Source of the DNA: Saccopteryx bilineata
Taxonomy: Eukaryota > Chordata > Mammalia > Chiroptera > Emballonuridae
DNA length: 64,000 nucleotides
Direction: 5' to 3'
NCBI RefSeq assembly: GCF_036850765.1
Contig: NC_089491.1
Coordinates: 187,901,520 to 187,965,519 of the forward strand
Shown here: one piece after another, positions 1 to 64,000 of the stretch
How positions within the stretch are numbered: the stretch's first letter is position 1
How the letters are laid out: each line of letters begins with the position of its first letter
Notes under the pieces: generated by a model
What the model saw: only the letters and a program-made list of their open reading frames with translations
What the model was told of the DNA's origin: nothing
The model's database searches: none
Program-made: the position numbers and the translations under genes

Positions 1-208
1 AGCTATTTTAGCACCTGAGGTGAGGCCATGGAACCATCCTCAGTGCTCGGGGCCAACTTGCTCATTTGAGCCATGGCTGTGGAAGGAGCAGAGGAGGGTA
101 AGAAGGAGAAGTAGATGGTCGCTTCTCCTGTGTGCCCTGACTGGGAATCGAACCCAGGACTTCCACAAGCCAGGCTGATGCTCTACCTATGAGCCAAATG
201 GCCAGGAC
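1..208 (-). mobile_element. SINE-A (tRNA-derived), old copy cut by window edge
   Basis: On the minus strand the head reads as a decayed tRNA-like sequence ('TGGCCATTTGGCTCATAGG', then a B-box-like 'GGTTCGATTCCC'). It is followed by the SINE-A body: 'GAGAAGCGACCATCTACTTCTCC', a CT-rich stretch, and the 'AGCCATGGCTC' region. The copy diverges from the young copies at 37.8, 49.1 and 59.7 kb, so it is old. Its 3' part lies outside the window. Confidence 0.85.
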
Positions 209-815
209 CTTGATTTGTTTCTTGATCTCATTCTTAAACCATTCATTGTTTAGTAACATGTTAATTAGCTTCCATGTCTTTGTGTACTTTTCAGTTTTTT
301 TCTTATGATTGATTTCTAGTTTCACAACTTTATGGCCAGAGAAGATGCTTGATATGATTTCAATCTTCTTAAATTTATTGAGACTTGTTCTATGTCCTAA
401 TGTGATCTATCTTAAAAAATGTTCCATGTGCTATTTAAAGAATGTAAATTTTTCAGCTTTGGGGTGAAATGTTCTGAAGATATCAATTAAATCCAGCTGA
501 TCTAATGTGTCATCTATGGCTGCCATTTCTTTGTTCTTTGTTGATTGCCTGTTTGAAAGATCCGTCTATTGATATCAATGAGGTGTAAAAATCCCCTACT
601 ATGACTGTATTGCTGTCAATCTCTCCCTTTATGTTAAACAAGATTTTCTTTACATATTTAGGTGCTCCTACATTGGGTGCATAAATGTTTACAAGGGTTA
701 TATCCTGTTGTTAGATGACTCCCTTTATCTTTAGGTGGTGTCATTCTTTATCTCTTACTATACCCTTTGTTTTGAAGTCTATTTTTTAAAGACATAAGTA
801 TTGTTACCCCAATTT

Positions 816-864
816 GTTTTTAATTTTATTATTTATTCATTTTACAGAGTAGAGGGAGAGAGAG

Positions 865-897
<33 letters not shown>

Positions 898-1043
898 GAG
901 AGACAGAGAGAGAGAAGCGGGGGAGGAGCTGGAAGCATCAACTCCCATATGTGCCTTGACCAGGCAAGCCCAGGGTTTTGAACTGGCGACCTCAGCATTT
1001 CCAGGTCGATGCTTTATCCACTGCGCCACCACAGGTCAGGCCC
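816..1043 (-). mobile_element. SINE-B inserted in L1 ORF2
   Basis: The minus strand begins 'GCCTGACCTGTGGTGGCGC', continues with a tRNA-like head (B box 'GTTCAAAACCC') and the body 'GGGAGTTGATGCTTCCAGC', and ends in a long CT tract and an A-rich tail. It is flanked by a perfect 14-base duplication, TGTTACCCCAATTT, at 802-815 and 1044-1057. This proves insertion into the L1. The purine-rich run seen on the plus strand at 849-900 is this SINE's CT tract. Confidence 0.95.
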
Positions 1044-1257
1044 TGTTACCCCAATTTTTATTTTCATTTCCATTGGCATGAAATATCTTTTTTTCATCCC
1101 TTTACTTTTAGTCTGTGTGTATCTTTTATTCTGAGATGGGTCTCTTGTAGACAGCATATCTATGGGTCTTGCTTTCTTATCTATTCAGCTATCCTATGTC
1201 TTTTATTGGAGTATTTAAGAATTTACAATACATGTAAAAAGATTATTAATAGGTTTG

Positions 1258-1372
1258 TGTTCTTCTTTTTCTTTTCCTCCTCTTTCTTCTTGTCCTCTTC
1301 CTTTTCCTCCTCTTCTCTCTTCTTCTCTTCCTCCTCTTTCTCTTCCTTCTTCTCCTTCTTAAATCAGGCCTT
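1258..1372 (+). repeat. (TTC/TCC)n pyrimidine-rich low-complexity tract
   Basis: A nearly pure pyrimidine stretch rich in TTCTTCC and CCTCTT units, sitting where the L1 ORF1-ORF2 spacer should lie. On the L1 coding strand it is a polypurine run. Any ORF through it (runs of Ser and Phe) is low-complexity translation, not a gene. Confidence 0.85.
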
Positions 1373-1379
1373 CTTGTAA

Positions 1380-2235
1380 TACTGCTTTGGTAGTAACAAA
1401 CTGCTTTTTTCTTTATCTTTTTTTTGTTTGTTTGGGAAGCTCTTTATTTTTCCTTCAATTTTAAATGATAGCCTTGCTAGGTAAAGTAGTCTTGGTTGTA
1501 GGTCCTTGTTTTTTATCATGTAAATATTTCATGCCAGTCCCTTCTGACCTGAAATGTTTCTGTTGAGAAATCAGCTGACGGTGCTATGGGAGCTCTCTTG
1601 TAAGTAACTAATTGCTTTTCTCTTGCTGCTTTCAAGATTGTCTCTTTGTCTTTAACTTTTGTCATTTTAATTATGGTGAGTCTTAGTGTGGGCCTCTTTG
1701 AGTTTATCTTGTTTGGGACTCTCTGCACCTCCAGGACTTGTGTGTCTTTTTCCTTCACCAGTTTAGGAAAAATTTTAGTCATTATTTCTTCAAATGGGTT
1801 CTCAATCACTTGTTCTCTCTCTTCTCTTTCTGGTACACCTATTTAATGGATGTTGTTATGTTTCCTGTTGTCCCAAAGTTCCCTTAAACTATCTTCATTC
1901 TTTTTAATTTTTATTTTATGTTCTGATTGGGTGTTTTTCTACCTTGTCCTCCAAATCACTGATTCAGTCCTCTGCTTCTTCCAACTTACTGCTTATTCCT
2001 TCCAGTGTACTCTTTATGTCTGATATTATATTCTTCATTTCTGATCGGTTCCTTTTTATTGTTTCTATGTCCTTTTTTATGCTTGGTATCTTTTTGTTGA
2101 TGTTCCCACTTTGTTCCTTGAGCATCTGTAGAACCATTACTTTGAACTTTATACCTGTTAAATTACTTATCTCTGTTTCAGTTATCTCTGTTTGTGGAGA
2201 TTTTTCCTGTTCTGTTATTTGAGGCCTGTTTCTTT
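1380..2235 (-). pseudogene. L1 ORF1 remnant (ORF1p RNA-binding protein), broken
   Basis: The minus strand at 1809-1516 gives an ORF1p-like C-terminal half, with 'NKINSKRPTLRLTIIKMTKV', 'ILKAAREKQLVTYK' and 'SADFSTETFQVRRDWHEIF', the well-known L1 ORF1p RNA-binding and C-terminal region. Another frame continues to about 1390 with 'LQPRLLYLARLSFKIEGKIK'. Upstream, about 2230-1920 encodes a Lys/Glu-rich coiled-coil-like stretch, interrupted by an in-frame TGA just before 'ISDLEDKVE'. In a live L1 this protein coats the element's RNA in the cytoplasm. Here it is frameshifted and cannot be made whole. Confidence 0.85.
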
Positions 2236-3975
2236 TTCTCCCCCCTTTTGGCTGCCTCTTTGTGTTTCTTTCTATGTATTATATAGATCTGCTATGATTC
2301 CCACTCTTTGTGGGCTGGCCTTATGTAGTAGGTGTTCTGTTGGGTTCAGTAGTGCAGACTTTTTGATCACCTGAGCTCTCTGCTCCTGGAATGTTCCCTG
2401 TATGGGTTATGTAGATAATTGTAATTGAGTCTTGATTGTTATTGGCTCATTTTACATGAGATTGACCCTCAGGCTGGCTGACTTTGAGGCTCTGCCTCAA
2501 GCAGTGTGTGTGAGCTGCTGGCAGGTGCTGAGCACAGGAAGCAGAATTCGCCTCAGCTGTGTTTGGTGCCTGATGAGCTCTCCCTTTGGATATGCTGCTT
2601 ATAAAGCTAATTGAATCCTGCTCTGATATTGTCTGAAGCTGGCCACTGGGTGTGTTGATTCTGAACTTCTTTGGAGGGAACCTGGTGTCATTCAATGTAA
2701 GATGCTGCCTGTGACTGGCCCTCAGAAACCTGTTTGAAACTGCAAACAATATACAGTTTGTGGCAGGCTCTGCAGGGCTTAAGTGCACGTGAAAGGGCCA
2801 AGCTGCACACCAAGCCTGGGTTTACCAGCACCGGACCGGGGGACAGGTCAGCAAAAGACCCAAGACACTCTGAAATCCATCTCTATCTGCCTCCATCTGC
2901 CGGCTGCTTGTTAGGCTGGGCCACCAAAAGAGCCTCTGGGAGGGTCGGGAGGATGGGGCTATCTCTCCTGTGGGGGAGGTGCTGGTCTGGCTTCAGGAAG
3001 GGTGGTGGATGTGGCCCTCATCCCATAGCAACAGATATTGGTCTGTTTTGAAATTTTTCTCAGAGCTCAGCAGGGCAGAGCCACCAGCATGAGCGGATGG
3101 GGTCTCTGGAGCCAAGGTGTGGTCTGCCAACAGCCCAGACAGTGGTTCTAGTGAATCTCAGGTAAGGGGATAGCTCCAGTCAGATTCACAGGAAAATGGA
3201 GGGAATAGCTACCTCTTCAAAGCCACACAACCAACTCTCTGTCACCCCAAGTCTGTTCAGACCTCACTCCCAAGCTAAGGCCACTGACCCTTCAGCAGGG
3301 CCTAATTTCCACAGGCTCGGGCCAGAAAGGTTCTTGAGGGTGAAGCAGTTGCTTTTTCCCAGGCTGATGCCAGCCGGAGGGGTGTGCTCAACCCAAGAAA
3401 GATGGCAACTGCAGTGTTAGAGAATGAGCAAAGGGGTCCTGGCAGCTGTCCCCCATTGTGTCTCTCCCCAGAGCCAATAAACTTAGACTTTCTTCATGAA
3501 TTTCTAGTCCACTCAGCTGTCTCTCTGCCAGAGCCCCATGTAATTGTCTGTGAACAAGATGTTGTGCGTTGGCCCTTTAAGAGGGTGCCCATGTTTCTGT
3601 GGAGTTACATCACTTTTTAGCAGACAGAAACCTCACCCCTTTTCACAGACGAATACTATATGGGCACCTCTTCTTGCCTCTGGTGCTCTGGGCTGGTGGT
3701 TTGGGCCCCACACTTCTGAGGGGAAATTCACCCCACAGCTGATTCCCTCCAGAATTTTAGCTGCTGCTCATGGGAGCGAGGCCAGCCCTTTTTGTGTGTC
3801 TGCCCTTCCTACCAGACTCAATGTGGCTTCTTTTGTGACACATTGATTATAAAACTCCATTAGTCGTGAGTTCATTTTTCAGCATGATTGTTCTTAAATT
3901 TAGTTATAACTCCAGTTTGGTCGAGGGAAGAGATGGATGTAATATCCACCTACTCTGCCACCATCTTGTAAAAAA

Positions 3976-4430
3976 CTGTGTATGATCTTTTTAATGTATT
4001 GCTGGATCTGGCTTGCTAATATTTTGTTGAGTATTTTAGCATCTATGTTCATCAGAGATATTGGCTTATAATTTTCTTTCTTTGTAGTGTCTTTATTTGG
4101 TTTTGAAATTAGGATAATGCTGGCCTCATAAAATGAGCTTGGGCATGTTGCATCCTCTTGAATTTTTTTGGAAAAGTTTGAGAAGATTAGTTATTAGTTC
4201 TTCATTGAATGTTTGGTAAAATTCTTCTGTGAAGCAATCTGGTTTAGGACTTTTGTTTGTTGGAAGTTTTGTTTTTTTTTAATCACTCCTTCAATTTTAC
4301 TAGATGTTATCTGTCTATTAAGATTATCTGAATCGTCCTTATTCAGTTTAGAAGATTATGTGTTTCTAGGAATTTATCAATTTCATCTACATTGTCCAAT
4401 TTGTTGTGAATCACTGTTTGTATTTAATTT
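3976..4430 (-). mobile_element. Older L1 ORF2 fragment (reverse transcriptase N-terminal region)
   Basis: The minus strand around 4060-4000 encodes the L1 RT motif '[14 protein letters not shown]' in degraded form, preceded (4250-4100) by the segment typical of the region just before it. It is interpreted as the target element into which the younger L1 at 209-3975 inserted. No intact frame remains. Confidence 0.7.
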
Positions 4431-4939
4431 TATTCATGGTGACCTTTACCATAAGGAACTGTTTAACTTTTATGAAGTCAAATTTGTCATATTTGCTTTG
4501 ATGTGTTCTTGTTCTCATGTGGATACTCTATTTTCCCAGCACCATTTATGAAAGAAACTGTTCTTTCTGACTTCACTGCAGTGTCATTTGTGTTGTTACC
4601 AAGTGTCCATATGTACCCAGAACTGTGGTTGGACATGATGCTCTTTTCCATTGTTTTATTTTGTCAATACTGGTGCAAATACCATGCTGTCTTGACTGTG
4701 GTATCTTTTTAACTAGCCTTGACATCTGGTAGATCACATAATGTTGTATTTGTCTTCTTAGAGAATGTCTTAATTATTCTAGAGCTATGATATTCCATAT
4801 TTATTATAGAATCAGCTTTAAGTTACACAAAGTCCTGTTGCTGTCCTTGATTAGAACCACAAAACTCCAGATCACTTTGGGGGAATTGATGTTTTTAAAT
4901 GTCAAGAACTATGAAGGGTCTGAGAATTTATCTTGTGTG
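4431..4939 (-). mobile_element. L1-related antisense fragment
   Basis: The sequence around 4530-4560 ('CAGCACCATTTATGAAAGA') and 4660-4720 matches, in antisense, a segment of the C-terminal half of old mammalian L1 ORF2. In a single minus-strand element this part should lie at lower coordinates than the RT piece at 3976-4430. It therefore comes from a different copy or a rearranged one. Boundaries are approximate. Confidence 0.55.
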
Positions 4940-4954
4940 AAAGCTAACAAGTTA

Positions 4955-5250
4955 CTTGAACACAGGCTCACCATCTTGAGCGCAGGGTTGCTGGCTTGAG
5001 TGTAAGATCATAAACATGACCTCATGGTCACTGGCATGAGCCCAAAGGTTGCTGGCTTGAGCAAGGGGTCACTGACTCAGCAAGAGCCCCTTGATCAAGG
5101 CACATATGAAAAGGCAATCAATGAACAACTAAGGTGCCACAACGAAGAATTTATGCTTCTTATCTCTCTCCCTTCCTGTATGTCTGTCCCTGTCTGTCTG
5201 TCTCTCTCTCTCTGTCATTAAAAAAAAATTTTTTTTAAGAGAAATGAAAA
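4955..5250 (+). mobile_element. SINE-C, 5'-truncated, with target-site duplication
   Basis: Contains the SINE-C body: repeated 'GGCTTGAGC' units, then 'AAGGCACATATGA', 'CAATCAATGAACAACTAA', a CT tract and an A/T tail. The tRNA-like head is missing. A 14-base flanking duplication, AAGCTAACAAGTTA, lies at 4941-4954 and 5251-5264. Confidence 0.92.
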
Positions 5251-5264
5251 AAGCTAACAAGTTA

Positions 5265-5576
5265 GCTGGTCACTGTTTTATGGATGCTGGAGACAAGACC
5301 TCTGGATCAGAGACAAAGTACTTGACTACTCACAGTACAATATAATAGTGTACTTGTTGCCTATTCTGAGTCTCAGTTCCCATAGAGAAAGTAATAAGGC
5401 CAGATGATCCCTAAATACCTAGTGGGCTGTGTTAAGGATGTTAAGGAGAGAAACTCTGAGTTTAGGGAATCTTCTATACAGATGTATAGACAGCAAAACA
5501 GATGTAATACATATATCTGACAAGATAAGTCGGTGACTCTTCCCAATAGGTAGAGATATATGAGGGGCCCATGAAG
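5265..5576. other. Unassigned AT-rich spacer
   Basis: About 310 bases between a SINE-C and an old L1. No repeat family, conserved ORF or splice-flanked exon was recognised. Confidence 0.5.
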
Positions 5577-7470
5577 AATGGACACCCAACATACAATATT
5601 GAATCTTTGATAGTGTATCCCTTTATTTGTGTAGGCTTCTTTATCTTTTTATTACTTTTCTTCTTTATCTCAATAATGCTTTTATGGTTTCCTTTTATTA
5701 GAATTATTTCTACGTATTTTATATTTTTAAATTTTTTTAAGTGGCATAACTTTTAAAATCTCACTTAAAATACTTTATTTGCCAGTACACAGAAATGCTG
5801 TACCTAGCAACCCTGCTACCAGTCACTAATTCCTATTTACTTACATTCAGTAATGATTACTTATGGATAATTAAATTTTTCTCATGGATACAATTATTCT
5901 ATTTGTGAATATTGATAGTTTTGTTTACTTCATATATATGTGTGGCTTCTTTTTATCACTTTACAGCCCTGGTTAGATTGCCCAGAATAATGTTTAATAG
6001 AAGTGGTGGCTATGTACATTCTTATCTGATTCTGATCTCGGAAGAAAAGCTTTTAATGCTTGACCAATCAGTGTGATGTTGGCTGTAGGTTTTTCATAGA
6101 TACATTATATCAGTCCCTTTCTATTCTTAGTTTGTTGAGGATTTTTTTCTCTTCTTTGTCATGAAATGTTGAATTTTATAAAATGACTTTTCTAAATTTT
6201 AGTTAATTGTCTCATTTTAGTCTATTAATTTGGTGAATTGCATAGATTTTGCAACATTTAAATTAACCTTCTGGAATAAGCCTAATTTAGTCATGCTGTA
6301 TTATTCTTTCTGATAATATCCTATCAAGATCTGGTCTCAATTTTATGCTGGATCATAAAACCATTAGATGGACCCCTATGACATTGCTGATTGTCATTTT
6401 TTACCTACACAACCACCATTTATTTCACAAGGTTCATCATAATGCAGCCTAATAATGTAGAGTAGTCCTACTTTTTTCTTTTATCTGTAGGAGATTCTGA
6501 TAAATTAGTACTATTCTTTCTTAAATGTCTGGAAGATTAAATTGACAAATCTATTTAGGTAATTATGTAATTATAGATCACATTCTTTAATATTTACATG
6601 ACATTCAGATTTTCTATTCTTGCTGAATATTGTTTTGGTAAGATGTACTTTTATTTAACAAATTGAATGTTCCTTCTAACTTATAAAATGTAAAATTGTT
6701 TATAATATTTAATGGTGTTTTAACATCTGAGCTCTGTGGTATTCCATTTCTTTATTCCGTCCTTGGTTATTTGTATATATATTTTTTTCTTTATCAATCA
6801 CTGTTGCCATGAGCACATCAATTTATTAATCTTTTCAAACAATCAACTTTTGATTTTGTTACTCCTATTTTATTTGTTTTATTGTCTATGTTATTATGAT
6901 TAATGTTCACATTTATTATTTCTTCCTTCTAATTACTTGGGTTTTATTTATTTTTTTAATATCTTTTCTTGTGATTGTTACTTAGATAATGAATTCTTAT
7001 CTTTCTTCTTTCCTAAATATTCATATAAGCATACGTACATATTACCCTCTAAGTACATTTTAATTGCATTTTTTGAATGTTGATATGCAATATTTCCATT
7101 AGATTTTAATTAAAATATTTGAAAGTTTCTATTACACTTCTGTAGCAATTATTATAAACGTTTCTTATACATTTGAAAATAATGGCTAATATGCTGTTTG
7201 ACTCAATAGATTTAGAAAAGATATTGAGCATGAGTGTTCTATATATGAAAATTACATCAGCTTGCTTAATTATGTTGTTTGCTTGGTCTACAATTACACC
7301 TGGGGAGGTGTGCAAAGTATCTTACTATAGTTGTGAATTTCCCTTATTTGGATTGGTCAATTTTTACTTTATATATTTTGAAGCTATGTTATTAGGTACA
7401 TACAGATTTAGAATTATTGTATCTTGATGGTGAAATACTAGATAATTTGTTTTGATAGTAATATAGCTAG
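5577..7470 (-). mobile_element. Old L1 (L1M-type) ORF2 body, highly decayed
   Basis: In antisense, the order of recognisable L1 ORF2 landmarks is consistent. The C-terminal part is at 5580-5760. The region before it is at 5800-6100 ('AATAATGTTTAATAGAAGTGG' marks the RT palm segment). Upstream RT and linker sequence runs to about 7470. Reading frames are destroyed by stops, as expected for an ancient insertion. It continues beyond the SINEs at 7.5-8.3 kb into 8310-9850. Confidence 0.7.
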
Positions 7471-7710
7471 TAGTCTTTTGGCACCCAGCAACCTCTCTCT
7501 GGAGCTGATGCTTGAATCAACAGAGCCATCCTCAAACCCATGGCCAATGCTAGAACCAATCTAGGCTCTAGCTGTGGGAGGGGAAGAGGGAAAGAAGGGG
7601 GAGGAAGTGGAGCAAAGAAGCAGGTGGTCACTTCTCTTTTGTACCCTGACTGGGTACAAAACTCAGGACATCCATACACCAGACCAATGCTCTATCCACT
7701 GCTTAGGGCC
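7471..7710 (-). mobile_element. SINE-A, old and partial
   Basis: The minus strand carries a decayed tRNA-like head ('CAGTGGATAGAGCATTGGTCT'), the body 'AGAAGTGACCACCTGCTTC', the CT-rich part and the 'ATGGCTCTGTTGATTC' region. Strongly diverged, with the 3' part missing. Confidence 0.8.
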
Positions 7711-7951
7711 TTTTTATATCTATTATAATTACTGACATATTTGGGTATAAGTGTGTCATCTAATTATTTGATAATTTTTTACCTTTTTACAAAAGGACTG
7801 TAGAATATTTTAAATTGATTTATCCCCTATTCTGACTTTTATGCAATTGTTATTATATTTTTATGTATATTTTATATATTTGAAAAATCACAAGCTATTA
7901 TTTTTATCCAATTAATATTCACATCAATATTCACAAAAGTCTAACTATTTT
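7711..7951 (-). mobile_element. Old L1 continuation between two SINEs
   Basis: An AT-rich segment that by position and character continues the old minus-strand L1. Only weak antisense L1 similarity is visible. It ends in AAGTCTAACTATTTT, the left target duplication of the next SINE. Confidence 0.45.
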
Positions 7952-8309
7952 TTTTTAATTCAGTAAGAGAAAGGAAGGCAAAGACAGTCTCATGCATGTG
8001 CCTCTACCAGGATCCACCTGGCAAGCCCACTAGGGGGCAATGATTTGCCCATCTGGGTGTTGCCCCATTGTTCAGCAACCGAGTTGTTCTTAGCACCTGA
8101 GGCAGAGGCCATGGAGCCATCCTTAGAGCCTGGAGCCAACTCACTCTAATCAAGTCATGGCTGCAAGAGGAGAAGAGAGAGAGAGAAGTGATAATGGGAG
8201 GGCTGGAAAATCAGATGGGTGCTTCTTCTGTGTACCTGGACCAGGACTCGAACCTGAGACATCCATATGCCAGGCCAACTCTCTACCACTGAGCCAACTG
8301 GCCAGAACC
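7952..8309 (-). mobile_element. SINE-A, old near-full copy
   Basis: A nearly full-length SINE-A in reverse: a CTGGCC-like head at 8305-8240, the 'GAAGCACCCATCTG' body, 'CATGGCTCCATGG', the 'GGGCAACACCCAGATGGGCA' segment and an A-rich 3' tail at 7952. Imperfect duplications AAGTCTAACTATTTT (7937-7951) and AAGACTCACTATTTT (8310-8324) flank it. Confidence 0.9.
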
Positions 8310-8461
8310 AAGACTCACTATTTTCATTGTTCTTTATTCCTTTTTGTATCTCTGGTTTTCTATTTGGGATAATTTTTCTTTTGCCTGAAAAATACCTTTC
8401 AGCATTTTCTTTAACTCAGAACTTCTATGAGAATTATTTTACTTTTCTTCATATATTTAGT

Positions 8462-8880
8462 GTTTTTTTTTTTAAAGAAGGTTTTTTGTTTTTTGTTTTA
8501 TTTTTCCTGAAGCTGGAAACGGGGAGAGACAGTCAGACAGACTCCCGCATGCGCCCGACCGGGATCCACCCGGCACGCCCACCAGGGGCAATGCTCTGCC
8601 CTCCAGGGGGCGATGCTCTGCCCCTCCGGGGGGTCGCTCTGCCGCGACCAGAGCCACTCTAGCACCTGGGGCAGAGGCCAAGGAGCCATCCCCAGCGCCC
8701 GGGCCATCTTTGCTCCAATGGAGCCTTGGCTGCGGGAGGGGAAGAGAGAGACAGAGAGGAAGGAGGGGGGGGGGTGGAGAAGCAAATGGGTGCTTCTCCT
8801 ATGTGCCCTGGCCGGGAATCAAACCCGGGTCCCCTGCATGCCAGGCCGACGCTCTACCGCTGAGCCAACCGGCCAGGGCC
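8462..8880 (-). mobile_element. SINE-A, young full-length copy
   Basis: The minus strand starts 'GGCCCTGGCCGGTTGGCTC' with A-box and B-box-like promoter elements (B box 'GGGTTTGATTCCCGG'). It runs through a conserved body to 'TTTCCAGCTTCAG' and a tail. Target duplications TCATATATTTAGT lie at 8449-8461 and 8881-8893. The body carries two tandem copies of the ~25-base 'GCAGAGCATCGCCCC' unit, which marks one of two SINE-A subtypes in the window. Confidence 0.96.
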
Positions 8881-8893
8881 TCATATATTTAGT

Positions 8894-9850
8894 TTTTATT
8901 TCACATTACTTCTTGAGGGATATTTTCACTGTAATTTTACAAAGTTCTAAGATATATGTTATTTTCTTTTATCATTTTAATGGCATTTCATTATCATTGA
9001 CTATCCATTCTATTGAAAAATAAGATGCCAATCTAAGTATTGCCTATTTGAAGTAAATTGTTTACCCTATGGCTACTTTTAATATTTTTGAGTTTTTCTG
9101 GTTTGTAACAGTTTTACTATGCTTTGCCTAGGCATAGTTATCTTTTGATTTATTTTGATTTGGGTGTGCATAGATTTTTCTACCTGCAATTGATGTCTTT
9201 CATTAGTTTTGGAAAGTTCTTGGCTATTATCTTTTCAAATATTATTTTGACCTCATTATAGATCTCATTTTTTTCTGGAACTTCAATTAAATACCCTCAC
9301 ACTACCTTATTTTTCTCTCATTTCTTTTTCTAGATTTTTCATAATTTGTACTATATATGCATTATTCTAGATATTTTCTTTGTACTTGTCTCCCAATTCA
9401 CAAATCCTCTCTTTAGCTCTGTCTAAATTCCTATCAGATTTTCCCACTGAGTTCTGAAATAACATAATTGAAATTTTCAGTTCTAAAACATCCATTTGGT
9501 TCTTTTTTTTATAGTTTCTAATCCTAATCAAAAATCTTCATCTTGTTCCTGAGTACTTGAATATAGTAAATTTGGTTATTTTAAAATTAGTATCTGATAT
9601 TACTAATATTTGGTGTTAGTAAGCTATTATTTCAGCTAGTCTGCTGTTTCTGCTGATTTTCTATCATGCCCAGTCTCTTTCTATTCTAAAAATATTATTA
9701 CTGAGTGCTGGGAATTGTATTTGTAAATTATTTTGTAGAATAATTTGAGATTTGTTTCTGGCAGGTTTCTGGAAACATTTTAATGTAATTTCAGGAGTTG
9801 ATGAGATTCAATGGGACTCTCTACTTGTATTTTACCCATATTTTTAAAAT
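8894..9850 (-). mobile_element. Old L1 5' part (ORF1 and upstream region), antisense
   Basis: Sequence at 9080-9500 resembles, in antisense, the ORF1-to-5'UTR region of ancient L1: 'TTGATGTCTTTCATTAGTTT', 'CTATTATCTTTTCAAATATT', and later 'AACATCCATTTGGTTC'. The order agrees with the ORF2 remnant at 5577-7470, so 5577-9850 is probably one ancient L1 split by three SINEs. The SINE-A at 8462 sits inside the same element (8310-8461 is also L1). Confidence 0.6.
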
Positions 9851-10200
9851 TTAGCGCTCAAGGTTGCCACTCAGAGAGAGGGTCACTGAGACCTCCTTCA
9901 ACCTTGGAGAACCTAGACCCAATTCTTGTTTAACCAGTCTTTGATGCTGTGAAAGACCCTTTCAACTTTTCAGTGACTCCTCTATAAAACTGGAAAATGT
10001 CTCCAAGGAAAAACAGCCTAAAATTCAAAAGAAAAAACAGGCTCACCTCCTTAAACATCTCATTTCTCTTAGTGCTTTTCATTACCTCTTGCTTGTGTTC
10101 AAGCAGACACTATTTATTTTGTCTGTTATTTTCAGCAAATAGATCTGAATAATCTAGTATATCATTATCAGAAGCTTCAATCAAGGTCTAAAATTTAATT
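9851..10200. other. Unassigned spacer
   Basis: About 350 bases between L1 fragments. No family or conserved ORF was recognised. A short TTAATTAATTAA run at 10,195 precedes the next L1. Confidence 0.45.
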
Positions 10201-11150
10201 AATTAATTAATTTATTTATTTTAAGTTGTGGTAAAATATATGTAACCTAAAATTTACCATTTTACCCTTCAGTTGAAGCATCATCCTAGTATGCTAAGGT
10301 TGCAAGTTCTATCTCTGGTCAGGGCACATATAAGAATCAACCAATAAATGCATAAATGAATAGAAAAACAAATCTATGTCTCTCTCTTTCTCTCTATCTT
10401 GCATTTCCTTTCTCTAAAATCAAATTTTAAAAATGATTTTTAAAAATGTACCAATTTTACCATTTTAAGTGTATATAGTTCATTGACATTAACTATATTC
10501 ACATTGTTATACAGTTATCACCACCATCCATCTCCAGAACTCTTTTGATTTTTCTAAACAGAAATTCCATTCCCATTGAAAAAGACCCCATTACCACCTG
10601 CCCCCAGCCCCTGGCAACCACCATTCTACTTTCTGTCTCTAGGAATTTGATCATTCTGGACACAACATATAAGTGGAACCATGCAGTATTTGTCTTTTTG
10701 TGATTGTCTTAATATAATGTCTTCAAGGTTCATCCGTGTTGTAGCAAGTGTCAGGCTTTCCTTTATACTTAAGGCTGGATAATATTACTTTGTGTATACA
10801 TAATGTACCACATTTTATTTATTAACTCATCCATTGATGGACACAGGTTGCTTCTACATTGTGGCTACTGTGAATAATGCTACAATGAATATGAGCATTC
10901 ATATTCAATTCATACAATCTATGTGAGTTCCCATTTTCCATTCTTTTGGCTATATATTCAGAAGTAGAATTTCTGGATCATGTGGTAGTTCTGTTTCCCA
11001 TTTTGAAGAGCTGTCATGTTGTTTTTTTATAGTAGCTGCTTGACATTTCCACCAATAGTATATAAGGATTCCTATTTCTCTGCATCTTTGGCAAAAATTG
11101 TTATTTGCCACTGTTTTGTTTTGTTTTTGTTTGTTTGTATAATGGCCAAA
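10201..11150 (-). mobile_element. L1M 3' end, split by a SINE
   Basis: At 10,216-10,262 the plus strand reads 'GTGGTAAAATATATGTAACC'. This is the reverse of the classic L1M 3' terminus ('...ATTTTACCACAA'), so the element lies on the minus strand. The rest (10,441-11,150) matches old L1 3' sequence: 'CATCACCACCATCCATCTCC', 'CCTGGCAACCACCATTCTAC', 'GTGAATAATGCTACAATGAA'. A Ves-like SINE at 10,275-10,440 interrupts it, with the motif TTACCATTTTA repeated on both sides. Confidence 0.85.
10275..10440 (+). mobile_element. SINE-D (Ves-like), old
   Basis: The tRNA-like head is partly lost. 'TTGCAAGTTCTATCTCTGGTCAGGGCACAT', split here by decay, is followed by 'AAGAATCAACCAATAAATGC' and a CT tract ending in an A-rich tail. 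This is the Ves-type layout seen again at 36.5 kb. It lies within the L1M 3' end. Confidence 0.75.
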
Positions 11151-11194
11151 CAGATGGAGGCAATCAGTTGAGTTTTTAGTTTCAGTGGTTATAT

Positions 11195-11500
11195 ATTTAT
11201 TTTTATTTATCTTTTTATTTTTTTGTGACAGAGAGAGAGAGAGATAGGGACAGACAGGAAGGGAGAGAGATGAGAAGCATCAATTCTTTGTTGTGGCATC
11301 TGAGGTGTTTGTTGATTGCTTTCTCATATGTCCCTTGACTGAAGGGCTACAGTAGAGTGAGTGACCCCTTGCTCAAGTCAGTGACCTTGGGCTTCAAGCC
11401 AGTGATCTTTGGGCTCAAACCAGCAACCTCAGGGTTTCGAACCTGGGTCCTCTGCATCCCAGTCTGATGCTCTATCCACTGCACCACCACCTGGTCAGGC
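11195..11500 (-). mobile_element. SINE-C with target-site duplication
   Basis: The minus strand starts 'GCCTGACCAGGTGGTGGTGC', with B box 'GGTTCGAAACCC'. Repeated 'AAGGTCACTGACTTGAG'-like units follow, then 'CAAGGGACATATGAGAAAGC' and a GA/CT tail. The duplication CAGTGGTTATAT lies at 11,183-11,194 and 11,501-11,512. Confidence 0.95.
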
Positions 11501-11512
11501 CAGTGGTTATAT

Positions 11513-12800
11513 TTTTCATTTTTAGAGTTCCATTCACCATTTTCAACTTCTATTTGATTTTATTTAATATTGTTAAATGTGGTTATTTGTCATTTTGGAT
11601 TCAATAATCATCTATCTGAAGTTTTGCGTATCTTTTTAACTTGTCTCTTATACCTTACTTCACTAATGGTGCATTTTCCTTCCATGTTTAGTTGTTTTGT
11701 TTTTATTGTTCTTGTGAGTCACTCATTTTCTTTAAGCATATTTCTGTTATAATCTGAGATTTCAGCTGATGATAAATTTCTTTTTCCAGCTCCTCAAAGG
11801 CACTACTTTAGATTTAATTATGATTTGACATCATTCAGACCCCTAAGTAGTATGAACTTGTACCAACATTTATGTAGGGGCCAGGTTGAGATTATGAATT
11901 CTTAGAGGGGCTTTTATTTTCTAATGAACAATAGTTCAAGACAGGCAGGTTTCCTTTGTTCCCTTTTCATGTCAGTTCTTACTCCTTTTTCAGTCTAACA
12001 GAGTATTGCTCTTGGTGTCCCAGTTGAATGCAGGAGAGAGTGTTTCCTATTAGATTTACTAATGGTAGAAGGGTTTCAGCTTTATTTCCTTGCTTGAACC
12101 TTAATCAAGACTGGACATATTTTATATTTTTGTGGTAAAATGAACCACAACAAAGGTATAATTCTCCTGAAATTATTTTGTAGTGTAAAAGAAAATACAT
12201 TCAGCATTCCAGAGTTATGTGTGTAAAGGAAGAAAATGCCATAAAATTATTCTAAAAATAAATTGGTGTGAAGAGCAAGAATTTGAGAGAAATGGGAAGA
12301 GGGAAGAACGGACTTGCTTGATACTGAGCTCCATCATAAAGCTATTCTAGAAAAATGGTATAACACACAATTAGTAATAGATCAATTTGAGAGACCCTAA
12401 ATAACTCAGAGACAAAACCTATAGATGTAAGCTTAACATGTAATAAAGGGCTTATATAAGTCAATAGAAAGGAGGTGAATTATTCAACAAATGATAGTGA
12501 TAAACTAGCTATGTGGTGGGAATGTTTATATTCTCACTTCATTTCATACATTAGAATAAATTTAGGATAAATTAAACAGTTGAATTTAAAAGAAGCTATA
12601 AAATGAAATGTTATATGAGTGAATTACTTACCTCTGGTCAGTAAAAGCTTTATAAGGACAAAAGGAACTATAGAAATAAATAAGGAAGGAAAACTAAATA
12701 AAATAGAAAAAAGAAAAAATTCCTCTGTCCTTATGCCATATGTCATTGCTTCATTACTTTACAATATTTTATTTTCTGCCTCTTTTCCCTCTAAACTGTA
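11513..12800. other. AT-rich DNA, no gene recognised
   Basis: 11,513-11,800 has weak antisense similarity to the ORF1/5' part of old L1. From about 11,800 to 12,800 no family was recognised. The small ORFs here show no known domain and no codon signal I trust. Confidence 0.45.
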
Positions 12801-12905
12801 CACTGGGAACAAAATTTTTGTTGCATCCACAAAAACACTTGTTCTTACCTAATTTGAGTGTGCTGATTTCAAATCTGACATTTAGTTTTTCTCTGTAAGC
12901 TACAG
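12801..12905 (+). repeat. Left terminal inverted repeat of the transposon
   Basis: Begins CACTGGGAACAAAATTTTTG, then TTGCATCC, and contains CTGATTTCAAATCTGACATT at 12,863. The last block matches the right-end copy (reverse strand, from about 15,047) at about 23 of 28 positions. The intermediate stretch aligns with gaps, notably a longer T run in the right copy. Confidence 0.78.
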
Positions 12906-13082
12906 TTTTTTTTCAATTCAAGATTTTAGGTTTTTATCTTATTGTAAAATTTTCAACACTTAGTTTACCATAATGAAGTAGAATGTCTTCTTGGGCATCA
13001 TATTTGTGAAAATATAATAATTTATATAATGCAGTAAATACACTAAAAGATATGATTGCATCAGAATTTGTCTACAATTTCT

Positions 13083-13417
13083 TTCCTTTTTTTTTTTTTT
13101 TTTACAAAGAGAGAGAGAGTGAGAGATAAACATGAACAGAGAGACAGGAGTGGTGAGAGAGATGAGAAGCATCAATCATCAGTTTTTTGTTATGACACCT
13201 TAGTTGTTCATTGATTGCTTTCTCATATGTGCCTTGACTGTGGGCCTTCAGCAGACTGAGTAACCACTTGTTCAAGCCAGTGACCTTGGGTCCAAACTAG
13301 TGAGCTTTTGCTCAAACCAGATGAGCCCGCGCTCAAGCTGGCAACCTCGGGTTCTTGAACCTGGGTCTTCCGCATCCTAGTCCAACACTCTATCCACTGC
13401 GCCACCACCCAGTCAGG
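13083..13417 (-). mobile_element. SINE-C inserted inside the transposon
   Basis: The minus strand begins 'GCCTGACTGGGTGGTGGCGC', has B box 'GGTTCAAGAACCC' and the repeated 'GGCTTGA' region, and ends in a CT tract and an 18-base A tail (T run at 13,087-13,104). The duplication CTACAATTTCT is at 13,072-13,082 and 13,418-13,428. The transposon copy must be older than this SINE insertion. Confidence 0.95.
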
Positions 13418-13489
13418 CTACAATTTCTAAGTAGAACGTATTAAAACACTTATTTTAATCATAAAATTTTGCATAAAACTCATTTAAAT

Positions 13490-14790
13490 TCTATTCAGGT
13501 AAAAATTTGCATTTGTAGTTCTTGCGTCTGTGTACTTGTTGAGGACAATCTCATTAGATGCTCATCACTAACAGCTCCAAGATTTTCGGGAAACTTATCA
13601 AGATGACTGTTCAGGAAATGAATCTTAATGCTCATGTTACATCCAATGTCACAGAAAGCCAACAGCATCCTTTGAACCAGAAGTTCATAGTTTTCTGCTT
13701 TTTTGTTGCCAGGGAACTTCTTTGTAACTGCCACAAAAGACTGCCATGCTGCTTTCTCCTCCTTATTCATCTTCCTGGCAAATTCTTCATCACGTTTGAG
13801 GGTTCGAATTTGAGGTCCATCGAATACACCTGCTTTTATCTTCTCAAAAAACAAGGCAGGAAAAGCAGAAATAATATGTTGAAAGCATTCACTTTCTCTA
13901 TTCAAAGCCTGAACAAACTGCTTCATTAAGCCAAGTTTGATGTGAAGTGGGGAAAAAATAATCCTGTCTTAATTAACTACAGGTTAGTTACAATATTTTG
14001 CATCCCTACCTCTAGAGCTTCATGTTTCGGCAACTCCTTCTGTGTCCAGTGTTTCTCCCAAGCTCAGCTGTCCCTCAAACACAGAAAACAAGGATACTTC
14101 GTGAAACCTCTCTGTTGTCCTAGCAGGAAATTTACCATTTTAAGATCCACACAAATGATTCAGTTATGCTCCTCATACTTCAGAAAGTCGAAGACAATTT
14201 TTATGTCGTTCTTATTAAGTCATTCAATTCGGGTTGGCTAAACTGCTGAGGGGTTAATGACTGCTTGGTATCAGAAGAAGACCTTTCAGATTCTACAACC
14301 ATTTCCTCATGCATCTTATCAAAATACACTTGATCACCATGTTCACTTTCTTCATCCTTAGAATAAATAAAACCATTGAAAACTGGAACCGGGAGTGTCT
14401 CAGAGTGTGGGATAGATTGTATTGCTGAAGGAATATTAGGATATGCAATCATATGCTGTTTTTTCTTGCTGATGCCCTTTGTATGGATCAGACAGAAATA
14501 ACAGTCCCTGCTGTGGTCCTTAGGTTCACGCCAAACCATGGGAATACCAAAAGGCATTCCTTTGCGTTTTCCTTTTGTCCAGTCATGAAGCATTTCCTCA
14601 CAATTATGACACACAGTATGAGTAGCCCAATTCTTGTCTTGATCACCAAGGGGAACTTGAAAATATGCAATATATGCACGTGTCACAAATGATGAAATAT
14701 TGCGCCTTTGACGTTAAAGTGTGTAATAGCCACATATATAACAGAAGTGTCAGGACTATTCTTACATTTACGCCTACTTGAAGAAGCCAT
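13490..14790 (-). pseudogene. Transposase-like coding region, broken by stops and frameshifts
   Basis: The start is taken as the ATG at 14,790-14,788 ('MASSSRRKCKNSPD'), because its first residues fit the family. A frameshift leads into the longest block (14,686-14,201), with 'GDQDKNWATHTVCHNCEEML', 'KGKRKGMPFGIPMVWREPKD', 'DCYFC' and 'YPNIPSAIQSIPHSETLPVP'. The paired CxxC motifs (CHNC, CYFC) suggest zinc binding. After another shift, about 14,210-13,930 gives 'CVDLKMVNFLLGQQ' and 'GFTKYPCFLC' with four in-frame stops. The last block (13,926-13,495) has 'AGVFDGPQIRTLKRDEEF' and 'FLNSHLDKFPENLGAVSDE'. As I remember it, the family has roughly 100 more residues between the first and second blocks, so an internal deletion is likely. 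The C-terminus departs from the family after 'SDE'. A DDE-type transposase is my inference. Its conserved Asp in CVDLK and acidic residues in SDE are visible, but a first catalytic Asp is not, perhaps lost with the deletion. Confidence 0.75.
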
Positions 14791-15002
14791 GATTCAATCT
14801 TAAAACAAAATAAGAGGGTGTTTTTTATCAGAGAATAATTTATTACATTTAAAAACAACTACAATTGTGTAAAAGTGATGTTTGTAAAACATTAATTGCC
14901 TTGTGGTTATGTTCAATCCAAGAGTCGTTGCCCTTTAACTCCAATTTAAAAACCAATGCATGCAATTAACTGTAACAAAAAGAAATTAAAATTGCATAAA
15001 AA

Positions 15003-15121
15003 CTAGAGCCTTCACCAAAAAATGGATTTCAGATTTGGAATCAGTGATGCAGAAATATATAGAAACAGTTCTAAAACCTCATGCAACAGAAAATGAAAAA
15101 AAAAAAAATTGTTCCCCAGTG
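15003..15121 (-). repeat. Right terminal inverted repeat of the transposon
   Basis: Read on the minus strand from 15,121 it begins CACTGGGGAACAATTTTTTT, includes TCTGTTGCATGAGG, then CTGATTCCAAATCTGAAATC, and ends near GGCTCTAG at about 15,003. It is longer than the left copy mainly through a T run and small insertions. Confidence 0.78.
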
Positions 15122-15786
15122 ATTCATTACTCAGAATGCTACCTGTGTCCCAGAATTACTTCTTGTTCATTCAAGTTTCGATATTACAGTTTCCCATCAG
15201 CCTGAAGAAATCTTCAGCCTTAAGAAATGTTAGTACAAGTCTGCTGGCAAGAAATGCTCTCACTTATTTGAAAATGTCTTCATTTTACCCTTAGGATATT
15301 TTTGTTGAATACAGAAGTCTGGATTGATCATTTGCTTTTTAGTTTTCTTTTTTTCTTTTTTTTAAAAGTGATCCATTGCATTGTGGGTCCATTGTGTCTG
15401 CCATGCATCCATGCTTTTTTCCAGTTGTGATGTGTCTTTTTTTTCCCTCTGGCTGCTTTAAAGAATTACTCTGGATTTCTGTGATTTGACTATGGCATTT
15501 TTCTATGTATTTGTCCTGCTTCTTCTTTTTTGAGCTTCTTAGATTTGTTAGTAGATATTTTTCATCAAATTTGGAAATTTTTGCAATTCTTCAAATATCT
15601 TTTTCGCTGTGTGTGTAATTTTAAGCAGAAAAGAGTTTATCTTTGGGCCATATAACACAGACCTCAGTTCAAAAATATAAGGTCCTTTGGGAAAATCACT
15701 CAAGGATTCAGGAATTTAGTTTCCTTATCTAAGAAAAAAATTAGAATCTTCACTTTGTGAATTTTTTAAGAGTCAAATGGAATTTG
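15122..15786. other. AT-rich DNA with an old antisense L1 fragment
   Basis: 15,380-15,660 shows weak antisense similarity to the ORF1/5' region of ancient L1 ('GGCTGCTTTAAAGAATTACT', 'TTTTTCATCAAATTTGGAAA'). The rest is unassigned. Confidence 0.5.
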
Positions 15787-15941
15787 TGTGACCTGTGGTG
15801 GTACAGTGGATAAAATGTTGACCTGGAATGCTGAGGTCGCAGGTTTGAAACCCTGGGTTTGGGAGTTGATGCTTCCTGCTCCTCCCATCTCCTTGTCTTT
15901 CTCTCTCTCTCTTTCTCCTCTCTAAAATGATTTTTTTAAAG
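15787..15941 (+). mobile_element. SINE-B, short copy
   Basis: The plus strand reads 'TGACCTGTGGTGGTACAGTGG' (a decayed A-box region), 'GAGGTCGCAGGTTTGAAACC' (B box), 'GGGAGTTGATGCTTCCTGC' and a CT tract with an A-rich end. The central 'CAAGGCACATA' segment is deleted compared with the copies at 0.9 and 47.1 kb. Confidence 0.9.
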
Positions 15942-18900
15942 TTGAATTATGCTTTAAAGGGCTTAGAAGTTATAAATAAATGATGAGACTTGTTTTGTTT
16001 AAAACATTTTTCTAGGAAGCCCCAGTTAATATGCTCTATATAATCAATACTACCCTATTAATATCCTAAAAGACTCACTTGTTGAATTATCTGCAGAGCA
16101 AGGAACATGTATAATCTTTGGTTGGGTTTAGAGAAAAAAAGTTCCCAGCATGGGCACCAGGGTCCCTGGAGAATTGGCAAAGGTGAGTGAACACACAGAT
16201 TCCAATTTGTATTGATCAGCAGCCTGCTTTTCCCCAGCCACTGACCTGTGTGTGGGCCGGAGAACTGGTTCATTCATCTCTATTACCAACTGTGCTCCGC
16301 ACATGAGAAAATGAGTAAAATTAGTGATCTCCATGTTGTTATATACTCTGCTGCCATACAACAAAACAGTGGAGTAGATGTCCTATCAGAATTAATGTCT
16401 GTGGTCTTCTCAATTGTCACTGGTTTAATCTGCCAAGTGTTTACTTTAGACCTTGGTGCTTTCTCTATGCGTAATTTTTAGCACCAGAGAAACAACAGTG
16501 TCATAACTGTGAGAATAAACAGGTTTCTAAGTTATCCATTTTATGTCTGTATGTTGCTTAGTGTTCATGTCAATCTGAAAAGTTTGGCTCATCATGAGGG
16601 AATGTGTGTGTGCTGGAGGAGAGAGGTTCTGAGTTGCTATTTCCTGGGGGAGGGTTTGTAACGGGCAGGTAGAAAGTACTACTGGAAATGAGTGGGACTG
16701 AATGAGGTCTGCTGGGAGGAAAGATGAGCAGATTAGGAGGCTAGTGATGACACGGGTTAGAAGGCTGGAAGAGAGGATGAATTTTAGGGGAAAGAATGGG
16801 AACATGGCCACAACAGGAGTCTGCATACTCAAATACCCATTATGGTCAAATGAGTGTCAGAAGGTGTTGAAATTCTGCCTGTGATATCAGCCAACATCTG
16901 TTTGCATAGAATTATTACTTTGGATTGCAGTATGTCCCATTCATGGGGAGAAATTTTTGGCATAGACAGAAGCTCAGATACCACAGCAATATACTTAGAT
17001 AACTGCAGAGTCACTCAAAGTATTTCTCCTTCACTTAAAATTCTACTTAAGAGTCAATCAGTATGTCAACAGTACATTAACTGTTACATCAATGTTTTAT
17101 GTCTGTGACTTTAAAAACTGAAGATTTCTACATGGGAACAGAGGTAAGAAAATAGAAGCACTTCTGCCTCTCAAAGAAAGAAAATTCAAACAGGAAGCTA
17201 TACATTTTTGCTCCTGTGATAACCAATTAGAATATCACACAGTCGATTTGATAGATGACCAGTGGTGGGATACAGTTGTTTAGAGCAACTAACAAAGAAG
17301 CCTGATAACATTTAAATAGAAAATCTGGTAGGAATAAAATATTCCTGAAATAAGCCCAGCAGTGATCCCTGCTGTGTGCTATGCTGAATTATTTAGTTCA
17401 ATCTCGTGGGAAAGCATGGAGTTGACCTGCCTGAAAACCTTGTTGGAATGAGAGCACAAGGGAGCTTCTGAAAAGGAATTAAACCTGGGGGGGGGGGAAG
17501 CCCATGTCCACAGGTTTGGTTCAAGGTCAGTATTGAAGATGAAGGAACTTTCTCATTAGAGCTGAGTTGCTCAGATTGCATCCTTCAGCCTAGTTCTCAG
17601 GATTTCATAGGAGGGGGAAGAGGAAGACCAGTTAAAAGAAAAGGTAAGACATGACAAGTCTCTTCAGAAGGAGAACACAGAGCAGCATGGTGTGTGATAT
17701 TTTGCCACTGTGTGACAGATTTAGCACAACTGGACATTAAGCTTATTGTCCCTACCTGGGATAAGATTGAAGCACCGGGCAGTCATGGCTGGAGAGATCA
17801 GCAGAGCCAGGTGGGAAGCACGATAGCTAAGAGCAGTGTAGATCCCTCTGGGTCCTCTGGGAGTGGGTGGGGAGATATTTGAGTAAGTGGATGAGTAGAG
17901 ACAGATAAGGACACCAGTTTTCTTTCTGTCTGCTCACATTTCTTCCCTTTGGGAACTTCTTCTTCATCCATTTCCATGATGATAGAACTGCCCATCAACT
18001 TCCTCCCTGCGTTGCCCCCATGACCCAGGCTGGTCCACAAGAGAATGCCTTTCTGCTGGGCTTGTGAGAGGTGCATAAGAGCCTATTGGGATCTGTTTGT
18101 AGGGTTGCAGTGGATGCTAGAAGGAGTGTTCTTCCATGCCACACTTCAAGGACCATTGTTGCTACCATGAGAGAGGCTCAGTAGAGAACACAGACATCAA
18201 TAAAATGATGAGTTGAGGAGAACAAGACTGATCTTGAGGAATTCCCACCAGCCATATGTCCATCTGGCAAATCCTAAACTCTTCAGTGACACAATAATGA
18301 AATTTCAAATTTTTCTTACAGCTATTTAAATCAGGGGTGAATTACTAGCAATTGAGTGATTCTTGATTAATACAGAGAAGTGTTTCTTTGTTTTTGTTTT
18401 TGCCATTTAAAATTATGGTTGACTGTAACCTGTGGAAGCAGGAATCTCAAAGAAGTCAGGAACAACTTATTCTTTACTTAGTTTTATACCCAATGTCTAT
18501 TACTGTTTTAGAGAAATTGTTAATAAGAAAACAAATAGTTATCCTTGGAAATTTTCAGGAAGTTGATGGTTTAATGAGATGATGATAACTCATAAGTATT
18601 ATGTACACAAGCATACCTCCTCTGACATAGTTCTGTCTCCCCTCTCCTGAATCAGAGTTGGGGACCCTGATTTCCAACAACTGAAATGATCTCATAGCAT
18701 CTGCTTCCCTGAGCAATGAGAGAAACAGGAGACAATAAAATGGGGGGCCATCTTTTAGGATAGTAAGATTTCCAATCTGTGTTTAGCTAGGGAGAAGTTG
18801 AGAAAAGATAGTGAGGCTTTATCCTTCCCGTTCTTGCTTCAGATAGCAGTTGCATTCTCATCTAGAATATCCTCAGGTTATTTATCACCCATCATCTAAC

Positions 18901-19655
18901 AAATGACATATCCTCTGGACAGGCACCTTCTCAGCACACTGTGGTGGACAGGTGGGACAGGGCCTGCCTTCATGGAATTTCAGCCTCATTGGGAGAAAAC
19001 AGACAATTAAACAATTAACTAGGGCGAAGTGTTATGTGTGTTATGAATGGAGAGTTATGATGTGTTGATCACAATTTAACAAACAAGTGAGAGAAAACAA
19101 ATTCAAGCTAATTTGCGTATAAAGAGGCTGTGAACTACCAGCATAGTAGCCCTGGTGGGGGATAGGGATCTATTTGCGGGTGTGGCTGGATTCTGGGTTT
19201 CAGCAATGTAACCCAGTCTCCCTGTCCCCATCATCCTCATTCTCCTACCTCTCTGTTTCTTACACGTTATCTTCATTCCCAGGCTGGCTTTCTTGCTGAT
19301 AACTCCAGAAAAGTATCCCCCTGAGTACACCTGATCTCACAGAAAGAGAACTCCTCTTTCTTCCAGTCTCCATAGCAATCCCTCAATTTTTCAAATAGCA
19401 TTATGTCCCTGCCTTCCACCGTATCAATAAATATGCCCAGAGATTTGGGGTCTTATTCTGGATGGTCTTGTTTGTGCATATGTCTTAAAGCCATGCTGAG
19501 AATCAGACAGGAGCATTCTTGAAGACAATTCCTGAAGATAATGTGCATACCTCATACCAATGTGCTATGTGAGCCCATAACAAGCAAAGGGCCTGGTCAA
19601 GAACATCAAGAGGGGCTTAGTGGAGGAAACTGACATGTGAAGGAGAAGTAACAAT
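15942..19655. other. 3.7 kb without a recognised gene
   Basis: Non-repetitive in appearance. Short ORFs on both strands show no family similarity that I can see, and no splice-flanked conserved exon was found. There is a run of ten G at about 17,488. 18,920-19,075 looks faintly like an ancient mammalian repeat ('CCTGCCTTCATGGAATTTCA', 'CAGACAATTAAACAATTAA'), but I cannot assign it. Confidence 0.5.
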
Positions 19656-19659
19656 TTCT

Positions 19660-19855
19660 CTAAGGATAGCTAGCATGTTTTGAATGCTTGCTATGTTCCA
19701 GGCACTGTGCAAGCACTTTACATGTGTTATCTTGTTTAATCTTCACCATAACTTCTAAAGTAGCAATGCTGATTTTGTCCATTTAAAAGACAATGAATTG
19801 AGGCACAGAGAAGTTAACTAACATCCTCACAGCCATGCAGATAGTAAAATGAATA
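19660..19855 (+). mobile_element. MIR (ancient tRNA-derived SINE)
   Basis: The typical MIR core and 3' part are present: 'TGCTATGTTCCAGGCACTGT', 'AAGCACTTTACATGTGTTAT', 'AATTGAGGCACAGAGAAGTTAA', split here by small indels. A mammal-wide fossil, well conserved for its age. Confidence 0.88.
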
Positions 19856-21023
19856 GGGCATTAGGTATGTGAGTCAGAGAGGAGAATTTTCCAGGTGGTG
19901 AATACCATGTGGGCAGATGCTGGAACCCCTCTGCGGAGCTGACCATTAGCTGGACAAAGAACCCCAGGTGCACAGTCTTGGTGGTAAACATAAGCAAATT
20001 GTGACTTAAGCATCCATGTTTTTCTAAGAGTTTGAAGTACTTCCAATCTTATTTTCAGAGACTGATAAGCCTCTTCCGTTTGACCAAGTTGCTAGTTGAC
20101 AAACCACATTGAATTCCCACTCTTACCCAGAAACTAGGTCCAGAGCTCTGACCAAAAAACATGCCTTTATCAATATTGGTATTTTTGTGAAGCTCACTGT
20201 GGGTGGCCCATTATTCTGATCATTTTAACAACATTGCCACCATGATGTTAATATTGTTCATGGCAGTTGTACGACTTCACTTGACAGAATGGACTCATTT
20301 TAGAGAATAATCCAACCTAATGTAGCTCTCATCTTTTCCTTGGTCTGAATTCATTGGCACTCCAGTTACCTGGTTGTCTCCTCTCCCTCCACTACAAGCA
20401 CTCTGGGGCCCAAAGGCTGAAACAATTTGTTAGAGAAACATGGTATGCATACATTACCCAGAGCCTAAGGATGTGCTGTCAGAAATGGTGCATTTCTATT
20501 TGCAGAGACATTTGGAAGAGAATCATCCCTTTAAACTTGCTTTGCACAAGTACAGAACTAGCCAAGTAGCTTGTAGTCAACATTAAGGTCAAGCAGTCTG
20601 AAATACTTTTCTGTAATATGATTGGGGGAGATGGGTAAGAAGATAATGGTGGGGAGACCCACCATATTGGCACATTGTTGGAAGTCTTTGAGATAAAATA
20701 AATGCCATCTCACAACTTTTAGTTACCATGATGCTCTTTGAATAAATTTTGTCTTTGCTACTTGAACAGTTAAGATCTGCTTTAATTTTTACTTCTTTAA
20801 AGAAAATTTAGCCTAAAGCACACCACAATGCAGGAATTATATTAAGCATATTTAACAAAAATATGGCACAGACATCAACCAATCACAATAGGTGCTAGAT
20901 TATAAACAACAGTTTGGTGCTAAGCAACTGGATCGCAGCCTTACCTGTTGGGATCATGTTCTCTTTTCATACAAGAAACAGTATTCTACACCTAATACAA
21001 GATAATCAGATATCCTTCTGGAC
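19856..21023. other. Unassigned DNA
   Basis: About 1.2 kb with no recognised repeat or gene. Small ORFs have no known domain. Confidence 0.45.
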
Positions 21024-21221
21024 CAGTAACTCTCAAAAGAGGGTGATTTTGCCTTCTAGGTGTTATTTGACAATGTCTGGAGACATTTTGGGTTGTGGGA
21101 GGGCACAAGTAGTGGGTGGAGTCCAGAGACCCTGCAAAGCTTCCTAAAACATATAAGGCAACCCCACAGCAAAGAATTATCTGGCCCCTAATGTCAGTAG
21201 TAGAGAGAATGAGAAATCCTG
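21024..21221 (+). mobile_element. MER5A-like hAT-Charlie MITE
   Basis: Matches the MER5A layout end to end: starts CAGTAACTCTCAAAAGAG, then 'GACAATGTCTGGAGACATTT', 'AAAGAATTATCTGGCCCC', and ends '...GAGAAATCCTG', the degraded inverse of the start. A non-autonomous relic of an ancient mammalian hAT family. Confidence 0.88.
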
Positions 21222-21317
21222 TAATAGCAGCTCATGCTCTGATTTATAACAAAATTTTTGCAGATGGTCTTGTTGGCACAGTCACACCATTGGTGCAAGG
21301 AATGTCCAAAACTGTAG

Positions 21318-22130
21318 ATAATTTTTTTTAGTTTATTTGAGCCAAACTCAATAAGGCAGAAAAGTCTCAAATGCTCCAGAGAATGACAGTTTTGCAGTTT
21401 CTTTTATGCATTTGAGATTAAGGAGGGAAAGTTAAGGAAGAATACATAAAGGCAGGAGAAAGCCAGGGGTATTGGATTACAGATTAGTTTTTCTTTTCTT
21501 TTTTTTTCATTTTTCTGAAGCTGGAAACAGGGAGAGACAGTCAGACAGACTCCCGCATGCGCCCGACCGGGATCCACCCGGCACGCCCACCATGGGGCGA
21601 TGCTCTGCCCATCCTGGGTGTCGCCATGTTGCGACCAGAGCCACTCTAGTGCCTGAGGCAGAGGCCACAGAGCCATTCCCAGCGCCCGGGCCATCTTTGC
21701 TCCAATGGAGCCTTGGCTGCGGGAGGGGAAGAGAGAGACAGAGAGGAAAGTGCGGCGGAGGGGTGGAGAAGCAAATGGGCGCTTCTCCTGTGTGCCCTGG
21801 CCGGGAATCAAACCTGGGTCCTCCGCATGCTAGGCCGATGCTCTACCGCTGAGCCAACCGGCCAGGGCTAGTTTTAATGATGTGCTTTCTTGAGGATGGT
21901 CATACCTTCAAGAGGTATTATTTCCGACATTTCAAAGGCGTGTTAACCTATACCCACAAGAACAGAGCTGGCTTAAAAACCTTTCACTATAGAAGTTATA
22001 GGCCTGGGGCATGCCTACTCACCATAATCTGCATGGTTTGGAATTTGTGATTTATTATAGCACTCCTTTTTGTCCAGCTTTTCAGTTTGTGGGGGACTGC
22101 TGTCACTTCACAATGAAAAGCTGTTTATAA
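21318..22130 (-). mobile_element. LTR-like segment carrying a young SINE
   Basis: The minus strand shows 'CATAAAAG' at about 21,409 and an AATAAA-type signal ('AAATAAAC') at about 21,340, some 70 bases downstream. That spacing suits a retroviral U3-R layout. The rest, on both sides of the SINE-A at 21,492-21,868, is not assigned to a named family. Boundaries are guesses. Confidence 0.35.
21492..21868 (-). mobile_element. SINE-A, young full-length copy
   Basis: The minus strand starts 'GCCCTGGCCGGTTGGCTCAG' with an intact B-box-like 'GGTTTGATTCCCGG'. The body runs to 'TTTCCAGCTTCAG' and a short tail. The duplication is about TTAGTTTT at both sides (21,484 and 21,868). It has a single copy of the ~25-base internal unit, unlike the two-copy form at 8.5 kb. 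Confidence 0.94.
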
Positions 22131-22327
22131 AAACCACTAAGTCAATTAGTAGTTAAAGACTAAAATAACTAGGTGCTGAGGAAGGTATTCTACTGGTGTA
22201 GCATTTCCTTGTGTCAGCAGAGCATGTGTTAGGTGAAAATTATTGATAATGATAATAATACTAGGTAGCCTTAATAGAGTCATTATTATTATGTGTCAAA
22301 CAATGAGAGAAGTTTTTCAAGCTTTTG

Positions 22328-22562
22328 AAAAAAAATGTATTTATTCAGTGAGAAGAAAGGAGGCAGAGAGATAGACTACTGCATGCTCCCTGACCAGGAT
22401 CTACCTGGAAAGCCCACTGAGGGCGATGCTCTGCCCATCTGGGACACTGTCCCATTGCTCAGCAACCGAGCTGTTTTTAGCACCTGAGGCAGAGGCCAAG
22501 AGCCATCCTCAGCACCCAGGGCCAACTTGCTCCAATTGAACCATGACTGCAGGAGGGGGGGG

Positions 22563-22606
<44 letters not shown>

Positions 22607-22729
22607 AGTAAGAAGGGCAGGGGAGGAGAAGTAGATGGGTGCCTCTCCTGTGTGCCCTGACCAAGAATCAAACCCAGGACATCCATATGCCAGGCTGATA
22701 CTCTACCATTGAGTCAACCAGACAGGGCC
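22328..22729 (-). mobile_element. SINE-A, older copy with expanded GA/CT tract
   Basis: A full-length but diverged SINE-A in reverse. The head at 22,729-22,660 is altered ('CCTGTCTGGTTGACTCAATG'). The internal (CT)n is expanded (GA run 22,563-22,610), and the A-rich tail is at 22,330. It lies 38 bases before the ERV 5' LTR. Confidence 0.9.
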
Positions 22730-22767
22730 ATTTATCAGGTTTTATCTAAACTCTTATAGTTCATTAT

Positions 22768-23564
22768 AATAGGGAAAACTCAAGAGTTAAGATTTATTTT
22801 GAGTAGTGGTAGCTTTGGTTATGGTCAGTGGGCTTAACAGTTAATGCAAGTAAAGGCTTTGTTCCAGGAACAGGGATACCCAAACAGCCTACATCAGTGG
22901 TCCCCAATCCCCGGGGCCGCGGACTGATACCGGTCCGCAGAGAAAGAATAAATAACTTACATTATTTTTGTTTTATTTATATTTAAGTCTGAACGATGTT
23001 TTATTTTTAAAAAATGACCAGATTCCCTCTGTTACATCTGTCTAAGACTTACTCTTGATGCTTGTCTCGTCACATGATACATTTATCTGTCCCACCCTAA
23101 AGGCTGGTCCGTGAAAATATTTTCTGACATTGAACCGGTCCGTGGCCCAAAAAAGGTTGGGGACCACTGGCCTACATGACTTAACAAGGTCTGCAATTAA
23201 TACACTTTTGTGCCCCAGGAGGGCTGCCAGCTATCCACCTTTGTGTCCCAGCAGACTGCAGGTAGTCCACCTTTGTGCCCCAGAGGTTTGCTAGCAAAGC
23301 CTTTGTGCTCCAAGGACAGAAGGCCTGCTGACTATAATCCAGTTAACATGAACTATGATCTGATTAACTCTCCCTTGAAATTCCAAAACCCTTACCTTTT
23401 CTTCCCCTTATAAAGTGGTTGGCTGTGGATAGGGGATTGAGAACATGACTCCACCTCCTCAGATCACTGGCCATCTGAATAAAATGTCCATAAAAGATTC
23501 AGTCCTTGTCTCTACTTATTTGGCTGAACTGGTGACAGCATGAACTGTGATATTTTCAGTTTCA
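22768..23564 (+). repeat. ERV 5' LTR, interrupted by a hAT MITE
   Basis: Aligns along its length with the 3' LTR, sharing 'CAGTGGGCTTAA', 'AGGCTTTGTTCC', 'TCCAAGGACAGAA' and 'CTATGATCTGATTA'. A TATA-like TATAAAG is at 23,409 and a polyadenylation signal AATAAA at 23,478. Without the 275-base MITE and one copy of its duplication it is about 514 bases, close to the 503 of the 3' LTR. The two LTRs differ at many sites, indicating great age. Confidence 0.88.
22895..23169 (+). mobile_element. hAT-type MITE (copy 1) in the ERV LTR
   Basis: Perfect 13-base terminal inverted repeats, CAGTGGTCCCCAA and TTGGGGACCACTG, with a perfect 8-base target duplication GCCTACAT at 22,887-22,894 and 23,170-23,177. 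Eight-base duplications with CA..TG ends are the mark of hAT transposition. No coding capacity. The same family recurs at 56,205-56,496. Confidence 0.96.
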
Positions 23565-24500
23565 TTTCTGTTGACTCTGGTGGAACAACTTTGGGACTCT
23601 CTGGAATGTCTGCATATTTAGCGGGGAGTCCCCTTGGCTGTCTGGACTGGGGTGGGGAGCAGAGCAGATTTGTAGACTCCTTAGCAGCTGCTGAGTGAAT
23701 TCACTGGACGACTCTCTTCCTCTGATTCCTGGCACCCTCCATTGCCTTTACTTCTGATTGAATTGCTGCACTTTTTGATTTTTATGACCTAAATTGGTCA
23801 TCTGGTTTAGATGCCTTCTGGTTTTGTTACCAGAACAAGCTGAAGTGTTTCCTCTCACCCTTTTATTGCCAATTTATGAAAGATAAGGACTGAGTAGGTA
23901 TAAGAACATCTTTAACCAAGATTGCTAGCAACTTGAGAAGGCAGAGGATGTATGTCTGAAAAACTGCCTTGACCGTCCCAGCCGACTGGAAGATTAGTCA
24001 TTAATTATGGAGCATACAGTTAAACACATGGTGGAGTGCAGGTGGGTGGGACCTGGCATGTAGGAATATCCCCTGGACACTTGCTTGACATGAGCGATGG
24101 CCTTATAGGTGTTCTTTAACTTGGTCTCCAGGGCATTGGCATCTTGACTTCTTGGGGACCCATCTGTAAAACAACTCCCTACTTTTCTCTGAAGAACAGA
24201 ATGCACAGATTATATTGTTTATAAGATGTGCTATTTATTCATGCTAAGAATTATTATTACTGAACGCTTTATCCTCTTACACTTGGTAGGACATGAAACA
24301 AAGATTACTTATGGGTTATTTTCTAAGCTATGAATATATAGTAGTTAAACTCTAATATCCTATTAACCTCTTACAGTTTCTTTGGGGGTGGGATATTTCG
24401 GAGCTCTGTCTAGCAGAATGGAGATAAGAAAACTTTATTTCAGGAAATAGCCCTTTGGCAAATTTTGGATGACCGGTAGACCTTTGCTCATGGATCCATG
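23565..24500 (+). other. ERV leader region, no reading frame
   Basis: Sequence between the 5' LTR and the first gag-like block. A canonical primer-binding site was not recognised directly after the LTR. No conserved coding was seen. Confidence 0.5.
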
Positions 24501-25810
24501 ACTAGAAGAACATGGTTTATTATTGTAACATTGTTTGGCTTACATATAACTTGGACTTAAGAGAGTGCTGGCCACTAAACAGGTCTCTGAATTACTATAC
24601 TAAATTGCCATTGGAGTTGTTGTTTTGTCAAAGATCAGGGATATGGGATGAAATACCTTATGTACAAGCTTTTATAACTTTATATAATAGGCTACAGAGT
24701 CAAAAGGAATTAGGATTAATGGTCTGGGGAAAAGGAAATATACCTGTCCAGGAAGATCAGGATGTTTTGGATGCTAAAAATAGGGCCAGGGTTCCTGTGC
24801 TCTTCCAGTGTAAGAGGATTATCCTCCTTACTCAGCTGTGGGAGCCAAAGGATGGGAGCCTGAGCTAGCCTCTCTATCCCAGACCTGTCAGGGAACCAAA
24901 TTTTGTGAAAAACAAGCTCTTACCCAGGCAGAGCAATACTTTTTGCAAAGACTTCCTGTGGGAATAGAGCCAGAGAACCAACCAATGGGTATTATTGGGC
25001 ACATACTTTGTTTTCTGCATCTGATCTGTTTAACTGGAAAGCTCAAATCCATCCTACAGGGATGACCCTACTAAATGATTGACTTAATTATATAAATTTT
25101 TGCCACCCACCAACCCAGTTGGGCAAATATATAAGCTTTACTGAATATCTTATGAGGGATGAATGAAGGTTGGTATTGGATAAAGCAAAAGGAGAAACTC
25201 AGACTGTACTCAGAGACTGTACTTAAAAAGGCCAAATGAAGTTTCTAACCTGACTCCGGATGCCTTTAACAGAGCCTGACTGAGATCCTGATGGGGTTGG
25301 GCTTCCTCTCCTAGAGCCTTATAAAAGATTCATCCTTGAGAACTTGAAGGAAGGAGTCCCTGAACAGAAAAGTCTAAATATGGTGAAGGTGGTACAGCAA
25401 AAACCCTCTGAGGACCCCTCTGAATGTATTGAAAGAATCTACCAGGCCTAGAGAAGATGCCCTGATTTAGATCTGCAAGCCTCCGGAAATATTAGAATGA
25501 TAAATGTGATCTTTATCTCCTAGAGTGCACTGGATATCAGAAAGAAACTTCAGAAGTTAGAGGAAGGAATAGGCATGAGCCCTTTCCAATCAGTAGACAT
25601 TGCCTTTAAAGTTTATAATAATAGAGACAGAAGAAGGCCAAAATGGCCACCATTTTCTTGGGTCAGGACTCAGGTCAGCTCCATCAGCAGCAAGAGGTGC
25701 CCAGCCCCGATCTGGCTCTCTCACGGCTGATATTGCAAAGGAAAGGGGCACTGGAAAGATAAGTGTGCCAAGCGAGGGAAAAGGAAGCCAGAGTCAGAAA
25801 ACTTGAAAGT
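24501..25810 (+). pseudogene. ERV gag remnant
   Basis: 24,512-24,868 is open and capsid-like by position. At about 25,382-25,447 a frame reads 'VVQQKPSEDPSECIERIYQA', the gammaretroviral capsid major-homology-like segment, and then stops. At about 25,735-25,785 a CxxC..GHW..KC layout ('YCKGKGHWKDKCAKRG' across a frame with no introns) corresponds to a single nucleocapsid zinc knuckle. Many stops and shifts separate these blocks. Confidence 0.75.
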
Positions 25811-25951
25811 TATGCTGGGGAAAGAGAACAGCTCCATCAATGACCGACAGGGCCCAGAGGTTCAATCACTACAACCACTTATTATAGTCACATCTCCCCT
25901 CATCCCCCAGAAACCTTGGGTGATACTAACATGAGGGGACAAATTGTAGAC

Positions 25952-26280
25952 CAGGGATTCCCATACTTTTTACACAGGGGGCCAGTTCACTGTCCCTCAG
26001 ACCGTTAGAGGGCTGGACTATAAAAAAAACTATGAACAAATCCCTATGCACACTGCACATATCTTATTTTAAAGTTAAAAAACAAAATGGGAACAAATAC
26101 AATATTTAAAATAAAGAACCAGTAAATTTAAATCAACAAACTGACCAGTATTTCAATGGGAACTATGTTCCTCTCACTGACCACCAATGAAAGAGGTGCC
26201 TCTTCCGAAAGTGCGGCGGGGGCCAGGTAAATGGCCTCAGGGCTGCATGCGGCCCGCAGGCCATAGTTTGGGGACCCCTG
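25952..26280 (+). mobile_element. hAT-type MITE of a second family, inside the ERV
   Basis: Starts CAGGGATTCCCATACT and ends AGTTTGGGGACCCCTG (imperfect terminal inverted repeats), with a perfect 8-base duplication TTGTAGAC at 25,944-25,951 and 26,281-26,288. The interior is AT-rich in its first half, and a GC-rich block 'CTGCATGCGGCCCGCAGGCC' precedes the right end. Different from the family at 22,895 and 56,205. Confidence 0.94.
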
Positions 26281-26288
26281 TTGTAGAC

Positions 26289-27640
26289 TTTTAGACTGAT
26301 ACCAAAGCGACATATTCTATGGTCAATGGACCCCCAACTGAGTCCTCATGATGAGCTATAACTGTACTTGGAATTTCTGGGAGTCTTGAAAAGGACACTG
26401 AGGTAGCTAAAGGAAATGATCTGGCTAACTGAGCAGCAAAAGAGGCTGCTAAGGGAACACTTATAATGCCTTTGGTACCTGTTCTAGATTCATCACATTT
26501 CAGCCCTAAGTATTTGACTGCAGACTTTGAGAAAGCTAAGAGCTGGGGTTTTGATGAAGAGGGCTCCAGTAGTAGATGGAGAAAGAAGGAGAAAGGAGTT
26601 ATACTGCTTCCTGAATATTTAGTGGAGCCAGTCATAAGCATTCACATGATGGGAACGATTCATTGACCACCTATATTAAACCATGGCACATGGGTCCTGA
26701 GTTTCTAAGGCCATATGAAAAATAATAGCTAGATGTGTTGTGTGCCAGAGAAACAACCCAACACAGGTAGATCCTCATAAGAAGAAAGAAGGGAAACAAT
26801 ACCAAGGACGGTGTCCTTTTGAGGAATGGCAAATAGACTACCCAGATGCTGAGGGTCCGAGGATGGAAATATCTGCTAGTCCTGATACTTTTTCAAGATG
26901 GTTAGAAGCCTGTCCTCCCAGCACCGAGAGATCCTCAGAGGTGGCGAGAGCCCTGCTGAAGGGAGTAAATCTACACTGCAGCCCACCTAGAGGCATCCAG
27001 AGTGATAATGGACCTGCTTTTGTTTCAGAAATTACACAGAAAGTAAAATTTTAGGATGCAAATGAAGAACTCATGCTTCTGAGAAAGTGGAGAAAATGAA
27101 TCACACCTTGAAGAATATAGCCAAAATGTGCTGAGAAACTCATGTCCACTGGGACCAAGTCTTACCCATTGCCCTGCTCAGGGTAAGAGCAGCTCTTTGA
27201 AGTAGTATTCAGTTGAGTCCCTAAGAAGTTGTGTTACCAGCAGCCATTTCAGACTACAGTTGGGGTGAGAGGCATGTATGTAGACCAAGAAATGAAGGTG
27301 AACTATGTACAATACTTAAGTCAGACCTCAGCTGTGATTCACCACCTTGGTTGTGTTAGGTCTCTTCCCCCAGGTCTGCAACATCCCTTTGAGCCTGGAG
27401 AAAAGGTGCTACTCAAGACCTGGAAGTCAGGATCCCTAGAGAGCAGTGAGAGGAAAAGTGTACTGGACCTTGGGCTTTACTGCTCACCACCTGACCTTGG
27501 TGAGACTGGCAGGGATACAGCTTTGGACTCATCACAGCAGAGTGGAGAAAGCATGGGAAGAGCAGTGGACTGCTGAGCCACAAGGAGCCTGGACAGTCAT
27601 TTTTCAAAAACAATGACTTAGAATTTATTCCTTTCAAACA
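26289..27640 (+). pseudogene. ERV pol remnant: RNase H end and integrase
   Basis: About 26,415-26,455 reads 'GNDLAN', a stop, then 'AAKEAA', the usual end of gammaretroviral RNase H. Integrase follows. A CVVC zinc-binding pair is at about 26,735. The core (26,740-27,054) has 'GRCPFEEWQIDY' (first Asp) and 'GIQSDNGPAFVSE' (second Asp). A C-terminal part at 27,385-27,450 reads 'HPFEPGEKVLLKTWKS'. The reading frame is broken between these parts. Protease and RT are not found between gag and here, so a large deletion preceded or accompanied decay. Confidence 0.85.
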
Positions 27641-27907
27641 GGATGAAAATATCTGGGTCTAAATATTTCGGACTTTTGTCTTGCAGGAGGAACCTACATC
27701 AAACAAACTTTCAGTCTGTATCTTGTAGGTATCTGTATCCCCCAGAACTTGTCTCAGCATGTCCCTAAGACCTACTTTGATGTTTACCTGTGGTAACACT
27801 AAGGGATGGGAAGCGTTCTCTTTAAACATGTTCAGCAGTAAAATGATTACATCCATATGAAATTAATCTTATAGAAATGAGATAGTTTAAAGCTAACAGT
27901 GGGGGAA

Positions 27908-28410
27908 TGATAGGTGGAACTCAAGAGTTAAAATTTTAGCTTGCGTAATGCTGGCTTTGGTTATAGACAGTGGGCTTAATGGTTAATGCAAGCAAAGGCT
28001 TTGTTCCTGGAACTGAGGTATCTGAACAAGCCTATGTGACTCAACAAGATCTGCAAGTATTACACTTTAGTGCCCCAGGAGAGCTATGAGTGATCTACTT
28101 TTGTGCCCCAGGGGTTTGCAAGCAAAGCCTCTGTACTCCAAGGACAGAAAGCCTGCTGATCATAATCCAATTACCTTTGACTATGATCTGATTACCTCTC
28201 CCTTGAAATTCCAAAGCCCTTATCTACCCTTTTCTTACCCTTATGAAAAGGTTGCCTGGGAGTAGGGGTTTGAGACAGATTGGGAATGTAACCCCCATCT
28301 CCTCAGATCACAGACCATCTGAATAAAGCTCCCATCAAAGATTAAATCTATGCCTCCATTTATTTGGCTAAATTGGTGACAGGCAGTATAAACTGATATT
28401 TCTGGTTTCA
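27908..28410 (+). repeat. ERV 3' LTR
   Basis: Starts TGATAGGTGGAACTCAAGAG just after a purine-rich AGTGGGGGAA and ends near GGTTTCA. The AATAAA polyadenylation signal is at 28,322. Colinear with the 5' LTR except for the MITE found only in that copy, which shows the MITE arrived after proviral integration. Confidence 0.88.
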
Positions 28411-29204
28411 TTTCGAATTCCAATTTTTTAGATGAGGACACTGAAGCCTAAAGAGGTCAATTACATGCTGAAAATTCCACAGATAGTTCTGTCTTGCTTC
28501 TCTGTGGTCTCAGGCATTGCATTGAGCTTGTCCATTCTCGTGGGAGGAATGTTCAGTGTCAGATGCAAGCATAGAGACCTCATTACAAGACTGTGAGGTC
28601 AGAGTTGCTCAAGGCAAGAATGGGATGGCTAAAAAAAATATGGGCAAGCTGTTTAGAAGTCCAAAATGTCTTTGCACACAGGTTATATTTTTGCTTAACC
28701 AAGTAGAAACTTCTGGGGTATGTTGGTGAGCTGAGATATCGTACCTTTTGTTATTATTTTTTTAAATCATAGTGTAACAAGACAGACTTATCTGTAATGA
28801 ACATTGCCCAAGTGCAAGGATCACTCTGTCTGGGTTTGGCTAAAGCTGATCTGTCACCTAGCACATCTTTTTAGCAATCCAAAGGAAGACATGGTTTCTG
28901 TCAAATTAAATTTGCTGTAGGAATCAGCTAAGCCCCACAAAAGAGACTGACCTGGTAAGCTGTGTCCAGTTGCCACCAGAATGCTCGGGTCCAAAGGCAA
29001 GGCTCCCTGGTTGAGTGCGACCCATGTGTTTTAGTGAAAAGGGCAATGGAAGAGAGTCAGAAACCTGGGTGCCAGCACCAGTACCCTTTCTTTGACTTCC
29101 TTTCTTCCTGCTAGAAGGGGAGAGGAAGGAAGAGCAGGGAGGTGGGGGAAAGAGGCAGAGTAGGAGGGAGCTTGCTAACCCACACAGTAACTCATCCATG
29201 TCTC
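28411..29204. other. Short MIR fragment, then unassigned DNA
   Basis: 28,425-28,495 looks like the 3' half of a MIR ('TTTTTTAGATGAGGACACTG', 'AAAGAGGTCAATTACATG'). 28,500-29,204 shows nothing recognisable. ORFs here lack known domains. Confidence 0.5.
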
Positions 29205-29335
29205 ACAAGAGTCATTCAAGGGTAGATATTGTTGTACTCTTTTAAGGAGTCTATAGATGGCCATATAACCTGATCACACAGTTGAGTGGTGATGAAGTCC
29301 AGATTCACACCCAGGCCTCTGTGATCGCACAAGTC
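29205..29335 (+). mobile_element. MIR fragment
   Basis: Order of weak MIR landmarks: 'GGTAGATATTGTTGTACTC', 'CCTGATCACACAGTTGAGTGG', 'CAGATTCACACCCAGGCCTC'. Diverged, as expected for MIR. Confidence 0.6.
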
Positions 29336-29774
29336 CATTTTTTCTACTTTACCACTCTGCTCACAGTCGGAAGTAACAGTCTTCTAAAGAGGATAGCTTT
29401 GTGCTCATCAGTGCAGATTAGTGAACTGCTTGTATTGGCAGCATAGCTACTAAACTACTAATGACATAGACAAGGCTGACCTGGGGATGTTCCAACCTTT
29501 CTCATTTTCCATGTTGGGCATGCGAGCCCAGAGGGAGGAAAGCAACTGAGGGAAACACCTTGATGGCAACAAATTGATAAGTAAGCAATGGGGGCCTCAG
29601 TCTTCTGTGGGGAAGAGTCCTGCACAGTTAGGTCCCGGGACCCAGCTGTGCCTCTCACTTGGTTGTGAGACCCTGAGGACAGAGGGTGCCTCCCACTTCT
29701 GTGGAGCCAGAGGTTTGCTCCATTGGTGCTCTACCTGTGTCTTTATCAGTTTGGACAGACAACCTGTTTCAATA

Positions 29775-30140
29775 TGATTACCACAATATATTGGTCCACA
29801 GCCTGGGGCTGAAGCAGCAGAGATTTGTTCTCTCCCAGTTCTGGAGGCTGGAAGTCTAAGCTCAAGGTGTTTGTAGGTTCAGTTCTTTTTGTCACCTCTC
29901 CTCCTGGCTTGTAATGATCACCTTCTTGCCTGTCCTCTCATGGTATTTATTCTGTGTCTCTGAACAGGTATTTTTCTCTGTGTCCAAATCTTTTTTTCTT
30001 GTCAAGATACTGCCCATATTGGATTACAGCCTTATTTAATTACTTCTTTAAAGGTATACTCTTCAAATATAATCACATGCTGAAGTACTGGGGGTTAGGG
30101 GTTAGAATTTTAGGAGGACACAATTCAGTCCATAACATAC
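29775..30140 (-). mobile_element. MLT1-type LTR (ERVL-MaLR relic)
   Basis: The plus strand carries the reverse of an MLT1-like LTR: 'CAGTTCTGGAGGCTGGAAGT', 'CTCCTGGCTTGTAATGA', 'AATTACTTCTTTAAAGG', 'GGGGTTAGAATTTTAGGAGG' and 'ACAATTCAGTCCATAACA' at the end, which is the start of the LTR on the minus strand. An old mammalian relic. Confidence 0.8.
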
Positions 30141-30858
30141 TATATATTGCACAATGTTCTCACATGTTTTCTAAATTTGAATGTCAATGGATATAACATT
30201 TGGATGTTAAAGAACATAGCAAGGGTATGGAAAATTAGATAAAGCTTTTTCATGAAACGTAAAACACTTCCAAACACTATGGGAACCCACTAAAAAAATG
30301 TATACCATTGGCCTTCAAATCTAAAGCAAATTTATACTGGGAAGTGAGTGAAGAGAAAGGTGTCTGTGGTGACTCTGGCCAGGGCTCAGGTTAGAACTTT
30401 CGGTTAGTGCCACACCAGCCTGGCCCACCATGCCCATGTATAGGGCTCCAGCACAAATGCGCCCCAAAGAATTGTTATTCCAAAGAATGTGATGTTAAAG
30501 AAGAAAGCCTTGAAGGGAACCAGGACAGCATGGAAAAACAAACAGAGATTGTTGGACTTCCTCACACTTATTTTAATATATTTATTTTGAATATTTATGG
30601 GGAAGATATGGCATTAATATCTTTTCAGAGCTCATGTCTTGACTTTCTGGTGCTAGTGTCTAAAAATCTTGTCAATAGTTGCATGCTAGGCCTCAACTTC
30701 TTTCTTGACAAAACCCCAAGGGAGAATCAGAATTGAGGGTGAAGGTTTGGGTGTATTTTGTCTATGCAGATTTGGAGGGGGGGAGAATGAAGTTGGTGGC
30801 AGAAATTTTAATTTATGTTATTTTGGGGTGATAATTCTGAGTTTTAATGACAACTATT
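30141..30858. other. Unassigned DNA
   Basis: About 0.7 kb between an MLT1 relic and a SINE-A. The 109-codon ORF at 30,407 has no recognisable domain and is probably chance. Confidence 0.45.
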
Positions 30859-30876
30859 AGATTTATTGTAAATTTT

Positions 30877-31229
30877 ATTTTTCTTTCTTTTTTTTTCTTT
30901 TTTTAATTGAGAGTAAGGGAGGCAGAGAGATAGATTCCCGCATGCACCGTGACCAACCCATCCCACAAGCCCCCTACAAGGCGATGCTCTGCCCATCTGG
31001 GGCTTGGCAACCAAGTGCTTTTCAGAGCCTGCAGTGAGGCCATGGAGCCATCCTGAGCACCTAGGGCCAACTCACTGGAATCAATGGAGCCATAGCTGCT
31101 GGAGGGGAGAAGGGGGAGAAGGATGGAGAAGCAGATGGCCGCTTCTCCTGTGTGCCCTGACTGAGAATCAAACCCAGGACAAACACAGGCTGGGCTGACA
31201 CTCTACCACAGAGTCAACTGACCAGGGCC
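30877..31229 (-). mobile_element. SINE-A, old full-length copy
   Basis: A diverged SINE-A in reverse, with the head at 31,229-31,160 ('GGCCCTGGTCAGTTGACTC'). Target duplications AGATTTATTGTAAATTTT (30,859-30,876) and AGATTTACTGTAAATTTT (31,230-31,247) differ by one base. Confidence 0.93.
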
Positions 31230-31247
31230 AGATTTACTGTAAATTTT

Positions 31248-32311
31248 CAATGTGGAAAATTAAGGTAAGTATACAAAAAAATTGAAATTCCTTCTAGGGA
31301 CAATTTTATGTTTCCATCCCAACTATATAAAATATATAGTGGATAATGTTTGCTTATATAAATATATGTAGATAAACATGCATGTGGGTATATATAAAAT
31401 TTGGAAGTTTGTTGTAGAAAAAATATTATACCCCATTCTCATAAAATAATGTGAGTACTTTCCACAACATTATTATTTGAAAATATGATATTTAATAGCT
31501 GCTGAATATTTTATTCTATTTTATGAGTGGATCTGAGTGTACTTAACCAATTCTTTATATTCGGATATTTATGTTTCTCCTTTTGCATCAACCTTGTGAT
31601 AAATATACCTGTACCTACAACTTTGTGGACATCTCTTCTCATTTTCTCACAGCTGTATCTTCTTACAAAGATGTACAGTAAAAGGAAGACTCTTCCTCTT
31701 TGGGGTAGGCACACTTTCTGCCATGACACAGCTACACATATTGCTGTTTTCAAAGGTCTCCTGAAAATTTTGACAGAATTTTAATTTTATTCATTATCAA
31801 AGAACCAACAGTCAAATCTTTCAATGCAAGGGCCACACTTTTCAATTCTAATAGACACCAGACATGTCACTCACTGTCTCTTCTGCCAGGGCAATCCTTG
31901 TCAAGTGTCATAATTCTCCCAGGGTGGGAAGCTCCTATGGTAAAAATGATGTATGAATCAGTACACTTTTGGATGTAAGTGACAGCAACCCAAGACAAGG
32001 GGCTTTGGCAAAAAAGAGCAGCTCACTGGCTTCTGTAACCAGGTGGCTGGCCTCCGTGAGCCTGGTCTGGAGACCTGAACATTCAATTCTTCCCTCCCCA
32101 TTCATTTCTCAGAATGTGTGCCCACATGGTTCTCTCAGACTAATTCCACATAGCTGCCACTGGGGCTGCTGGGAGCACCTAGCTGACATCTGTCCGACTC
32201 TGCTGACAGTGAGGGAAAAGACTTGTCCTTTAAATTCCAAGGAAGGCTTCTGAAGTGACCTCAGTTTAGGTCATCTGCCCATGCACCATGGGCCCTCACT
32301 TTACCAAGTGG
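31248..32311. other. Unassigned AT-rich DNA
   Basis: No gene recognised. Parts of 31,300-31,650 look like an old interspersed repeat, but I cannot name it. Confidence 0.4.
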
Positions 32312-33182
32312 GGGTGATATCTCATTATTGTTTTGATTTACATTTTCCTGATGATTAGTGATGTTGAGCACCTTTTTATGTACCTGGTAGCCATTTGAAT
32401 ATCTTTTTAAGGAAAATATCTATTTTGTTCTGCTCACTTTTTTTTTTTTTTTTACAAGAGAGACAGAGAGAGAGACAGAGAAAGGGACAGATAGACAGGA
32501 AGGGAGAGAGATGAGACTCATCACTTCTTTGTTGAAGTACCTTAGTTGTTCATTGATTGCTTTCTCATATGTGCCTTGACGGGGCGAGGTGGCTATAGCA
32601 GAGCGAGTGATTCCTTGCTCCAGCCAGTGACCTTGGGCTCAAGCCAGTGACCGTGGGGTCATGTCTGTGATCCCATGCTCAAGCTGGCAACCCCACACTC
32701 AAGCTGGATGAGCTGGTGCTCAAGCCAGGGACATCAGGTTTTGAACCTGGGTCCTTGTCCCAGGCCGACATTCTATCCATTGCGTCATTGCCTGGTCAGG
32801 CAGTCTGCTCATTTTTTAATCAGATTGTTTGCTTGTTTGTTTTGTTATTGAGAAATGCATGCTTTATATATTTTGATTATTAACCAAATTTTATTAGATA
32901 TATGGTCTGCAAAATTTTTCTCCCGTTCTGTGGTTATATTTTCATTTTGTTGTTTCTTTTGCTGTGCAAAGGCTTTTAAGTTTGATGTAGTTCCCTTATT
33001 AATTTTTTCTTTTGTTGTTTGTGTTTCTGTGTCATATCAAAAACTCATTTCCAAGACCAATGTTGAGGAGCTTTTTCTCTATGTTTTCTTCTGGGAGTTT
33101 TATAGTAGCAGGTCTATATTTAAAGCTTTGATTCATTTTGATTTAATTTTTATGAATGCCTTATATATATTTTCTTTTTTTT
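32312..33182 (-). mobile_element. L1M 3'-region fragment, split by a SINE-C
   Basis: The antisense L1 landmarks 'TGATATCTCATTATTGTTTT', 'ATTAGTGATGTTGAGCACC', 'AATCAGATTGTTTGCTTG' and 'TGCAAAGGCTTTTAAGTTTG' appear in the usual order. The SINE-C at 32,437-32,803 interrupts it, with TCTGCTCA on both sides. Confidence 0.82.
32437..32803 (-). mobile_element. SINE-C, full-length
   Basis: The minus strand starts 'CTGCCTGACCAGGCAATGAC', has B box 'GGTTCAAAACC', several 'AGCTTGAGC' units, 'CAAGGCACATATGAGAAAGC' and an A tail (T run at 32,437-32,455). Short duplication TCTGCTCA at 32,429-32,436 and 32,804-32,811. Confidence 0.93.
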
Positions 33183-34574
33183 CCACATCTGCCTGACTAA
33201 TTCTGTGGACTTCCTATGCAGCCACGCTACCTAATGGTGCTAGGCTGGGACTTGCTCTGTCAATCTTACGCTTAAATAGTGCTCTTTAGGGTCTAATTTC
33301 TAGCATTTCCATTCCTTAATCATCTTTGGAATCTTGGCTCAATTGCTCTTGTATTCTAATCAAGGTTGCCTATCATTCATGGTTCCCTGGACCTACAATC
33401 CGAATCCTAACCTGGCTAAAATATAGCTTTACATAAAATATTCAGCCAGTTTTTAAAAAATCTTTTTTTCTCACTTTGTGAAGAGCCCCTGAACATAATT
33501 ATTTTTTCCCTAATTTACATTGAATTCTTTTTTCTGGGAAGTTGCTTTCTTATGGGCCTTGTCATTGAGGGTCCCCTGTTATCTTTCTGAAGACAAGCCT
33601 GCTGGGTGGGACTGTGGCCCTGAGTACAGCCCTAAAAATTCCTTTGCTCTCAGTAATTACAAATATTAATTCTACGTTCCCTCTCTGTTTTGCACAAACA
33701 GAGCAACTCTACAATCTACTAAATTCTATTTATTGCCAGGAGTTTGTTTTTTTTTAACCCACAATCATATTTCAAACACTAATGGATAGTCAGTCTTCTG
33801 TTGAGAATATAAGGGTTATGAGTTCCAAGCATAGGTGAGAGAGCTGCAGAAGACCACCCAGTAAATAAAGTGGTAGAGTTCAGATTCAAATCTATATCTA
33901 GTGCCAAAGGTAAAGCGGCTGGTCCTCGCGTCACACTGGGAGAGAAGGGAGGCATCCTTTGATGGCAGTGCCAGCAGGTAAGGAAGCCAGCTGTGTGGGA
34001 TTCAGGAAAAGCCTCAGCCGGGTAGAGCTCCTCGGTGTAATTTGGGAATGTCATTTCACCACTGTACAATTGAAACTGGGATGTATTATTTTAATACAAG
34101 TCACTTACGATGCCAAGCACTGTTCAATTCAAATGTTAGTCCCTTTTTATGTTTCATTATAACCTTCTCTCAAGCTAGCACTGTGTGGTTATATGCTGTA
34201 TAAATTGCTAGTGGAATTACAAGAGAGTATCAAGTCCAGTGCTGACAATGAGACCCTATTACTGACCAAGGACATTGAGCCGGTAAGAGATGTGGAAAGG
34301 ATTCAAAAGCCACGGACACTGACCTATAGGTTTTCAGTTTTCCGAAGTCAGAAGGAGGCTGGCAGGATGAATCTGACCCACTTATCTCCCCCATGTCACA
34401 GATTACTGGCTCTCTATCAACTGTGGTCCTTGCTTGGGTTGTTGGAACAAAGAGAGACAACAAAGAGGGAGCTGGTGAGGTGAGTAGTGCAGGATTTGTG
34501 TTGTCGCTGGTATACAGTGACAGCAGAAGAAAGCTCTTGACCAGCCCTCTAGCCAGGTGTGCTGCTTACTGGTC
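33183..34574. other. Mostly unassigned DNA with a MIR fragment
   Basis: 33,795-33,905 resembles the MIR 3' half ('AAAGTGGTAGAGTTCAGATT', 'CAAATCTATATC'). Elsewhere no repeat is recognised. A small open stretch at 34,193-34,282 ends at a donor-like CCG|GTAAGA, but no acceptor or family supports it as an exon. Confidence 0.45.

Positions 34575-34603
<29 letters not shown>
34575..34603 (+). repeat. (G)29 homopolymer
   Basis: An uninterrupted run of 29 G just upstream of the CpG island. Such a run is rare in mammalian DNA and can form G-quadruplexes. It could also be a polymerase or assembly artefact. It is the source of a poly-Pro or poly-Gly ORF in this place, which is not a gene. Confidence 0.95.
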
Positions 34604-34608
<5 letters not shown>

Positions 34609-34769
34609 GCAGAGACAGGCTTTGAGTCCTTTCCTGACACCAGGTAAGGTTAAGTTATTTATATGAAACAAGGGCAGGGCAAGAAAATAAAATAAATGAA
34701 GATGTATAACAATGAAAAACAACCCTTTCAAATATAAACTGGTGTCTGCTACCTGGGCAAGCAGATCAC

Positions 34770-36060
34770 GACTTGGCAAGGTACCCGCCCAGGCCTGCGG
34801 TTTGGCCGCAAGGTAACAAGCGGGCGGGGCACCCTTGAGCATCAGGAGGTACTGCCTGCGGAGGAGAGGGGGGGAGAACCCCAGGTTGTTGGGCGGAGGG
34901 GGAGGGGAAACCCCAGGTTGTGGGGCGCAAAGGCGTTGCCTCTGCCCGCCCCCTGTCTCCGAGGCGCGTGCTCCTCCCATTGGTGCGCAGCAGTGACGCG
35001 GCGGGTGGGCGGGGGCTGCCAGGTCGGTGGGCGGGCGGGCGGGCGCGCGGCTGATAAAACCAGGCTCGGATCTCGCCCGCCTGCCACTCTCCATTCAGTC
35101 TGCACGGGCGGGTGTGTGCCGGTCACGCGCGGGCGGGCGGGCACGGCCACCAGCTTTGGCTATCGCCAATCCTCCTCCAGCTCCCCTGTGCCTCCTTCCT
35201 TGTCTCGGCGCAGCCAGCCGAAATCCTGCCTGCCTCCCGCTGCCCACCGGCTGGTGAGTGCCCTGCCCCGACACTGCAGTGCAGCTCCTGGGTCTGAGTC
35301 ATCTTGGAGGGGACCCCGGGGCAGCATGGGGCTGTGGAAGGGCGGCACGGGACGCTACGCGGATGTGCTGGTATCTTCCGCGTGGCATGGGCAGGGCAGC
35401 CCGGCACTGTGGGCCGGTGCCCATGCGGAGTCCATTTTGGTTCCCTAAGGCGCGGTGTAGTGTATGATGCAACACCAAGTGAGGGAGCGTGGGCCACCTG
35501 ATGTCACGGGACAGCACCTGGATGCGCCGGTGGTCTACGAGTAGGGCTGGGAGCGGCCACAGGGTTGGCCGGATCATCCAGGGATTCTTCCGTACATGGC
35601 GCGGGGCACAACACCCCGCCCCGCCACGAGGTCCGCGGTGTGTCATCCATCCTGCAGCGCCAACTCGCCCAGGGTCCCTGAGGGTGGGCCCACGGCAGGT
35701 GGCCAGCTGCAGACAGCTGGCCCTGGCGCCCACCTCTCTACTCCAGACCCCCGGACGCACCCTGGCCTGCCCACACCCCTTACCGAGGGCCCCAGGGGTT
35801 TTTTTTGGTTTATTTTCTTTTTTCTTTCGGGGAAATCTTGGTTAGGTGGAGTTCCCTGTCATTTGACTTGGCCAGAAAAGGCCGAGTTCTTCAAGCATCC
35901 TGAGTTTGAGCGGGAGGAAGTTCTTCCGGCTACGTAGCCACCACGTCTTCCCGGCATGTTCTTGACTGCGTAGTAGAAACTTCCCAGGCGGTCAGCGGGT
36001 CAGGCAGCCCTTTCCAGAGCCTGTGTGTGTGCGGAGCAGGTGTACTGAGGTAGTCCTGCG
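34770..36060 (+). promoter_or_regulatory. CpG island with promoter elements
   Basis: CpG and G+C content rise sharply here against the rest of the window. Visible on the plus strand: an inverted CCAAT box ATTGG (34,979), a CRE-like TGACGC (34,994), several GGGCGG GC boxes (35,005-35,045 and 35,125-35,140) and a TATA-like GATAAAAC (35,053). The arrangement suggests transcription to the right, starting about 35,080-35,090. Minus-strand transcription from the same island is possible. Confidence 0.75.
35085..35253 (+). other. Candidate non-coding first exon of an unidentified gene
   Basis: Bounded on the left by the expected start about 30 bases after the TATA-like box and on the right by the strong donor CTG|GTGAGT at 35,254. 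The sequence is GC- and pyrimidine-rich like a 5'UTR ('CTCCTCCAGCTCCCCTGTGC'). I could not recognise the gene. No convincing coding exon follows in the remaining 29 kb, which would fit a long first intron. Confidence 0.5.
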
Positions 36061-36508
36061 GCTGCTCCAGCTCCTACCCCTGCTTAGTGGGTGTGGGAAT
36101 CAGCCGCGAGGCCTGGTTCCCTAATAAGAGCAGGACAACCAGACATGTGCCTCCTGGAAGAAAACCATGCATGGTCAGGCTCTCATGTGGAAGTAACATT
36201 GGATTTATTTCAGATTTAGTTACAAGAGGAGAGGGTTGGGGTTTCAGCCTAGGTGTATGTCCCTAAAATGTGCTCTTAAAAATTTTGTCTAGTACAACTG
36301 CATATGTTGGTCTCTGGCTGAATTTCCTAATTGTGTTTAATATAAATTACAATTTATTTACAATTGGTCTTAACATTTCTTGCCTTTTATGTTTGGTTCA
36401 GCTAATAGGAAACTGTGGTACAGTTATTCCCCTGATAATTTTAGTTGGTCTCAGTGCAAATTGTTATTTTTAAATGAATACACCCTTCTGCATTTGAAAC
36501 AAAGGGTC
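36061..36508. other. Unassigned DNA downstream of the CpG island
   Basis: AT content returns to the background value. No gene or repeat recognised. Confidence 0.45.
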
Positions 36509-36710
36509 TGGGTCTGGCCAGTAGCTCAGTTGGTTAGAGTCATTCTAATATGCCAGGTTGTGGGTTTGATCCCTGGTCAGGGCACATACCAGAATCAACC
36601 AATGAATTCATAAATAAGTGAACAACAAATTGATGTTTCTTTCTCTCTCTCCCCTTTTCTCTTTCTCTAAAAATCAATCAATAAAAACAGGGGGAAAAAA
36701 AAAACAAACC
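36509..36710 (+). mobile_element. SINE-D (Ves-like)
   Basis: A tRNA-like head 'CTGGCCAGTAGCTCAGTTGG', B box 'GTGGGTTTGATCCCTGG', 'CAGGGCACATACCAGAATC', 'CAACCAATGAATTCATAAAT', a CT tract and an 'AAAAATCAATCAATAAAAAC' end: the layout of Ves SINEs of bats. Short flanks AAAGGGTCT and AAAGGTCT are a degraded target duplication. Confidence 0.9.
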
Positions 36711-37505
36711 AAAGGTCTTTTTTAAGTCACACAATCAGAATAGAATTTAGGGGATAAACTGAACAATGGTTTAAAATAGTTTTTAAAGTTTAGTAGCACA
36801 TTAAGGTTATGTTTAATTACTATACATAAAATTGAAAGGACGTCAAAGGAATTTGACTAAGCAAACAGGATAAGACTTAGCAGAGATCAGAAATGTAGTC
36901 ATTTGTTTGAACCTGGATTTGAGCTACATGGGTGCTCTTTGGTATTATAATTATTTGCTTTAGAGGGAAAATAAAGTCATGAAGGACAAAATTGCTGACC
37001 TAACTATCTTGAATTCTAATTACATTTGGTAGGTTTCATTCCTTGATAGGATTACATTTATGTTTTATTGATTGTTTTAGTCTAGGTTCTTTCTACTAAG
37101 GGCAGTAAAAATATGTAATGATGTTGGAGGGCTCAGCATTATTCATAATTGAATTAATCCCTGTCATGAGCAAGGGAGCTTCCCTGAAAGGAGTCTCAGA
37201 GGCTATGAGGACTTTGCGTTTACTTTGAGTGAGGGTGGGGAACCATTGGAGGCTTTCTTGATGACTTCCAACTCTGTGTAGAAAAGAGATGAGGAGGAGA
37301 GGCAGACATGGAAGCAGGGAGTTCATTTCAGAGACTTGTAACTAATTCTGGTGTGAAACCTTAGTCTGGTCTATTTCTGAACAGAGGAGAGTGACCATAA
37401 GTAATTTTGGTGAGAGATGAAGGCAGCTTGAACTGGAGTAGTCATGTGAGGAGATTGAATTTTGCTCCCCTATAAATTTTATTTGTATTATTTTTATTTT
37501 ATTTT
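36711..37505. other. Unassigned DNA
   Basis: About 0.8 kb with no recognised repeat or gene. Confidence 0.45.
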
Positions 37506-38283
37506 ATTTATTTATTTTAAGTGAGAGGAGAGGAGCTAGACAGATTCCTGCACACACCCCCATCGGGATCCACCTAGCATCCCCATCTGGGGCTGATGCT
37601 CTGCCCATCTGAGGCCGTGCTCTTTACTGAGTTGCTTTTCGTGCGTCAGGTAGATACTCCATGGAGCCATCCTCAGTGTCCGGGGCTGATGTGCTCGAAA
37701 TGATTGAGCCATGGCTGTGGAAGGGGAAGGGGGGGGAGAGATAGAGAGAGGGAGGGAAAGGAGAGGGGTGGAGAAGCAGATGGTCACTTCCCCTGTGTGC
37801 CCTGACTGGTAATCAAACCTGGCACTTCTAGGCCCTGGCCGGTTGGCTCAGCGGTAGAGCGTCGGCCTGGCGTGCGGGGGACCCGGGTTCGATTCCCGGC
37901 CAGGGCACATAGGAGAAGCGCCCATTTGCTTCTCCACCCCCCCCTTCCTTCCTCTCTGTCTCTCTCTTCCCCTCCCGCAGCCAAGGCTCCATTGGAGCAG
38001 GGATGGCCCGGGCGCTGGGGATGGCTCATTGGCCTCTGCCCCAGGCGCTAGAGGCTCTGGTCACGGCAGAGCGACCCCCCGGAGGGGCAGAGCATCGCCC
38101 CCTGGTGGGCAGGGCATCGCCCCTGGTGGGCGTGCCGGGTGGATCCTGGTCGGGCGCATGCGGGAGTCTGACTGTCTCTCCCCGTTTCCAGCTTCAGAAA
38201 AATACAAAAAAAAGAAAAAAAAAAAACAAAACTGGCGCTTCTACACACCAAGTTGATGCTCTACCACTGAGCCAACTGGCCAT
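37506..38283 (-). mobile_element. Old SINE-A split by a young SINE-A
   Basis: The old minus-strand copy occupies 37,506-37,830 and 38,244-38,283. The second piece holds its tRNA-like head ('TGGCCAGTTGGCTCAGTGGT'). Its body includes 'GAAGTGACCATCTGCTTCTC' and an A-rich end near 37,506. A plus-strand SINE-A landed inside it at 37,831. Confidence 0.92.
37831..38233 (+). mobile_element. SINE-A, young full-length copy nested in SINE-A
   Basis: An intact tRNA-like head with A box 'TGGCTCAGCGGTAG' and B box 'GGTTCGATTCCCGG', a body with two copies of the ~25-base internal unit, and an A-rich tail. Duplications GGCACTTCTA (37,821-37,830) and GGCGCTTCTA (38,234-38,243). Opposite orientation to its host SINE. 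Confidence 0.96.
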
Positions 38284-41200
38284 TCAACAAGATTGGCCAG
38301 TGTAATCTGTGTGAGGTTTGTGAATGAGGTCCACTGTGATTCCAGGAGACGTAGAGTTGCCACATGAGTGAGATGGGAGAGGCTGAGGAAAGAGCCAGCA
38401 AAGAAGGACTGAAGTCATAACTGCCACTTCCATCTTCAAGGGACAGTGCTGAAGGAGATCTGCCCTCTTGGGGGCTTTCCTATGTTTGTGACTGCCTGGT
38501 AGCCACTTAACCTCAGATCGGTGGCATCTTTCTTTTTACCTAGCTTTCATGCCTTCTCATACCTGACCGGAGGTTCTCCCAGTGCCTGCAGCCTCCCTCT
38601 GCTCCCCTGCCACCCTTTAGTGGATACCTTGGCTGTGGGTTTGTCCTGTTGTCAGGATGGAGACTCTCTGCCACTTGGATTCCAAAGTCACAGAGCGTGC
38701 CTGCTTTTTCTTTCCTGGCCTTCGGAACACCTACCTTGCAGGGCTTTTGTTGGCCGTAGGCAATGGGCGTTGGATCCCAGGCCGAGGTTCCATCCACCTT
38801 GAGGTGTTAGGTGTCTTCTAGTCAAGGAATATGGTACTAGAATCTTCAGTGGCAGACTGTTAGCCTTGTAAACTATAGGGACTCTCTCTTTCTCCGTATT
38901 CACTGCCCCTGCCCAACCTGTACCTCAACTCCAAAGCAGCTTTGAAAATAACTATCCCTGCAGTTCAAAGGGAGTCATAATTTATCACGGACGAGTTAAT
39001 GTGTTTGCAGCCTGGGAATCTGCTAGAAGGACAAGCAGCAAGTTGTTTAAACGATTTGGTGGACAACTTAAATGTGTTCATTTCACTCTGAAGGCACTCC
39101 TTCATAGGCTTGGTGTTGGCCAAGCTGTGGGTGAAGCATTCCTCACGTGTTGTTCAGGATTTGTTCGTCCCCAGAACACAGGCTGTGGAAATGACATTTC
39201 TGGACATCAGCACAGACTCTGGCAGAAGGCTCACCCGTTCTGCCACAGCCACTATCCTTCATTTGGTTTCTCCCTAGTTATCGTTATTAACACATGTGCA
39301 TTTGCTGCAGGGCCTGGAGTTAGAGCGGTGTGGGGAGGGAAGAGGCCTTCACAGCTTTGGGGTGCCTGAGATGAGCTGCTGTGGGACAGGGACGCTTCTA
39401 GGAGTTGAGGGCAGGTGGGATCCATGCAGGGGACAGTGCAGCCTTTGGCTCTGCGGCTGTCTTTATGTGCAGCCTCCAGAAAGCTCTTGAGACCTTCTGA
39501 GCCTTGTAACCCTGCTCTGTCTGTGGATTGGGAAAGCCTTCCCTTGAAGCCTCATAATATATAGTTAGGCAAATGAACAGGAGGTCTGTGGGAATCTGTG
39601 GAAGAGTAAAGGGACTAAATACATGTAGATTCCTTTTGTGAAATCTGTTCTTTCTGTTGGCAGTCTATGGATCTGATGGTGGTAACCTGCAGTCCTGTCC
39701 AGGGGCGCCTTTGAAGGCTAACGGTGAGGTGGACGTCCGTGACAGTGGAAGCAAGAGCCTCCCTCTCCTGTGCAGGACTGGGTACACTTATGCATTATCT
39801 CCCCCTTGTTCCTGCTGGACCTTCTCCTCCCTTTTCTGCAGGGAGGGGATGGGTGGGGTTTTTTTCTTAACATTCCATATTTCCCTGTAGTGCTTTCTTC
39901 TTGTGTTTGGGTCAGATGAGGTTCTTGACTGTGAGAACAACCAAATATGTTTCCATTTGTTTAGGAACAGGTCAGCGAGCTCTGCATCGTAGACACCATC
40001 AGTGCTGAGTCTGACTGCAGGGAAGTAGCCTCTGGCCTTGCATGGCCGGTCTGAGCTGCTCATGGGGCCGTGCATGCTGCGGTCAGAGGAGATGACATGG
40101 GCCTCTCTGCAGGAAGGGCAGGTCCTCGTCAGGGTTTCACTTACAGAATGAATGCGGGTTCTAAGCCATCTCTCAGAGCCACATCAAGTCCTTTCCCGTG
40201 TTGTTTGTGTAACAGTTGGCTTCTGGTGCTTTCTTATGGCAGTGAGAGGAGTTGAATGAGCTAGTCCAGGTTACAGACTTACAGCTTCTGGCAAAGATGA
40301 GTGCTTGATATAAATGTTAACTATTATCCTGGAAGGATAGCCACGTTGTGTGATTTAGGTGTGGAGAGAAATCAATTTTATAACAACGTTATCTTGCTGT
40401 ACCATTTTGCCAAGGTATTAAAATGTGGTTCCTCTCCTTGGACGGTGTCTGCATTGCAGGGGTGCTACAGGGCCAAGGTGTTGTGGGGACGTCGGGCCTC
40501 TGTTGCATCTGCTGATCCTGGGCCAGGATCTGAGGATATGGCCCTAATTCTTGTACCATTGTTTTCTGAAGACCTGGGGTGCTCTCTTGACGACTGACCT
40601 TTCACAGTTGAGGTCAGGAGGGCATTCTGTGGCCTTTTGCCACAATGGGGAAGGAGAACACTGAGGATTAACCACAGTCTCTGGGGCTGTGTTGGCTTTG
40701 ACTGCCTGGATGACATTGAAGCCATTCTCTCTGTGGAACCAGGCGCCTCCCTTGGAATGGGAGGCAGGTTCTTTTGGGTCTCAGATCTGCACAAGAGCTG
40801 GGTATCTCAAAGCTCTGGAAAGCAGAGCTCACAGCCCCATTCTTAGAGCTTGCCTGGGTATGTGTGCAAAAGGGTGTTCACGGGTTCCTAGGTTTCAGCA
40901 TAGGAACCTGAGGAGGCTCCCCCCACACCCCTTGTCGTTTCTGAGTCAGTCCTGGGGTGCAGGGGCTGGCTGCTCTGCTGCTGGAGAGCACCCTGCTTTC
41001 CCTCTCTGTCCAGATTTCTCTGAGTCTGAATGCAGGTATTTCTTCCGTAAGCCCCCGTAGCAGAGCCCTAGGTACAGCTGGCACTAGTGTCCCTGGGACA
41101 GCAGTGCTGGGCAGTGGCTGGAGCCGGAGCTGGCATGTGTGACAGAGGCTGGGCTGCATACTTTCTGGGTCAGTAGCTTGACTGCATATCCCCAGAGTCA

Positions 41201-41526
41201 GGTTGGATGGGGCACCCTGCCCAGGTTGCAGAGGAATTCTGTTCCATTGTCTACACCTAGTCACCTGCATGTGCAGACAGCAGGGGGTTTGTGGGAATTG
41301 GACTCTATTTACAGTCTATTCCAGACTATACTCTTTCCTGTCCCCGCCTCTACCTTGCTGATCGCTGTCCTGTTGGGAAGTGGGGAAGGGCCTACTTGCT
41401 TGGAAAAACACTTCTTTGACACCCTCAGAGCACCTGGCCATGTGTCCGGGTGCAGCTTAGGTGCTGGCAGTTGAGTGGGAAAAACCCCCCATCCCTTCCT
41501 TCCTTTCTTATATTTTCCTTTCCTCT
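38284..41526. other. 3.2 kb without a recognised gene
   Basis: Moderately GC-rich, repeat-poor sequence, perhaps intronic. Many short overlapping ORFs are present, none with a recognisable domain. AG and GT signals occur (for example around 41,014 and 41,036), but no conserved frame supports an exon. Confidence 0.45.
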
Positions 41527-41536
41527 TTCAACTTTC

Positions 41537-42145
41537 AATTTTTTTTTTCTTTTACTTTCATTAGCATTTATTTTATGCTGAATTTATTCCAGGGCCACAT
41601 GTTTTTGTTTCTTCAACATCCTCTTCTGGTTTAGGAAAGATCTGTTCTTTTTCAGTAAGATCGTCTCCATATGGGAGAGAGAGCTCACATTGGGGTTCAT
41701 CTGTCCACGAGCTCTGTAACTTCTGTGTTGCATCTTGGGAGCTTTGTTCACTTGGATGTGCTCAATGACCAGCTGAGTCTACATCTAAACCCTTAAGTTC
41801 AGCATTGCTCTCTGCATTTTTAAGCTTCTGCAGGAAAAAATCAGCACTCTTTTTGGGCCACCGACCCTGTGTCCAGCTTCACTGTTTGGCCTGTGCACCC
41901 CTACCAACTCTACCATTGTAATGACAGCATGGCACACAATGCTTCTATAAAGTAACATCCCTCAAATACTTGGTGGCTTATTGAATATGCACACACTTGA
42001 TGGCCTGGGCAGTTTCACAAGTGTTCTTAAAGTGAACACAGAGAGTTGAACGTCTTACTTTGCATGATTTTGTGGGGTGTTCTGGATCAAGTAAACAGTG
42101 AACTTTTTTCAGAGGCCACCTCACGCTGCTTACGGAAAGGACTCC
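41537..42145 (-). pseudogene. RPL17: Processed pseudogene of ribosomal protein L17
   Basis: Translating the minus strand in several frames gives RPL17-like blocks, listed from the start: '[11 protein letters not shown]' (about 42,095), '[14 protein letters not shown]' (about 42,030), a diverged 'YNGRVGRGAQAK' region (about 41,910), '[15 protein letters not shown]' (about 41,800), '[13 protein letters not shown]' (about 41,755) and '[12 protein letters not shown]' (about 41,645). There is no intron. A poly-A tail stands as a T/C run at 41,537-41,550, and TTCAACTTTC flanks both sides (41,527-41,536 and 42,146-42,155). Several frameshifts exclude function. L1-driven retroposition is the known route for such copies. 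Confidence 0.93.
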
Positions 42146-42155
42146 TTCAACTTTC

Positions 42156-44463
42156 TTTTGAATAATATTTCAGACTGAAACATTGTAGGCATAGTACAAG
42201 GAATTCCTATGGAACCTTTTCTTAAATTTACCAGTTTTCCACAGTTTGCTCCCTCCGTACTTTGTTTCTGTTGACCAATCGATTGATCTATGTACACACA
42301 TGCATGTGTTTTTTTCCTGAACCATTTGAAGGTAAGCTGAAGATGTCATGCCCTTTCATTTACCCTGAAAACTTCCGTGTGTCACTCTTAAGAGTAAGGA
42401 TGCTCTCCTACTTAACCATAGCACAGTATCAAAGTCAGGAAATTTAACATCGAGTCACACTGTTACCTAGCCCAGAGTCCACATTCAATTTTCAGTTGTC
42501 CGAATATGTCATTTGCTACAGGAAATAATATGTATAATATTTGTATTTTGCAGGAGTAGATCTTTCTAAGAAATGAACTTAGGTCTAATTTTCTATCTCA
42601 AAAACTTTCTTAAGAAAATACTTTCTAAAACTTAGAATGCTCATTGTGAAAAATTTGGAAAGTACAGAAAAGTGAAAGAAGGAAAGTAAACCACCCACAA
42701 TTTCGGCACAAAGACTGAGTGCTGTGCCAGGTGGATGGCTTGTGAAAGGTGCTAGAAGACTCCAGCCCAGGGGTGACCTGTGCCCACACGCCCGGCAGCA
42801 GCCCAGGGCCAGTCTCGGGCTATGGGGAGGAGATGGCTCCTATCTAGAGCCGACCGTCTTCATGCCCTTACCCAATGCTTGGGTAGCTGCCCACCGGAGC
42901 AGGTGAATTAAACCACCTAGGGTGGGGGAGGGTAGAAGTCATTATTCAATACACAGGACTTGTTCCAGACCTCAGAAGAAGTGTTGCAGGTCCTCTTGTC
43001 AGCTCGATGCCCCTGGCTTCCTGGACTTAGCAGAAAGCAAGGATGGGCGTGGGGCCTTGGTCTGGACTGGAGAAACAGCGCTGGCTCTTGGCAGATATCT
43101 CGTGCTTATTTAGTACTACTTTTGTTAACATCCTTGGCCGCCTACCAGTGGGCCAGTGGAGAAAGAAGAGGCGAAATTCTAACTTGTGAATTTTGTTTTT
43201 TATTAGTGATTTGTCTGCTCAGAATTTCCTAGGGGAAGGTCTCAGAACTGTGTTTGAAGTGTGGGTCTTCCTGCGCCTTTCATGTGTCAAGGCTGTTCCC
43301 TTCGTCATCACCTGCAGTAACTGAGGGGCTTCGCTTCTTCCTGGACTGGAAGGGGTCTTCTCAGAGTAAGTCTGGTTTTGAGAACAATTTTGCCCTTTGA
43401 AGCTGCTATTGTGTTGTGTGTGGCTCCTTGTTGCCTGTACCTCAGTTTCCCTGAGCTGGGAATGTACATTGTGTGTGAGAAGGGACCTCTGAAGGTCATG
43501 ATCAAAGCCTGAAATATTTTCCCATGTGTTTGTTATTTCTTCCCCTGCACCAGAGCCTCCCTTTGGAGGAGCTAGCCCTGAGGGTGAGTGCGGTGGGCCG
43601 CAGCCCAGGCCTTGCACACCCCGCTGGGGCCGCGGAACTGCTAACCAGGACCGGCCAGGGTGGCAGGGCAGCTCTTCAAAGAAAGCTTTTGAAGTGCAAA
43701 CATTTCCTTTCCTGAAAAGAAGGGAAATTGAAATTGTTCTGTGCAGACAATGTTCTCTTACATCAAAGAGGCAGTGGGATTATATAGGGCGATGAGCAGA
43801 TCAGACCGTACTGCGGCACAGCAAAGATGCGGCTGTTGCTGTCCAGTGCCCGCAGTGTGAGTCGGTGAGTTATATTTTCCATGTTTGTTTGTTTATATTG
43901 AGGTCCAAAATCTAGGTCTAGCATGTTATATTTAACTGACTCTCTTTTGTATTTTTATCTTGTAAGTTCTTTTGGGAAATTATGACACCATCCATGATGT
44001 CATAATTTTATTGGTAGCCAATAAAAATGGCATTTTCAAAGGACATTTGATCATTTGGGAAAAGCTTTACTGTTGTAAAAGTAAAAAAAATCTATCTGTA
44101 ATTTTTCATATTGAGTATTATCTTAGTGAGATATATGTATTTGCACAGAAAGAACATGCTGTTGAGTTGGACTTAGTTTTGTTCACTGCTTATGTACGCT
44201 GCTCCTAAAATAGTGCCAACAAATATTTGCTGAATGAATATTTTCATAATTAGTAGAGTAACAAGATATTTTGAAGGAGGACTGTCTCTGAGCTAAATAG
44301 TAACATTATGGCAGGTGGAAAGAACCAGAAGTTATTTTACATTTCTATTGTAATTCTGCCCTGGCATCTCACTCTGGGGTTTATTTCTTGGTACAAATGT
44401 GTATCCTGCTTTGTGTTTTGCTATGAATCATTTTGTGAATCAATGACTCTGACATTTCTGCTT
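42156..44463. other. 2.3 kb without a recognised gene
   Basis: No repeat family is clear. A short GC-rich stretch at about 43,790-43,865 ends at a good donor, GTCG|GTGAGT, and holds an ATG at 43,827, but no coding support was found. 44,213-44,245 has 'AACAAATATTTGCTGAATGA', like the end of an ancient LINE or MIR. Confidence 0.45.
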
Positions 44464-44814
44464 TTTTTTTTTTCAAGTGAGAGGAAGGGAGATAGTGAGA
44501 TAGTGAGACAGTTCCCACATGTGCCCAGACTGGGATCCACCTGGCAATCCCATTTTAGGCTGATGCTTGAATTAATCAAGCTATTTATACTGCCTGAGGT
44601 TGATGTGCTGGGACCAGCAAAGATCCTCAGTGCCAGGGACTGATGTTCGAACCGGTTGAGCCATTGGTTGCAGGAGGGGCAGAGGAGAGAAGGGGCAGAG
44701 GAACAGGGAGAGAAGCAGATGGTCACTTCTCCTATGTGCCCTGACCAGGAAATTGAACCTGGAATGTCCATACGCCAGGCCGATGCTCTATCCACTGAGC
44801 CAAGCAGCCAGGGG
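44464..44814 (-). mobile_element. SINE-A, old diverged copy
   Basis: The minus strand has head 'CCCTGGCTGCTTGGCTCAG', the body 'GAGAAGTGACCATCTGCTTC', the 'CAACCAATGGCTCAACC' region and an A tail (T run at 44,462-44,473). The middle is rearranged compared with the consensus. Confidence 0.9.
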
Positions 44815-46914
44815 CTCTGTTTTTATTATAATTTGGTCTGTTGAAATCAGAAGGTCAGAATGTTAAGAAGTTTCCCCTGGGTTGGTTACTAGGCTCTTTT
44901 GCAGATGGGGAGAAATAACTTCTCATGTACTCTGCAACTCATGTGCCATTGGACAGGCTTCCTGTTCTTGTGAGAACTTTTGCCTGATTTGCCCGGGATT
45001 TTTCATCTTTGGGCATCAGTGCTGTTAGGTTATATTGGCTACAACTGTCTCGATTTCTAATGTATGAAGCTCTTAGCCTCTCAGATCTAACCTACATTGT
45101 GGCTTGGTTTTGGAAATGGCCCTGGTTTTTGACTTTGTGCCAGGAGGGTGAATGTTGCTGCTGCCTTACTTGTCCTTGGTGAGGTCACTTCATGGCTCCT
45201 CAGAAGGACACAGGCACTCAGGTCTTAGAGCCTGAGCAGCAGTCTGTCCACTGGGCCGCCAGCAAGGGTTCTGGAAGCCCGCTCTTCAGGAAGCCTTGCT
45301 TTGGGCTGTGTGTGGGCGGCTCCACTTGGGTTTCCCGAGGGTGGTGGCTTTTAGACTTCTTTGGCCACAATCTTGAGAGATACATTTACACTGATTAAGC
45401 ACAGACAGAGACATCATGTTTCCATAGAGATTCAAAGGAGAGTTTCAGAAAACAGGACTCATTCTTACCTGCAGTGCAGTCTGATCATTTGGGTTCTTTT
45501 CCGTTGAGTTATAAAAGCCTTGAGGGGCACTTGCAGTGGCCAACGCTGTGGGCCTGGAGCATGCTGGTCTGTGTATCCGCCTGCCCCCACGGTGCTGTCC
45601 TAGGGTCAGGTTTGCTGTGTGAGGGTGGGGATAATTCTCTGTCCAGACCAGTTTGGACAAAGATTTTCAGAAGGGTGTAGATTTCTTTTTGTGGTGATTT
45701 AGAATTTTTGGTGGGAGGTGGCCATTAATTATTCTTTGTGGTGGCTTCCAGAAAAGCTTCCAGGGGTGCAGGGGACACCTGTGTGAGTCTGGTGTGGACC
45801 ATAGCCACCTCCCACACTGCTGTTGCAAAGGTGGCCTGGTCAGGCTGCTTGGGAGTATTCAGAAAGGAGACAAATGCTTGTTAATTTCAGCACTGACCCC
45901 CCCTTTTTTTTAGTCTCTTTCACTCACTGTGACTGTTGGATAAACAAATTTTTTTTAGGTTTGCTTGCTTGTATTGGGGCAGTGCTTATATATAGTCGAT
46001 GGAAGGCTGAGGGTGCTTGCCCTCAGGGCAGCAGATTGCAAATTGTAGACTGCCTGTAGCTGCAGTGGAGAGGGGTGATTGTTTGCTATTGTTTGCTGGA
46101 GAAAGCGGTCCCCCCCACCAGCCTGTTTTTGTGGAAGAGTGTGTGTGTGGGGGATGCAGAGGGTTGGGGAGCCCCACTGAGGCTGGTGGGGTCTGTATGT
46201 CTGGGACAGTCCAGAGAATGAGTCGGGGACTTTGGGAGCCCTGAGTGAGAGGAAAGTGGTCTTCCCTGCCTGTTTGCTCGTCCACTGTTATGAGACTTTA
46301 ATAAATGGAATGGACCACCACTTTCTGATTCCACAGTTCCTTTCCCATCTGCCTGGATCCAGTGGGAACTGCATGGCCACCGCGGCAGCCACTGCCCGGC
46401 AGTGACTTAGAGAGAGCTGGTGTGAGAGGGGAGCCTGAGCTTGTTCGTGCAGCGTGAGAGGTCTGTGGGAGGGAAAGGCCGAAAGGTACCCTCACAGAAG
46501 TAGTAACTGGTGGACTATAAAGTCTTTTCTGATTGAAGTTGAACAGAGTATTTAAAACTTAATATTAGAAATACCAACCATACCATTAAGTAGTTCTTTT
46601 AGAAAAGTTCAGTAGATTTTACATAAATTTAAATACTGCTTGAGAAATTTTCAATGGATTTTTTTTTCTTAGAAAACAAATACTCATTAACAAGTCTGTG
46701 TGTGTAATTCTTTAAATAATTATAAATAGAGGGAATTGAATCTACAGAGCCAGAGCACAGGGACACACTGACTAGAATCAGATCAGTTGCCTCTTATTGA
46801 AACAGTATACAAATCTCTGTCTTTGTTTATTGTAAACTCCTTTATTTGCTATACTACTTCTCAGTAAAAATAAATTTATTGAAAGAATTCAGAGTACTTA
46901 ATTTATAGTCTCTT
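44815..46914. other. 2.1 kb without a recognised gene
   Basis: No repeat family or convincing exon was recognised. The ORFs around 46.0-46.3 kb overlap on both strands and lack known domains. Confidence 0.45.
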
Positions 46915-46929
46915 AAAAATGTATCTCTT

Positions 46930-47147
46930 TTTTTTTCTTTTTTATTTTTATTTTATTTATTCATTTTTTTAGAGAGGAGAGAGAGACAGAGAGGGAGAGA
47001 GAGGAGAGAGAGAGAGAGAGAGAAGGGGGAGGAGCTGGAAGCATCAACTCCCATATATGCCTTGACCAGGCAAGCCCAGGGTTTCGAACCGGCAACTTCA
47101 GCATTTCCAGGTCGACGCTTTATCCACTGCACCACCACAGGTCAGGC
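46930..47147 (-). mobile_element. SINE-B, young copy
   Basis: The minus strand starts 'TGCCTGACCTGTGGTGGTGC', B box 'GGTTCGAAACCC', 'CAAGGCATATATGGGAGTTG', and an expanded CT tract (GA run 46,977-47,023). A perfect 15-base duplication AAAAATGTATCTCTT at 46,915-46,929 and 47,148-47,162. Confidence 0.96.
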
Positions 47148-47249
47148 AAAAATGTATCTCTTAAGTTACAAATATCACCACCACTGTTAGTATTTGAAGG
47201 ATTCTTCCAGAACTTGATTTTATACTGTTATTGTTATAAAGTAATCCAG

Positions 47250-48200
47250 CGAATTAAATAGAGACACCAAGGTAGGTTATAGAAGAAATTTTAGGAGGAG
47301 CTTTATTATTAAACCGGCAACATGTACGAGACATAATCCCAAATCATGCAGCCTGGATCACACATGGTACTGAGGCTGCTTTTATACTGGTTGGGGAAAG
47401 GGAGGGGGAGCATGGTACAAAAGTCATTTACTAACAAGCTTATTGAGTTTTTGCTGTCTTGTTACAACGTTCACCTATAGGATCTATCAAAAGAAAAAAA
47501 CATTCCTATACACTAAGACCATAAGATAACACAGTAGTGATGAATGTTTTACATACCTGACAAAGACATTCCCAAACCTTCTAGGATTTACAGTCTATCC
47601 TTGTTGCCACAATTGTGGGAAATGTTTGGTTTAGGATAAGGAGAGAAGCTAAATGAAGTTACTTTTGCTAAGAGTGTTGGGGTTAGCTTAGTAGGAAGTC
47701 AAAAGCTAGTCCCCGCTTGCTTAGTTTACAAGTTTTGTACATACAAAGAATTACAAAATGATGATTATTAGAAAGCATATAAAATGTTACAGAATACAGA
47801 TTTTCATGCAAGAGGGGGCTTGTGATCCCCTTGTCTAGAGGAATAGGTCACTCTCATAACTCCAGGCTGGGAGGAAGAGTCAGGATTAGTGTAGGAATTT
47901 TTAATTAAGGTACGTAAACATTGTTTCCTGAAGGCTTTTAAGAAAGGAGAAGAGGAAGGGGTTTTCAGATAGGCTCTATCTTCTTTGCTCTGTCTAGCAA
48001 GTGGTGTCAGTCCTCCCAGAGAACTACAGGAAATAGTTAAACTGTGACTAGCTGACTTTGGCCCTGCAAGCTCTTCTTCTTGCATTCTTCTTGTCTTTTC
48101 TTCCTCAGAAAGGAGGTGTAAGAGGGCCTGGCTCTTCCTTTTTAAAATATTAATGTTAACAATTTTGCAGTTCCTTGGCATCTTATCACATTATTATGTT
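47250..48200 (-). mobile_element. LTR-like segment of an unidentified ERV
   Basis: The minus strand has TATAAAAG at 47,386-47,379 and, 70-80 bases on, AATAAA at 47,307-47,302. The sequence then ends in a C/T-rich stretch near 47,265. This is the spacing of a U3-R-U5 unit. The 125-codon minus ORF at 48,181-47,804 is open but not recognisable. Ends are not defined and the family is unknown. Confidence 0.45.
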
Positions 48201-49081
48201 AATATTCTGTGAAATAAGGGATAATCTGTCATTGTCATTATATAAGGCATCCCCATAAATTTATAACCTCAAATTTATAGCAGCTAGTTTTTTTTAAGGG
48301 CTTTTGTTGGAAGATGTATCTTTCTCCCTAAATGGCAATCTTGGAAGACATTAGGCAATAACTTCCTTAATTCTTAGAGTATTATCTACTGAACTGGGGA
48401 GAATGTCTCCCTAATCTGAGTTTGATACAATAAGAATTTGGGAAAATTATCAGATGTCATTCAGGCCTAGTCACTGAAAGACTACCATGGGTCTGTGGTA
48501 TAGTGAGGCAAAAGCATAGTTTCCATGGTTGATTTTGAGTCAGGGCAGTGCTGGGGGCCATGGCTCGAACATCCTCCATACAAATTTAGGACACTCTTCT
48601 GTTAATCTGGCTGCCTACCATTTTGCTTGAGGATCTGCAAGGGAATATTTTTCTGAATCACCCTGGAGAACCTTCGATTTGGTGAGAAATGTATGTGGAG
48701 CATCCTGGATTGGCTGGCTCTGACACCCAGCGAGCCCTCAAGGCCCCAGCAGAGGTTTCTTTTTCCAGATATGTGGCTGTGTAGTAAGGGAGCACCATTG
48801 GCTCTGGAGAGGCCCTGGGAGAGGGGGGCAGAGGAGCATTCCCTTCATACATAAGTGCCCCAAATATAAATGCATGGATGACTCAGAAATTGTAGTCCTC
48901 CTCTTCTGGAATTGCCCTGAGGCTAAACTGTCTGGAGCTAACAGGACTTTATTACTTGTCTGGGCATGGGAAAGGCTCCTGAAACATTCTGTGGCCCAAG
49001 GGCCACGTCCCTGCTAGGTCTGGACCTCAGGGAAGGCTGCACGTACACAGGCAAATAAAAAAAGGTAAACTGTATACCAAT
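48201..49081. other. Unassigned DNA, possibly ERV-related
   Basis: Lies just upstream (in minus-strand sense) of the LTR-like segment, so it may be internal ERV sequence, but no retroviral motif was found. At 49,055-49,095 the motif AATAAAAAAAGGTAAACT occurs almost twice in tandem. Confidence 0.35.
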
Positions 49082-49097
49082 AAAAAAAGGTAAACTC

Positions 49098-49500
49098 GGC
49101 CCTGGCCGGTTGGCTCAGCGGTAGAGCGCCGGCCTGGCGTGCAGGGACCCGGGTTCGATTCCAGGCCAGGGCACATAGGAGAAGCGCCCATTTGCTTCTC
49201 CACCCCACTCCCTCCTTCCTCTCTATCTCTCTCTTCCCCTCCTGCAGCCAAGGCTCCATTGGAGCAAAGATGGCCCGGGCGCTGGGGATGGCTCCTTGGC
49301 CTCTGCCCCAGGCGCTAGAGTGGCTCTGGTCACGGCAGAGTGACACCCCAGAGGGGCAGAGCATCCCCCCCTGGTGGGCAGAGCGTCGCCCCTGGTGGGC
49401 GTGCCGGGTGAATCCCGGTCGGGCGCATGCGGGAGTCTGTCTGACTGTCTCTCCCCATTTCCAGCTTCAGAAAAATACAAAAAAAAAAAAAAAAAAAAAA
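49098..49500 (+). mobile_element. SINE-A, young full-length copy
   Basis: An intact head with A box 'TGGCTCAGCGGTAG' and B box 'GGTTCGATTCC', two copies of the ~25-base internal unit, and an A tail of over 20. AAAAAAGGTAAAC flanks both ends (49,083-49,095 and about 49,496-49,507). Very similar to the copy at 37,831, so recently active. Confidence 0.96.
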
Positions 49501-49509
49501 AGGTAAACC

Positions 49510-52500
49510 CAGGGACAAGACTAACCATGTTATATTTTGTTTCTGGAAATGTAGTACGCAAAACAGGAGACATTTCTACTATATAGTGCATCGTGGATGA
49601 CTTTTGTGATTTATCTCTTCATTATTGCTCTCTTTTTGTCAGTATCTAAAAAGCACATAGAAAGGTGTACACATAGATTAGACAGACGTGGTGATAGAGG
49701 CAGGTGTTAAGGGTAGAGAAGAGGATTACAGTGAGCCTGTAAATTTAGTAATTTACACAATGTAATAGAGCCTCTGAATTCTAAAGTCAACTTCAGATAC
49801 CTCCAGACAACCTAGGCCGGAACATGCACACAAGCCCTGGGGGTCTCCCTGAGGGCCAGAGCGAATTCCTTTCTGGGTGGCACAGTTCTGACCAGCTCCC
49901 AGGAGCTCTGGGAGCAGAGGGCACTGTGACACTGCCGGAATCTGGGGAGAATGAGGGAGACTGAGCCACCGTGGCACATTTGTCTGTGTGGCTCCTGTAC
50001 CGGAGCTGTCGAACTGTGCCTAGTGTAGAGTAGATGCTAAAAGGTAGCTTTTCAACAGAACTGAAACCAGTGAAGCCCTTAGCACCCTTGAGACGGAAGA
50101 GGCCTGGGGCCCACGCAGGTCCTCATTTCTGAGTGCCCCTTATCTGCTTGCAGCTGGCTGCTGATAGAAGGTGGTGGGTTAGACTGCAGAAGCGGAGCTC
50201 CTACCTGTGGGAGAAGTGATAGCTGAGGCCTTGCTGCAAGGACAGCTATGGAGCAACTGTCCTCTGGATTCTGGAGTAGAGTGGCCAGCCACCCTCTTGT
50301 TCTGGGAGGTCTGTGTGCACACCTGCCTACAGCTTTGTGCCTTAGGCGCATTACCTGGGTCAAGATAGGTGTTGAGTAGATGCTGGCTGTAGTTAGGGCT
50401 GCTGAGTAAAGACTTCAGCCCCAGCCTTCAGGGTGGTCTCTGCCTTGGGAAACATCCCATTCTTGAGCTTGCACATTCTTGAGCTTGCACATGAGTTGTT
50501 CCTGGGCTGATCCAGGAGTAGGTGTGAGTTAACTTGCAAAGTGCTTCTTCCAGAAGGCTGAGGAGAGGGAAGCAGGCCCAGAAGAGGGTGCTGCTTGTCT
50601 TCTCTTAGGACATTTTAATGGAAGAGGCAGATGTCAACTTTCTAATTAAGGGGGGATGAGGCATGACAGTGCCAGAGCCAGGGCAGGAGGCAGAGGCTCC
50701 AGGGTCCCCTGCTTAGAGGGTCTGAAACCAGGATGTCCCCACATGGAGAGGGAGGGCACATGTTGGGTGGACACTCGAGTTTTTAAGCCTACTTATGGTT
50801 TACTTACATTGGGTACTTGAGGAATTTTAGGGGTGGATGGCTAAAGGTAAATGGGTGGGCCCATGTGGGTCCCAGAAGTGCTAGACTCAGCTAATTGGGA
50901 GACCTGCCTCTGCCATAGTCAGGGAAGAACTCGGCTGCATTTGAGGTCATTTAGTTGAAAGCTTTGTGCCTGGTCTGTGTATTTGCACTGGGGAATTTAA
51001 GGTAAAAGGGAAGGCGGCAAAGCAGACAGTGACCCTGCTTCCCCAAGTGCTCTTCTGCAGGTGCTCTATGGTGTGGAAAAGGACCCTGAAATTTCTTGAT
51101 CTAAATGGAATTCTTGCACCTTCTCACAGAGGCAAGGACAGGGGAAAAGTAATGGGAACTGAGCTACTATGTTCAGTTGTATGTGACTTTTATTGATGCT
51201 GGGTTGTCTGCTTAATTCATATGCTTATTAGAAGGCTTTCTGTTACATGACATAGAAAGATCATAGACATTGTTCTTCAAAATTAGGGACTCGTGATCCC
51301 GTCTGTAAAGGCTTGTGAGCCCAGTCGGGAACTTCTGAGGAGAACTTCTGATGGTGGGGTTGGGGCGGGGTGGTGTGGGGGGACTGACCCATGCGCTTCG
51401 TTCTGTGCCTGCCTGTGATGACTTTCACATTTTACATCCCATCATAACATTGTTTCTTTGGAAAAAGCATGTTTAATTCATATCACCTGATGCAGAAATG
51501 TAGAGGGAAGCTTTTAATCACCTGTTCACACTTCTCAGTGTCTAGAAACTCTGACGTTGTAGGGTAGGCTTGTCTCACCAGGTGTTAAGGTGTGAGCAGT
51601 GTGTTGCATGGGTGAAACTTTGTAGTTGGGCCGGTGAATATGCTGCTTATAACACTTGCCTTGGCAGAGAGGAAAATTCATCAGCTAAGGGAACGTGTTT
51701 TGATAGTTCTGCAAAGCAGTCAGGTGAGGAAATTAAGACACTTTTAAGGTATGAAAAGATATAAAGGAGAAGGTCGTGCTGTACAGCACATGGACCCCCC
51801 CCCCGCCCATGGGTTTTCATGGGTCATCTGAGCAGGAAGAAGGGGACCTGCAGAGTAGGGCTGATTTATGAATGTGATGGGAAGTCACCTGTGGTGAACA
51901 TGGCTTGATGACAGGTGCCTAGAGCCTAGAGTCCTTTCCCGTTGGGTCCTGGCCCCAAGGTCCTCCTGGGACCCCGCACATTCCCCTCCCTGAGCGCCCC
52001 CAGGCTTGCCGTCTCCTCACTTAGACATGGCCTGGGAGTCCACACACCTCCATGCCACCAGCCTAGCCACAGACATTTGTGATCCTGGGTCAGACGGAGT
52101 ACTTACAGTCACCATTTTTGCTTTTGGACTTGGAAGACATTGTGTTAGGATACTTCCTTTGGGGTTTCCAGCCCTAAGCAGGAAATTGGTGACATTCCAT
52201 GATTTTGTGTCCACTAAAGAGCTCTGTGTGGTTTTGTGTCCACACCATAAAAATGGACGTTATGTGGGGTTCAGTAATAATCTGATGTAGTAGCAACAGA
52301 AAGCCCGGTGTTAGGATGATGGAAAGATTTTGATTGAGCAGGTCACTTTGCCTGGATTAACCCAGAAATGTTGAGCGGGGCTACTGCAATAAGAAATCCC
52401 CCCCCCCGTGGGGCGCTCCCAAAGAGCCATGCTGGTCAGAACAGCACGTTTCCCAGTTCCTCTCTGGGCAGAGCGAGCAGCCCTGGACCGGGTCGTTCAC

Positions 52501-55500
52501 AGTCTGGGTGCTCGCCCACAGATGGGGACAAGAACTCCCTCTGGGGCAGCCGCTGGTTGGGAACGGCCCTTGACAGCAGTGCTCTGTTGTATGGGGCAGT
52601 TTCTGCTGAAGTTTTGGAAAATATGGACAGGTCCTGAGAAGTTTCAGTCCCAAACTATCTCACCAGGGAGGAAGCTTGTGAGAGGTTAGTTTTCAAAAGG
52701 ATCAGCCAACCATACAAATCAAAGTATGTACAGGCCCTGCCAAAGGGGAAAAAAGAAAGCAAGCTAGCCTGTGCTACCCCTTCACTGGAATTTAGGGTGA
52801 AGCCCTCTGCAGCAGAGCTTCTAGAAAGAATTGCCTTCTGCCAGAAACATTTCTTTCTAAAAATCCTTCAATGTTCCTGCCTCTGCTTCTCCCCGCCTCC
52901 TTGGAGACACAGACTTGTGCCTGCCTAGTGGGGTAAGGATAAAGGTGATGTCAAAGGTGTGAGAGAACAGGAACAGTCTTGCCTGCAGTCAGGTACAGAT
53001 GCAGTAACAAGGGCAGGCCTCTGATGTTCGCTGCTTTTGCAGGGATGAGACTGGGAACAACTCCAGGGGTGTGAAGGCGTCACTGCTTTCCTGTATTCTG
53101 GGTAGACCAGTCTGAAGACAGAGGGAGAGTGGCACCTTTTCTGGCTCTCAGTTTCAAGGTCCTCCTAAGGGTGTTCTGCCCAAGCCCTTTAGGATTGCCT
53201 TATGGGACCGATCCCCTGATGGCAGTGTTATTCAGATATGCAGATGCGTGTATATAAAAATAACACACTCTTGTTGAGTTCACAGAAGGTTCAAAGGAAG
53301 ACAAAGGATGGCAAATAGTCAAATTTGCAAAAAGAGACTTTAGTTGTGCAGCTGAAGTTCAGATGTCTTAAATATCTGCTCTGTGGACAGAAATCCAATG
53401 AGGGTTGTATTACAGGAGAGGGGAACTTGCTGGTCTGCCAGTCCGAAGGAAACTTTCGCTTCTGTTCTGGAGAGGAGGAGAGGTCATATGCGGGGTGACT
53501 GGAAGATTTGGGACCGCCCAGTCTGGCAGCGCCGAGAGAAGTTGTGACCACAGTGTAAGGCTCGTACTGGTTGTAGCGGGTCGAACCTCAGATTTATCAA
53601 CCAGCTCTGAAAGTCAAAGTTTGTCCCTTGTCTGGACTCTCAAATGTTTTAGGCTAAATAAAAAGCAAATGATGCTTTCCACAGCTGGTGAGAGACTGAC
53701 ACCCCGAGGGACCAAAGGTGTGCAAGGGGAGTCCTCACGAAGATGGTCCTCTCTGATAACATGTGGGAGCTGCAAGGTTTGGGTTTATCCTCTGAAAATG
53801 CTATACGGGGCATGTCTGCTCATAGAGATTGCTCTGTGAGAGTCTCCAGAAACAGGACTCTTGGCCAGAGCAGACCACGTTTGACCAAGATGATATTTCT
53901 TACGTTGTTGGCATTGCAGGGAGGAACAGGATGGCCATCCGAGTTGTCTTATGCACTTTCCATGGTCATTGTAAAGTGAGCTGCAGTGCCAGGATGGACA
54001 CAGCCCTCTAGTCTGAATTTGGAGCCCCACCTGGTGTTGAGTTCCTGGGGCGTCCCCTTTTCCCACAGGACCTCTGAAGGCCAAACCCCAGCTCCTTCCG
54101 AGTCTTAACTTTCCACAGCTTCACAAAGTATATGTTTGTTCTGGAAATGTTTACCTGAAACCTATATACTCTTATTGATCAATGTCATCCCATTAAATTT
54201 AGTATCTAAATATAAAAAAGTGGGGGGACTGGGAACTTTAAGAAATGATGACATAATGCCAGTGACCCTAATTTTTAAAGCCATGATAATTGCATTAACT
54301 AATTCTCTGCTCACCAGTCCGAGGCGAGATGGTCATTTTTGATTGTTGCGTAAGATTTCAAATTTCAAAAGAAAGCTCTCTAGGAAGTATAGCTTTCATT
54401 CACTCAGCAGATGCTGGCCTGGTGCACATGGGTGCCAGCACCGACTTACCCAAGTGCTTGCTTCTCGGGGCATAACTCTGGGGGTCCCCTGCAGATACTA
54501 TGATGGTACAAGCCATTGGCTGAGAACCCCATTCTTTTATGATTAAGCCAATTAGAGTGCCATTCTCTTTCTCCACCTACCTCTTTCCCCCGAAAACTAA
54601 GCTCCCATGATTACATTATAACTGTTCACAATCACCTCTTTTTGAATTAGGCAGTCTTGTGGTCTGCCATCAGTCCTTAGCCATGGAATATTCATTCCAT
54701 CTTGTTAGCCAGACTCTCCTTTACTGACAGCTTGCCAACCCTCCATTTTTCTGGAGTCCTGTGTTTTTTAGTATGTCCTTTTTTGTTATGTTGTTATGCT
54801 CTTTCTCCCAATTTTGTATGTTTTTTATGTTTCTGTATCCATCCTTTTCTTGGGGATATGTCCTTCCTCCCCTGTTAAACTACAAGTCCCTGTAGGGTAG
54901 GTGCCACATGGCTTTTCCTGGCTCCCACAGCCCCTGACAGGGCGTGTGCATTGGATACTCAGGACGCAGCTCTTGGCTCTGCTCCTGAGGGCCTGAACCC
55001 TGTCAATTGGGCCTCTCTGGGTAGTGGTGTGATCTTATCTGGTGTCAGGTCAGGTGGTCCAGCTGCAGCTCCCTTCCCACCTGCCTTTGGTGCCTGTGTC
55101 ACATGCCTCACAGCTGGTCTCAGCTCTGGGAGCTTGTGCCCTCCTGGCCTCTGACCTCTGGTATCTTTGCAGGTGACATTTCATTTTGACCTTTCCTTTG
55201 AAGAAAGGTTCTGTCTATGTGAAGGTCAACAAAGAAGAGTGGGTGACTCGCAGACAGAAACACAAGTTAAAAGGCAGGAAGCGAGGCTGCTTAGTGTACC
55301 CAAGTTGGAGGGGCCAAGCAGAAAGGAATGACCTTGAAACTCTTCTTTGATCATTTGTCTTTAGAGATGGAAAGTGGGGCATGGAAAACAAACATTTTTA
55401 TTCAATGTATACACAGTTTGGCAAGACAAATAGCTGGACTTCGTGAGTGTCCAGATGGCTGGCCAGTCTTATTCTGTTGAGTTCACAGAGTAGAAGTGTG

Positions 55501-56080
55501 AAAGGCTGCCCCTGTGGTGGAACAGGTAAAGCAAAGCATTTCATATGGGAAATGCAAGATAGAACTTTAGATTTGGGATTGAGAGTCAAACAGATGCCAA
55601 AGCCTCTGGGTGGGATGGTGTCATCCAAGGGAGTGACCCACAACCTGCAGTGTGTGTGGCCTGTTTCTTTTTAAAGGAGGCACATCAGCTACAGTTCCTG
55701 GCACTAAAGTGACACGCTGTGATCCAGGACATCTGTAGTCGCTGCCAGGCCCTGACACAGACACCACAGAGGACTTTGGTTGTTGGCTCTACAGAAACCG
55801 GGATATTTAAATATTCACAAGTAAAAAACAATGGTTAAAAACTCAGTATTATTAATTGTATTGTTTGTACTTACATATATTAGTTATATTTTATACTTTT
55901 AGTAGTCTTAAGTCAATTTAAGCATTTCTAGGCAGTTACCCTCAAACTGTTCATCATCTGAATTATCACAGAAGGAAGTAAATCAAATACTAAGCTTATT
56001 ATTATTTTTAAGCTGAATATTTGTATAGTCCTTTATCAATTACAGAACAGCGTCATATAATAAAAATCTAGTAGTTATTA
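49510..56080. other. 6.6 kb without a recognised gene or repeat
   Basis: Repeat-poor by eye. Many ORFs of 60-145 codons on both strands, including a 144-codon plus ORF at 53,405, lack a recognisable domain and overlap each other. It may be intron of the gene whose promoter lies at 35 kb. Exons of low conservation could be missed. Confidence 0.45.
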
Positions 56081-56600
56081 TTTTGAGTACCTGCTTAATC
56101 TCCACAGCACTTTACAAGTTGATTATTAAGAATTCTTATAGATGAAGAAACTAATGATGCTAATAGGAAACACACAGCACTAACTGTGTGCCAGTGCTCT
56201 AATGCAGTCCCAACCCCCGGGCTGCGGACTGGTACTGGTCTGTAGGCCATTTGGTACCTCAGAGAAAGAATAAATAACTTACATTATTTCTGTTTTATTT
56301 ATATATATTTAAGTCTGAACGATGTTTTATTTTTTAAAAATGACCAGATTCCCTCTGTTACATCCGTCTAAGACTTACTCTTGACACTTGTCTCGGTCAC
56401 GTGATACATTTATCTGTCCCACCCTAACGGCCGATCCGTGAAAATATTTTCTGACATTAAACCAGTCTGTGGCCCAAAAAAGATTGGGGACCACTTCTCT
56501 AATGCATGGCATATATTTATTCATTTGATCGTCCCCACCTCTGAGGTAGCTATTATAAAAACAGAAGGCCAGGAAAGGTAGTAATCTGCCCACCATATTT
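56081..56600 (+). mobile_element. MIR-like fragment split by a hAT MITE
   Basis: MIR-type pieces stand on both sides of the MITE: 'CCACAGCACTTTACAAGTTG' and 'GATGAAGAAACTAATGATGC' before it, and 'CCCACCTCTGAGGTAGCTAT' and 'GGTAGTAATCTGCCCACC' after it. These may be one or two MIR copies, and they are heavily decayed. Confidence 0.5.
56205..56496 (+). mobile_element. hAT-type MITE (copy 2 of the family at 22,895)
   Basis: Closely matches copy 1 through its length: 'AGAGAAAGAATAAATAACTT', 'AAGTCTGAACGATGTTTTAT', 'GACCAGATTCCCTCTGTTAC', 'GTGAAAATATTTTCTGACAT'. An 8-base duplication CTCTAATG is at 56,197-56,204 and 56,497-56,504. Its left end has lost three bases of the terminal repeat. It carries an extra ~20 bases near the left end ('GTAGGCCATTTGGTACCTC') that copy 1 lacks. 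Confidence 0.95.
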
Positions 56601-58682
56601 TGAATCCATTTTTTTCTGAGATTTTAGTCTCTATCTTGCTTCTTTTGTCTTTATGAGTGGAGACAGGCAGGGCTGGGGTGGGAGGTATGGTGAGGTAACT
56701 GTCCTTTTCCCATTTCCAGGATGAAAGGCCACGACAGAGAAACAGTGAGTTGCACAAGATCACACAGCCAGGGGCAGGCAGGTCTCCTGATTCCTCACCA
56801 GATGTAAGCAGAGATACAATGAGACCGAGGAAAAACATGTTTTCATTCATTGTATACTTAGTTCAACAAAATCAATAATGTAGCTTCATACGAGTGGCCG
56901 GGCCTTCTCACCTAGGTGCCCAGAACCGGGTATCCTTTTCTATGCCAAGTTCAGGGCAGAGGAAGGTCGGAAGAGGCAGCTTCCTTGTTCTGTTAGAAAA
57001 CTTTTTGCCTCCCTCCACCTCGTCCAACCTTTTATCTTAGGTTAGTTAATTTGTGTACTGTGACAGGGGTGTCTGTGAACAGACTAGTTGGAGGCCTCGC
57101 TGTGTTCACTGTGGGGCGTGGTCAGCCATAGAGGTGCACCCTGCAGGAGCTGGCCCAGTGAAGGTGTTTGGGACAAGGCCACATCAGCCACTTAGAGTCC
57201 TGCTAAGCACACTGAGGTTCTCTGAGGCTCAGTCTTTACATATATGAAGTCAGGATTGAGTGTTGTTTTTTTCTGAATGAGGAAGACTTAGTCTGTGACA
57301 TACCAGCTGCTCAGATTTTACTGTATTATATTGAGGACTTAAAAACAAATGTGTTTTGATAATGCAGTGTGTTGTAACTGGTCACTAGAGTCTGCCGGGG
57401 CATTTTTGATACTAGGGGAGGCTGTGTATAGAGGGAGGAGGGTGAGTCACTCAAGGCCCCATCCAGCTGTGTGGGTATATAATAGAGGAATTGTACTTGG
57501 CCTGGACTGCTCACGTTCTTCAGGTGATGTCAGAGTTCACTGCCCATAGGGCTGGAGCCTTTAAGCATCATAAGTCACTCCCAGCACGTTGCATTTCCCT
57601 GACTCTGTTTATGTGTAGAATGGTAGTGACATGGCCGGTGATTTAGCCCCAGGAGAACAAATGAAGTCGATCAGAAACTCAGAGGTCAAAGCTTGCAATT
57701 GCTTGCTTAATTCCCCTGGGTAATTGCTGGGCTGGTGCAGGCAGGCTCTTCTGTCCTGAACCTGGCTGCCCTTGGCATCGCCTGGCCACATCCAAGGCCC
57801 ATTTGTCTCCACATGCCGCTTCTGAGCTGCCGCCGCCTGGGGACACATCCATCCATGGGAGGACGGGGCAGGCTCACACCTGCCTGCAGGGAGTTGTACA
57901 AGAGCTTGTCAGTGCCAGGGGAGCGGCACGAACTCACCTGTCAGTGTACCTGGCAGACAAAGGGCTGCCACCAAGCTCCCTGAGCACTCGGGGCCATCAG
58001 TGTGGGAAGCAATCCCAAACTTGCCTTCCGGACATCTTTCCTTGCCACTCCCATAGCTGGACACATCTTTTCCCTGCCTCACTGGAAGGGTACCTTCTGG
58101 TCTTAGAAAATACCGTGTTGCTGCTAAGAGACTTTGTTAAATTTGTTACTGCATGGTAATCATTTATCATCTTCTGATGACCTGTGAATGCTGTGCCGTT
58201 TTCTCTGAGATCCTGGACCATGTGTACACAGAGTGAAAGGGGTCCCTCTCCCTGTTCCCCGTGTGAGCTAAGAGCTTAAACTAAGTGTATATCATTGAAA
58301 GCAGCCAATGCTGTAGTCTCCCTTAATTTCATTACTCTCTGCCCTGTTGCCATAGGATAATGAGCTGTGAATAAGACTGGAGCTCGTGTTCATGGTGGAA
58401 GCAGACTCAGCGGTGAGGCAGCGCACAGGAACCACTTTCGCATTCCTGAACCTCAAAGCGAAATGCCTGTTCCACGTAATAACTGGCTTGTGCAGCTGGT
58501 GTGGCAATCTCACCAACTGCATCTGAAATTGTAGTGACGGATTTGGTGGCTGTGGTAGGATTTTGACCTGAAGCAGAATGAACATGTGTGAGAGAAAGTG
58601 TTCCTTTGACAACCGAACTGTGTCTGCCTGGCACCCAATAGGAAACCATACTGCAGTCCCTTAGGGATTGGGCACCCGTTTG
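56601..58682. other. 2.1 kb without a recognised gene
   Basis: No repeat family or exon recognised. The 118-codon ORF at 57,803 overlaps antisense ORFs and has no known domain. Confidence 0.45.
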
Positions 58683-58775
58683 CTTTTAAACAGCTTTATT
58701 GATTATAACTTATATACCATAAAGATCATCCACTTAAACTACAAATTCAGTGGTTTTTCAATCAGGGATTGAAAC
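58683..58775 (-). mobile_element. L1M 3'-end fragment
   Basis: The plus strand reads 'AACAGCTTTATTGATTATAA' and 'CAAATTCAGTGGTTTTTCAA', the reverse of the last bases of old L1 3' ends, in the usual order. Very short. Confidence 0.7.
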
Positions 58776-59671
58776 CAAAGTCGTCTTCAGAACCTGTTTG
58801 TTAAGCAGGAGATGGTCCCTGTATGTAATTAAAGATTTACTGTAATGACATTATGGCACGTTGCCCTAGGAGACCCGTTGTAGGTCTCCTGTGGACTCTG
58901 AGTCATGTCAGAAATCGTGGAACATAGGGTAGATTTAGAGTTAGACCTGCTGAGGTCTGAGCCAAGGGCCCACTTTATACAGCTGGGTTTTCGTATATGA
59001 GCTGGTATAAAAGCTGCACCAGCTTTAGGGCTTAGTTTGAGTACTAAATGAGCTGACACTCAGTGCCTCATGAAAGGGCACAGGTACATAGTGGGCACTT
59101 AATAGAATGTTTGCCATTATTATTATTGTCAAGGGGACAAACCTGACTTCAGGCATGCGTTTATTATGGCTGGCCAGTGTCAGAATTCTGAAGATAGTTT
59201 GTGACAGCATTTCAAGAGTGGGGAGAGGGAGGGCTGACGGGAAAAGCAGCCTTTTCTTCCACATCCCCCTCCACAGCACTAGTCCTCCCTTCCTCTGCCT
59301 CCCTTTCACAATCTGAGAGGGTTTCTGCATTAGATGACTCATGCCTTCCAATTCTTAGAACCTGTGATTTCATTTTTCATGTTCTCAGGCATTAACCCTT
59401 GGAGTAGTGAGTTTTTTTCATGCTCATTTACCCCTGGAAGTGAGTTTTTTATTTTTTTCAAAAAATGAAATTAGTTCCAGTTACAGTTTTATTAACTTAA
59501 AATCAGTTTGTTTGATAACCAATTTATGGAAATAAGAAGAACATACATTTTTTCCTTTTTTTAATGAAAGACATATTTTTAAAATAAAAATTTTTGTTAT
59601 CTGGTTGGTCAGGAGGCATAAGGGCATACATGAACGTTTATACTACTCAGGGTTAAGAAATGAAGAGGTTC
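58776..59671. other. Unassigned DNA with a MIR-like end
   Basis: 59,025-59,130 looks like the start of a MIR ('ACTCAGTGCCTCATG', 'ATAGTGGGCACTTAATAGAA', 'GCCATTATTATTATT'). The rest is unassigned. Confidence 0.45.
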
Positions 59672-60051
59672 CCCTGGCCGGTTGGCTCAGTGGTAGAGCG
59701 TCGGCCTGGCGTGTGAAAGTCCTGGGTTCGATTCCAGGCCAGGGCAGACAGGAGAGGCGCCCATCTGCTTCTCCACCCCTCCCCCTCTCCTTTCCTTCCT
59801 CTCTGTCTGTCTCTTCCCCTCCCGCAGCCAAGGCTCCATTGGAGCAAAAGATGGCCCGGGCACTGGGGGTGGCTCCTTGGCCTCTGCCCCAGGCGCTAGA
59901 GAGGCTCTGGTCGCGACAGCGACACCCCGGATGGGCAGAGCATCGCCCCCTGGTGGGCATGCTGGGTGGATCCCGGTCGGACGCATGCGGGAGTCTGTCT
60001 GACTGCCTCCCAGTTTCCAGCTTCAGAAAAATACAAAAAAAAAAAAAAAAA
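59672..60051 (+). mobile_element. SINE-A, young full-length copy
   Basis: An intact head ('CCCTGGCCGGTTGGCTCAGT') with A and B boxes, one copy of the ~25-base internal unit, and an A tail of about 21. A perfect 17-base duplication AAGAAATGAAGAGGTTC at 59,655-59,671 and 60,052-60,068. The perfect duplication and clean promoter point to recent insertion. Confidence 0.97.
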
Positions 60052-60068
60052 AAGAAATGAAGAGGTTC

Positions 60069-60725
60069 ACAGAATCAGGGTGGGTATTGGCCACTGGGAG
60101 AAGAGGTAAGACACTCATGTTCTCAGGTAGACACTGGAGTCCATTCTGTAAGTTTGCCTATAAAACCCACTGTCATCAGGCAAAGATGATGTGTTACCAC
60201 TGAGAATCTAGTGAGGGTGTGCTGTGTGGTTATAGAGCTGTGGAGGTCAGTGTGGTAAGATGGAAGTGCAGGGGAATGTAATAGATAACAGTATTTTGGT
60301 TTCTGGTACCATCTAAGCCTGCCTCTTGTGAAGTTAAGAAGAATCTGGTAATTTTGGGATAAATCCAAAGTGTAGAGTTTCAAGACTGGGAGGCAAACAG
60401 ACAGGAGATCCAAAGTTCTTGGGGTCCATAAACCATTCTGGAATCTCACTTACTGTTAGTGTGTTGCAGATGCAGCCACTGTGATCTCAGTTTTTGATGC
60501 TGCCCCTGCAGTGCCCATGTTGTAGGCTCATAAAAAGAAGGGAGGACAGTGTGCAAGACTGAGGACAATTCTAGATCCTTTGGTGATGCCTGGAGGCCTG
60601 TCCTCATAGTTCTGGGGCTGTTGTGGGCTCTATTCTGCACTTGAAGTCTTGACTCTGTCATTTATCTCCTTACTTGAACAGGATGGCAAGATCAACCAGC
60701 TCCTTCCAGCTTCAGCCCATACTCC
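60069..60725. other. Unassigned DNA
   Basis: About 0.65 kb between SINEs with no recognised gene or repeat. Confidence 0.45.
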
Positions 60726-60892
60726 CTTTAAGAGAGAGAGGACGGGACAAAGAGAGAGGAAACATCAATTTGTTGTTTCACTTATTCATGTATTCATTGG
60801 TTGACTCTTGTATGTGCTCTTACCAGGGATGGAACCCACAACCTTGACAGATAGGGACAATGTTTTAGCCAACTGAGCTACCCGGCCAGGGC
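60726..60892 (-). mobile_element. SINE-D (Ves-like)
   Basis: The minus strand starts 'GCCCTGGCCGGGTAGCTCAG', with 'TTGGCTAAAACATTG', B box 'GGTTGTGGGTTCCATCCC', 'GAGTCAACCAATGAATAC' and a purine/pyrimidine tail. Same family as 36,509. Confidence 0.85.
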
Positions 60893-60931
60893 TGAAGTGT
60901 ATGTTTCTCTAAAGATAAAGCAAATATGGCA

Positions 60932-61338
60932 CCTGACCAGTGGTGACAATGGAGAGAGCATCGACCTGGCACTCTGAGGTCCCAGGTTTGAAACCCCGAG
61001 GTCACTGGCTTGAATGTGGGCTCATCTGGCTTGAGAGTGTGCTTACCAGCTTGAGCACGGGGTCACCAGCTTGAGTGCGAAGTCACTAACTTGAGTGCGG
61101 GCTCATTGACAGGATCACAATGTCCCTGGCTTGAGCCCAAAGGTCACTGGCTTGAACCCAAAGGTTGCTGGCTTGAATCCCAAGGTCACTGGCTTGAGCA
61201 AGGCGTCACTGGTTCGACTGGAGCCCCTGGTCATGTATGAGAAGCAATCAGTAAACAACTAAAGTGACACAACTATGAGTTGATGCTTCTCTTCTCTCTC
61301 CCTTTCTCTCTCTCTCTTTCTCTCTCTCTCTCTTAAAA
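60932..61338 (+). mobile_element. SINE-C with expanded internal repeats
   Basis: Starts 'CCTGACCAGTGGTGACAATG', B box 'GGTTTGAAACCCC'. About ten imperfect ~20-22-base units around 'GGCTTGAGC' follow (about 60,990-61,225), then 'ATGAGAAGCAATCAGTAAAC' and a CT/A tail. A perfect 15-base duplication AAAGCAAATATGGCA at 60,917-60,931 and 61,339-61,353. It is the longest SINE-C in the window. Confidence 0.95.
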
Positions 61339-61353
61339 AAAGCAAATATGGCA

Positions 61354-63456
61354 AAATGTTAAAAATTGGTAAATATAGATAAGAAAATGTTCATGTTTAA
61401 TTATCTTTTCTGTAGGTTTGGACTTTTTAAAAATATAAAGTGGAAAGGAATGAAACATTAATGTGGACTGAGTACATGGACGGTGTGGGTTGGGGTGGAG
61501 TTGAGTTCCCATTGTTGGGAAGCTGGTTTGCTGCTGATGATGTGAGAAAACTAGCTATTGATTGCATCTTCATTACATTTTTGGCACAATGATAATCCTC
61601 TCTGGGTTCACATTAGGCAAATCATATTCAGGAAGTTTAATTAAATCTCCCCAGCTCCTGGGTGAGTGTATATGTGTGGAGTAGAAATGATCAGACTGAG
61701 AAAGCAAAGGACTTTCTGGAGTGTCACTCACCTGGGTGATTTTTCCTAGTGTGCCCTCAAAGTGTGACGCTGCTGCATTCAGAGTGGCATCTCCAGTCCC
61801 CGAACCTGTTCCTTCTGGGACCGCAGGCCACGCCACCATGCACATCAATGATGCACATTCTACGTTTAGAACAATCTGTAGTTTGTCTGGGAGCCTGCTC
61901 AGTGCCCATGTGTCAGCCAGTACAAGAGAGCTCCCTCATGAAATGGTTAACTGTATAGCTTGGAGTATGACTGTTTCCTCAAAGAAACAGCTAAGGTTTT
62001 CTAGCCTTAGCTGGTAGTGGTTCCCAGTGCCAGTGTCAGGAAAAGGTTCCTTCCTCTTTGCGGTGCCTAACAAGGACCTCGAGGTTTCACATATCTACCT
62101 CTATGCCCCAGATCTATGGAAGCAGCTAGTATGGGAGATGCTTTGGTAGCATTCTTATATAAACTATGATCTTCCATTTGTCATGGTGATGTAGTAGGAT
62201 CTTTGGATTCTAAGCCATCTCACCCGGTTTCCTGTCTTCTTCTGAATTCCCTCACTGCTGCCCCTGCCTGGTGGTGCCTCACCTGTGTCAGCTCAGTGCC
62301 TGTGACATAACCACGCCCACCAGCTTCCATCTGGTCTTCACTGGTGTTAGAGCTGGGATGCCCTTCCTGGTGCTGAGTCAGCTGGAATTATTCCTCTTGG
62401 AACAGCCACAGGCGTGGAGATTCTGGGGCCAAATGAATTGTGTCTGATGTGTCTTCTTTGTCTCTCAGGAACCTGAAACCCCCAGCTCACCCATCTTGAG
62501 ACATATTTGTTCCAAGACCCAGGATATCGTCCGGTGACAAGTCCTCGCATCATATCCCAGGTAGAGTTTGCTTGTCAGCTCCCCAGCAGGATGGCCATCA
62601 CTTTAGTGCAAGAATATCTTATTCACTTAGACCTTTAGTCAGTTGTTGACTGACAACCACAACCCTCAATTGTCCTTTAAATAAATTTACAGCTACTGTG
62701 CTTTTTCAGAATTGTCTAATTCTCCTATCTCATCAAAAATCAGATTTGCCTTTTCACAGTGCTGGGTTGCTTAAATTCCCACATGTCCTTCAAACAGCAC
62801 TCTTAATACCTACAGATGAGAAGGCCCTCCACACGCCTGCTCCTGGGGCAGACGCTGCGTGTGTGTGGTTGGTGACGTGTGGAGGCCGGTGCTCTGCATG
62901 TGGCCGCTGTCTGCCCATGAGGGTGTGCACAGCGTGCCAGTGATGCCTCGGGCTGTGTTTCTGTCTTTGACTCTGGGGGACTTAGGTTCTCTCAATGTCA
63001 AGGGCAGGCTCCAATTTCTTTCCTGCATCCAAACCTTTCCTCTTGCTCCTCTTCCTTTCCATCTTCTATTTTTCACTCTTTTACTTAAGAATTCTTCTGT
63101 GGCTTGTTTTGGGGTGTGTGTTTTTTTTTGCCATGTGGATCTGCTCAGGCAGGTTCTTGGGCGCAGAGTCCTGGAGGAGCGCAGGAGCCAGGCAGGGGTG
63201 GGCACGGCTTGCCAGTGGGGCTTGGTGTGCCCATCTCTCTTTAAATAAGAGTAGCTCCAGTTTTATTTGACTCTTTTTTTGGGTTTGGCATAGGATGTAG
63301 TAGTGAGGGAACAAAAGGGTTTTCCTAATAACATATTTGGAAGCTTTTGTTTCAATTTTCAATTTAAGAAAAAAAAAAATGAGTTTACTACATAGAGACT
63401 TCATCGTTGTCACTATTTTATTCATCACAAAAAAACAAGGGTCTTTTATTTTCAAG

Positions 63457-63460
<4 letters not shown>
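61354..63460. other. 2.1 kb without a recognised gene
   Basis: A stretch at 62,470-62,560 lies between a pyrimidine-rich acceptor (TTTGTCTCTCAG) and CCCAG|GTAGAG, so it could be an exon, but every frame has a stop and no family is recognised. There are no repeats I can name. Confidence 0.4.

Positions 63461-63492
<32 letters not shown>
63461..63492 (+). repeat. (TG)n microsatellite
   Basis: About 15 uninterrupted TG units after AGAGAG. A length-variable locus in most mammals. The ORF with a His/Thr repeat on the other strand is this repeat. Confidence 0.97.
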
Positions 63493-63494
<2 letters not shown>

Positions 63495-64000
63495 ATGCAC
63501 ACCACCTGACTTATTCTCCTCTCCCATTCTTATGTTCCTTGGGGGCCATTCATAGTTGTACCTCTGAGTGTGCAGCTATATGAAGAGTGCTCATGTACTC
63601 AGGGCTCAGCAGCCCACACTGAGTCTTCCTTTGGAGGGACTTTGGTGGGGTCTAGCCAATGCCCTTTGTCACTTGGCAACATCTCTAAGCAGCTGCCTTG
63701 AATAGAAGGAGGAGGAGGGACTCCTAGAGCTCCTAGTTCCCAGGGTGTAGGAGAGGGTGGGGGTGATGGCTCTAAGTAAGCCCCTTACTTTGAGGCTGTT
63801 GCAGTCTTGTAACTGTCAGAGCAAAGGTTCAGAGTTACCAGGAGCACTTTCCCAAGGCAGGAAATTAGATCCTTGCCAGCAGGGAAGAGGGAGGAGGGAT
63901 TCTGTGGAGTGCCAGAAGCCACTGTGAGCCTTGAATATTTCTTTTTCCTTTTCCTTCTCAGCAGTTATTTAATAAAAGTGCTTAAATTAGAGTGAGTTTA
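63493..64000. other. Unassigned DNA to window end
   Basis: No gene or repeat recognised. Confidence 0.4.

Follow-up and report, generated by a model that had tools for sequence, protein, structure and literature searches.

The Chapaev and Chapaev3 DNA transposons are recognised by CAC...GTG ends, by a TWA target duplication lying between A and T, and by C(2)C, LH and H(4)H motifs in the transposase (PMC4079192). The same paper describes the Chapaev3 elements Merrow/Garfield of lampreys, fish, insects and a bracovirus, whose full copies are ~2.3-2.45 kb and whose transposases, of 556-562 aa, are encoded in two exons where most other Chapaev3 elements have one; repeated horizontal transfer and internally deleted derivatives are both reported for them. 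Chapaev3 is already known in a mammal, the tenrec, whose Conan (Chapaev3-1_ET) family is attributed to horizontal transfer and dated to 26-36 Ma (PMC4079192). DNA transposon transfer into bats is also already known, from vespertilionids (PMC4298943; PMC4971623): Kenshin of Myotis davidii and Buster2 of Nycticeius humeralis were acquired horizontally and persist mostly as non-autonomous copies (PMC4298943). Our literature search found no report joining Chapaev with a bat genome. Bats have reportedly been presented, in a 2023 paper in MBE, as a hotspot of horizontal transfer.

We analysed a stretch of 64,000 nucleotides (the window; C2:187901520-187965519) of the 2.61-Gb assembly of Saccopteryx bilineata, in which a transposon copy coding on the minus strand occupies positions 12801-15121. 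This emballonurid element is a non-autonomous Chapaev3 and one of ~2,600 countable copies of its family; with high confidence we read it as a dead, doubly deleted, non-autonomous Chapaev3 (CMC) copy whose family would have been acquired horizontally by an ancestor of Saccopteryx. Set against the description of Merrow/Garfield in PMC4079192, the bat element has the same ends, TWA between A and T, motifs and DDE residues, a similar full length (~2.4 kb) and transposase (~572 aa), and likewise internally deleted derivatives and probable repeated horizontal transfer; it differs in having one exon rather than two and in having an emballonurid bat as host. Conan, compared in the same way, lies in another mammalian order, and its 88 copies were counted by criteria different from those that yield ~2,600 probe matches for the bat family (PMC4079192). 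Kenshin and Buster2 belong to the piggyBac and hAT superfamilies, with other ends and in other bat genera (PMC4298943). An emballonurid burst of Chapaev3, with ~2,600 countable copies, would add both a bat family and a transposon superfamily to the pattern of transfer into bats, and a mammalian lineage beside the tenrec case.

The family consensus aligns to the window copy at 94.1% identity over 12801-13081 and 95.0% over 13418-15121, either side of a nested SINE without which the element measures ~1.99 kb. This alignment confirms exactly the coordinates of the 2.3-kb unit proposed in a preliminary description of the window. The outer terminal inverted repeats are CACTGGGAACAA (12801-12812) and TTGTTCCCCAGTG (15109-15121), so the ends are of the CACTGGG(G)AACA type, CACTGGG...CCCCAGTG. 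The long inverted ends that were also claimed are clear in the consensus, where they score 123 as against 83 or less in 200 shuffles, but marginal in the window copy alone, whose local score of 120.5 barely exceeds the best of 100 shuffles (115.5). The flanks of this copy show no target-site duplication (GTA on one side, ATT on the other).

The minus-strand pseudogene and its quoted protein blocks are likewise present in the frames of the window copy. The N-terminal block of the transposase (14210-14790, minus strand), 96.0% identical to positions 1-579 of the family ORF consensus, has its start codon at 14790-14788 and carries Cys-pair motifs, GDQDKNW, MVWREPKD and CYFC; a frameshift and stops near 14700-14750 disrupt it. 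It ends at the junction of a 325-bp deletion (14207-14210) through which ~108 codons, the first invariant Asp among them, have gone. Beyond this lies the core (13559-14207, minus strand; 95.8% to consensus positions 907-1556), with the second Asp in CVDLK (DNA 14135-14153), then PCFLC [C(2)C], PLH [LH], HFLNSH [H(4)H] and FPENLGAVSDE, and with a change of frame near 13970-13990. The junction of a second deletion, of 76 bp, is at 13559-13563, where the aligned sequences read as an extra loss of 16 bp in the window copy; an out-of-frame remnant of the C-terminal tail follows (13491-13563, minus strand; 91.8% to consensus positions 1644-1716). The window copy thus combines both deletions of its family and the further 16-bp loss with frameshifts and stops. 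The deletions of 325 and 76 bp, common to many copies, had escaped the preliminary description; the protein is more than decayed.

A genome search with the window copy gave 10,538 first-look candidates, of which 40 were scored, the window copy itself and 39 others ~90-93% identical to it in the main piece; since the scored copies are those nearest the window copy, the true spread of divergence may be wider. From these 40 rows, the 39 others having been fetched with their flanks, we built a consensus element of 1,995 bp with ends CACTGGGGAACAA...TTGTTCCCCAGTG (CACTGGGG...CCCCAGTG). Median K2P distance to the consensus is 4.0% across the 40 rows, and 3.0% with CpG sites left out. At a rate of 2.2e-9 substitutions per site and year, these values would place the family, very roughly, at ~14-18 million years.

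The family has a 3-bp TWA target duplication and inserted at ATWAT. Of 72 rows (the window copy and L009-L079), 60 allowed both ends to be placed and the other 12 were dropped. Exact 3-bp duplications flank 30 of the 60 (TTA in 15, TAA in 14, AAA in 1), the preceding base being A in 23 of these exact cases and the following base T in 28; the remaining half of the copies show none. Random re-pairing of the flanks produced an exact 3-bp repeat in a mean of 12.7 and a maximum of 22 of 60, and exact repeats of 1, 2, 4, 5, 6 and 8 bp were found in 21, 8, 1, 0, 1 and 0 of the 60. This count supersedes that from a smaller first set, in which 11 of 22 copies carried an exact 3-bp duplication.

The C-terminal block of the window copy matches 847 of 857 candidate proteins at E≤0.001, and the joined product of the consensus matches 2,626 of 3,739, of which 120 were listed. 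In an alignment of 65 relatives taken from those 120 listed matches, three acidic residues, D281, D335 and E530 in the numbering of P0122, are invariant and would constitute the catalytic DDE triad. C354, C357, L402, H403 and H516 are invariant as well, with conservation of 90% or more at H511; between the second D and the E come, in sequence, the pairs C354-C357, L402-H403 and H511-H516. The C(2)C, LH and H(4)H motifs are present in the family consensus and persist in broken frames in the window copy, which lacks the first invariant D. CAC...GTG ends, TWA duplication, DDE, C(2)C, LH and H(4)H are thus all found in the bat family; as these are the hallmarks described in PMC4079192, on which the name rests, the family is classed as Chapaev3, in the CMC group. 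Pfam scans of the window pieces and the relatives returned no match above cut-offs, and a sequence search of solved structures returned nothing below E 0.7.

Two stretches of the full-length ORF consensus are missing from the 1,995-bp element: 325 bp (ORF ~580-904), including the first invariant Asp, and 76 bp after the SDEQ codons, where GCAG flanks the deleted stretch on both sides. Each state was counted in the genome with 30-base probes at up to 3 mismatches, for which backward-pattern controls gave 0 every time. The junction of the 325-bp deletion was found at 1,033 places and the intact segment at 1,455, while the 76-bp junction was found at 2,488 places as against 156 for the intact segment: the 76 bp are missing at ~94% of the countable second-site places (2,488/2,644). 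Both junctions are present, at up to 5 mismatches, in 38 of the 40 aligned short copies, the window copy and one other (L034) showing the first only; in the window copy the second goes unmatched by the probe because its second deletion is larger. A protein search of the genome scored 65 loci, and 32 longer copies from among them were also examined: the 325-bp segment occurs together with the 76-bp deletion in 20, both segments occur in 7, and the other 5 carry the first segment but neither state of the second. In one locus, L077, the matched part (44-523) is free of stops, yet the 76-bp deletion is present.

The amplified forms are non-autonomous. Both deletions shift the reading frame, so the deleted forms would have been moved by transposase made elsewhere. 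In the sequence of events that we propose, a full-length element of ~2.4 kb had a single exon for a DDE transposase of ~570 aa, an enzyme that would have cut at the CAC...GTG ends, inserted at ATWAT and duplicated TWA; derivatives lacking 76 bp, some of them lacking 325 bp as well, would have been mobilised in trans by this full-length parent, coming to form the bulk of the ~2,600 countable copies; activity would then have ceased, the copies drifting by ~4% and the window copy gaining its SINE. A nested deletion series whose junctions can be counted shows clearly how non-autonomous copies outnumber the element from which they derive.

Names of species were available for some of the matches listed from two protein searches, most listed matches carrying none. 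Among the named hosts Saccopteryx leptura is the sole mammal; the others are two frogs, a worm lizard, Hydra, a stick insect, a firefly, a crab, a pseudoscorpion, a glass sponge and a leech, together with one bacterial metagenome bin that is probably mislabelled animal DNA. Identity to the family ORF consensus is 95.6% for the S. leptura protein, 86.6% (over 246 aa) for that of the frog Eleutherodactylus coqui, 74% for that of the stick insect Bacillus rossius, 62% for that of the frog Ranitomeya, and 57% for those of Hydra and the firefly. A tree of 59 proteins, from a quick maximum-likelihood search with SH-aLRT support alone and with an E. coqui row that fills 42% of the columns, unites the bats with E. 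coqui (100) and these with the stick insect (98), inside a clade of 26 rows (100) that also holds the crab and the glass sponge; Ranitomeya belongs to a separate clade, and Hydra and the worm lizard form a pair (100). Because this transposase tree conflicts with host phylogeny, we infer that the family probably entered the ancestor of Saccopteryx bats by horizontal transfer, and the conflict fits repeated transfer among hosts. A search for a viral vector in IMG/VR, using two short peptide patterns from the 65-protein alignment, gave 77 pattern matches, among which tblastn revealed no relative. E. coqui and Saccopteryx both live in tropical America, and this shared range of the nearest named relative makes a common regional source testable.

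Much of what the preliminary description had supposed holds. It took the protein to be of arthropod or cnidarian type, and relatives occur in arthropods and cnidarians, as well as in sponges; it took the unit for a DNA transposon brought into a bat most likely by horizontal transfer, as the conflict between tree and host phylogeny also argues; and the many bat copies that it named as a sign of transfer are seen in the 40 S. bilineata copies that built the consensus and the ~2,600 probe-countable places. Closest relatives in insects, which it named as another such sign, are not what the comparison gives: the nearest named relative is E. coqui, the stick insect coming second, which leaves an insect donor unsupported. 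The family it could not name is of a nameable kind, Chapaev3 by its hallmarks, already reported in the tenrec (PMC4079192).

Could the element belong to another superfamily with CAC-like ends, such as the piggyBac-like Kenshin, Transib, hAT or CACTA? We consider this very improbable. Target duplications are TTAA in piggyBac, 5 bp in Transib and 8 bp in hAT; piggyBac (Kenshin) was rejected on exact 4-bp repeats in 1 of 60 copies, on a common repeat that is TWA and not TTAA, and on its different ends, and Transib and hAT on exact 5-bp and 8-bp repeats in 0 of 60 each, their ends also differing. What lends the idea some colour is that Kenshin copies in M. davidii end in CACTAG(A) and that intact Kenshin transposases, from a twisted-wing parasite and a bee, measure 584 and 581 aa (PMC4298943). 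The bat ends, however, read CACTGGGG; exact repeats are of 3 bp and of TWA type (30 of 60) as against 8, 0 and 0 of 60 for 2, 5 and 8 bp; and the order of C(2)C, LH and H(4)H with D-D-E agrees with the Chapaev description in PMC4079192. With the assignment to Chapaev3 retained, its route into the bat might still have been vertical inheritance from an early vertebrate, followed by losses elsewhere and involving no horizontal transfer. That a lizard and frogs, besides the bat, have relatives makes a patchy old distribution conceivable, but identity of the bat consensus to E. coqui is 86.6% (246 aa), falling to 62% for Ranitomeya, another frog, and to 57% for Hydra; in the tree the lizard sequence joins that of Hydra at 100; and divergence within the genome is only ~4%. 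Such similarity between transposons is not expected, on established reasoning, from vertical descent of amphibians and mammals, and we hold this history to be highly unlikely beside horizontal acquisition.

Two of the 65 scored loci bear on a further question, the fate of the transposase in Saccopteryx. L049 (C4:288233833-288235521, minus strand), which matches P0121, a protein model from S. leptura, at 93% identity, has an open frame of 572 codons and is not called active because of changes at conserved positions. L048 (C4:45178095-45179789, minus strand), a full-length copy, is 98% identical to P0121 and has one TAG. P0121 itself, a model of 681 aa labelled 'isoform X4', is a full transposase in residues 1-563, and its tail is 95% identical (98/103) to residues 678-780 of S. 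bilineata DLGAP5. The DLGAP5 gene of S. bilineata lies at C4:44978262-45021371 (plus strand). Part of its 3' exons is duplicated in inverted orientation at C4:45167570-45176029 (minus strand), where two exons were found, with 87% protein identity; one duplicate exon with its flanks differs from the DLGAP5 DNA at 14 of 360 bases. L048 is just upstream of this duplicate and on the same strand. A private change in L048 from AGC to AGG (C to G) creates a predicted splice donor, AAGAG|GTACAA, and a DLGAP5-type exon 0.7 kb downstream begins after TTTTTTCCAG|GAGCAGC; the predicted join is in phase and gives K-R-S-S-I-V-E-D, the junction of P0121. That the host part of P0121 comes from DLGAP5 itself was considered and rejected, the partner being the inverted partial duplicate and the true gene lying elsewhere on C4. 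As the tail of P0121 has the residues of the S. bilineata duplicate and not those of DLGAP5 itself (SEI, NRK, NNM, VFQ), we take the loci of the two species to be orthologous, which would make the L048 insertion older than the species split.

In host-transposase fusion genes a transposase exon is spliced to host exons via a new splice site. L048/P0121 would resemble them in this respect, as proposed here, and differs in that the partner is a partial DLGAP5 duplicate, the transposase is upstream, and a stop interrupts the frame in one of two species: the fusion ORF is intact and in frame in the S. leptura model, and has a TAG at codon 105 in S. bilineata. Our tentative suggestion, doubtful as it is, is that a Chapaev3 transposase may have been captured into a new gene when one substitution made a donor, allowing in-frame splicing onto C-terminal exons of DLGAP5 type (mitotic, HURP), the product being intact and possibly expressed and constrained in S. 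leptura and stopped in S. bilineata. If that were true, a gene birth would have been caught with one sister species keeping the fusion and the other losing it. The arrangement is in any case a test case for how a transposase begins to join a host gene.

That selection has made this fusion a domesticated gene in Saccopteryx, which would be compatible with our preferred account of a dead family acquired horizontally, is on balance unlikely. For it speak the joining of 563 aa of transposase to DLGAP5-derived residues in P0121 and the in-phase match of the new S. bilineata donor to a DLGAP5-type acceptor. Private changes in L048 comprise 17 non-synonymous (one of them a stop) to 12 synonymous, as against 935:303 for the remaining 30 rows (Fisher p=0.049), and 35:23 when L048 and L049 are pooled (p=0.013), in a dN/dS-type comparison biased by the choice of copies through single-frame protein matches, which favours those free of frameshifts; for this reason the absence of frameshifts from L048 and L049 was not used as evidence. 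The signal is nonetheless weak, L049 alone giving 18:11 (p=0.12), and changes dating from the active phase of the transposon would lower the ratio too. Also against domestication are the in-frame stop (TAG) that S. bilineata has at codon 105, altered conserved residues in L048 (FPEYLG, GECFHQ), and amino-acid changes between the species at 13 of 564 positions in the transposase as against 5 of 103 in the DLGAP5-type tail (p=0.18); P0121, moreover, may be a chain made by gene prediction.

The 2.3 kb of the window copy also enclose a tRNA-type SINE of 336 bp (13082-13417, minus strand), presumably Ves-like, that the preliminary description had missed. It is bounded by a 10-bp target-site duplication, CTACAATTTC, at 13072-13081 and 13418-13427, and is absent from the consensus. 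None of the 39 other scored copies has a SINE at this site; in two of them a separate SINE-like match lies at a different point and in the opposite orientation. The SINE landed after the transposon had inserted.

Downstream of the full-length Chapaev3 copy L048 (minus strand of contig C4 of the S. bilineata assembly, 45178095-45179789), some exons of DLGAP5 are present as a partial duplicate in inverted orientation (C4:45167570-45176029). Judging from the sequence, a new splice donor would join L048 to this duplicate without breaking the reading frame; the S. leptura protein model P0121, in which transposase is joined to DLGAP5-derived residues, has the same arrangement. Another copy of the same family on this contig, L049 (C4:288233833-288235521, minus strand), retains a transposase frame of 572 codons without a stop, in which some conserved positions are altered.

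The C-terminal parts are rearranged in copies L044-L047, L059, L069, L073 and L075, a segment close to the 76-bp deletion being duplicated or accompanied by additional sequence; such rearrangements may be a sign of further subfamilies. In the transposase tree, a Chapaev3-like protein of the worm lizard Rhineura pairs with a Hydra protein (P0196 and P0208, support 100), a grouping that could reflect a separate horizontal transfer.

About 0.7 kb past the transposon lies a plus-strand SINE (window 15790-15915), which looks like the same tRNA type as the one nested in the transposon, a stretch of each matching the other in inverted orientation (13342-13408 against 15795-15861).
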